Assembly: GCA_016870055.1 (NCBI GenBank)
Contig: VGCQ01000002.1
Coordinates: 1 to 45,582, forward strand
Length of the DNA stretch: 45,582 nucleotides
Origin: Alphaproteobacteria bacterium
GTDB taxonomy: Bacteria; Pseudomonadota; Alphaproteobacteria; Reyranellales; Reyranellaceae
Reading direction: 5' to 3'
The notes beneath the pieces are model-generated. The model ran no database searches and was not told the origin of the DNA. It worked only from the letters and a program-made list of their open reading frames with translations. Position numbers and translations under genes: made by a program. How positions within the stretch are numbered: the stretch's first letter is position 1; each line of letters begins with the position of its first letter. This document shows, one piece after another, positions 1 through 45,582 of the stretch.

Positions 1-1
1 G

Positions 2-301
2 GCCGGCGTACGCATGGCCTACGGTTCCGACCTTTTGGGCGCGTTGGAAGACGAGCAGACGCGCGAGTTCCAGATCCGCGGCGAGGTGATGCCGGCGATC
101 GACGTCATCCGCTCGGCGACCTTGATCGGCGCAGAAGTCGTGCGCCAGGAGGGCACGCTCGGTGTGGTCGAACCCGGCGCCTTCGCCGACCTGCTGGTGG
201 TCGACGGCGATCCGCTCAAGAACCTCGGCCTGTTCAAGGATGGCGGCCCGCACCTCGCCGCCATCATGAAAGGCGGCCGCTTTCACAAGAACGCGCTGTG
301 A
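2..301 (+). CDS. Amidohydrolase family protein, C-terminal fragment (5' end outside window)
   Basis: Frame is open from base 2; C-terminal amidohydrolase pattern ATLIGAEVVRQEGTLGVVEPGAFADLLVVDGDPL. Confidence 0.8.
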   Translation, partial: AGVRMAYGSDLLGALEDEQTREFQIRGEVMPAIDVIRSATLIGAEVVRQEGTLGVVEPGAFADLLVVDGDPLKNLGLFKDGGPHLAAIMKGGRFHKNAL

Positions 302-310
302 GCTCGTGCG

Positions 311-371
311 CGGACCGCGGACCTCCAGGTCCGCATCAAGATCGTGAGCGGACCCGGAGGTCCGCGGTCCG
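311..371. repeat. Nested inverted repeat / double hairpin (REP- or REPIN-like) abutting the next start codon
   Basis: CGGACCGCGGACCTCC (311-326) is the exact reverse complement of GGAGGTCCGCGGTCCG (356-371). Each arm also forms its own hairpin: GCGGACCT-CC-AGGTCCGC and GCGGACC-CGGA-GGTCCGC. Confidence 0.85.
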
Positions 372-1190
372 ATGATCGCTCTCCTCCATCGTCGCGCGCG
401 GCGCTGGGCGCTGAACGGCGCGGCGGCGGTCGGGCTCGGCTACATTCTGCTGCCGCTCGTCTTCGTGACGTGGCTGGCCTTCTTCCATCAGGAAATCCCG
501 TCTTTCCCGCCGGAGGGTTACAGCCTGCGCTGGTTCGCGGCGATCCTCGACCAGCGCAAGTTCGTCAGCGGCTTCTCGGTGGGCTTCCAGTTAGCCGCGC
601 TCGCCATGGTGCTCGGCCTGGCGCTCGGCGTGCCCGCTGCCCTCTGCCTGGCGCGACGGAACTTCCGTCTGCGCGGACCACTCGCCAACCTGCTGTTGAT
701 GCCGATCATCGTGCCGGGGGTCGTGCTCGGCACCGCGATGTATGTCTTCCACGTCGAAGTCGAGAACGGGCTCGACATGGACGTGATCGGCACCTTCTAC
801 GCCCTGGTCGCCGGCCACATCGTGATCGTCATCCCTTGGGTGGTGCGCCTCGTCACGGCGAGCCTGTCGGGCGTCGATCGCGCCACCGAGGAGGCGGCAC
901 AGAATCTCGGCGCCAACCCGTGGATCACCTTCTGGCGCATCACGCTGCCCGCCATCCGGCCCGGCATCGTGGCCGGAGCCTTGTTCGCCTTCGTGACCTC
1001 GTTCGGCAATCTCGAGATGAGCCTGTTCCTGGTCGGACCCGGCCGCACGACGCTACCGATCGTCATCCTCCAATACCTCGAGTGGAAGATCGATCCGACG
1101 ATCGCCGCGGTGTCGGTGGTGCAGATCGTGCTGATCGGTACCGCCATGCTGATCACCGATCGCTACGTCAAGCTGGCGCGGGTGGTGTGA
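372..1190 (+). CDS. ABC transporter permease (PotC/YdcV-like)
   Basis: Multiple TM segments; EAA loop ATEEAAQNLGANPWITFWRITLPAIRPGI. Confidence 0.9.
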   Translation: MIALLHRRARRWALNGAAAVGLGYILLPLVFVTWLAFFHQEIPSFPPEGYSLRWFAAILDQRKFVSGFSVGFQLAALAMVLGLALGVPAALCLARRNFRLRGPLANLLLMPIIVPGVVLGTAMYVFHVEVENGLDMDVIGTFYALVAGHIVIVIPWVVRLVTASLSGVDRATEEAAQNLGANPWITFWRITLPAIRPGIVAGALFAFVTSFGNLEMSLFLVGPGRTTLPIVILQYLEWKIDPTIAAVSVVQIVLIGTAMLITDRYVKLARVV

Positions 1191-1191
1191 T

Positions 1192-2244
1192 ATGGCCGAC
1201 CTCGCGCTCAACGGACTGAGCAAGCACTACGGCGACTTCTACGCCGTGCGCGACGTGTCGCTGGCCATCGCCGACGGCGAATTCCTGGTGCTGCTCGGTC
1301 CCTCGGGCTGCGGCAAGACCACGACCTTGCGCATGGTGGCAGGCTTCATCGAGCCGTCGGCTGGCGAGGTTCGGCTGGGCGGCCAGGACGTGACCTTGCT
1401 GCCGCCGTGGAAGCGCAATGCCGGCATGGTGTTCCAGAGCTACGCGCTATTCCCGCACATGACGGTGGCGCAGAACGTGGCGTTCGGCCTGGAGATGCGC
1501 AAGCTCGGGCGCGTCGACATCGACCAGCGCGTCGAGGAGACGCTGGCGCTGGTGCGTCTCGACGGTTTCGGCGGCCGCCTTCCGCGTCAATTGTCGGGCG
1601 GCCAGCAGCAGCGTGTGGCGCTCGCCCGCGCGCTTGCCATCCGGCCCGACGTGCTGCTGCTCGACGAGCCGCTCAGCAACCTCGACGCCAAGCTGCGCCA
1701 GGAGGTCCGAATCGAGATCCGCGAACTGCAGCGTCAGCTCGGCCTCACCACCGTCATGGTCACCCACGACCAGGAAGAGGCGCTCACCATGGCCGACCGG
1801 CTGGTGGTGATGAACGAGGGCGCGGTGCGCCAAGTCGGCACCCAGCGCGACCTCTACGAGCGACCGGCCGACCGCTTCGTCGCGGGCTTCGTCGGCCGCA
1901 CCACCTTCCTCGGCGGCACCGTCAAGGCGCCGGGACGTTTCCGCAGCGACGGCGGCCTCGCTCTGGCCTGCACCGGCGGCAGGCCCGGCCGCGCCGTGCT
2001 GTCGCTGCGGCCCGAGCGCGCCATGGTCGGGCGAGCAGCCCTTTCCGGACTCGACAACAGCCTGCCGGGTACGGTGGAATTCGTGTCGTATCTCGGCGCG
2101 CTGATCGACATTCACGTCCGCCTGTCGCCCAAGGACCGGCTGGTCGTGCAGATCGCCAATCGCGACGGCGGCTTCACGCCCGAGGTCGGCCAGCCCGTTC
2201 ACGTCGGCTGGCCGGCGTCGGCCGGTCAAATCTTCAACGAGTAG
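1192..2244 (+). CDS. ABC transporter ATP-binding protein (PotA-like)
   Basis: Walker A GPSGCGKTT, signature LSGGQQQRVALARAL, Walker B VLLLDEPLSNLDAKLR, C-terminal TOBE-like region. Confidence 0.95.
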   Translation: MADLALNGLSKHYGDFYAVRDVSLAIADGEFLVLLGPSGCGKTTTLRMVAGFIEPSAGEVRLGGQDVTLLPPWKRNAGMVFQSYALFPHMTVAQNVAFGLEMRKLGRVDIDQRVEETLALVRLDGFGGRLPRQLSGGQQQRVALARALAIRPDVLLLDEPLSNLDAKLRQEVRIEIRELQRQLGLTTVMVTHDQEEALTMADRLVVMNEGAVRQVGTQRDLYERPADRFVAGFVGRTTFLGGTVKAPGRFRSDGGLALACTGGRPGRAVLSLRPERAMVGRAALSGLDNSLPGTVEFVSYLGALIDIHVRLSPKDRLVVQIANRDGGFTPEVGQPVHVGWPASAGQIFNE

Positions 2245-2268
2245 ACGACAACACCGCAGGAGGTCTCG

Positions 2269-3309
2269 ATGTCCAAGAGCTTCATGATCAATCGTCGCAC
2301 AGCATTGGGCGGCGCCGCCGCCCTGGCCGCCGGCACCGTCCTGCCGGCTCACGCGCAGGACAACAAGCGTATCGTCGTCGGCACCTGGGGCGGCGACTAT
2401 TCGCGGCTGCTCGCCAAGAACATCGAGACGCCGCTGCTCGCGCCCAAGGGTTGGGACGTCGTGAAGGACGAGGCCAATGCGCCGCCGCGTCGCGCCAAAA
2501 TGATGGCCGAGAAGGCGCTGCGCCGCGGCACGTCCGACATCCAGGGCTTGTCGGCCAACGACATGTACGAGGTCAACGAGCAGGGCCTGGCCGAGGCGAT
2601 CGACTACTCCAAGATGCCCAACGCCCAGAACCTGATCCCGGCCATGAAGTATCCCTACGGCATCGGCCACATCTATTCCGGCAAGGTCGTGCTTTATAAT
2701 CCCAAGCTGATGGCCGCTCCGCAGGGCTTCGCCGACACGCTCGATCCCAAGCACGGCAACAAGCTCGGCATCATCGACATCCAGTATCAGTACACCATGC
2801 TGGCGGCGGGCCTCGCCTCGGGCGGCTCGGTCGGCAACTTCGATCCCGGCAAGGAGCGGCTGCTGGCCTGCAAGAAGGCCGGCGCGCGTATCTACCCGTC
2901 CAACGAAGCGTTCGCCCAGGCGCTGAAGACCGAGGAGATCGCCTGCGGCATCATGTGGAAGGCGCGTGCCGTTCAGTGGCAGAACGCCGGCATCAGCGTC
3001 GCCACCGTCGCGCCCAAGGAAGGCGTGCCGATGTACGTCTCGGGCTTCATGATTCCCAAGAACGCCCCCAACAAGGCGGGCGCCTACGCCTACCTCGACG
3101 CCATGATGGCGGCATCGGCGCAGGAAGGCTTCGCCGTCGACATGGGCTACAACCCGACGGTCACCAACGCCAAGGTGCCGGCCGACGTGCAGGAGCGCAT
3201 CGGCTTCACCGAAGAGGAGAAGAAGCGCCTGGTCGATCTCGACTACGGCTACATGGGCAAGAACGACACCGCGTTCCAGGAGTGGTGGAACAAGTCGTTC
3301 AAGGCCTGA
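2269..3309 (+). CDS. Polyamine-type ABC transporter substrate-binding protein
   Basis: Tat-like N-terminus NRRTALGGAAALAAGTVLPAHAQ; PotD-like GTWGGDYSRLL; AGGAGG SD; in an ABC operon. Confidence 0.92.
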   Translation: MSKSFMINRRTALGGAAALAAGTVLPAHAQDNKRIVVGTWGGDYSRLLAKNIETPLLAPKGWDVVKDEANAPPRRAKMMAEKALRRGTSDIQGLSANDMYEVNEQGLAEAIDYSKMPNAQNLIPAMKYPYGIGHIYSGKVVLYNPKLMAAPQGFADTLDPKHGNKLGIIDIQYQYTMLAAGLASGGSVGNFDPGKERLLACKKAGARIYPSNEAFAQALKTEEIACGIMWKARAVQWQNAGISVATVAPKEGVPMYVSGFMIPKNAPNKAGAYAYLDAMMAASAQEGFAVDMGYNPTVTNAKVPADVQERIGFTEEEKKRLVDLDYGYMGKNDTAFQEWWNKSFKA

Positions 3310-3319
3310 TCGCCGGGGA

Positions 3320-4213
3320 ATGGCCGACATCGCCATCCCCTACAGCGCCGTCGCCGCGAAGCGACGGCGCGAAGGCCTCACCGCAGCGGCGCTGGTCGGG
3401 CCGGCGACGATCTTCGTCACCTTCTGCCTGCTTGCGCCGCTGGTCATCCTGTTTCGCTACAGCCTGAACGAGTTCGTGCCGACCACCAAGGTGATGGTCG
3501 AGGCACTCACGCCGGCAAACTACATCCGCTTCTTCACCGACCCCTACTACACAGCGATCCTGGCGACCACGGTGCGAGTCGCCGTGCTGGTGACCGCCGT
3601 TTGCCTGCTGCTGGGCTTTCCCCTGGCATACGTCGTGGCACGCACGCAAAGCCGCTTCAAGCACCTCCTGATCATCTCGATCATCCTGCCGCTGTTCGTC
3701 GGCAACGCCGTGCGTGCGGCAGGTTGGATGACGATCTTCGGCACCAAGGGGGCGGTGAACGCCACGCTCCTCTGGCTCGGCCTGATCGACGCACCGTTGC
3801 AAATCATGTTCACCGAGACAGCGGTGATCATCGGCATCATCGCCGTCAACCTGCCGTTCATGGTGCTGACCCTGCAGAGCGTGATCGAAGGCATCGACCG
3901 CGCCGTCGAGGAGGCGGCCTTCAGCCTGGGCGCACCGCCCGGCACCATGTTCCGTCGCGTGCTGTGGCCGCTTGCCCTGCCGGGCATCGTGGCCGGCACC
4001 ATCCTCACCTTCATCCTGGCGATGAACGCCTACGCCACGCCTTTCCTGCTGGGCGGCCCGCGCTTCAAGATGATGGCGCCGCTGGTCTACGATCAGTTCA
4101 CCAAGCAGGCCAACTGGCCGTTCGGCGGCTCGATCGCCTTCATCCTGATGACGGTGACGCTGTTGCTCACCGTCGCGGCCAACCTTTTGCTGCAACGCCG
4201 CGCGGCGCGCTGA
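3320..4213 (+). CDS. ABC transporter permease (PotB-like)
   Basis: TM segments and EAA loop AVEEAAFSLGAPPGTMFRRVLWPLALPGI. Confidence 0.92.
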   Translation: MADIAIPYSAVAAKRRREGLTAAALVGPATIFVTFCLLAPLVILFRYSLNEFVPTTKVMVEALTPANYIRFFTDPYYTAILATTVRVAVLVTAVCLLLGFPLAYVVARTQSRFKHLLIISIILPLFVGNAVRAAGWMTIFGTKGAVNATLLWLGLIDAPLQIMFTETAVIIGIIAVNLPFMVLTLQSVIEGIDRAVEEAAFSLGAPPGTMFRRVLWPLALPGIVAGTILTFILAMNAYATPFLLGGPRFKMMAPLVYDQFTKQANWPFGGSIAFILMTVTLLLTVAANLLLQRRAAR

Positions 4214-4220
4214 GGGCATC

Positions 4221-4895
4221 ATGCATATCGGCCTGATCGGCGGCATCGGACCGGCCGCCACCGATTTCTACTATCGCGGCCTGATCGACCGTCATGCCGC
4301 CGCCGGCATTCCGCTCGACGCCACCATCGTCCATGCCGACGTGCGCGAGATGAGCCGCAACCTCGCGGAAAGGCGGGCCGACCGTCAGGCCGAGACTTTC
4401 GCCCGGCTGGTCCACCGCCTGAAGGCAGCCGGCGCCCAGGCCGCCGCCATCACCTCGATGGGCGGCCACATCTGCATCAAGGAGCTGATCGCGATCTCGC
4501 CGCTGCCGATGGTGCACGGCCTGCTCGCCGTCGATGCCGCCATCGCGGCGCGTGGCCTGCGCCGGGTCGGCATCATCGGCACGCGCAACGTCATGGAAAG
4601 CGGCCTATACGGCGCGATCACCGCCGCCGAGGTGGTGGCACCGGAAGGCGCCGAGCGCGACCGGGTCCACCAATGTTACTCGAGCATGGCCATGATCGGC
4701 CGCGTCACCGACGAACAGCGCGAGGTCTTCTTCGCCGCCGGCCGCAAGCTCCACCGCGAGCGCGGCGCCGAGACGGTCCTGCTGGGCGGCACCGACCTGT
4801 TCCTCGCCTTCACCGGCCAAGACTGCGGCTTCCCGACCGTCGACTGCGCCGATGTCCATGTCGAGGCGATCTTCCGGCAGGTCTCGTCGGTCTGA
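4221..4895 (+). CDS. Aspartate/glutamate racemase family protein
   Basis: N-terminus MHIGLIGGIGPAATDFYYRGLID; VGIIGTRNVMESGLY; ETVLLGGTDLFLAF. Confidence 0.88.
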   Translation: MHIGLIGGIGPAATDFYYRGLIDRHAAAGIPLDATIVHADVREMSRNLAERRADRQAETFARLVHRLKAAGAQAAAITSMGGHICIKELIAISPLPMVHGLLAVDAAIAARGLRRVGIIGTRNVMESGLYGAITAAEVVAPEGAERDRVHQCYSSMAMIGRVTDEQREVFFAAGRKLHRERGAETVLLGGTDLFLAFTGQDCGFPTVDCADVHVEAIFRQVSSV

Positions 4896-4898
4896 CCG

Positions 4899-6854
4899 TC
4901 AGCCGCATTGCCGCAGGAGGTTGGCAGCCGCGACGTCGGCCGGCATCGCCACCAGACCTCGCTCGAAGAATCGCCGCGCCGCCACTCCATCCTGGCGAGC
5001 CAGCGCTTCGACACCCGCTTGCAGCAGCTCTCGGGTGCGCGCCTTGGCGGCGCGCAGGTCGGGAGCGTCGCGTTGAAAAACCTCGTAGATCGCCACCGGC
5101 CGGCTCTTGCCCTTGACCACCACGATGTCGATCGGGCGCAGATCGTAAGCCCGAGGGTCGGCGAGCTGATCCCATGTGTGTTGCGACAACAGCAAGCCGA
5201 CGCCGTAGGCCTTGGTCAGGTCCTCGACACGCGCAGCGAGGTTGACGGCGTCGAAAATGACCGTGCCGTCCATGCGGTCCTTCTCGCCGATCGTGCCCAT
5301 CATCAGCATGCCGCTGTTGATGCCGACGCCGATCCTGATCGGCGTCGATCTGCCGCCATGGCGTTCGCCGTTGAAGCCGTCGAGCGCCTCGAGCATCGCA
5401 AGACCGGCACGGAGCGCGTCGTCGGCCGATTCGAACAAGGCCATGATGGCATCGCCGATATACTTGTCGATGAAGCCGTTGTTGGCGCGGATCACCGGTC
5501 CCATGCACTGCAAATAGGCGTTGATGAAGGCGAAGTTCTCGTCTGGCGTCATGGTCTCCGACAGCGTCGTGAAATTCCTGATGTCGGAGAACAGGATCGT
5601 CATGTTGCGACGCTGGTTGTCGCCCAGCTCGACCTCGACGATCGACGGCTTGCCGATGATCGTCAGAAAGGCGCGCGGCACGAAGCGCTCGATCGACAGA
5701 TTGGTGTTCCTGAGATCGGTGATGGTCCGGCGCACGGCGTCGCGCATGGCGGCAAAGCTCGTCGCGAGTTGACCGATCTCGTCGCGCCGGTCGGTATTGG
5801 CGATCGTCTGCTCGAGATTGCCGTGGGCAATGGCGCCGGCCTCGCCACGCAGGTTGAGCAGAGGATCGAGAATCTGCCGGTGCAGCAGTCGCGAGGCGAT
5901 CCAGAACACCACGGGCAGCGTCACCAGCAGCACGGCCAACGAGGCCAGAAAGACATGGATCACCGCTTGTCGCGCCAGGCCGGTATCGTAGGTGATCTGG
6001 CGCACGACGAGCTTGGTGCCGGCCGGCTGGCCAGGCTCGCTGACCGCCTTGGTCTCCTCGGCACTATAGACCGTGACAAGACGTCCGCTGGCATCGGCGA
6101 GTCGCTCGTGCCGACTGGCTTCGATGCGTTCGACCAGCGCCGGCGGCAGTTTCTTGCCGACATGCAGGAGCGACCAGGCGCCGGAAGCGTTGATCAGGTA
6201 GATGTCGACGTCCTTGACATAGGGGTTGGAGCGCACGGCGTCGGAGAATATGTCCTCGAAGAAGAACTTCGACATCCAGCCGAACAGCCCTTCCGCCAGC
6301 CTCCTGCGCACATCGGTCGACGTCTCGATGATGTAGTCTTTCCCGACGAGGCCGAGGTAGCTGTAGGTCCGGAGCGTGCCGGTGACCACCGAGAGGTCGA
6401 TACCGTCGTTCATCACCCGGCCCTGGCCATAGACCGAGTCGAGAAACCGCGTGAACTCGCCTTTCGGAAGGACGAGATTCAAGTCTGTCGCCAGGTTGGT
6501 CTGGAATACCTTGTATGAGCGGTCGATGAAGTAGATGTGCTGCACGCCGTACCTGCTGGCGAGGGCGTCGAGATCGGCGACGCTGAGCTGGTCGGGTTCC
6601 CGGCCGGTCCTCGCAAGATCGGCGGCGATTTCCGGCAGCACGCGCTCCATATGTCCGACGATCGCCGCGTGCTCGCCGCTCAGCATGAGCTCGAAGATCG
6701 CGAAGCGCTCGGACAGGCTGGATTCGAGCTTTCGAATCTCCTCGACTTGCTTGTCGGAAACCAGCCGGTACATCGCGAGAGAGGCGACGCCCATGGCACC
6801 CAGGCTGACCGCCGCCATGACGGCCAGAAGGAACAACCCGACCTTGCGCTTCAA
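4899..6854 (-). CDS. Class III adenylate/guanylate cyclase with sensory domain and HAMP
   Basis: N-terminal TM, second TM followed by HAMP-like region, catalytic FSDIRNFTTLSE and IDKYIGDAIMALF; apparent TTG start. Confidence 0.9.
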   Translation of the reverse strand: MKRKVGLFLLAVMAAVSLGAMGVASLAMYRLVSDKQVEEIRKLESSLSERFAIFELMLSGEHAAIVGHMERVLPEIAADLARTGREPDQLSVADLDALASRYGVQHIYFIDRSYKVFQTNLATDLNLVLPKGEFTRFLDSVYGQGRVMNDGIDLSVVTGTLRTYSYLGLVGKDYIIETSTDVRRRLAEGLFGWMSKFFFEDIFSDAVRSNPYVKDVDIYLINASGAWSLLHVGKKLPPALVERIEASRHERLADASGRLVTVYSAEETKAVSEPGQPAGTKLVVRQITYDTGLARQAVIHVFLASLAVLLVTLPVVFWIASRLLHRQILDPLLNLRGEAGAIAHGNLEQTIANTDRRDEIGQLATSFAAMRDAVRRTITDLRNTNLSIERFVPRAFLTIIGKPSIVEVELGDNQRRNMTILFSDIRNFTTLSETMTPDENFAFINAYLQCMGPVIRANNGFIDKYIGDAIMALFESADDALRAGLAMLEALDGFNGERHGGRSTPIRIGVGINSGMLMMGTIGEKDRMDGTVIFDAVNLAARVEDLTKAYGVGLLLSQHTWDQLADPRAYDLRPIDIVVVKGKSRPVAIYEVFQRDAPDLRAAKARTRELLQAGVEALARQDGVAARRFFERGLVAMPADVAAANLLRQCG

Positions 6855-6863
6855 GAGCCGCCT

Positions 6864-7967
6864 CTAGGCCGTGCCCCACACGGCGCGTGCCGTATCGACG
6901 ATCAGGCCGAGCTTGGCCCACTGCGTATCCTCGTCGATCGAATTGCCGCCGGCGACGCTGGCAAAGCCGCATTGCGAGGAAAGCGACAGGCGCTCCAGAT
7001 CGACGAACTTCGCCGCCTCGTCGATACGGCGGCGCAGATCGTCGCGCCTCTCCAGCGCGGGTGTCTTGGACGACACCAGCCCGAGCACGACATGGCGATC
7101 GCCGGGCACGTGGCGCAGCGGCGAGAAGTCGCCGGCGCGCTGGCTGTCGTACTCGAGGAAGTAGACATCGACCGGGAAGTCGTTGAACAGCCGCGCCGCC
7201 ACCGGCTCGTAGCCGCCGGTCGCCATCCAGCGGCTACGGAAGTTGCCGCGGCAGAGATGCATGCCGACCGTCACTCCGACCGGCCGATCGTCGAGGATGC
7301 GTCGCATCACGCCGACATAGAGATCGAGCAGCCGGTCGGGGTCGCCGCCCTCGGCGCGCGTCTGCTCGCGCACCAGGGGATCGCACAGCATCGCCACCGG
7401 CACCTCGTCCATCTGGACGTAGCGGCAGCCGGCTTCGGCTAGCTCGGCGAGCTCTCGGCGATAGACCGCGACCAGATCGTCGAAGTAGCTCCCTTGGTCG
7501 TAGATCGCCGGGTCGAACGCCTGGGTGAAGCGAAAGAAGTGGAAAGCGCTCGGTGTCGGCAGAGTCGCCTTGGGCAACGCCGTCTTGGTGAACGCCTTCA
7601 GGCGGCGATACTCGGCGAGGGTGATCGGCGCCCGACGGCGGATCTTGCCGCCGGCGACGCAAGTCGGCCATTCGAAGCTGCCGCCCTCGCTGTCGCGGAA
7701 GCGGAACAGCGAGGGTTCTAGGCGAAAGCCGTCGAGGCCCTCGAAGAAAAAGCCGAACCACGAGGTGCGGCCGAACTCACCGTCGGTCGCGACCTGAAGG
7801 CCGAGCGCCTCCTGCTTGGCGACCACGCGCTCGATCTCACGCTCGAGCACCGACTGGTAGTCGGCGGCTGTCGCCTTGCCGGCGGCGATCGCCGTCGCAG
7901 CGTCCTTCAGGGAGCGTGGACGCAGGAAACTGCCGATCACCTCGGCGCGAAACGGGGGGCCGGCCAC
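6864..7967 (-). CDS. Stand-alone cobalamin-independent methionine synthase (MetE C-terminal) family protein
   Basis: RAEVIGSFLRP start; DGEFGR; zinc-site-like VGMHLCRGN and SLSSQCGFAS; apparent GTG start. Confidence 0.85.
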   Translation of the reverse strand: MAGPPFRAEVIGSFLRPRSLKDAATAIAAGKATAADYQSVLEREIERVVAKQEALGLQVATDGEFGRTSWFGFFFEGLDGFRLEPSLFRFRDSEGGSFEWPTCVAGGKIRRRAPITLAEYRRLKAFTKTALPKATLPTPSAFHFFRFTQAFDPAIYDQGSYFDDLVAVYRRELAELAEAGCRYVQMDEVPVAMLCDPLVREQTRAEGGDPDRLLDLYVGVMRRILDDRPVGVTVGMHLCRGNFRSRWMATGGYEPVAARLFNDFPVDVYFLEYDSQRAGDFSPLRHVPGDRHVVLGLVSSKTPALERRDDLRRRIDEAAKFVDLERLSLSSQCGFASVAGGNSIDEDTQWAKLGLIVDTARAVWGTA

Positions 7968-7970
7968 GAT

Positions 7971-8594
7971 CTAGCCGTTGGTCCAGAGACGCGTGGTGTA
8001 GGCGGTCTCGACGTTGGCGTCGATCTGTGCCGCGACGTCGGTCCCGCCGCCGACGCGCGGCGCGATGATCTTGCCAAACGACACACGACCAGGCGCCGGC
8101 CATGACTTGGGATCCCACAGCTTGGCGCGCACGATCGAGCGGGCGCAATGGAAGTAGCAATGCTTGACCTGCACGCGCGTGGCCAGCAAGGCGGGCTTGC
8201 CGAGCGAGCTCAGCGACGACAAGAGATCGGCATCGTCGACAATTTCGGCGGTCCCCGATACGCGCAAGGTCTCGCCGGTTGCCGGAACCAGGGCGATCAC
8301 GCCGATCTGCCCGGTCGCCAGGATGTTGCTCAGGCCGAAGGCGAGGTTGTTGCCGGCGCGCTCCGGGATCAGCAGCGTCTTGGCATCCTCGACGCGGATG
8401 AAGCCCGGTTCGTCCCCTTTGGGTGACACCTCGACCGTGCCGTCGGCCGCCGTCGTGCCGATCAGAGCGAATGGGCAACGCTTCAGGAAGTCGATCGATT
8501 GGTCATCGAGAGCGTCGAGGATCTTGGCGCGCGTCGTCGGACGCGGTTCGGCGAGGATACGCCGCAGATCGGCGGTCGATGTCAGGCGAGCCAT
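7971..8594 (-). CDS. Pyridoxamine 5'-phosphate oxidase family (FMN-binding split barrel) protein
   Basis: CPFALIGTTAADGTVEVSPKGDEPGFIRV...LLIPERAGNNLAFGLSNIL; ATG at 8594. Confidence 0.8.
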   Translation of the reverse strand: MARLTSTADLRRILAEPRPTTRAKILDALDDQSIDFLKRCPFALIGTTAADGTVEVSPKGDEPGFIRVEDAKTLLIPERAGNNLAFGLSNILATGQIGVIALVPATGETLRVSGTAEIVDDADLLSSLSSLGKPALLATRVQVKHCYFHCARSIVRAKLWDPKSWPAPGRVSFGKIIAPRVGGGTDVAAQIDANVETAYTTRLWTNG

Positions 8595-8649
8595 GGTGTT
8601 TCCTGGAGTTGGGATGGACCACCTTCGGCGATCCGTCACCGAGATTCAA

Positions 8650-9084
8650 CTACGGCCGCAGCGCCGCCATATTGGCGTAGAGGCGACGCAGCGCCACCTT
8701 CAGAGCCTCAGCTTCTTTGGCGCTGAACCCCGCCAAAGCCACTCGCTCGTACCGTTCGGCGATAGGCAGAATGCGTTGCGTCAGGCGACGTCCGGCGGCG
8801 GTCGCGTGCAGGGTGACGGCGCGCGCGTCGCCTGGCGCACGCCGCCGCGCGACCAGGCCCTCGGACTCCATGTTGTCGACCAAGCGCGTCAGCGTCGACA
8901 CTTCGATTGCGGTGGTCTCGGCGAGGCCACCCATGCGCCGACCATCCCGCTCGCGCAGCGCCGCCAATACGCGCCAGGCCTGCAGGGTGGCGCCGAGTGG
9001 CCGCATTTCGGCGCTGAAGGCGGTGGCGATGCGGGCGCCGGCGCGGTTCAGCAAGTACGGCAGATAGGAATCGAGCGGTCCCAT
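8650..9084 (-). CDS. MarR family transcriptional regulator
   Basis: wHTH pattern LAETTAIEVSTLTRLVDNMESEGLVARRRAPGDARAVTLHATAAGRRL; ATG at 9084. Confidence 0.88.
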   Translation of the reverse strand: MGPLDSYLPYLLNRAGARIATAFSAEMRPLGATLQAWRVLAALRERDGRRMGGLAETTAIEVSTLTRLVDNMESEGLVARRRAPGDARAVTLHATAAGRRLTQRILPIAERYERVALAGFSAKEAEALKVALRRLYANMAALRP

Positions 9085-9088
9085 GGCG

Positions 9089-10147
9089 TCAACCGACGAA
9101 GTGCGGCGCCACTTCGCACATGAAGCGTTCCATCTGCTCCTTGACCAGCGCATGCGGCTTCTGGCCGTAGTTGAAGTAGAGGATCACCTCGGCCACGCCG
9201 GCCCGCTCGACCTGCTTCAACGTATCGACGATGTGCTGCGGGCTGCCGCACAGGATCGACTTGTCGGTGAGCTTTTCGGGCCGCATGTCGCGCAGGATGT
9301 TCACGATGTCGACGAAGTACTTGTAGGTCGGCGGCACCTTCTCACCCGACGACGAGGGGAACGCCGCGATCAGCGCGTCCTGGAAGTAGCGTACCAGCGC
9401 TTCCTTGCCGTACTGCTCTTCCGCCGGCGTCGAGGCGATGTGCACGAAGTACGAGCACATGGCTCGCCGCATCGGCCGCTTGTAGGTCGTCTCGCAGGTT
9501 TCCTTGTAGACCTGCACCGCCTGGGCAAGCGAGCCGTAGACCATGGCGGCGGCGAACGGCGCATAGATCACATTCCAGTCGTGCCGGGCGGCAAGTTCCA
9601 TCGACGGCCGCGAGAAGCAGGCGACATAGGGGCGCAGCGGCTGCTGCACGGGCCGCGGCCGCACCTCGACGTCCTTGAACTCGTAGAACCTGCCCTTGTG
9701 CGACCACTTGCCGGGCTCGGTCCAGGCGCGCCAAACGATCTCCAAGCCCTCGGCGAAAAGCTCGGCCGAGTCCTCGAACGGTGCCTGGAAGGGATCGTAC
9801 TCCTTGCGGTCGTAGCCCCGGCCGGCGGCGAAGTCGACGCGACCGCCTGACAGCAGGTCGAGCGTCGCCCATTCCTCGGCGACATGCAGCGGGTGATGCA
9901 CCGGCAGAAGCGTGACGGCAGGAGCGAGCCGGAGCTTGGTCGTGGCGCCGGCGAGCTGGGCGAGCATTGCCAGCGGCGAGGCGTTGACGCCGAGCAGGCT
10001 GAAATGGTGCTCGCCGATCCAAGCCGAGTTCAGCCCGACTTTCTCCGCCCACAGCGCCTCGGCATAGATGTCCCTGAGGAATGCCTCGGGCGTGCGCGGA
10101 TTGCCGGGATAGCGATTGTCACTCAGCGTGAAATAGCCGAACTGCAT
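9089..10147 (-). CDS. LLM class flavin-dependent oxidoreductase (luciferase-like)
   Basis: MQFGYFTLSDNRYPG...AWIGEHHFSLLG...LLSGGRVDFAAGRGYDRKEYDPF; GGAGGAG SD upstream of ATG 10147. Confidence 0.9.
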   Translation of the reverse strand: MQFGYFTLSDNRYPGNPRTPEAFLRDIYAEALWAEKVGLNSAWIGEHHFSLLGVNASPLAMLAQLAGATTKLRLAPAVTLLPVHHPLHVAEEWATLDLLSGGRVDFAAGRGYDRKEYDPFQAPFEDSAELFAEGLEIVWRAWTEPGKWSHKGRFYEFKDVEVRPRPVQQPLRPYVACFSRPSMELAARHDWNVIYAPFAAAMVYGSLAQAVQVYKETCETTYKRPMRRAMCSYFVHIASTPAEEQYGKEALVRYFQDALIAAFPSSSGEKVPPTYKYFVDIVNILRDMRPEKLTDKSILCGSPQHIVDTLKQVERAGVAEVILYFNYGQKPHALVKEQMERFMCEVAPHFVG

Positions 10148-10185
10148 AGTGCTCCTCCGACCGCACGACCATCGCGCGTCGGCTG

Positions 10186-10205
10186 TTATTTGTAAATGCA
10201 AATAA
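10186..10205. promoter_or_regulatory. Candidate operator palindrome (possible MarR site)
   Basis: TTATTTG-TAAATG-CAAATAA, 7-bp perfect arms, AT-rich in a GC-rich context, 38 bp upstream of the LLM gene start. Confidence 0.5.
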
Positions 10206-10317
10206 TTGGCCGTGGGCCGCCACCCCGCCGATCGAAACCGACATCATGCGCGTCGCCGTCGACCGCTCGAGGGGCCGCGAACCCGAGCGAGCGGATCCTC
10301 GACAAGAAGAAGACCGG

Positions 10318-11220
10318 CTATGCGGCCTTCGCCGGAACCTCCGACAGCGACACGATCCAGTCGCGAAACGCCTTGATCTTGCGTCGCCGGATCCCCTCCG
10401 GCGGATAGACCAGGTAGTAGGCAAGCTCGGTCGACATCTTGAAATCGAACGGCACGACCAGCCGGCCGGCCTTGAGGTCGGGATCGACCAACGGCTGGCG
10501 CCCGAGCGCCACGCCCATGCCGTCCATCGCCGCCTGGTAGGCGGCGAGCGCAAAGTCGAACGACACGCCGCGCGAGGCGTCGATGTTCTTGATGCCGGCC
10601 GCGGTCAGCCAGACCTGCCAGTCGTCGGGAAACGAGCCGATATGCAGCAAAGTGAAGCGCCTGAGGTCGGCCGGCCGCTTCAGCGCGCTGGGCCCCTTGA
10701 TCAGCGAAGGCGCACAGACCGGCATGATGTCTTCGCTGACCAGCCGCTCGGCGGTGAGCGAGGGCCACTGGCCGCGGCCGTAGCGGATGCCGATGTCGAC
10801 GTCCTCGCGACTGAAATCGACCAGCCCGGTGGTGGTGCTGACGCGCACGTCGATCTCGGGATGGGCGCGCTGAAAGCCGCCCAGGCGCGGCACCAGCCAC
10901 TTCACGGCAAACGACGAGGTCGTGGTGACCGTGAGATGGCCGCCGCGATCCTTCTGCAGCAACTTCTCGGTCGCCTCGTTCAGCTGATCGAACGCCGAGC
11001 GCACCGCCGGGAGATAGGCTTGGCCGGCCTCGGAGAGCAGCAGAGAGCGGTTGCGGCGCACGAACAATTTTAATCCGAGGCGCTGTTCCAGGCCGCGCAC
11101 CTGATGGCTGATCGCGGCCTGGGTGACGCTCAACTCCTCAGCAGCATCGGTAAAACTCATATGGCGTGCGGCGGCTTCGAAGGCACGCAAACCGTTGAGC
11201 GGCGGCAGGGTTCGCTTCAT
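10318..11220 (-). CDS. LysR family transcriptional regulator, GcvA-like
   Basis: PPLNGLRAFEAAARHMSFTDAAEELSVTQAAISHQVRGLEQRLGLKLFVRR. Confidence 0.93.
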   Translation of the reverse strand: MKRTLPPLNGLRAFEAAARHMSFTDAAEELSVTQAAISHQVRGLEQRLGLKLFVRRNRSLLLSEAGQAYLPAVRSAFDQLNEATEKLLQKDRGGHLTVTTTSSFAVKWLVPRLGGFQRAHPEIDVRVSTTTGLVDFSREDVDIGIRYGRGQWPSLTAERLVSEDIMPVCAPSLIKGPSALKRPADLRRFTLLHIGSFPDDWQVWLTAAGIKNIDASRGVSFDFALAAYQAAMDGMGVALGRQPLVDPDLKAGRLVVPFDFKMSTELAYYLVYPPEGIRRRKIKAFRDWIVSLSEVPAKAA

Positions 11221-11339
11221 GGCGGCTCCTTCACATGAGCTATTCTTATCAAAATAGGACAAACGGTCGTTTGTAAAGGACCTTCCCCGGGCTCACATCC
11301 ATTTTTATCCAGCTGTCACTTCATTTGTGGAGAAATCCC

Positions 11340-11543
11340 ATGGCCAACATATCCCTCCACTGCCGCGCCGAGGTGCCGCTCACCGCCACCGTTTCGGTGC
11401 TCGGCGAGCTTTTCGCGACTTGGCGTCGCCGCGTCCGCGAGCGGAACGAGCTCGCCACGCTCGATCAGCGCACGCTGCGCGACCTCGGACTGAGCGAAGG
11501 TGACGTCCAGTTCGAAGCCAACAAGCCCTTCTGGCGCACCTGA
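11340..11543 (+). CDS. DUF1127 domain-containing small protein
   Basis: WRRRVRERNELATLDQRTLRDLGLSEGDVQFEANKPFW; SD-like GGAG upstream of ATG 11340. Confidence 0.88.
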   Translation: MANISLHCRAEVPLTATVSVLGELFATWRRRVRERNELATLDQRTLRDLGLSEGDVQFEANKPFWRT

Positions 11544-11602
11544 TCTTCATCCGGAGCCGGCCCGTTCCCACCCTGCGCGGGCCATTCCTTCTCCGGACAC
11601 TG

Positions 11603-11646
11603 GCCGGCGGTCGATCCTCAGCCTCCCTATCGACCGCCGGCTTTTT
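11603..11646 (+). terminator. Rho-independent terminator downstream of DUF1127 gene
   Basis: Perfect 13-bp stem GCCGGCGGTCGAT/ATCGACCGCCGGC followed by TTTTT. Confidence 0.88.
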
Positions 11647-11694
11647 CTTCCCCGCTGTCTTTGCCTGGCTGCCGGCCTCTGCTAGAGGCCGCGC

Positions 11695-12909
11695 GTGGCG
11701 CTTTCAGACCCCCAGATCCAGGCCCTTGCCCGCGACGCCATGCAGCGCGCCACCGCCGGCGACTTCGTCGGTGCCGAGCCGTTGCTGGCGCAAATCGTCG
11801 AGGCGCGGCCCAATTCGGGACAAGCGTTGCACCTGCTCGGCCAGGCGCGGCTGAAGCTCGGCCGCTTTGCCGAAGCGCGCGAGCCGTTGGAACGCGCCGC
11901 CAAGTTCCTGCCCAAGGAAGCGGCCGCTCAGGTCAACCTGGCCGGCTGCCTCGTCCATCTCGGCGAGCACGCCGGCGCGCTCGCGGCGCTCGATCGTGCG
12001 ACGCAGCTGAAGCCGGGCGACGCCGCGATCGCCCATAACCGCGGCCGCGCCCTGGAAGCGCTCGGACGGGCCGACGACGCCGAACGCGCCTACGACGAGG
12101 CGCTGGCGATCGACCATCGCCTGATGGCCTCGCTCAGCGCCCGCGCCAACCTGCTGGCCGCGCGCGGCGAATGGGTGGGAGCGCTCAACGACCTCGAGAC
12201 GGCGCTCACAGAGCGGCCAGGCGATCCGCACCTGCGCCTGCGCCGCGGCGAGCTGCTGCTGCGCCAGGGCGACTGGCTGCGCGGCCTGCCGGACCACGAG
12301 GCCCGCCTGGAGTTGCCGACCGAACGCTACAGACCCGACCTGCCGCATTGGCAGGGCCAGCCGCTGGCCGGCCGGCTGCTGATCTATCCCGAGCAAGCCG
12401 ACATCGACGGCGATGCCGCGGTGCGCGACGCGCTGATGCTGGCGCGCGGCATCGACGCCGTGCTGCAATGCTCAGCGAAGGTCGCGGCATGGCTGGACCG
12501 ACCGACCATGCGACGCGGCGAGCCGCTCGACGGCTTCGCCGCCGCAGCGCCGCTGCGCAGCCTGCCCTATCTCCTGGGCTGGACACTCGAAACCCTACCG
12601 CCGCCGGCTGCCGGCTGGCCCAAGCCGGTATCGGCCGACCGCGTCGGCTGGTTCGCTGCCGCCGAACCGCCGCCAGGCGTGTCCGTCGAACGCAATCCCG
12701 AACAAGTCGCGAGCTGCAGGCTGGTCGTCGGTGACGATGCACCGCCCGTTCATCTCGCCGCCCTGCTGGGCATTCCGGCGATCCTGCTGGCGCCGAGAGC
12801 GGACTGGCCGTGGGGTCCGCGCAGCGGTCCCTCGCCCTGGTATGCATCGCTCGAAGTCTGGCATGCGCTCGATTCCGAGACGCTGGCGGCGCGGCTTGCG
12901 AGGTGCTGA
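11695..12909 (+). CDS. TPR repeat protein with C-terminal glycosyltransferase-9-like remnant
   Basis: N-terminal TPR motifs; C-terminal PPVHLAALLGIPAILLAPRADWPWG...SPWYASLEVWHAL resembles the GT9 end; GTG start. Confidence 0.75.
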   Translation: MALSDPQIQALARDAMQRATAGDFVGAEPLLAQIVEARPNSGQALHLLGQARLKLGRFAEAREPLERAAKFLPKEAAAQVNLAGCLVHLGEHAGALAALDRATQLKPGDAAIAHNRGRALEALGRADDAERAYDEALAIDHRLMASLSARANLLAARGEWVGALNDLETALTERPGDPHLRLRRGELLLRQGDWLRGLPDHEARLELPTERYRPDLPHWQGQPLAGRLLIYPEQADIDGDAAVRDALMLARGIDAVLQCSAKVAAWLDRPTMRRGEPLDGFAAAAPLRSLPYLLGWTLETLPPPAAGWPKPVSADRVGWFAAAEPPPGVSVERNPEQVASCRLVVGDDAPPVHLAALLGIPAILLAPRADWPWGPRSGPSPWYASLEVWHALDSETLAARLARC

Positions 12910-12936
12910 TATCCGCAGCACGCGGAGGAACCCTCG

Positions 12937-14331
12937 ATGGCCAAGACCCTGTTCGACAAGATCTGGGACAGCCACGTCATCACCGATCTCGGCAACGGCT
13001 TCGTGCTGTTGCATATCGATCGCCTGCTGTTGCACGACCTGTCGGGCGCACGCGCCCTGCGCGAGGTGACGGAGAAGGGCTATACGCCGGCCCAGCCGCG
13101 GCTGATCTACGCCACGCCCGACCATGCGATCTCGACGGCGCCCGGCCGCACCGAGGAGACTTTTCCGCCCGGCGCACCGCTGCTGCGCGGCCTGCGCGCC
13201 AACACCGCCAAGTTCGGCATCCGCCTGTTCGACATCGGCCAGGATGGCAACGGCATCGTGCATGTCGTGGGGCCCGAGCAGGGCTTGACCTTGCCCGGCA
13301 CGACCTTGGTGTGTGGCGACAGCCACACCTGCACTCATGGCGGCATGGGCTCGCTCGCCTTCGGCATCGGCTCGTCGGAGCTCGAGCATGTGCTGGCGAC
13401 CCAGACCATGGTGCAGCGCAAGCCCAAGCGGCTGCGCGTGCACTTCGACGGCGCCCTCCCGCAGGGCGTCACGGCCAAGGACATGATCCTGCATCTGATC
13501 GGCGAACTCGGCACGGCAGCCGGCACAGGCCATGCCGTCGAATATGCCGGCTCGGCGATCCGAGGCCTGCCGGTCGAGGGCCGGTTGACGCTGTGCAATC
13601 TCTCGATCGAGATGGGCGCGCGGACCGGCATGGTGGCGCCCGACGATACGACCTACGAGTACCTCGCCGGCCGCGACTACGCTCCCAAAGGCGCGATGTG
13701 GGATCGCGCGGTGGCGCACTGGCGCAGCCTGCCGTCCGATGCCGATGCCGAATTCGACCGCGAGCACACGATCGACATGGCCAAGGTGGCGCCGCAGATC
13801 ACCTGGGGCACCAGCCCCGAGCACGTGATCGCCGTCGACCGACCGATCCCCGATCCTACTGCGGGCCCGGAAGACAAGCGGGCGGCTTGGCTGGCAGCCT
13901 TGCAGTATCAGGGGCTTGAGCCAGGCAAGCCGATCGAAGGCACCAAGATCGATTGGGTGTTCATCGGCTCCTGCACCAACAGCCGGCTCTCCGACCTGCG
14001 CGACGCCGCCGCGATCGCCAAGGGCCGGCACAAGGCGCCGCACGTCCATGCCTGGATCGTGCCCGGCTCGGAGCGGGTGAAGCGCCAAGCCGAGGCCGAA
14101 GGGCTCGACCGCGTGTTCAAGGATGCCGGATTTGAATGGCGCGAGCCCGGCTGCTCGATGTGCATTGCCTCCAACGGCGAGCGCGTGCCGGCCGGACAGC
14201 GCAGCGTCTCGACCTCCAACCGCAACTTCGTCGGCCGCCAGGGACCGGGCGCCCGCACCCACCTCGCCAGCCCCGCCATGGCCGCAGCGGCGGCGATCAA
14301 GGGCGCCATCGCCGACGTGCGGAAGCTTTAG
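12937..14331 (+). CDS. leuC: 3-isopropylmalate dehydratase large subunit
   Basis: LVCGDSHTCTHGGMGSLAFGIGSSE, FIGSCTNSRLSDLRDAA, GCSMCIASNGERVPAGQRSVSTSNRNFVGRQG. Confidence 0.96.
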   Translation: MAKTLFDKIWDSHVITDLGNGFVLLHIDRLLLHDLSGARALREVTEKGYTPAQPRLIYATPDHAISTAPGRTEETFPPGAPLLRGLRANTAKFGIRLFDIGQDGNGIVHVVGPEQGLTLPGTTLVCGDSHTCTHGGMGSLAFGIGSSELEHVLATQTMVQRKPKRLRVHFDGALPQGVTAKDMILHLIGELGTAAGTGHAVEYAGSAIRGLPVEGRLTLCNLSIEMGARTGMVAPDDTTYEYLAGRDYAPKGAMWDRAVAHWRSLPSDADAEFDREHTIDMAKVAPQITWGTSPEHVIAVDRPIPDPTAGPEDKRAAWLAALQYQGLEPGKPIEGTKIDWVFIGSCTNSRLSDLRDAAAIAKGRHKAPHVHAWIVPGSERVKRQAEAEGLDRVFKDAGFEWREPGCSMCIASNGERVPAGQRSVSTSNRNFVGRQGPGARTHLASPAMAAAAAIKGAIADVRKL

Positions 14332-14340
14332 GAGCACGCC

Positions 14341-14958
14341 ATGGAAAAGTTCACCAAGGTGACCGGCGTCGCCGCGCCGCTGATGCGCCAGAACGTAGAT
14401 ACCGACCTCATCATCCGGATCGAGCGGCTGGTCGACAATACCAGCCGGCAAGGGCTGGGACCGCATTGCTTCGAGCAGATCCGCCTAAAACCCGACGGCA
14501 GCGAAAACCCCGACTGCATCTTCAACCAGGAGCCCTATCGCGATCCGCCGATCATCCTGTCGGCCGAGAATTTCGGCTGCGGCTCGAGCCGCGAGGGTGC
14601 GGTGTGGGCGCTGGCCGGCATGGGCGTGAAGGTGGTGATCGCCCCATCGTTCGGCGACATCTTCTACAACAACTGTTTCCAGAACGGGCTGCTGCCCGTG
14701 GCCTTGCCACTGGCCGAGGTCCAGCAACTCGCCGACGAGATGCGCGCCTCACCCGGCAACGCGCGGGTCACGGTCGACCTCGAGCAGAGCCAGGTCGTGT
14801 CGCCGACCGGCCGCGTCATCCCCTTCACGATCGACGCCCGCCGCCAGCATGCGCTGTTGAACGGGCTCGACGACATCGCCCAGACGCTAACCCACAAGGA
14901 CAAGGTCGAAGCCTGGCAGAGCGCCGACCGGAATGCGCGACCCTGGGTCTGGCTGTGA
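14341..14958 (+). CDS. leuD: 3-isopropylmalate dehydratase small subunit
   Basis: MRQNVDTDLIIRIERL..., ENFGCGSSREGAVWAL, FGDIFYNNCFQNGLLPV; adjacent to leuC. Confidence 0.95.
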   Translation: MEKFTKVTGVAAPLMRQNVDTDLIIRIERLVDNTSRQGLGPHCFEQIRLKPDGSENPDCIFNQEPYRDPPIILSAENFGCGSSREGAVWALAGMGVKVVIAPSFGDIFYNNCFQNGLLPVALPLAEVQQLADEMRASPGNARVTVDLEQSQVVSPTGRVIPFTIDARRQHALLNGLDDIAQTLTHKDKVEAWQSADRNARPWVWL

Positions 14959-14962
14959 TCGC

Positions 14963-15826
14963 TTGACCGCGCCGCACACGCTCGCCGCACTGTTGATCGT
15001 GGCGACCTGGGGCCTGAACTTCACGGTCATCCGCTTCGGCCTCGACGAGTTCACACCCTTCACCTTCGCCACCTGGCGCTTCGTGCTGTGCGCCTTGCCG
15101 ATCGTCTTCGTGGCCAAGCCAGCGATCTCGTGGACCATGCTCGCCGGCATCGGCGGCTTCATGTTCGCCGGCCAGTTCGTCTTTCTGTTCCTCGCGATGG
15201 AAGCCGGCCTGCCGCCCGGCCTTACCTCGGTGCTGGTGCAGCTGCAGGGCCCGCTCACCGTTGTGCTCGCCGCCTTGTTCCTGCGCGAACGGGCGACGCG
15301 CGGCCAATGGCTGGGGCTGGCGATCGCCGCCGTCGGCGTGGTGTTGATCGCCCGCTCGGTCGAGGGGCCGGTCGGCATACTGGCGATCGGCCTGGCGCTC
15401 TGCTCGGCGCTGACTTGGGCCGCCGGCAATCTCTTCTTCCGTTCCGCCCGCGGTGCGTCGATGTTCGCCGTCACCGTCTGGGCAAGCGTGCTGCCGATCC
15501 CGCCGCTCGCCGCGGTCGGACTGCTGCTCGACGGGCCGACCGCACTCCTGACGCCGATCCTGGCGCCGACCTGGAAGGGGTGGTTCGTGCTCTTCTACAC
15601 CGTCGCGCCGGTGATGTGGCTGGGCTACCTGATCTGGGGCACGCTGCTCGCGACCTACCCCGCGGCCAAGGTCGGTCCGATCTCGCTCCTGGTACCGTGC
15701 GTGGCTCTGGTCTTTGCCGCTTTGCTGGTCGGTGAGCCGATCGGCGGCTTGCGGCTGCTCGGCGTGGTCGTCGTCCTGGGCGGCGTGGCGCTCGGCCTTT
15801 TCGCCTCGACGCGACGCCTGCGCTGA
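14963..15826 (+). CDS. EamA/DMT family transporter
   Basis: Hydrophobic protein with tandem EamA pattern (LLIVATWGLNFTVIRFGLDEF...FVFLFLAMEAGLPPGLTSVLVQLQGPLTVVLAALFLRE). TTG at 14963 fits the family N-terminus; ATG 14933 is the alternative. Confidence 0.88.
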   Translation: MTAPHTLAALLIVATWGLNFTVIRFGLDEFTPFTFATWRFVLCALPIVFVAKPAISWTMLAGIGGFMFAGQFVFLFLAMEAGLPPGLTSVLVQLQGPLTVVLAALFLRERATRGQWLGLAIAAVGVVLIARSVEGPVGILAIGLALCSALTWAAGNLFFRSARGASMFAVTVWASVLPIPPLAAVGLLLDGPTALLTPILAPTWKGWFVLFYTVAPVMWLGYLIWGTLLATYPAAKVGPISLLVPCVALVFAALLVGEPIGGLRLLGVVVVLGGVALGLFASTRRLR

Positions 15827-15829
15827 GCA

Positions 15830-17110
15830 CTACTCCTTTTCCAGGCCACACCATTCGGCGACGAACAGCGCCGTCGCCTGGGTGATCTTGCGCACCGATT
15901 CCAGGTTCACGCGCTCGTCGAAGCCGTGGATGTCGTCGGATTGCGGGCCATAGACCAGCGCCGGGATGCCGGCATAGAGGCCAAAGAAGCGATTGTCGGC
16001 GGTGCCGGTCGAGGTCTTGTCCTCGAGCGCCGTGCCGAACACCGTGCGATGCGCCTCGGCCAGCACGCCGCGCGCCTGCTCATGTCCCTCGAGCACGAAC
16101 GGCTCGGCCTGGAAGCCCTCCCAGGTCACGGTCGGCGGATTGTTGCCGAGGAATGGATCGTTGGCCGCCACCCGGCGGATCACGTCTTCGATCTCCTGGC
16201 GGCACTCCTTCAGGGTCTGTGACGGCAGCACGCCGACGCGCATGTCGAAGGTGCACCAGGCCGGCACCGAGCTTGCCCAGTCGCCGCCGGCGATCTTGCC
16301 GACATTGAAGTTCACGGGATGATGATGGTCGCAGAAATGTCGGTCGTGCGCCTTCTTGGCGTTCCACTTCTTCTCCAGCTCGCGCAGCGCCTGGATCAGG
16401 CGGAATGCCGATTCGATGGCGTTCGACCCGGCATCGGCCTTGTAGACATGCACCGGGTGGCCGGTGACCTTGACCTGGAACCACATGACACCGACCTGCG
16501 CCACCGTCAGCACGCCCGACGACGGCTCGGGGATCAGTGCGGCCTCGGCGCGATAGCCGCGCTGCAGGCAGGCGAGCGCGCCATTGCCGGTGCATTCCTC
16601 CTCGACCACCGACTGCTGATAGATGTCGGCCGCCGGCCGCAAGCCGAGAGATCGGAGCGCGCGCAGGGCGAACAGGTTGAGGATGATACCGGCCTTCATG
16701 TCGCCCGAACCGCGGCCGTACATCCAGCCGTCCTTGACCACAGGCTCGAACGGCGGCCGCGTCCACATGTCGTGCGGGCCTTCGGGCACCACGTCGATAT
16801 GACCGTTCAGGATCAGCGACCGTCCCTTGGGACTGCCCGGGCGCCAGGCGCCGACCACGTTCCAGGCATCGTCGTAGTCCCGGCTGTGCGGCGAATAGCC
16901 CGGCAGGTGCTTCAGGTCGTCGATCTTGATCTGCCAGCGATCGATCGACAGGCCGTCTTCCTTGAACAGGCGGGCCATCATGTCCTGGGCCGGCGCCTCG
17001 CGGAAACGCGTCGACGGAACTTTCACGAGGTCGGCCAACACCTTGGTCTGATCGTCGAACCGGCGATCGACCTCGTTCATGATCCGGGTCTTCAGCGATG
17101 TCTCGAGCAT
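15830..17110 (-). CDS. M20 family ArgE/DapE-type deacylase
   Basis: LILNGHIDVVPEGP, YGRGSGDMKAGIILNLFAL, SVVEEECTGNGALACLQRGY, TGTADNRFFGLYAGIPALVYGP. Confidence 0.9.
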   Translation of the reverse strand: MLETSLKTRIMNEVDRRFDDQTKVLADLVKVPSTRFREAPAQDMMARLFKEDGLSIDRWQIKIDDLKHLPGYSPHSRDYDDAWNVVGAWRPGSPKGRSLILNGHIDVVPEGPHDMWTRPPFEPVVKDGWMYGRGSGDMKAGIILNLFALRALRSLGLRPAADIYQQSVVEEECTGNGALACLQRGYRAEAALIPEPSSGVLTVAQVGVMWFQVKVTGHPVHVYKADAGSNAIESAFRLIQALRELEKKWNAKKAHDRHFCDHHHPVNFNVGKIAGGDWASSVPAWCTFDMRVGVLPSQTLKECRQEIEDVIRRVAANDPFLGNNPPTVTWEGFQAEPFVLEGHEQARGVLAEAHRTVFGTALEDKTSTGTADNRFFGLYAGIPALVYGPQSDDIHGFDERVNLESVRKITQATALFVAEWCGLEKE

Positions 17111-17154
17111 GGGCCGGACTTTGGCGCGGGGCTGGTGTCGTGGTCAAATCCTCG

Positions 17155-17175
17155 CCACGCTCTTGCGTGGGGAGG
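17155..17175 (+). repeat. Short hairpin element ending in the Shine-Dalgarno of the acyl-CoA ligase gene
   Basis: CCACGC-TCTT-GCGTGG followed by GGAGG, 4 nt before ATG 17180. Confidence 0.5.
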
Positions 17176-17179
17176 AACA

Positions 17180-18730
17180 ATGTATCCGGGCAAGCACGCA
17201 ACGGCACGCGCCGGCCAGGCGGCGGTCATCATGGCCGGCAGCGGCGAGACCATCACCTACGGCGAGCTGGAAGCGCGCAGCAACCGGCTGGCGCATCTGT
17301 TGCGGGCGCACGGCGTGCGTCGGCTCGACCACTACTCCATCTACATGGAGAACAACGCGCGCTACGTCGAGTGCTGCGCCGCCGGCGAGCGCTCGGGCCA
17401 CTACTACACCTGCGTCAACTCTTTCCTGACGGCCGAGGAGCTCGCCTACGTCCTGAACAACAGCCAGTCCAAGGTACTGATCACCTCGCAGGCCAAGCGC
17501 GCGGTGGCGCTGGCCGCCCTGGCCCTGAGCCCCGGCATCGAGCTTTGCCTGGTCGTCGACGGTCCGGGCGAGGGTGACAAGATCCTCGATCTCGACGCGG
17601 CGACGGCCGAATTTCCCGCGACGCCGATCGCCGACGAATCGCTCGGCACGGCGATGCTCTATTCCTCCGGCACGACCGGACGGCCCAAGGGCATCGTGCG
17701 GCCGCTGGCCGAGCAGCCGCCCTCACAGAAGCTGCCGATCTTCGATTTTCTGGTGAAGCTCTGGCAGTACCGCGAAGGCATGATCTACTTGTCGCCGGCG
17801 CCCCTCTACCACTCCGCGCCGCAGGCCGCCGTCAACCTCACCATCGCCATGGGCGGCACGGCGATCATCATGGAACGCTTCGACGCCGAGCATTATCTGC
17901 AGCTGGTCGAGAAGCATCGCGTCACGCACAGCCAACTCGTGCCGACCATGTTCTCGCGCCTGCTCAAGCTGCCGGACGCGGTGCGCGCCCGCTGCGACCT
18001 CTCCTCGCTGGAGATCGCCATCCATGCCGCCGCTCCCTGCCCCGTGCAGGTGAAGGAGCAGATGATCGAATGGTGGGGTCCGATCATCCACGAATATTAT
18101 GGCGCCACCGAGGGCCTGGGATTCACCGCCTGCAATTCGCAGGAGTGGCTCGCCCACAAGGGCACCGTGGGCCGTGTGCTGCTGGGCAAGCTGCATGTGC
18201 TGGACGACGGCATGAAAGAGCGGCCGACCGGCACGCCGGGCACGCTGTGGTTCGAGACGGCAACGCCGTTCGAGTACTTCGACGACCCGGCCAAGACCGC
18301 CGAAGCGCGCTCGCCCGACGGCACCATGAGCACGGTGGGCGATGTGGGTTACGTCGATGCCGACGGCTATCTCTATCTCACCGACCGCGCCACCTTCATG
18401 ATCATCTCGGGCGGCGTGAACATCTACCCGCAGGAATGCGAGAACCTGCTGATCACCCATCCCAAGGTGGCCGATGCTGCGGTGTTCGGCGTGCCCAATC
18501 CCGACTTGGGGGAAGAGGTGAAGGCGGTCGTGCAGCTGATGCCGGGCGTGCCGGCCGACGCCGCGACGACCGAGGAGCTGCTGGCCTTCTGCAGCCGACA
18601 CCTCGCCCGCCAGAAGGTGCCGCGCTCGATCGACTACGAGGCCGAGCTGCCGCGCCTGCCGACCGGCAAGCTCTACAAGCGCTTGCTGCGCGACCGCTAC
18701 TGGGGCAACCGGACGAGTCGGATCGTGTGA
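17180..18730 (+). CDS. AMP-dependent acyl-CoA synthetase/ligase
   Basis: AMP-binding motif LYSSGTTGRPKGIVRPL, HEYYGATEGLGFTACNS, GDVGYVDADGYLYLTDR, PTGKLYKRLLRDRYW; SD GGAGGA. Confidence 0.93.
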   Translation: MYPGKHATARAGQAAVIMAGSGETITYGELEARSNRLAHLLRAHGVRRLDHYSIYMENNARYVECCAAGERSGHYYTCVNSFLTAEELAYVLNNSQSKVLITSQAKRAVALAALALSPGIELCLVVDGPGEGDKILDLDAATAEFPATPIADESLGTAMLYSSGTTGRPKGIVRPLAEQPPSQKLPIFDFLVKLWQYREGMIYLSPAPLYHSAPQAAVNLTIAMGGTAIIMERFDAEHYLQLVEKHRVTHSQLVPTMFSRLLKLPDAVRARCDLSSLEIAIHAAAPCPVQVKEQMIEWWGPIIHEYYGATEGLGFTACNSQEWLAHKGTVGRVLLGKLHVLDDGMKERPTGTPGTLWFETATPFEYFDDPAKTAEARSPDGTMSTVGDVGYVDADGYLYLTDRATFMIISGGVNIYPQECENLLITHPKVADAAVFGVPNPDLGEEVKAVVQLMPGVPADAATTEELLAFCSRHLARQKVPRSIDYEAELPRLPTGKLYKRLLRDRYWGNRTSRIV

Positions 18731-18737
18731 GGCCCTG

Positions 18738-19334
18738 CTACCTGAACGGATCGCGGCCGCGCGACGATGGCTGCTTGGCGAACGGGTCGCCCGACTCCCG
18801 CGAGCCGCCACCGCGCTTGCTGGCAAATCCGAGCTCGCGCTGGCAGTTGACGACCTCGGTGACGGCGGCATAGGTGTTGCGCAGCGACAGATGTGCGATG
18901 CGATCGCCGCGATAGAACACCTCCATGTTATTGCGCTGCATGAAGTCCTTCACGAAGTCTGCGCTGAGATCGAGATGGGCAAGGAAGACGGGCCCGCTGC
19001 CGCCGATCAGCTCGCCCTGCATTTCGCCGTCGTAGGTCGACACACCGTCGAAGACGACGCGCACCACATAGGTCTTGCCCTGCTCCAGCGACCGCCAATT
19101 GTCGTGGCCGAAGAACAGGTAGATCTGCTGCTTTGCGACATCGAAGCCGATACGAACCACGGTGCCGCGTTCGAAGACTTGAAATGCAAAACAGCCGTCG
19201 CCCAGCGAGCGGTCGACTCGGATTTCCCAGCCGCCGACTTGGCCCCATTTTGCGACGTCGCGGGTTTGGCTCGCCGCCGGCGACGTCAGCGCAGCGATGC
19301 ACGTCGCAATGCCGATCAATCGTGTCAGGGACAT
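18738..19334 (-). CDS. Predicted secreted protein of unknown function
   Basis: Signal peptide MSLTRLIGIATCIAALTSPAASQ; coherent VGGWEIRVDRSLGDGCFAFQVFERGTVVRIGFD...DNWRSLEQGKTY; start 19334 in the longer ORF. Confidence 0.65.
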   Translation of the reverse strand: MSLTRLIGIATCIAALTSPAASQTRDVAKWGQVGGWEIRVDRSLGDGCFAFQVFERGTVVRIGFDVAKQQIYLFFGHDNWRSLEQGKTYVVRVVFDGVSTYDGEMQGELIGGSGPVFLAHLDLSADFVKDFMQRNNMEVFYRGDRIAHLSLRNTYAAVTEVVNCQRELGFASKRGGGSRESGDPFAKQPSSRGRDPFR

Positions 19335-19578
19335 TGCCTTCCCGCCGTCTTCCTCGACGCCTCGGGCCGTCGACTGTCGCCGCTCCTCCTCTTCGGGTGG
19401 GTGGCATGTGCGCGCCGCTACCCTGATGCGCCAAATTTCGTATGTCAAGCAACGCGACGGCCAACGTCGAACCATCGAGGCTCCGCCTCGCGGTCGTGCC
19501 GTCACGTGATGATAACAAGCCGTGCAACGAGGGCCAGTCGCTTTCAGCCAGCGTCGGGGCGGAGCGCCGCGGGTCGGT

Positions 19579-21159
19579 TCAGCCGAATGCCAGCCGCCCC
19601 GAACGGCGTTGGGAGCGAGACAGCATGGCGGCTGGCAGCAAGGCGGCGAGCGCCACGGCGCCGACCACGATGAAAGTGTCGGAGAAGGCCATCGTCTGGG
19701 CCGTGAGGTTGACGATCGTGCCGAGATAGTCGAGTGCCATCGCCTTCTGCTGCTGGAACGGCAGGCCGGCGCGCTGCAGGAGCTGCTGCACCTGATGCAG
19801 AAAGCGCTCGGTGGTGTGGTTGTCCCACACCTGGGTGGAAGCGAGCGCGTCGGCATGAAAGCGCGTGCGCACCTCGAAGAAAGCGACCATCAGGTTGATG
19901 CCGAAGGCGCCGCCGAGCTGGCGCATGAAGTTCGCCACGCCCGAGCCCTGGCGTACCTTGTCGGCCGGCAGCGCCCGGAGCGAAGAGGCGTTGAGACTGG
20001 GGTTGATGAGACCGAGGCCGAGCCGCGACACCATGATCATGGCGACCAGCGTCCAGAACGTCGTGTCGACGTCGGCCACCGTCATCCAGGCGAAGCCCAG
20101 CGCGAACAGCAGCAGGCCGACGATGATCATGGCCGACGCCGGCACGGTGTCGCTCAAGCGGCCGGCGATCGGAAAGATGAAAGCGAGCATGATGCCGGCC
20201 GGCATCATCATCAGGCCGGCGAGCAGCGGCGTGAAGCCGATGATGGTCTGCACGAACACCGGGATGACGTAGGTCGAGCCCATCATGCCGGCGCCGAAGA
20301 TGAAGGCGATCATGGCGGTCGCGGAGAATTCGAGATTGGCGAAGATGCGCACGTCGAGCAGCGCGCGCGGCGTGTGCAGCTCCCACATCACGAAGGCCAC
20401 GCCCGCCACCGTGCCCACGACAAGACGCAGCACGATGGTGTCCGAGGCCCAGCCCTCGCGCTGGCCATCGGCAATGCCGGTCATCAAGCCGAACAGCGAC
20501 AGGCAGAGCAGCGCAAAGCCCAGCCAGTCGAACGGCGGGATCTGGCGCGGGATGCGCCGTGTCGGCATGAACAACAGCCCCATGGCGGCGGCGATGACGC
20601 AAAACGGCAGCGAAATGAAGAAGACGTAGCGCCACGAGAAATACTCGATCATCAGCCCGCCCAGGGTCGGACCGATCGCCGGCGCGAACACCACGCCCAG
20701 CCCGAACACGCCCATCGCCATGCCGCGGCGATCGGGCGGGAATACGGTGAAGATGGTGGCCATGACCAGCGGCTGCGAGACGCCGGCGCTGAAGCCCTGC
20801 AGGACGCGGGAGAAGATCAAGGTCTGCTCGTTGGGTGCAGCACCACCCATCAGGGCGCCGAGCGAGAAGAAGACCAGGGCGCCGACGAAGACACGACGCT
20901 CGCCGAGGACGCCGACCAGCCAGGCGTTGATCAGCATGCCCGCCGTCATGGTCGCCATGTAGGCCGATGACATCCACTGCGCCTTGTCCTGGCCGACGCC
21001 GAAGGCGCCCATCACGTCGGGCACGGCGACGTTCACCGTGGTCATGGCGAGCACCATGGACACCACGCCGACCATGCCGGCGATCGTCACCAGCCAGCGA
21101 TAGGCCGACCCATAGCGCTCGGCCAGGACTTGCGCGGTCTGGATGGCGTTGTCGGACAT
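19579..21159 (-). CDS. DHA2/EmrB-type MFS multidrug efflux permease
   Basis: 14-TM-like hydrophobic protein; VNVAVPDVMGAFGVGQDKAQWMSSAYMATMTAGMLINAWL, GPTLGGLMIEYFSWRYVFFISLPF. Confidence 0.93.
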   Translation of the reverse strand: MSDNAIQTAQVLAERYGSAYRWLVTIAGMVGVVSMVLAMTTVNVAVPDVMGAFGVGQDKAQWMSSAYMATMTAGMLINAWLVGVLGERRVFVGALVFFSLGALMGGAAPNEQTLIFSRVLQGFSAGVSQPLVMATIFTVFPPDRRGMAMGVFGLGVVFAPAIGPTLGGLMIEYFSWRYVFFISLPFCVIAAAMGLLFMPTRRIPRQIPPFDWLGFALLCLSLFGLMTGIADGQREGWASDTIVLRLVVGTVAGVAFVMWELHTPRALLDVRIFANLEFSATAMIAFIFGAGMMGSTYVIPVFVQTIIGFTPLLAGLMMMPAGIMLAFIFPIAGRLSDTVPASAMIIVGLLLFALGFAWMTVADVDTTFWTLVAMIMVSRLGLGLINPSLNASSLRALPADKVRQGSGVANFMRQLGGAFGINLMVAFFEVRTRFHADALASTQVWDNHTTERFLHQVQQLLQRAGLPFQQQKAMALDYLGTIVNLTAQTMAFSDTFIVVGAVALAALLPAAMLSRSQRRSGRLAFG

Positions 21160-21175
21160 CGCCTCAGCTCTTACC

Positions 21176-21199
21176 CCTCCAAGCTCTCGCTTAGGGAGG
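21176..21199. repeat. Short hairpin element between efflux genes, similar to that at 17155
   Basis: CCTCC-AAGC-TCTC-GCTT-AG-GGAGG; shares GCTCTyGC...GGGAGGA with the 17155 element. Confidence 0.45.
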
Positions 21200-21207
21200 A
21201 CATGAGA

Positions 21208-22425
21208 TCAACGCACGTCAATTTCGACTTCGACCATCATGCCCGGCGTCAGGGGCTTGGGCATCTCGATCAGGTCGATCTTGACCGGCAGGCGCTGGGT
21301 GATCTTGGTGAAGTTACCCGATGGATTGGGCGTCGGCAGCAGCGCGAAGCGCGCCGTGGTCGCACTGCCGATGCGCGCCACGCGGCCGACGAAACGGTCG
21401 TCGGGATAGGCGTCGACCGAGATGGCGACCTTCTGGCCGAGCTTCAACCGCCCGATCTGCGTCTCCTTGATGTTGGCCTCGACCCAGACCTCGGCGGGAT
21501 TGTGGAGCAGCAAGATGCGCTGCCCCGCCTGAACGTACTCGCCGGGCAGCACGAAGGTCCGATCGATGACGGCCGGGATCGGGCTCTTGATGGTGCGGTC
21601 CTCGACGTCGACGTTCTGCTGATGCATCTGGGCGGCGAGGTTGGCGACCTGATGGTCGAGCGCGGCGATCTGCGCATCGATCACGCCGAGCTTGTCCTGC
21701 TCGACCTTGGCCTCCTCGAGGCTGTTCTGCGCCTGCTCATGCTCGGCGCGAAGCTGCAGGATCTGACTTTCCAGCTTGTCGACCAGGGCCTGCGCCACCT
21801 GGAGCTGCCGCTCGTTGATGACGCGGCTCGAGAACAGGGCGCGATTGCGCTCGAGCTCGAGCTTGGCCAGATCGAGATCCGACTTCAGCGCCGCCAGCGC
21901 CTTCTCGCGCGCCTGCACTGCGGACGTCCGGGTACGGGCCAGCGCCTCTGACTGGTTGAGGCTGAGCCGCCGCTCGGCGCGCAGCCGCGTACGCTCTGCC
22001 CGCACGCCCTCGATCTGCGCTTTCAAGGCATCGCTGCGCAACTTGGCGACGCGGTCGTCGATACGGGCAACGACTTGGCCCGCTTCGACGCGCATGCCCT
22101 CGCGCACCGGCACGTCGACCACCCAGCCATCGGCGCGGCTGGAGATGGTGACGATATCGGCGGTGACCCGGGCGTCGTATTCGTAGATGTGCGTAAGGCG
22201 GAGATAGAGTTCGCGACCGCCCCAGGCGAGGGCCAGCAGCACGATCGCCACGACCGCCAGGGTCCGCGGCCCGAGCGCCAAACGACCGCGGCCCGCCGTC
22301 CAGATCGAGCGACGCGGCGGGCTGCCCACGCGAGGCGGTGAAGACTGGACCGGCGGCACGTTAGAAGACGAAGAGGACGGCGTCGTCGCGGTCCGCGTCA
22401 CGGGCGATGAAACCGACTGGTCCAA
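21208..22425 (-). CDS. HlyD/EmrA-type membrane fusion protein
   Basis: Single N-terminal TM, YDARVTADIVTISSRADGWVVDVPVREGMRVEAGQVVARID, long coiled coil, IKSPIPAVIDRTFVLPGEYVQAGQRILLL. Confidence 0.92.
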   Translation of the reverse strand: MDQSVSSPVTRTATTPSSSSSNVPPVQSSPPRVGSPPRRSIWTAGRGRLALGPRTLAVVAIVLLALAWGGRELYLRLTHIYEYDARVTADIVTISSRADGWVVDVPVREGMRVEAGQVVARIDDRVAKLRSDALKAQIEGVRAERTRLRAERRLSLNQSEALARTRTSAVQAREKALAALKSDLDLAKLELERNRALFSSRVINERQLQVAQALVDKLESQILQLRAEHEQAQNSLEEAKVEQDKLGVIDAQIAALDHQVANLAAQMHQQNVDVEDRTIKSPIPAVIDRTFVLPGEYVQAGQRILLLHNPAEVWVEANIKETQIGRLKLGQKVAISVDAYPDDRFVGRVARIGSATTARFALLPTPNPSGNFTKITQRLPVKIDLIEMPKPLTPGMMVEVEIDVR

Positions 22426-22651
22426 GAGGCCGTTACCGGCGGGCCGGTCCGAGGGGCATCGTCATTACCAAAGCATATGCCCGAAACAGGCGACCAGCCA
22501 TCGGCCCCGGCGGCTCCCTGCAACGCACGCGACGCATGCCGGCTCTCCGCGATCGTCCGATACCCCCTCTTGCCAAGGCGGAGCCCGCGCGGGACGATTC
22601 AGTCGGTCCGCGTCATCATCCGCACAGCAAAAACAATTCGGGAACATTTGC

Positions 22652-24322
22652 ATGCCTGACGCCTCGCATCCTTCTTCCGGCCCCGCGTCCCGGCGATTGG
22701 ACGTTGCCATCGTCGGCGGCGGGCTGGCCGGCCTCTACGCCATCCATCGTCTGCGCCGCATGGGCCTGACGGTCCGCGCCTACGAGGCGGGCTCGGGCAT
22801 CGGCGGAACGTGGTTCTGGAACCGCTACCCCGGCGCGCGCTGCGACGTGGAGAGCTTGGAATACTCTTACAGCTTCTCCGAGGAGCTGCAGCAGGACTGG
22901 CAGTGGCCGGAGCGCTACGGCACGCAGCCCGAGATCCTGAAGTACATCAACCATGTCGCCGATCGGTTCGACCTGCGCCGCGATGTGCAGCTCGATACAC
23001 GGATCGTCTCCGCCCTGTTCGACGTCGAGGCCAACGACTGGACGCTCCGTACCGACAGCGGCGAGACGATCCATGCCCACTACTGCGTCATGGCGGCGGG
23101 CAATCTCTCGACGCCGCGCGTGCCCGACTTCAAAGGCCTGAAGAGCTTCAAGGGCAAGTGGTATCACTCCGGCCTGTGGCCGCACGAGGGAGTCGACTTC
23201 ACCGGCCTGCGCGTCGGCGTGATCGGCACCGGATCGTCGGGTATCCAGATGATCCCGATCATCGCCCGTCAGGCCAAGCATCTCACGGTGTTCCAGCGTA
23301 CCGCCAATTTCAGCCTGCCGGCCCGCAACGCACCGATGGACCGCGAGCGCGAGCGTCGGCACAAGGCCGAGTATGCCGCCCGCCGCGCCGCGGCAGCCGA
23401 CACGCCGTTCGCCATCGGCGGCCATGCCAAGCCGACCCGGTCGGCGCTCGACGTCGCCGAGACGGAGCGCAACCGCTCCTACGAGGCCAAATGGCAGGAA
23501 GGCGGCAGCATCAGCTACCTCTACGCCTACACCGACCTCCTAGTGAACAAGCAGTCCAACGACACCGCTTCGGAGTTCGTGCGCAACAAGATCCGCGCCA
23601 CGGTGGAGGACCAGCGCACCGCCGAGCTGCTGGCGCCCAAGGACCATCCGATCGGCACCAAGCGGCTCTGCCTCGATACCGACTACTACGAGACCTACAA
23701 TCGCGACAACGTCGCGCTGGTCGACGCCCGCACCGATCCCATCGCCGAGATCACTGTGACAGGTCTTCGCAGCCGAGGCGGCCGGACGTTCGAGCTCGAC
23801 GCCATCGTCTTCGCCACCGGCTTCGACGCCATGACCGGCGCGCTGCGCGAGATCGACGTGCGCACGACCGCGGGCGCGGTGCTGCGCGAGCACTGGGCGG
23901 GCGGGCCGCTCACCTATCTCGGCCTAATGGTGTCGGGTTTCCCAAACATGTTCATCGTCACCGGCCCGGGCAGCCCCGGCGTGAAGACGCAGATGATCGC
24001 CTCGATCGAGCAGCACGTCGACTGGATCGCCAACTGCATCGACCACCTGCGCCGTTCGAAGCTCGACCGCATCGAGGCGACGCCGCAGGCCGAGCTCGAC
24101 TGGGTGAAGCACGTGAACGACGTGGCCGACAGCACGCTCTATCCCTTGGCCAACAGCTGGTACATGGGCGCCAACATTCCCGGCAAGCCGCGGGTTTTCA
24201 TGCCCTATGTCGGCGGCTACGACCGCTACAAACGGCACAGCGAGGCGATTGCCGCCAAGGGCTACGAGGGCTTCGTGCTCGGCCGCCGCACCGCCGCGCC
24301 GGTCGCCGACGCAGCCGAATAG
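22652..24322 (+). CDS. Flavin-containing monooxygenase, Baeyer-Villiger type
   Basis: IVGGGLAGLYAIHRLRRMG (FAD), FKGKWYHSGLWP (BVMO fingerprint FxGxxxHxxxWP), VGVIGTGSSGIQMIP (NADPH). Confidence 0.92.
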   Translation: MPDASHPSSGPASRRLDVAIVGGGLAGLYAIHRLRRMGLTVRAYEAGSGIGGTWFWNRYPGARCDVESLEYSYSFSEELQQDWQWPERYGTQPEILKYINHVADRFDLRRDVQLDTRIVSALFDVEANDWTLRTDSGETIHAHYCVMAAGNLSTPRVPDFKGLKSFKGKWYHSGLWPHEGVDFTGLRVGVIGTGSSGIQMIPIIARQAKHLTVFQRTANFSLPARNAPMDRERERRHKAEYAARRAAAADTPFAIGGHAKPTRSALDVAETERNRSYEAKWQEGGSISYLYAYTDLLVNKQSNDTASEFVRNKIRATVEDQRTAELLAPKDHPIGTKRLCLDTDYYETYNRDNVALVDARTDPIAEITVTGLRSRGGRTFELDAIVFATGFDAMTGALREIDVRTTAGAVLREHWAGGPLTYLGLMVSGFPNMFIVTGPGSPGVKTQMIASIEQHVDWIANCIDHLRRSKLDRIEATPQAELDWVKHVNDVADSTLYPLANSWYMGANIPGKPRVFMPYVGGYDRYKRHSEAIAAKGYEGFVLGRRTAAPVADAAE

Positions 24323-24363
24323 GACTCGTCAAACCCCGTGGCGGCGCCTATGTCACGGCCGCC

Positions 24364-25389
24364 ATGGAGACGTTGCGCACCCTGGAGGCGCTCGAGCGCG
24401 AGGGCCTGATCGAGTCGGCTGCGGTACTGGCCGATGCAGCGCAGTCGATGGCGATCGCGCTCACGCCCGACATGCTGGCGGCGATCGACCGCAGCGATTC
24501 GGCCGACCCCATCGCCCGCCAGTTCGTGCCGAGTGCGGCGGAAACCGACGTCGCTCCCGACGAGCTGGCCGATCCGATCGGCGACGACGCACGCTCGCCG
24601 GTCAGAGGCATCGTCCACCGCTACCCCGACCGTGTGCTGCTGAAGCCGCTGCATGTCTGTCCAGTCTATTGCCGGTTCTGCTTCCGCCGCGAGAAGGTCG
24701 GACCGGGCGGCGAGGCCTTGTCGGCAGCCGAACTCGAGACCGCACTCGGCTACATCCGGGCACGGCCGCAGATTTGGGAGACGATCGTGACCGGCGGCGA
24801 TCCCCTGATGATGGCGCCGCGCCGTCTTGGCGATCTGATCACCGGCCTCGATGCCATCGACCATCTGGCCACGATCCGCATCCATAGCCGCGTGCCGATC
24901 GTCGACGGCGGCCGTGTCACCGACGAACTGGTGGCGGCATTGAAGCCACGACGGGCGGCACTGTGGCTTGCCGTTCATTGCAACCATCCGCGCGAGCTCA
25001 CGGCCGCGGCCCGGGCGGCCCTGGCACGGCTGGCCGACAACGGCATCCCGCTGATCGGGCAGACGGTGCTGCTGGCCGGCGTCAACGACGACGCAGAAAC
25101 CCTGGAAAGCTTGATGCGCGCCCTGGTGGCATCGCGCGTGAAGCCCTACTACCTGCATCATCCCGACCTGGTGCGCGGCACCGGGCATTTCCGGGTCACT
25201 ATCGAGCGCGGCCAAGCTTTGGTGAAGGCGCTGCGCGGACGGCTGAGCGGGCTTGCGCAACCGGCCTACGTGCTCGACGTGCCGGGCGGTCACGGCAAGG
25301 TGCCGATCGGACCGAGCTATCTCGGCGATGATCCCGACGCTCTGCTGGTCGAGGACGCCTTCGGCGGCCAGCACCGCTATCCGCGGTGA
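24364..25389 (+). CDS. Lysine-2,3-aminomutase-like radical SAM protein (KamA/EpmB family)
   Basis: Radical SAM CPVYCRFCFRREKVG, ETIVTGGDPLMMAPRRLGDLI, TIRIHSRVPIVD, VKPYYLHHPDLVRGTGHFR. Confidence 0.88.
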   Translation: METLRTLEALEREGLIESAAVLADAAQSMAIALTPDMLAAIDRSDSADPIARQFVPSAAETDVAPDELADPIGDDARSPVRGIVHRYPDRVLLKPLHVCPVYCRFCFRREKVGPGGEALSAAELETALGYIRARPQIWETIVTGGDPLMMAPRRLGDLITGLDAIDHLATIRIHSRVPIVDGGRVTDELVAALKPRRAALWLAVHCNHPRELTAAARAALARLADNGIPLIGQTVLLAGVNDDAETLESLMRALVASRVKPYYLHHPDLVRGTGHFRVTIERGQALVKALRGRLSGLAQPAYVLDVPGGHGKVPIGPSYLGDDPDALLVEDAFGGQHRYPR

Positions 25390-25392
25390 TCC

Positions 25393-25842
25393 CTACTCGT
25401 CGAAGGCGGCGTCGCCGACCGGACCCGGCGGCTCGACGACAAGCTCGACCTCGACCGTCCCGGCCCTCTCGAAGGTGAGCGTCACGGGCAGTCGCGACCC
25501 GACGGACGGGGCGGTCTTGAAGCCATGCAACAGCAGGTGATAGCCGCGCGGCTTGAGTTCGATCGTGCTGCCGGCCTGGATCACCACGCCATGGGCGAGC
25601 GGCACCATCTGGATCACGGACCCGACGACCTTGATGCCCTGCAGTTCGGCAGCCCCGCCGCTCGCCGGGCTGCCGGCGCCGGCCAACCGGTCGGACTCGG
25701 CGCCGCGATTGGCGATGGTGAGGAAGCCACCGACGAGGAAGCCAGGCAGCCGGCCTCCCGCCCGTGCCCACGGCCGGCCGATCTCGATCGTCCCCTGCAC
25801 CACAGCCGGCTGTTCCCGGCGGCCACGCGACCATTTCAACAC
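25393..25842 (-). CDS. PCuAC-domain protein lacking signal peptide, degenerate metal motif
   Basis: Aligns by eye to PCuAC (FLTIANRGAESDRLAGAGSP...STIELKPRGYHLLLHGFK...PVTLTFERAGTVEVELVV); GGAGG SD 6 nt before GTG 25842; in-frame TAA just upstream at 25855-25857. Confidence 0.78.
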   Translation of the reverse strand: MLKWSRGRREQPAVVQGTIEIGRPWARAGGRLPGFLVGGFLTIANRGAESDRLAGAGSPASGGAAELQGIKVVGSVIQMVPLAHGVVIQAGSTIELKPRGYHLLLHGFKTAPSVGSRLPVTLTFERAGTVEVELVVEPPGPVGDAAFDE

Positions 25843-25949
25843 AAGCGACCTCCATTAGATTTTCTTTGAAGTGCCGTGAAATTTCGCGCTCGTCGAGTCC
25901 TGCGATCCGTCGGGCCAGACCAAAATTTTCCTTGGCCTTGGCTCGCCAT

Positions 25950-26876
25950 TCAGCGGCGCCCGCCAGTCGCGACGGCGGCCGGGCGGACGGCGCGCGTTTG
26001 CGGTGCGTTCAGTTCCTCGACCAGCCATTCCTCGAAGGCCTTGGTCTTCGGCCGGTTGGCCGAGGCCGGCGGGCAGACGAACCACCACGCCTTGCCGCTG
26101 TCGACGATCTGCGGGAACGGCTGGAACAGCCGACCCGACGCCAGGTCCTCGCGGAAGAGCTGCGGCGGACCGACCGCCACCCCGGCCCCCTCCATCGCCG
26201 CCTCGACGGCGATCATGGTCGAATCGAAGGTGAGCACGCGCTTGGGCTTGAAGTCGCCCATGCCGACGGCACGCAGCCAAATCGACCATTCCGGATCGTA
26301 GGTCATGTCGATGAACGGCACGCGCTTCAGATCCTCGAGCGTCTTCAGCTTGTCACGGTAGCGACGACCGCACAGTGGCGTCAGCACGTCGGAAAAAAGC
26401 CTTGTGGCATGCAGCTCGGGCTCCGGTTGCACGGTGAAGCGGATGGCGCAGTCGAAATCCTCGCGCGCGAAGTCGACGCGCCGCTGCGTCGTCGTCATGC
26501 GGACCTCGATCTCGGGGTGCTTGGCCTGGAAGCGATGCAGCCGCGGCGCCAGCCAGCCCAAAGCGAAGGTGGTGACCAGGCTGACATTGAGCGTGCCGGA
26601 GTTGGCCTTGCGGCCGACGCGCTCGAGCGCGTTGGTCATGCGATCGAACGCGTCGCGCAAATCGGGCAGCAGCGCCTCGCCCTCGCTGGTGATCTCCAGC
26701 CCGCGCGGGCGGCGCACGAACAGCGCCACGCCCAGCCGCTCCTCGAGCGCCTTGACCTGATGACTGACCGCCGCCTGCGTCACGTACAATTCCTCGGCGG
26801 CGTGTGTGAAGCTCGCATGACGGGCCGCAGCCTCAAAGGCGCGAAGCGCGTTGAGCGGCAGTTGCGAGCGGCTCAT
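25950..26876 (-). CDS. LysR family transcriptional regulator, GcvA-like (paralogue of 10318-11220)
   Basis: PLNALRAFEAAARHASFTHAAEELYVTQAAVSHQVKALEERLGVALFVRRPRG. Confidence 0.93.
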   Translation of the reverse strand: MSRSQLPLNALRAFEAAARHASFTHAAEELYVTQAAVSHQVKALEERLGVALFVRRPRGLEITSEGEALLPDLRDAFDRMTNALERVGRKANSGTLNVSLVTTFALGWLAPRLHRFQAKHPEIEVRMTTTQRRVDFAREDFDCAIRFTVQPEPELHATRLFSDVLTPLCGRRYRDKLKTLEDLKRVPFIDMTYDPEWSIWLRAVGMGDFKPKRVLTFDSTMIAVEAAMEGAGVAVGPPQLFREDLASGRLFQPFPQIVDSGKAWWFVCPPASANRPKTKAFEEWLVEELNAPQTRAVRPAAVATGGRR

Positions 26877-27017
26877 GTCGGCAGCGATCCCATAGTTTTC
26901 CTAGGCCTCCCCCGAGCAATCGTCCTTTGCGGACAGCGATACCTTAGCGCAAATAGGCCAAAGAAACGAGGTGCCAAACGGTCGATCCGGCCGGCGCACC
27001 CCGAATGGAGCTAAGCC

Positions 27018-27257
27018 ATGTCGACCCTGTCCAGCGTGCGGGACTTCGCCCGCGCGAGCACGCCATCCGTCACTTTCGGCCACGCCGTGGCGTTGCTCGC
27101 CGGTGTCGTCGTGGTCGGGATCGAGCATGTCATGACGCGCGTCGAGCTTGCCCGCTCGCGACGCCAGCTGGCCGAACTTGACGACCGGCTGTTGCGCGAC
27201 ATCGGGCTCGACCGGGCGACCGCCCGGCGCGAGGCCGACAAAGGCTTCTGGTCCTAA
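27018..27257 (+). CDS. DUF1127 domain-containing small protein (second copy)
   Basis: LARSRRQLAELDDRLLRDIGLDRATARREADKGFWS. Confidence 0.85.
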   Translation: MSTLSSVRDFARASTPSVTFGHAVALLAGVVVVGIEHVMTRVELARSRRQLAELDDRLLRDIGLDRATARREADKGFWS

Positions 27258-27317
27258 ACGCCAATTGCCGGCGGGAAGCGGATAGAGCAGGCTGGGTCTT
27301 GGTGCTTTGATCGCGCT

Positions 27318-28466
27318 ATGATCCAGCATTCCCTGTCGCTTCCCACCTCCGCCCTGGCGTCGGCCAGCGCTGCGCCCAGCCTGCCTAACGAGACAACGTG
27401 CTGGCAGGCGCTGCAACGGCGCGATCGCGCCTACAACGGCCGGTTCTGGTTCTCGGTCAAGACGACCGGGGTCTATTGCCTGCCGTCCTGTGCCGCGCGT
27501 CCGCCGTTGCGCCGCAACGTCGCTTTCCATGCCTCGCCCGAAGCGGCCGAGGCGGCGGGTTTCCGCGCCTGCAAACGCTGCAAGCCGCGCGACTGGCGGG
27601 CCGATCTTGGCCTCAGCGCGCCGGTCGCGCGCGCCTGCGCCCTATTCGACGCGACCGATACCGACCAGCCGCCGTCGCTTGCCGAGGTGGCCCGCCGTGT
27701 CGGGCTGACCGCCGGTGCGCTCAGCAAGCGGTTCGTCGCCGAGCTCGGCGTCAATCCACGCGACTGGCTGGTGGCGCGCAAGCGCCAGCGCTTCCGCAAG
27801 GCGTTGCGCCAGGGCGAATCGGTGGCCGATGCCCTCTACGGCGCAGGCTACGGCTCGCCCAGCCGCGTCTACGAATCGAGCGACAAAGCGCTCGGCATGA
27901 CGCCCGCAACCTATGCCAAGGGGGGCGCCGGGGCCCGGATCGACTACACGACCGTCGACTCCGACTACGGCCGCGTGCTGGTCGCGACGACATATAAAGG
28001 CATCGCTGCGGTGTTCCTCGGCGACAGCGACCGTGGCCTCGAAGCCGACCTGCGGCGCGACTTCCCGGCGGCCGAGATCAGTCGCAACGACCGGGCGCTG
28101 GAGGGGCGCGTCAAGGCCGTGCTGGCCCGTCTGTACGGCCGCAAGCCCTCGGCGCTGGACGCCAGCGACGTGCCGCTCGATATCGTCGGCACGGCCTTCC
28201 AGTGGAAAGTATGGAAGGAGCTGACCAGGATCCCGGCCGGCCAGACCAGGACCTACGGCGAGATTGCGCGCCGTATCGGCAGGCCGGAGGCGGCCCGTGC
28301 GGTCGGCCGTGCCTGCGCGACCAATCAGGCAGCCGGCGTTATTCCCTGCCATCGCGCGGTTGCCAGCAACGGCGCGCTCAACGGCTATCGCTGGGGTGTG
28401 GCGCGCAAGGAGCGGCTGCTCGCTGCCGAACGATTGGCGGACGGGCGCCGGCGGAGCAGCAGGTAG
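27318..28466 (+). CDS. ada: Bifunctional Ada: methylphosphotriester sensor/AraC-type regulator and O6-methylguanine methyltransferase
   Basis: Zn domain YCLPSCAARPP...CKRCKP, AraC HTH, MGMT active site GVIPCHRAVASNG. Confidence 0.92.
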   Translation: MIQHSLSLPTSALASASAAPSLPNETTCWQALQRRDRAYNGRFWFSVKTTGVYCLPSCAARPPLRRNVAFHASPEAAEAAGFRACKRCKPRDWRADLGLSAPVARACALFDATDTDQPPSLAEVARRVGLTAGALSKRFVAELGVNPRDWLVARKRQRFRKALRQGESVADALYGAGYGSPSRVYESSDKALGMTPATYAKGGAGARIDYTTVDSDYGRVLVATTYKGIAAVFLGDSDRGLEADLRRDFPAAEISRNDRALEGRVKAVLARLYGRKPSALDASDVPLDIVGTAFQWKVWKELTRIPAGQTRTYGEIARRIGRPEAARAVGRACATNQAAGVIPCHRAVASNGALNGYRWGVARKERLLAAERLADGRRRSSR

Positions 28467-28960
28467 AAGGCGCCACCGCCGCCGTGGCGGGCGTGCGCGG
28501 GCCGCACGGCGCGGACGTGCTGTCGATTGTCGGCGCGATTGAGCCAACCGACGAATTCGGCGCGGATGCGGCCGCCCAGCAAGCGACCGCCGTCCAGTCG
28601 CAGGCCCTTGCCGGTGACGATCAGCACCACGCGCAGATCGCGCGCCGCGGCCTCCTCGAGAAAGCGGCCGACCGCGCGTTCGGCGGCAGTGAGCGTCATG
28701 CCGTGCAGATCGAGTGAGGCCTGAGGCAGAAGCTTGCCGCGCGCGAGTGAACGGGACACGTCGCGGTCGAAGCTGCCGTCGGCGGCGGCGAGGTCGGCCA
28801 TGATCGTCGGCGGGCGTGCGCGAGACCTTTCGAGCGGCTTAGCAGATCGCTCGGCCTTCGGCGTCGCGATGACGACGGCTGGCCGCGCCGCCGGCCTGCG
28901 GCTGCGCAGCGGTTTCACGCCAGCCATTGCCGCGGCGAACAGCTCGGCATCCTTGACCAT
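28385..28960 (-). CDS. Smr/MutS2-type domain protein
   Basis: LDLHGMTLTAAERAVGRFLEEAAARDLRVVLIVTGKGLR...HGGGGAFYLLLRRR; 3' end overlaps ada antisense. Confidence 0.82.
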   Translation of the reverse strand: MVKDAELFAAAMAGVKPLRSRRPAARPAVVIATPKAERSAKPLERSRARPPTIMADLAAADGSFDRDVSRSLARGKLLPQASLDLHGMTLTAAERAVGRFLEEAAARDLRVVLIVTGKGLRLDGGRLLGGRIRAEFVGWLNRADNRQHVRAVRPAHARHGGGGAFYLLLRRRPSANRSAASSRSLRATPQR

Positions 28961-29007
28961 GGCATTTCGTGTAGCCTTGGCGGCAGGGCGGGTCTACACA
29001 GCGCGCC

Positions 29008-30360
29008 ATGGCCCTGGCGCCTCCACCTCCCGCGCGGACTCCGCCGCCGCCCGATCCGGACCTTCAGACCGGCCTGCAATACCTCAAGGCGGGCTGGTTC
29101 GATCGCGCCGAGCCGCTGTTTCGATCGGCTCTGGCGCGCCATGGCGATCGGCCCGACATCCTGCACTTTCTCGCCGTCTGCGTCTCGCAGCGCGGGGCGC
29201 TGGCCGACGCCGAGGCGCTGTGGCGCAAGGCGCTCGCCAAGGACCCCAACGAGCCAATGCTGTCCTACAATCTCGCCCTCGTGGCGCGCCGCCTGGGCCG
29301 GCTCGACGAGGCCGCACGCCGCTTGCGCGACACGATCCGGCGTGCGCCCACCCATGTCGAGGCGCGGCTGGCGCTGGCTTCCATCCATATGGATCTCGGC
29401 CGCTATGCCGCCGCCGAACGCGAGCTGGCCGAGTTCGTGGCCAACCTCGACCAGGCGATCGAGAAGGGCGGCGACACGCTGAAGCCACTGCAGGCGCGGG
29501 CGCGCAACATGCTGGGCTATGCGCTCTATCGCCTGGGCAACTCTTCCGCGGCCATCGAGGTCCTCGACATGGCGCTGGCCGACGCCGGCGACGATGGCGA
29601 GCGCCGGGCGCAGATCCTGGGCGACCGCGCGCTCGCCCTGGGCGCGCTCGGCCACCACGAGGAAGCCGTCGCCGGTGCCCGCCAAGCGCTGGAGATGGCC
29701 CCCGACAGCGCGGGGCTGAACCATGCGCTGGGCTTCGTGCTGCATTTTGCCGGTCGGCCGGACGAGGCCATCCCGGCGATCCGGCGCGCCCTCGACCTCG
29801 ATCCGACCTTTGCCGCGGCGCTCAAGACGCTGGCGCTCGCCGAGGCCGCCGTTGGCCGCAAGGACGAGGCGGTCGAGCTGCTGCAGCGGGCGCGGCGCGA
29901 GAGCCCGGCGGACCGCGACGTCGTGCTGCAACTCTCGCTGCTGCAGGTCGATCGCAAGGAGTTCGCCGACGCCCTGCAGACGCTGGAGCCGCGGCTCAAG
30001 GAATCGCCCGATGACGTGCGGGTGCTCAACAACCAAGGCCTGGCGCTGCGTGGTCTGAAACGGTTCGAGGAGGCGCGTCGAGCGCTCAAGCGGGCGTCGC
30101 GGCTCTCCACCGACGATCCGCTGGTGCTGACCAATCTCGGCAGCGTGCTGGTCGATCTCGGCCGGGCGGCGGAGGCGAGGTCGCTGCACGAGCATGCGCT
30201 ACGCGTCCTGCCCGGCGATCCACGCCTGCTCGGCCATTATGGCATCTGCCTTGCCGCCCTGGGCGAGCGCGAGCGGGCGCGCGAGGCGCTGGATTCGGCG
30301 CTGGCCGCCGACCCCAACAATGCCGAGGCGCTCGACGCGCTGGTGAAGCTCAACACATGA
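29008..30360 (+). CDS. TPR repeat protein
   Basis: Many consecutive TPR-like helices across the whole length. Confidence 0.87.
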   Translation: MALAPPPPARTPPPPDPDLQTGLQYLKAGWFDRAEPLFRSALARHGDRPDILHFLAVCVSQRGALADAEALWRKALAKDPNEPMLSYNLALVARRLGRLDEAARRLRDTIRRAPTHVEARLALASIHMDLGRYAAAERELAEFVANLDQAIEKGGDTLKPLQARARNMLGYALYRLGNSSAAIEVLDMALADAGDDGERRAQILGDRALALGALGHHEEAVAGARQALEMAPDSAGLNHALGFVLHFAGRPDEAIPAIRRALDLDPTFAAALKTLALAEAAVGRKDEAVELLQRARRESPADRDVVLQLSLLQVDRKEFADALQTLEPRLKESPDDVRVLNNQGLALRGLKRFEEARRALKRASRLSTDDPLVLTNLGSVLVDLGRAAEARSLHEHALRVLPGDPRLLGHYGICLAALGERERAREALDSALAADPNNAEALDALVKLNT

Positions 30361-30370
30361 GGAGGCCGCG

Positions 30371-31039
30371 ATGAGCGACGGCGCCGACCGGTTGGCCGAG
30401 GTGCGCCGACGCATCGCCGAGGCGGCACGCGCCGCCGGACGCGATCCCGCCGCCGTGACGTTGGTCGCGGTGTCCAAGACCCACGGCGCGGACCGGGTGC
30501 GCGAACTGCTCGACGCCGGCCAGCGCGTGTTCGGCGAGAACCGCGTGCAGGAAGCCGAAGCGAAGTTCCCGGCGCTCAAGGCCCAATATCCCGATCTCAT
30601 GCTGCACCTGATCGGGCCGCTGCAGACCAACAAGGTGCGCGAGGCGGTGGCGCTGTTCGACGTCATCGAATCGGTCGATCGCGAGAAGCTGGCCGCCGCG
30701 CTCGCCAAGGAGATGGCGCGCGCCGCGCGGCGGCCGGCATGCTACGTGCAGGTCAACACCGGCGAGGAGCCGCAGAAGGCCGGGGTCCTGCCCGGCGAGG
30801 TCGACGCCTTCGTGGCGTCGTGCCGCGACGTCCACAAGCTGCCTCTGGTCGGGCTGATGTGCATCCCGCCGGTCGAGGAGGAACCCGCCCTGCATTTCGC
30901 CCTGTTGACCAAGATGGCGGCGCGCAACGGCCTTGCCCAGGTCAGCATGGGCATGAGCGCCGATTACGAGATCGCGGTGCGCCTGGGCGCCACCCATGTC
31001 CGCGTCGGCACGGCGCTGTTCGGCCACCGCGGCGGCTGA
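30371..31039 (+). CDS. yggS: YggS family pyridoxal-phosphate homeostasis protein
   Basis: VTLVAVSKTHGADRVRELLDAGQRVFGENRVQEAEAK; HLIGPLQTNKVREAVALFDVIESVD; MGMSADYEIAVRLGATHVRVGTALFG. Confidence 0.94.
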   Translation: MSDGADRLAEVRRRIAEAARAAGRDPAAVTLVAVSKTHGADRVRELLDAGQRVFGENRVQEAEAKFPALKAQYPDLMLHLIGPLQTNKVREAVALFDVIESVDREKLAAALAKEMARAARRPACYVQVNTGEEPQKAGVLPGEVDAFVASCRDVHKLPLVGLMCIPPVEEEPALHFALLTKMAARNGLAQVSMGMSADYEIAVRLGATHVRVGTALFGHRGG

Positions 31040-31042
31040 GCG

Positions 31043-31882
31043 ATGCCCGAGCTGCCGGAGGTCGAAACCGTCCGCCGCGGCCTGGTCCCCAAGCTGGTCG
31101 GCCGGCGCATCGTGCGCCTGGTGCAGCGGCGGCGCGATCTGCGCGTGCCGCTGCCGGCGCGGTTCGCCCAACGGGTCGAGGGCCGCACGGTGCGCGCCAT
31201 CGACCGGCGCGCCAAGTACCTGCTGATCCGCCTCGACGACGGCAACACCCTGATCGCCCATCTCGGCATGTCGGGCCGCATGACCCTGCATGACGGAGCA
31301 AGCGCCGCCGAACACCCGTTCGACCGTCACGACCATGTCGTGCTCGATACCGACCAGGGTTGGCAGGTTCGTTTCAACGATGCGCGCCGATTCGGCCTGA
31401 TGCTGCTTGCCGCCGACGCCGAGGTACCACGGCACAAGCTGTTCAGGGGTCTCGGGCCAGAACCGCTGGACGAGGCGTTCGACGGAGCCGCGCTTGCCGA
31501 CCGTCTGAAAGGCCGAAAAACGCCGATCAAGGCCGCGCTGCTCGACCAGAAGACCCTGGTCGGGGTGGGCAACATCTACGCTTGCGAGGCGCTGTTCCTC
31601 GCCGGCATCTCGCCACGCCGGTCGGCTCATACCGTGCAGGGCGAGCGCGCTGAGCGTCTGGCGGCCGCAATCAAGCAGGTGCTCCTGCGCTCGATCGACG
31701 ACGGCGGCTCGACGCTGCGCGATCATGTCCAGCCGGGTGGCGAGCTCGGCTACTTCCAGACCAGGTTCAACGTCTACGACCGCGTCGGCGCCGTCTGCCC
31801 GACGTCGGGCTGCGGCCGGCCGGTCAAGCGCTTGGTCCAGGCCGGCCGGTCGACCTTCTATTGCACACGCTGCCAACGCTAG
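31043..31882 (+). CDS. mutM: Formamidopyrimidine-DNA glycosylase
   Basis: PELPEVETVRRGL N-terminus; NIYACEALFLAGISP; zinc finger CPTSGCGRPVKRLVQAGRSTFYCTRCQR. Confidence 0.95.
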   Translation: MPELPEVETVRRGLVPKLVGRRIVRLVQRRRDLRVPLPARFAQRVEGRTVRAIDRRAKYLLIRLDDGNTLIAHLGMSGRMTLHDGASAAEHPFDRHDHVVLDTDQGWQVRFNDARRFGLMLLAADAEVPRHKLFRGLGPEPLDEAFDGAALADRLKGRKTPIKAALLDQKTLVGVGNIYACEALFLAGISPRRSAHTVQGERAERLAAAIKQVLLRSIDDGGSTLRDHVQPGGELGYFQTRFNVYDRVGAVCPTSGCGRPVKRLVQAGRSTFYCTRCQR

Positions 31883-31912
31883 CTTTAAGTACGGCGCAAG
31901 TTGGAGGACAAA

Positions 31913-32692
31913 GTGGCTGCCTATCAGAACATCAAGACCGAGACCAAAGGTCGGGTCGGCATCATCCGCCTCGATCGGCCGCAGGCGCTGAACGCCCTGT
32001 GTGCCGAGTTGGTGCGTGAACTCGGGGAGGCGCTCGACGCGTTCGAAGCCGCCCCCAGCATCGGCTGCTTGGTCCTCACTGGTAGCGACAAGGCCTTCGC
32101 CGCCGGCGCCGACATCAAGGAGATGAAGGACAAGTCCTACCAGGACGTCTTCCTCGAAGACTTCATCACCGTCGGCTGGGAGAAGGTAAGCCGCGTGCGC
32201 AAGCCGATCATCGCCGCCGTCGCGGGCTATGCACTGGGCGGCGGCTGCGAGATGGCGATGATGTGCGACTTCATCATCGCTGCAGACAATGCGAAGTTCG
32301 GCCAGCCGGAAATCACGCTCGGCACCATCCCGGGGGCCGGTGGCACCCAGCGCCTGCCCCGCTTCGTCGGCAAGGCCAAGGCGATGGATCTCGTGCTGAC
32401 TGGCCGCATGATGGACGCCGCCGAAGGCGAACGCTGCGGCCTGGTGAGCCGCGTCGTGCCGTTGGCCCAGCTGATGGACGATGCGATCGCCACAGCGGAG
32501 AAGATCGCCGGCATGTCTCTGCCGGCCACGATGGTCGCCAAGGAAGCGGTCAATCGCGCCTTCGAAACCACTCTGGCGGAAGGCGTTCGCTTCGAGCGCC
32601 GCACCTTCCATGCCACTTTCGCCTTCGACGATCGCGCCGAGGGCATGGCGGCGTTCGCGGCCAAGCGCAAAGCGGCCTGGAAGCATCGATGA
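31913..32692 (+). CDS. Enoyl-CoA hydratase
   Basis: [99 protein letters not shown] before GTG 31913. Confidence 0.94.
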
Positions 32693-32710
32693 ACGGCCAT
32701 TCAGCCGGGG

Positions 32711-32739
32711 TTGACCGGCTGTCGGCCGGCCCGTATAAG
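32711..32739 (+). promoter_or_regulatory. Predicted sigma-70-type promoter of rpsT
   Basis: TTGACC, 17-nt spacer, TATAAG, 27 bp before the rpsT start. Confidence 0.7.
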
Positions 32740-32766
32740 CGCGCCCTTCCGAGGCACGAGGCATAG

Positions 32767-33030
32767 ATGGCAAATCACAAGTCGGCCGAGAAGCGCGCGC
32801 GTCAAACCAAGCGCCGCACCGCCGTAAACACCACGCGACGCAGTCGTGTGCGCGGCTCGATCAAGAAGGTCGAGGAAGCGATCAAGGCGGGCGACAAGCA
32901 GGCTGCCGCCGCCGCATTGCGCGCCGCCCAGCCGGAGATCCAGCGCGGCGCCACCAAGCGTGTCGTGACCAAGAACGCCGCTGCACGTCGTGTGTCGCGA
33001 CTTGCCGCGCGCATCAAGGCGATGGCCTGA
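32767..33030 (+). CDS. rpsT: 30S ribosomal protein S20
   Basis: [39 protein letters not shown]...[15 protein letters not shown]. Confidence 0.97.
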
Positions 33031-33053
33031 AGCAGGTCACTCGGCCGAACATC

Positions 33054-33085
33054 AACGCCGCTCCAACGAGCGGCGTTTGTTTTTT
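33054..33085 (+). terminator. Rho-independent terminator of rpsT
   Basis: AACGCCGCTC-CAAC-GAGCGGCGTT stem (10 bp) followed by TGTTTTTT. Confidence 0.9.
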
Positions 33086-33591
33086 GGCGAACCTGCTCGA
33101 AATTTTCTTCGTGCTTTTTCATCAAGATCATTTGGTCGCCAATTCGGCGAATGACATACGATTCGTTTTTATCGGACTGCGCACGACATCAAGCGCAAGA
33201 TGTTGAACGTGAGAGCGTGCGACGAGGCGTCTGGAATCGAATTCGACGAGATGTCAATCGAGTCACGCGAAGAACATCATGGATAGCGTGTGATGTTGGC
33301 GGCCTGAATCATTTGCGCCGCCGCGCGAGTCTGTCTAAGAGTCGACGCATCGCGACGGAGCGTGGGGCGCTGACGCGAGCCGCGGTGGGGATAGGGGGCT
33401 TCCTCCTCACCGAAGACGAACGAGGGAGACGAACACAGCCGGCCGACGACAGCGACGATCGAACAAGACAGCGTCCCCTCTAACGACGCTCATCGCGATC
33501 TTCTGTCATCCTCGGTCGACCTGCGTGCCCATCGTCGATCGTCGGCTCGTTGCTCGGTGACCTGCCTCGTCAACAATGAAGCGCGGGGGCC
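33086..33591. other. Non-coding region upstream of rhodanese-dnaA; AT-rich start and GANTC cluster (possible oriC or regulatory region)
   Basis: About 500 bp with no convincing ORF between rpsT terminator and rhodanese; six GANTC in 183 bp (33161-33343). No consensus TTATCCACA box seen by eye. Confidence 0.35.
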
Positions 33592-34056
33592 ATGGCGAGA
33601 CAAGACGACATCGCGGGCGCGTATGCTCTGACCCCTGCGGCCGGCTATGCCGGCGATGTCGCTCCGGCTGCGGCGTGGAAGCTTCTCGGCGAGCGCAAGG
33701 ATGCGGTGTTGATCGACGTGCGCACGCGCGCCGAATGGAACTATGTCGGCCTGCCCGACCTCGAGTCGTTGGGCAAGAAGCCGGCCTTGATCGAGTGGCA
33801 GGTTTTTCCCAGCATGCAGCCGAATCCGGAATTCGTGGCCGCCCTCTCGGGCGCGCTGCCGGACCGCGCGGCGCCGCTGCTTTTCCTTTGTCGGAGTGGA
33901 GCCCGATCGGCCGCGGCGGCGAAAGCCATGACCGCGGCCGGCTACAGTACATGTCTCAATGTGGCGGACGGCTTCGAGGGGCCCCTGGACGCGCAGGCCA
34001 AGCGCGGCACGTCGGGGGGCTGGAAGGCGGCAGGACTTCCCTGGAGACAGACGTGA
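33592..34056 (+). CDS. Rhodanese-like domain protein
   Basis: AWKLLGERKDAVLIDVRTRAEWNYVGLP; active-site loop LFLCRSGARSAAAAKAM; LNVADGFEG. Confidence 0.93.
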   Translation: MARQDDIAGAYALTPAAGYAGDVAPAAAWKLLGERKDAVLIDVRTRAEWNYVGLPDLESLGKKPALIEWQVFPSMQPNPEFVAALSGALPDRAAPLLFLCRSGARSAAAAKAMTAAGYSTCLNVADGFEGPLDAQAKRGTSGGWKAAGLPWRQT

Positions 34057-34145
34057 ATCGAATTCAATCGCCGGTGACGGGCAACAAGCAGGACTTCCCT
34101 GGAGACAGACGTGAATCGAATTCAATCGCCGGTGACGGGCAACAA
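34030..34145. repeat. Perfect 58-bp tandem direct duplication
   Basis: GCAGGACTTCCCTGGAGACAGACGTGAATCGAATTCAATCGCCGGTGACGGGCAACAA at 34030-34087 and again at 34088-34145, no mismatch. Confidence 0.97.
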
Positions 34146-35601
34146 CAAGAACACTTCATACGAACAAAGAACGATGGCGGGGGTAGAAATGGACGAAGTT
34201 GCGGGCCGAAAGGAGCTGGAGGCGCATTGGGTGCGCGTCTGCGATCGGCTGCGCAAGGAAATCGGCGACAAGGCCTTCAAGACCTGGTTTGGCGAGGTCG
34301 AGCTCGGCAAGCTCGAGACCGGCAAGCTGCGCCTCTATGCCCCGACCCGCTTCGTGCGCGACTGGGTGGCGCGCCACTACGGCGACCGGGTGCTCGCCTA
34401 TTGGCAGGCGGTCAACAACGGAGTGAGCAGCGTCGAGGTCAACCTCGTGCCGCCACCGGCCCCGCGGCGGGCCAACGACATCATCGCCATGCCGCCCTTG
34501 CCATCCTCACCGCAGGGCTATGCCTCGTCGATGCCACGCCTCGGCCCGGCGATCGGCCGTGGCAGCGACGAGGCCTTCCAGGGTTCCGAGGCGCGTTACA
34601 CCTTCGCCAACTTCGTGGTCGGCAAGCCCAATGAATTCGCCTATGCCGCCGCCCGCAACATCGCCGAGCAGGACCGGCCGCTGCCCGAGCGCAATCCGCT
34701 CTATATTTTCGGTGGTGTGGGGCTGGGCAAGACCCATCTGATGCACGCCATCTGGCATGCCATCCGCGAGCGCGATCCCAAGACCCGGGTGCTCTATCTG
34801 ACGGCCGAAAGCTTCGTGAATCGCTTCATCCAGGCGCTGCGCACCAAGAGCACCGGCCAATTCAAGGAGCTGTTCCGCAATGTCGATGTGCTGATGGTCG
34901 ACGATGTGCAGTTCATCTGCGGCAAGGAAGCCAGCCAGGACGAGTTCTTTTTCACCTTCAACTCGCTGGTCGAGCAGAACAAGCAGATCGTGCTGTCGTC
35001 GGAGAAGCCGCCCAGCGAACTGCAGGACATCGAGGAGCGCATGCGCTCGCGGCTGGGCAGCGGCTTGGTCGCCGACATCCATTCCTCGACCTACGAGCTG
35101 CGGCTCTCCATCCTGCAGGCCAAAGCCGAAACAGCGCGTATTCCGGTACCACTGTCGGTGTTGGAGTTCCTGGCGCACAAGATCAGCACCAACATCCGCG
35201 AGCTGGAAGGCGCGCTCAACCGGGTGATCGCCCACGGCCAGCTCATCGGCCGCGAGATCACCGTGGAGATGGCGCAGGACGTCCTGCACGACCTGCTGCG
35301 CCAAGCCGACCGCAAGGTGACGGTCGACGAGATCCAGCAACGCGTGGCTGCGCACTACAACATCAAGCTCGCCGAGATGAGCTCGCCCAGGCGTGCCCGC
35401 TCGGTCGCCCGGCCACGCCAGGTCGCGATGTACCTCGCCAAGCAGCTCACCACGCTCAGCCTGCCGCAGATCGGCAAGCGCTTCGGCAACCGCGATCACA
35501 CCACCGTCATGCATGCCGTGCGCAAGATCGAGGAACTCAAGGTCTCCGATCTGTCGATTGCAGAGGATGTCGAGTTGCTCAAGCGCCAGTTGCAGGGCTG
35601 A
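34111..35601 (+). CDS. dnaA: Chromosomal replication initiator protein DnaA
   Basis: GGVGLGKTHLMHAI, LMVDDVQFICGKEASQDEFFFTFN, RPRQVAMYLAKQLTTLSLPQIGKRFGNRDHTTVMHA. GTG 34111 has a good SD; ATG 34174 is the alternative. Confidence 0.96.
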   Translation: MNRIQSPVTGNNKNTSYEQRTMAGVEMDEVAGRKELEAHWVRVCDRLRKEIGDKAFKTWFGEVELGKLETGKLRLYAPTRFVRDWVARHYGDRVLAYWQAVNNGVSSVEVNLVPPPAPRRANDIIAMPPLPSSPQGYASSMPRLGPAIGRGSDEAFQGSEARYTFANFVVGKPNEFAYAAARNIAEQDRPLPERNPLYIFGGVGLGKTHLMHAIWHAIRERDPKTRVLYLTAESFVNRFIQALRTKSTGQFKELFRNVDVLMVDDVQFICGKEASQDEFFFTFNSLVEQNKQIVLSSEKPPSELQDIEERMRSRLGSGLVADIHSSTYELRLSILQAKAETARIPVPLSVLEFLAHKISTNIRELEGALNRVIAHGQLIGREITVEMAQDVLHDLLRQADRKVTVDEIQQRVAAHYNIKLAEMSSPRRARSVARPRQVAMYLAKQLTTLSLPQIGKRFGNRDHTTVMHAVRKIEELKVSDLSIAEDVELLKRQLQG

Positions 35602-35625
35602 CGCCCCGCCGACAGGCGACACGGG

Positions 35626-35650
35626 ACGGGGCCGGTGGAGGCCCCGTTTT
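35626..35650 (+). terminator. Rho-independent terminator downstream of dnaA
   Basis: ACGGGGCC-GGTGGA-GGCCCCGT stem (8 bp) followed by TTT. Confidence 0.8.
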
Positions 35651-35812
35651 GCTTGGGATTCAAGCCGTTAAGGGCCTCAAATCGCGAGGGAAATTGCTTC
35701 CCGGCGAGGCCGGTCGTGGTATAGTCTGCAACCGTTCCGCAGCGGTCTTTTCAGGCCGGCGAAACGGGGTGTCTAAACCGCTTTTTTGGCCCCTCGTTAC
35801 AGCGACCAAACC

Positions 35813-36931
35813 ATGAAACTGACGATCGAACGGGCAGCCCTCCTGAAGGCGCTGGCTCATGTCCAGAGTGTGGTCGAACGGCGGAACACGATCCCGATCC
35901 TGTCCAATGTGCTGATCACGGCACAGAAGGGGCGGCTCAGTCTGGCGGCGACCGACATGGATCTGGCCATCACCGAGCAGGTCGACGCGACGGCGGCCAA
36001 GACCGGCTCGACGACGGCGCCGGCGCATACACTCTACGAAATCGTGCGCAAGCTGCCCGACGGTGCGCAGGTCGAGCTCGAGACGGCATCGGACGGCAAC
36101 AGCCTGGTGATCCGCGCCGGCCGGTCGCGCTTCACCCTGCAGTGTCTGCCGCCGGCCGATTTCCCGGCCATGACCGAGGGCGACCTGCCGCATCGTTTCC
36201 AGCTGCCGGCGACCGACCTCAAGGGCATCATCGACCGCACCCGGTTCGCCATCTCCAACGAGGAGACGCGCTACTACCTGAACGGCATCTATTTCCACGC
36301 CGCCACGGCCGGCGGGACGGCTGTGCTGCGCGGCGTGGCGACCGATGGCCATCGGCTGGCCCGCGTCGAGGTGCCGTTGCCCAAGGGCGCCTCGGACATC
36401 CCGGGCGTCATCGTGCCGCGCAAGACGGTGGGCGAGGTGCGCAAGCTCCTCGACGAAAGCGACGGATCGGTCGACATCGAGCTTTCCGACACCCGGATCC
36501 GCTTCGCCTCGGGCGGCGTCACCTTAGTCAGCAAGCTGATCGACGGCACCTTCCCCGACTACGAGCGCGTCATCCCGACCGGCAACGACAAGGTGCTGAA
36601 CGTGCCGTGCAAGGAGTTTGCCCACGCCGTCGACCGCGTCTCGACCATCTCCACCGAGAAGTCGCGGGCGATCAAGCTGGCCGTCGCCAAGGGCGTGGTC
36701 ACGCTGTCGGCGACCAGCCCCGACGCCGGCAGCGCCACCGAGGAGATCGAGGTCGACTACAAAGCGGCGGCGCTCGAGATCGGCTTCAACTCGCGCTACC
36801 TGCTCGACATCACCGAGCAAATCGCCGGATCCGAGGCCCGCTTCCTGATGGCCGACGCGGGCTCCCCCACCCTGGTGCGTGACGGCGCCGACGAAAGCGC
36901 CCTCTACGTGCTGATGCCGATGCGGGTATGA
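35813..36931 (+). CDS. dnaN: DNA polymerase III beta subunit (sliding clamp)
   Basis: MKLTIERAALLKALAHVQSVVERRNTIPILSNVLI; C-terminal ALYVLMPMRV; between dnaA and recF. Confidence 0.97.
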   Translation: MKLTIERAALLKALAHVQSVVERRNTIPILSNVLITAQKGRLSLAATDMDLAITEQVDATAAKTGSTTAPAHTLYEIVRKLPDGAQVELETASDGNSLVIRAGRSRFTLQCLPPADFPAMTEGDLPHRFQLPATDLKGIIDRTRFAISNEETRYYLNGIYFHAATAGGTAVLRGVATDGHRLARVEVPLPKGASDIPGVIVPRKTVGEVRKLLDESDGSVDIELSDTRIRFASGGVTLVSKLIDGTFPDYERVIPTGNDKVLNVPCKEFAHAVDRVSTISTEKSRAIKLAVAKGVVTLSATSPDAGSATEEIEVDYKAAALEIGFNSRYLLDITEQIAGSEARFLMADAGSPTLVRDGADESALYVLMPMRV

Positions 36932-38145
36932 CGGCGCCGCCGATCAGCGCGCTCGCCTTCACTCCCGACGCCGCAACCGGCGCAGCGCCGGCGGTTCTGG
37001 CCGTGCGCCAACTGCGCCTGAGCGACTTCCGCAACTATCGCCAGCTCCGCCTCGACTGCGGACCCGAGCCGGTCGTGCTGGTCGGGGCCAATGGCGCCGG
37101 CAAGACCAACCTCCTGGAGGCGCTGTCCTTCCTGGCACCCGGCCGCGGCCTCCGGCGGGCGCGGCTAGACGAGGTCGGCCGCCGCTCGCGCAACGGCGAG
37201 CCGGATGCGCCGGCGTGGGCGGTCGCAGCGACGCTCGACACGCCGGACGGACGGCTCGCCGTCGGCACCGGCCTGGAACCCGGCCGCAGTGAAGGCGCCG
37301 CGCCACGCCGCGCGGTGCGCATCGACGGCCGGCCGGCCGCCAGCCAGACCGCGCTTGGCCTGCATGTCGCGGCGGTCTGGCTGACGCCACAGCTCGACCG
37401 GTTGTTCCTCGATGGACCGGGCGAGCGCCGGCGCTTTCTCGACCGGCTGGTGACGGCCCTGCACCCCGAGCACGCCGGCGACGTGGCGGCCTACGAGAAC
37501 GCGCTGCGCCAGCGCGCCCGCCTGCTGGCAGATCGGGACAAAGGCGGCAGTCGCGACCCGCATTGGTTCGGCGCGCTCGAAGACACCATGGCCCGTCACG
37601 GCATCGCCCTGGCTGCGGCGCGCGCCGACACCGTCCATCGCCTCGACGCGGCGGCGCGGCTGGGCGTCGGCCCCTTCCCGCGGGCGGCGCTCGCCATGAC
37701 GGGCGAGGTCGACGGCTGGCTGACCGGCATGGCCGCTCTCGACGCCGAGGATCGCCTGCGGGCCGCCCTTGCCGCCAACCGCGGACGCGACGGCGAAAGC
37801 GGCACCACGCTTTGCGGCCCGCACCGCAGCGAACTCGCGGTGCGCCATCTCGACCTCGACTTGCCGGCGGCTGAGGGCTCGACCGGCCAACAGAAGGCTT
37901 TACTGGTATCGATCGCGCTGGCCCACGCCCGTCTGGTGGCGCTGTCGCGCGGCCGTGCGCCTCTGCTGCTGCTCGACGAGATCGCCGCCCATCTCGACGC
38001 CGCGCACCGCGCAGCGCTGTTCGAGGAAGTGGTGGCCCTTGGCTTGCAATGCTGGATGACCGGCACCGAGGCCGAACTGTTCTCGCCGCTGGCCGGCCGC
38101 GCCCAGGTCCTGTGCGTGGTCGACGGCTCGATTGCGACGGCCTGA
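36928..38145 (+). CDS. recF: DNA replication/repair protein RecF
   Basis: LRLSDFRNYRQLRLDCGPEPVVLVGANGAGKTNLLEALSFLAPGRGLRRAR; ATGA overlap with dnaN stop. Confidence 0.95.
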   Translation: MTAPPISALAFTPDAATGAAPAVLAVRQLRLSDFRNYRQLRLDCGPEPVVLVGANGAGKTNLLEALSFLAPGRGLRRARLDEVGRRSRNGEPDAPAWAVAATLDTPDGRLAVGTGLEPGRSEGAAPRRAVRIDGRPAASQTALGLHVAAVWLTPQLDRLFLDGPGERRRFLDRLVTALHPEHAGDVAAYENALRQRARLLADRDKGGSRDPHWFGALEDTMARHGIALAAARADTVHRLDAAARLGVGPFPRAALAMTGEVDGWLTGMAALDAEDRLRAALAANRGRDGESGTTLCGPHRSELAVRHLDLDLPAAEGSTGQQKALLVSIALAHARLVALSRGRAPLLLLDEIAAHLDAAHRAALFEEVVALGLQCWMTGTEAELFSPLAGRAQVLCVVDGSIATA

Positions 38146-40614
<2,469 letters not shown>

Positions 40615-40667
40615 CCCGGTTGTAGTTCTACAGCACGACTGCAGCGGTGGTCGGCGTTCCGCGTCTC

Positions 40668-40688
40668 AAGCCGGCCTCGCGGCTTTTT
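40668..40688 (+). terminator. Rho-independent terminator downstream of gyrB
   Basis: AAGCCG-GCCTCG-CGGCTT followed by TTT. Confidence 0.7.
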
Positions 40689-40755
40689 GATGCGTCACCA
40701 AGACCAGAGTTAGGGACCGACTTCTCATCGACAAAATGGCTTGTAAACTGTCGTC

Positions 40756-41241
40756 GTGATTCGCAACCTCACCCTGGTCCACGTGCTGCTGGCGCTGGCG
40801 TCCGCCGCCTGCATCTACCTCGTCGTGCGGGAACTGCGCCGGCCCTATGTCTCGCAATGGCGCCTGTTCGCGCCCGGCGCGGCGGCGGCGTTCGTCGCCG
40901 CGGGCCTGTTCCTGATCCAGACGGCGGCAGGACAGCCGCTATGGGCATTCATCGTCTCCGCCATCATCGGCCTAGTGATCGGCGGCGTGCGCGGCATGAT
41001 GATCGGCCTGCAGCATGACCTCTACCGGCCGCAGCTCATGATTTCCCATGGCGCCAAGCTGGTGCTGCTCTACGTCGCGCTCGGCGTCGGACTGTGCGCC
41101 TCGCTCGAGATCGCCGGCGCCTTCGCAAGCCCGGCCATCGAGAAGGTCCGTTTGTGGGCGGCGCTGAGCGCAGCGGTCTGCGCCGTGGCGATGCTGGCCC
41201 GCGCCCTCGTCCTGACGATCAGGTTGCACCACGACGTCTGA
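40756..41241 (+). CDS. Membrane protein of unknown function (CcdC-like topology)
   Basis: About four or five hydrophobic segments; FIVSAIIGLVIGGVRGMMIGLQHDLYRPQLMISHGAKLVLLYV; GTG start. Confidence 0.6.
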   Translation: MIRNLTLVHVLLALASAACIYLVVRELRRPYVSQWRLFAPGAAAAFVAAGLFLIQTAAGQPLWAFIVSAIIGLVIGGVRGMMIGLQHDLYRPQLMISHGAKLVLLYVALGVGLCASLEIAGAFASPAIEKVRLWAALSAAVCAVAMLARALVLTIRLHHDV

Positions 41242-41259
41242 CGACGGTCGCGGCGGGAC

Positions 41260-41649
41260 CTACAGCACCATCTGGGTCTGGGTCACCACCGCCACAAGCT
41301 TGCCCTCGGCGGTCGTGATCCGCGTCTGCCAGACCATGGTGCGGCGGCCGCGATGGATCGGCGTAGTGTCGCCGATCACCGTAGTGCCGACCGGTGCCGG
41401 CCCGACGAAGTTGGTCTTGCTCTCGATCGTGGTCGTGCCCTCGGGCAAGTTGAGCACGGTGGCGGCGGCCCCCAACGTGTCGGCGAAGGCCATGACCGCG
41501 CCACCGTGCAGGATGTCGGGCCGCGTGCAGAGTTCGGGCCTGACCACCATCTCGGCCTTCACTCCGGTCTCGCTCGCGGCCACGAACTTCAGCCCCAAGA
41601 CCTTGGCGAAAGGCAACGGATGGTCGTTCAGGAGCTGAAGTTTGTCCAT
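41260..41649 (-). CDS. PaaI-type hotdog-fold thioesterase
   Basis: LHGGAVMAFADTLGAAATVLNLPEGTTTIESKTNFVGPAPVGTTVIGDTTPIHRGRRTMVWQTRI. Confidence 0.9.
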   Translation of the reverse strand: MDKLQLLNDHPLPFAKVLGLKFVAASETGVKAEMVVRPELCTRPDILHGGAVMAFADTLGAAATVLNLPEGTTTIESKTNFVGPAPVGTTVIGDTTPIHRGRRTMVWQTRITTAEGKLVAVVTQTQMVL

Positions 41650-41661
41650 GGTCGCGATCCT

Positions 41662-42096
41662 CTAGTTGGCGGCACGCAGTTCGTCGGCGGCGAGCCGGCG
41701 CAACCCGACATACTCCAGGATCGCGAGATCGGCCACGACCAGGGCCACCACGGCGATGCCGGCTACACCAGCAATCGTCCATGTGCCGGGTAGAGTCAGA
41801 ACGAGGGCGCTGCCGATCACCCAGGCAAGGTCGGCCGCGAAAATGCCGCGCGCCCACGCCCGTGGCAGCACGCCGCGCGACGCCACCCAGGCGCAGAGCG
41901 CGCCGAAGGCAACGAAGCCGATACCCAGGAGTTCAAAGACGACGGCAAGATCGACACCCGCCACGGTCACCGGACCGCGCGTCGCCGCAGCCGCGAAGGG
42001 ACCGCCGAAGGCGGCAATGATCAAGCCCGAAACCACGGATAGCGCCGCATTGGCCCATAGCGTGCGGCGCAGCAGTCGGTCGGATGAAGCAGTCAT
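41662..42096 (-). CDS. Small four-helix membrane protein of unknown function
   Basis: Hydrophobic segments; ATG 42096 inside the longer ORF, preceded by GAGGACG. Confidence 0.65.
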   Translation of the reverse strand: MTASSDRLLRRTLWANAALSVVSGLIIAAFGGPFAAAATRGPVTVAGVDLAVVFELLGIGFVAFGALCAWVASRGVLPRAWARGIFAADLAWVIGSALVLTLPGTWTIAGVAGIAVVALVVADLAILEYVGLRRLAADELRAAN

Positions 42097-42207
42097 GACG
42101 TCCTCCTCGGCTTGGATCAACAAGCCGGACATCGCATCGCACTCGCGCTCCAGCAATTACGCCGGAGGTAATCGGCGGACCAACGGAGAGATGCTAGCTT
42201 GCCGGGC

Positions 42208-43062
42208 ATGATGCGGACCTCGCCTGCCCCAGCGCCGTCGGTGGCTTCCTCGCAACCCGACCTGTTCGGCCCCATGTTGCGCACCTGGCGTCGCCGCCGC
42301 GGTGCCAGCCAGCTCGCGCTGGCCCTGCAGTCGGGCGTGTCGCAGCGCCACCTTAGCTTCCTCGAATCGGGCCGCGCGCGGCCGAGCCGCGAGATGGTGG
42401 TGCAACTCACCACCGCCCTCGACGTGCCGTTGCGCCAGCGCAACGCCATGCTGCTCGCCGCGGGCTTCGCGCCGGCCTATCGCGAGACCAGCCTCGCCGC
42501 ACCGGAACTCTCTGCGGTGCGCAAAGCGATCGACCACATGCTGCGCCAGCAGGAGCCTTACCCGGCCGTAGTGATCGATCGGCTGTGGAACCTGATGCAG
42601 GCCAACGAGGCGGCCCAGGCCTTCACGCTGTTCCTGTTCGAAGGCCCGCCGCCGCCACCACCGCCAGGCAAGCCGCCCAACCTCCTGCGCTGGCTGCTCG
42701 ACGCCAAGGCGCTACGCCCCAAGATCTCCAACTGGGAGGAGGTGGCGCGCCATCTCGTGGCCACGACCTATGCCGAGATCCTGGCCGATGGCGGCGAGCC
42801 CAAGGCGCTGGCTTTCATCGAGGAGATCATGGCCTACCCCGATGTTCCGGCCTCGTTCCGCAGGGTCCGCTTCGAAGAGCGGCCGACGCCGGTGCTGACC
42901 GTCGACTACCTGGTCGGCGGCAAGGCGATGTCGGTCTTCTCCACCATCGCCACTCTCGGCACGCCGCAGGACGTGACCCTGCAGGAAGTCCGCATCGAAA
43001 ACTTCTTTCCGGCCGACGAGCGCAGCGACGCGCTGTTCAAAAGCCTGGCGGCCAAGGGCTAA
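42208..43062 (+). CDS. XRE-family regulator with MmyB-like ligand-binding domain
   Basis: HTH LRTWRRRRGASQLALALQSGVSQRHLSFLESGRARPSREMVVQLTTALDVPLRQRNAMLLAAGFAPAYRE; VIDRLWNLMQANEAA. Confidence 0.88.
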   Translation: MMRTSPAPAPSVASSQPDLFGPMLRTWRRRRGASQLALALQSGVSQRHLSFLESGRARPSREMVVQLTTALDVPLRQRNAMLLAAGFAPAYRETSLAAPELSAVRKAIDHMLRQQEPYPAVVIDRLWNLMQANEAAQAFTLFLFEGPPPPPPPGKPPNLLRWLLDAKALRPKISNWEEVARHLVATTYAEILADGGEPKALAFIEEIMAYPDVPASFRRVRFEERPTPVLTVDYLVGGKAMSVFSTIATLGTPQDVTLQEVRIENFFPADERSDALFKSLAAKG

Positions 43063-43124
43063 AGTCGCCATCGTCGCTGATCCGCAGTCCTTGGCGCTGC
43101 GTAAAATCGTCGTTGGGGGCGACA

Positions 43125-44096
43125 ATGAAACCACCAAGCACGCAATGGCGCGAACAGATCGCGCCCGACGAAGCGAGCCACGAAGCGCGCATCGCCACGG
43201 TGATCGCCGGCTTGCAAGCCGCCAAGTCGGCCAGGTTCGGCAAGGGCCGTGCCCTCCATCGCAAGCAGCTCTTGGCTGCCGCTGGTACGCTCGACGTGCT
43301 CGACGGGCTGCCCGAACATGCTCGGCACGGGCTGTTCGCCACCCCCGGTCGCCGCCGCGCCCTGGTACGGCTGTCCAACGGCGGACCCGATCTCGCCGCC
43401 AACCGGATTCCCGACATACGGGGTCTTGCCTTGAAGGTGCTGGACGTTTCGGGCGAGGCGGCGCTGGGCGGAACGACCGATCATCAGGATTTCCTGATGA
43501 TCAACCAGGATCGCGCGCCGGGCACCAGCAGCCACGAGTTCATCGACTTCCTGGAGGCGGCGACCAAGAGCCAATTGACCGGCATCCTCCATCTCTTCAG
43601 GGCGCACGGCATCGCCGGCGGCTTTGCGCGCGTGCGCACGCTGGGCGCCATGCTGAACAAGAAGTTCAATGGCTTCGCTGCTGAGCGTTTCAACACCGTG
43701 ACACCGCTTTGCTGTGGCCCATATGCCGTCCGCGTGCGCCTGACGCCGACCGGCAATCCGCCACCGGCGGCACGCTCGAAGGACATCGCCGAGGACATGC
43801 GCGAACGGTTGGCGCTGGGCCCGCTGACCTGGAACCTCGAGCTGCAATTCTTCGTCGACGAAGCCACGACCCCGATCGAGGATGCAGCCGTGGCGTGGCC
43901 CGACCAGGAAACGCCGATCGTCACGGTGGCCCGCCTGACTCTGCCGCAGCAGGGCGTCGACGCGGTGGCGGCCGAAGCCGACACGGCGCGCTTCGATCCG
44001 TGGGGTGGGCTCGCCGCCCATCGCCCGTTGGGCGAGATCATGCGGGCGCGCAAGGTCGCCTATCGCGCTAGTCAGCTGGGTCGCGGCGCGGCCTGA
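43125..44096 (+). CDS. Catalase-clan (short catalase-related) protein
   Basis: RALVRLSNGGPDLAANRIPDIRGLALKVLDV...DFLMINQDRAPG...FDPWGGLAAHRPLGEIMRARKVAYRASQLGR; ATG 43125. Confidence 0.75.
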   Translation: MKPPSTQWREQIAPDEASHEARIATVIAGLQAAKSARFGKGRALHRKQLLAAAGTLDVLDGLPEHARHGLFATPGRRRALVRLSNGGPDLAANRIPDIRGLALKVLDVSGEAALGGTTDHQDFLMINQDRAPGTSSHEFIDFLEAATKSQLTGILHLFRAHGIAGGFARVRTLGAMLNKKFNGFAAERFNTVTPLCCGPYAVRVRLTPTGNPPPAARSKDIAEDMRERLALGPLTWNLELQFFVDEATTPIEDAAVAWPDQETPIVTVARLTLPQQGVDAVAAEADTARFDPWGGLAAHRPLGEIMRARKVAYRASQLGRGAA

Positions 44097-45580
44097 CCGG
44101 CGCGTTGCGACGCTTCGGCGGAGCCTTGCATCGCGTGAACCTCGGATAGGGCGTCGTCGATCGAGCGCCTGTACCGGACCTCGGGCCGGCGCGCACCGCC
44201 GGCCAGCAGGACACGCCGTACCGCAGGCGTCGTTCCCGTGACGAAGACTCTCACCTCGTGCCGGCCGGCCTTGCGGGCGATCGCGGCGATGGCGTTGGCC
44301 GCCGTCGAATCGACGAACGACACGGCGGAGAAGTCGATCACCAGCGCCCGGTGCCGGTCGCCGATGCGATCGAGCACGGAGTTGAGCGTCGATGCCGTGC
44401 CGAAGAAGAAAGCGCCGGACAGCCGGTAGACGACGACGACGGCGGCGTCGGTCGCCAGCTTCGGATCGTAGGGAGATCGCAGGCCGGCATCGTCCGGTCG
44501 ATCCGCCGACACGAGCGGTGCGTGCGCCTCGATGCCGGTGACGCCGGCCATGCGCCTGATGAACAGGGCGGCACCGAGCGCGAAGCCGACGACGATGCCT
44601 TCGGTCAGATCGCGGAACACCGTCAGCAGGAAGGTCACGAGCACCACCACGGCGTCGCCGCGCGAACTGCGCAGTAGGCCGATGAATTCGTATTTCTCCG
44701 CCATGTTCCAGGCGACGATCGCCAACACTCCCGCCAGGCCGGCGAGCGGAATGTAGGCGATGAGCGGCGCGGCCAGCAGCATGAAGATCAGGAGAACGGC
44801 CGCGTGGATCATGCCCGCGATCGGCCCGCGAGCGCCAGCGCGCACGTTGGTCGCGGTGCGCGCGATGGTCCCGGTGACGGGTATCCCTCCGAACAGCGCC
44901 GCGCCGACGTTGGCGACCCCTTGTGCAAGAAGCTCGCAGTTCGAGCGATGTCGTCGCCCGGTCATGCCGTCGGCAACCACCGCCGACAACAGCGACTCGA
45001 TCGCGCCCAGCAAGGCAAAGGCCACGGCATCGGGAAGCACGGCCTGCATTTTTTCCAGCGACAAGGCCGGCACGCTCGGCGCCGGCAGCATCGAGGGGAT
45101 GCCACCGAAGTGGCTGCCGATAGTTTCGACCGGCAACGCCCCGACCCATGTCACGACGCTGACGAGGGCAACGGCAATCAACATGCCGGGCCAGGTCGGT
45201 CGCAGCCTCCTGGCGCCGACAATCAAGCCAATCGTCAGGATCGACAACGCCACCGCGGCGGGGCTGAGCGTGTCGCTCGACCGTGCCAGCATCTCTACCT
45301 TGGCGACGAAGGCCGCTGGCTCCTTGTCGTCGAGTCTCAGTCCCAGGAGGTTCTTTACCTGACTGGCGAAGATGATGATGGCGATGCCCGCCGTGAAGCC
45401 GACCGTCACCGGATAGGGAATGAACTTGATGAAGGTGCCGAGCCGCAGAAGGCCCACCACTATGAGGAACAGGCCGGCCATCATCGTCGCCAGGACCATG
45501 CCCTCGATCCCGTGCCGGTCGACGGTCGATGCCACCAGGACGATGAACGCGCCGGCCGGACCGCCGATCTGGAACCGACT
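44072..45580 (-). CDS. SulP family anion transporter with STAS domain (5' end outside window)
   Basis: Frame stays open to the window end with QIGGPAGAFIVLV; ANVGAALFGGIPVTGTIARTATNVRAGARGPIAG; STAS LVIDFSAVSFVDSTAANAI. Confidence 0.92.
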   Translation of the reverse strand, partial: SRFQIGGPAGAFIVLVASTVDRHGIEGMVLATMMAGLFLIVVGLLRLGTFIKFIPYPVTVGFTAGIAIIIFASQVKNLLGLRLDDKEPAAFVAKVEMLARSSDTLSPAAVALSILTIGLIVGARRLRPTWPGMLIAVALVSVVTWVGALPVETIGSHFGGIPSMLPAPSVPALSLEKMQAVLPDAVAFALLGAIESLLSAVVADGMTGRRHRSNCELLAQGVANVGAALFGGIPVTGTIARTATNVRAGARGPIAGMIHAAVLLIFMLLAAPLIAYIPLAGLAGVLAIVAWNMAEKYEFIGLLRSSRGDAVVVLVTFLLTVFRDLTEGIVVGFALGAALFIRRMAGVTGIEAHAPLVSADRPDDAGLRSPYDPKLATDAAVVVVYRLSGAFFFGTASTLNSVLDRIGDRHRALVIDFSAVSFVDSTAANAIAAIARKAGRHEVRVFVTGTTPAVRRVLLAGGARRPEVRYRRSIDDALSEVHAMQGSAEASQRAGQAAPRPS

Positions 45581-45582
45581 GC

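Follow-up and report, generated by a model that had tools for sequence, protein, structure and literature searches.

A perfect 58-bp tandem duplication across the rhodanese–dnaA junction of a Reyranella genome and its predicted effect on a putatively coupled start of dnaA

What becomes of a gene that starts within the stop codon of its upstream neighbour when the junction itself is copied in tandem? The question is raised by a 45,582-nucleotide stretch of alphaproteobacterial DNA (the window; contig 2 of a genome of 5.0 Mb in 648 contigs, the smallest seen being 1.5 kb), in which the end of a rhodanese-domain gene and the beginning of dnaA meet inside two adjacent copies of one unit. The assembly is probably a metagenome-assembled genome (that is, a MAG or metagenome bin), and we assign it to the genus Reyranella because Reyranella soli (L032) is the nearest named relative in the matches listed. 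The elements around the junction are the following.

32767–33030, forward strand: rpsT (ribosomal protein S20), the upstream neighbour; an open reading frame in conserved order, named from reading the sequence alone.
33054–33077, forward strand: terminator-like stem of rpsT, from a terminator scan.
33592–34056, forward strand: rhodanese-domain gene of 154 aa (Pfam PF00581, E 2.5e-8), whose stop TGA (34054–34056) lies within copy 1.
34030–34087, forward strand: tandem unit, copy 1, from repeat comparison.
34088–34145, forward strand: tandem unit, copy 2, with the same sequence as copy 1, from repeat comparison.
34043–34046, forward strand: Shine-Dalgarno-like GGAG of copy 1, 6 nt before GTG 34053 (anti-Shine-Dalgarno duplex −6.4 kcal/mol).
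34101–34104, forward strand: Shine-Dalgarno-like GGAG of copy 2, with a 6-nt spacer to GTG 34111 (anti-Shine-Dalgarno duplex −6.4 kcal/mol).
34053–34634, forward strand: putative decoy reading frame that opens at the overlapping GTG of copy 1 and runs for 193 codons in the wrong frame (open reading frame list).
34111–35601, forward strand: extended dnaA frame, opening at GTG 34111 and encoding 496 aa (Pfam DnaA_N, Bac_DnaA, Bac_DnaA_C).
34111–34188, forward strand: Reyranella-specific DnaA leader, 26 codons here and 24–28 in relatives, from in-frame conservation.
34179–34183, forward strand: conserved Shine-Dalgarno-like G-run before the internal start (anti-Shine-Dalgarno duplex −10.7 kcal/mol).
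34189–35601, forward strand: core dnaA frame, opening at the invariant internal ATG and encoding 470 aa with a complete domain I; the probable ancestral start, from conservation.

A sequence-only reading of the window had described a perfect 58-bp tandem duplication with an initiation signal in each unit, and the comparison of the two units bears this out: they lie head to tail and are identical at 58/58 positions, they form the top tandem array of the window (TRF score 232; runner-up 56), and chance is excluded as the source of a perfect repeat of this length. The match run equals the period, which leaves no microhomology at the boundaries. Each unit contains a single complete initiation region (GGAG, a 6-nt spacer and GTG, at 34043–34046/34053 and 34101–34104/34111). 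As the same reading stated, GTG 34053 overlaps the rhodanese stop, GTG 34111 opens the 496-aa dnaA frame, and entry at copy 1 leads into a different frame, which stays open for all 193 codons to 34634 and has no Pfam match.

The surroundings of the junction yielded no known RNA element in Rfam at E 0.5, and no sigma-70-like promoter was found within the 58-bp unit or on the forward strand of the 560-bp gap between rpsT and the rhodanese gene (33031–33591), where the promoter of the rhodanese–dnaA pair presumably lies. There are no DnaA boxes near the junction, and the whole window has a single 1-mismatch TTATCCACA DnaA-box site, at 11326, with 1.97 expected; because DnaA boxes do not exceed chance in the window, the replication origin is, judging from sequence, probably not beside dnaA.

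The sequence-only reading had proposed a comparison with related strains. The junction was compared in 43 distinct Reyranella sequences (the window and 42 relatives), which are related to one another, so that the conservation counts given below out of 43 do not represent independent events. The unit is present in one copy in all 42 distinct relative junctions, and a 30-mer across the join of the two copies is absent from the 60 other Reyranella genomes searched (0/60, with up to 3 mismatches allowed), from which it follows that the duplication is derived and confined to the lineage of the window. Copy number does not vary among the other Reyranella junctions read, all of them (strains of other species) being single-copy. 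Flanking DNA is ~87% identical to the nearest relatives, and the 58-nt unit differs from that of the close relative L005 by about 7 substitutions and one gap. As the two copies are identical and the L005 unit has diverged, the duplication is younger than that split, barring later exchange between the copies.

The state that preceded it can be read from the same junctions. In 42/42 relatives the dnaA frame has an ATG, GTG or TTG at the rhodanese stop, with an overlap of 4 nt (ATGA, GTGA, TTGA) or 1 nt (TAATG) and never as CTGA; the overlapping ancestor suspected from the window alone is thereby confirmed as anatomy, and we infer that translational coupling operated across it. Nine more distant loci from Alphaproteobacteria share the order rpsT–rhodanese–dnaA, and in these a dnaA start is placed −4 to +16 nt relative to the rhodanese stop. 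A literature search on rhodanese–dnaA coupling returned nothing relevant.

Because it spans a gene junction, the tandem duplication leaves both the rhodanese and the DnaA protein unchanged, and what differs is the place of the first dnaA start, which has shifted from −4 to +54 nt relative to the rhodanese stop. GTG 34111 accordingly falls outside the range expected of a coupled pair, that is, an in-frame start overlapping the stop or no more than about 20 nt from it (a distance limit taken from PMC10666635). In native gene pairs, 80–100% of reinitiation is gone at +38 nt in E. coli, and in archaea the loss comes at about 22 nt (PMC10666635). Synthetic operons cited in the same paper reinitiate over longer distances, so coupling could stay partly intact here. 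The possibility that a newly formed RNA structure hides the second start was rejected, as the duplication adds none at copy 2 (opening cost 8.1 kcal/mol there, 9.7 at copy 1 and 10.2 in the allele with one copy).

Downstream of the repeat, the segment between GTG 34111 and the core of DnaA is translated across the genus, as indicated by leader lengths that are only multiples of 3 (72, 75, 78, 81 and 84 nt), the absence of stop codons inside the leader (both in 43 sequences), a diversity of 0.29/0.16/0.47 at the three codon positions and a pN/pS of 0.48; its opening, NRIQ(S/A)P, is conserved in Reyranella. The sequence-only reading had offered ATG 34174 as the rival start of DnaA. This candidate is rejected, given that most relatives have GTG, TTT, ATT, ACG or other codons at that position; the conserved one is ATG 34189, invariant in 43/43 sequences. 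Of that earlier interpretation, then, the overlapping ancestor, the derived duplication and the wrong frame entered from copy 1 stand, and the rival start does not. Before ATG 34189 the G-run is kept whether the preceding codon specifies Ala, Val, Thr or Pro, and its glycine codon is GGG in 41/43 sequences and GGA in 2/43, GGG making up 41/752 of the glycine codons in the dnaA core. At −10.7 kcal/mol, the anti-Shine-Dalgarno duplex predicted for this site is more stable than that of either GTG site (−6.4), and the distance from ATG 34189 to the conserved domain I tryptophan resembles that in outgroup DnaA. All 43 sequences hold two in-frame starts, and the initiation region of each is conserved: a leader NTG with GGAG and an internal ATG with the G-run. 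On these sequence features, an old core start joined by a Reyranella-specific coupled leader start is the likely arrangement. As ATG 34189 has a Shine-Dalgarno-like G-run of its own, the duplication does not have to leave the cell short of DnaA; DnaA supply probably survives it, and the coupled, N-terminally extended DnaA should be the form affected. If the duplication is real, any loss of DnaA must be tolerable, given that the cell is alive.

Whether it is real has to be weighed against the possibility that the genome has one true copy and that assembly made the repeat, for example by leaving an overlap between contig pieces unmerged or by following a chimeric path through the reads. Such an artefact would be in keeping with a fragmented assembly that is probably a MAG, with the lack of microhomology at the boundaries (verified duplications in Salmonella show 11 bp or more, but these are larger rearrangements; PMC3411829) and with the absence of the repeat from the relatives examined. 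Unmerged contig-end overlaps with slight mismatches also occur in this assembly: positions 45440–45582 of the window match C473:1–143 over about 142 nt at 98–99% identity, and the end of C48 likewise matches the start of C182, which hints at assembler word length or strain variation. The same overlaps, however, suggest a word length well above 58, with which an assembler would resolve two copies rather than create them. Nor is there a sign of systematic error: over 2.24 Mb, or 45% of the genome, a scan for perfect tandem duplications of period above 30 found two (58 and 99 bp), no surplus of similar duplications and no Ns, and both leave genes readable. A single-copy variant of the region is present nowhere else in the bin, and about 85% of 58-bp placements (a count from the six genes at 32767–40614) would shift the frame of a gene, whereas the actual one harms neither of the two it spans. 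We therefore regard the artefact as unlikely and the duplication as likely to be real and recent, and infer its presence in the living genome.

Two further observations on the assembly may be recorded here. The 99-bp duplication (L176:17102–17304, on contig C48, about 173 nt before the contig end) adds 33 aa in frame to a membrane-transporter (MFS-like) gene, with 5-bp microhomology where the 58-bp repeat has none, and relatives have one copy. In addition, some contig pairs have starts (L163:1–98 and L169:1–98; L203:1–86 and L209:1–86) that are identical up to a CTAG and differ from there on, as would be expected if many contig ends carried insertion sequences targeting CTAG/TA.

Assuming a real event, we propose that 58 bp were recently duplicated in tandem where the rhodanese stop and the dnaA start overlapped, after which the rhodanese gene would end in copy 1 and dnaA begin in copy 2, with only the distance altered. 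In single-copy relatives, a terminating ribosome could restart on the dnaA leader start at the rhodanese stop. In the window, a ribosome restarting at GTG 34053 would instead translate 193 wrong-frame codons, crossing both GTG 34111 and ATG 34189, and extended DnaA would then need new initiation at GTG 34111 in copy 2. Core DnaA would be made from ATG 34189, a site untouched by the duplication. Most likely, coupling would be lost, less of the extended form would be made, and total DnaA would fall mildly. We give this overall account (a recent duplication at a coupled junction with these consequences) about an even chance of being right; the event was probably a lineage-specific, recent accident, mildly harmful or neutral, rather than a new mechanism. 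More tentatively, both dnaA starts may be under selection, the coupled leader start giving extended DnaA and the internal start giving the core independently, in which case the duplication would amount to a naturally occurring knock-out that hits just the coupled route and so separates two supplies of DnaA.

A real duplication might also be without consequence. If DnaA came almost wholly from ATG 34189, the shift of the leader start would be invisible to selection, and the invariance of this codon (43/43), its conserved G-run, the strongest of the anti-Shine-Dalgarno duplexes (−10.7 versus −6.4 kcal/mol), its agreement with the DnaA start position of outgroups and an opening cost of the site (with 60-nt flanks) that is equal in the one- and two-copy alleles are all as this would have it. 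Against it, the leader is in frame and an NTG is kept at the rhodanese stop throughout the genus, so the leader start is probably used and selected, and ribosomes on the decoy would traverse ATG 34189, too, in the wrong frame; we consider an entirely neutral duplication rather improbable, though somewhat less so than an artefact. Far less probable still is an adaptive, switchable control in which members of the population would differ in their number of units (1, 2 or 3) and this number would tune DnaA synthesis. Slippage makes long perfect tandem repeats unstable, and that instability, together with a unit that holds exactly one complete initiation region, is what such a switch would use. Two copies were seen in no other Reyranella examined, however, and the copies are undiverged, whereas the 58-nt unit of L005 differs from theirs by about 7 substitutions and a gap; there is thus no history of variation, and a single event suffices.

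The favoured account, a recent duplication that uncouples dnaA from the rhodanese gene, touches on three known kinds of system. In termination–reinitiation coupling, gene pairs overlap by 4 or 1 nt (ATGA, GTGA, TAATG; PMC6728339, PMC10666635), and single-copy Reyranella junctions have the same layout, with a Shine-Dalgarno motif before the stop; the window differs in that the start that could still be coupled is out of frame and its true leader start lies at +54 nt, which puts the pair outside this class. In Caulobacter, likewise an alphaproteobacterium, translation of dnaA is subject to N-terminal control by a structured 5′UTR and a hydrophobic, Ala-rich nascent chain with an AAI motif (PMC8443254), and the ~26 codons that precede domain I in Reyranella could similarly affect synthesis; the leader in Reyranella (NRIQSP..GNN..), however, is polar, shows no resemblance by eye to the Caulobacter chain and is not known to serve a starvation response. 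Short bacterial tandem duplications are likewise perfect, head to tail, tens of bases long and limited to one lineage, the one in the window being distinguished by its position across an overlapping stop and start, by a period not divisible by 3 and by the lack of microhomology.

If real, the duplication would be a natural experiment on how far DnaA synthesis depends on coupling to the upstream gene, set in a genus in which the coupling layout is universal among the genomes examined. The duplication itself is a single and probably transient event, and the conservation of dual dnaA starts throughout Reyranella is the more durable and general finding.
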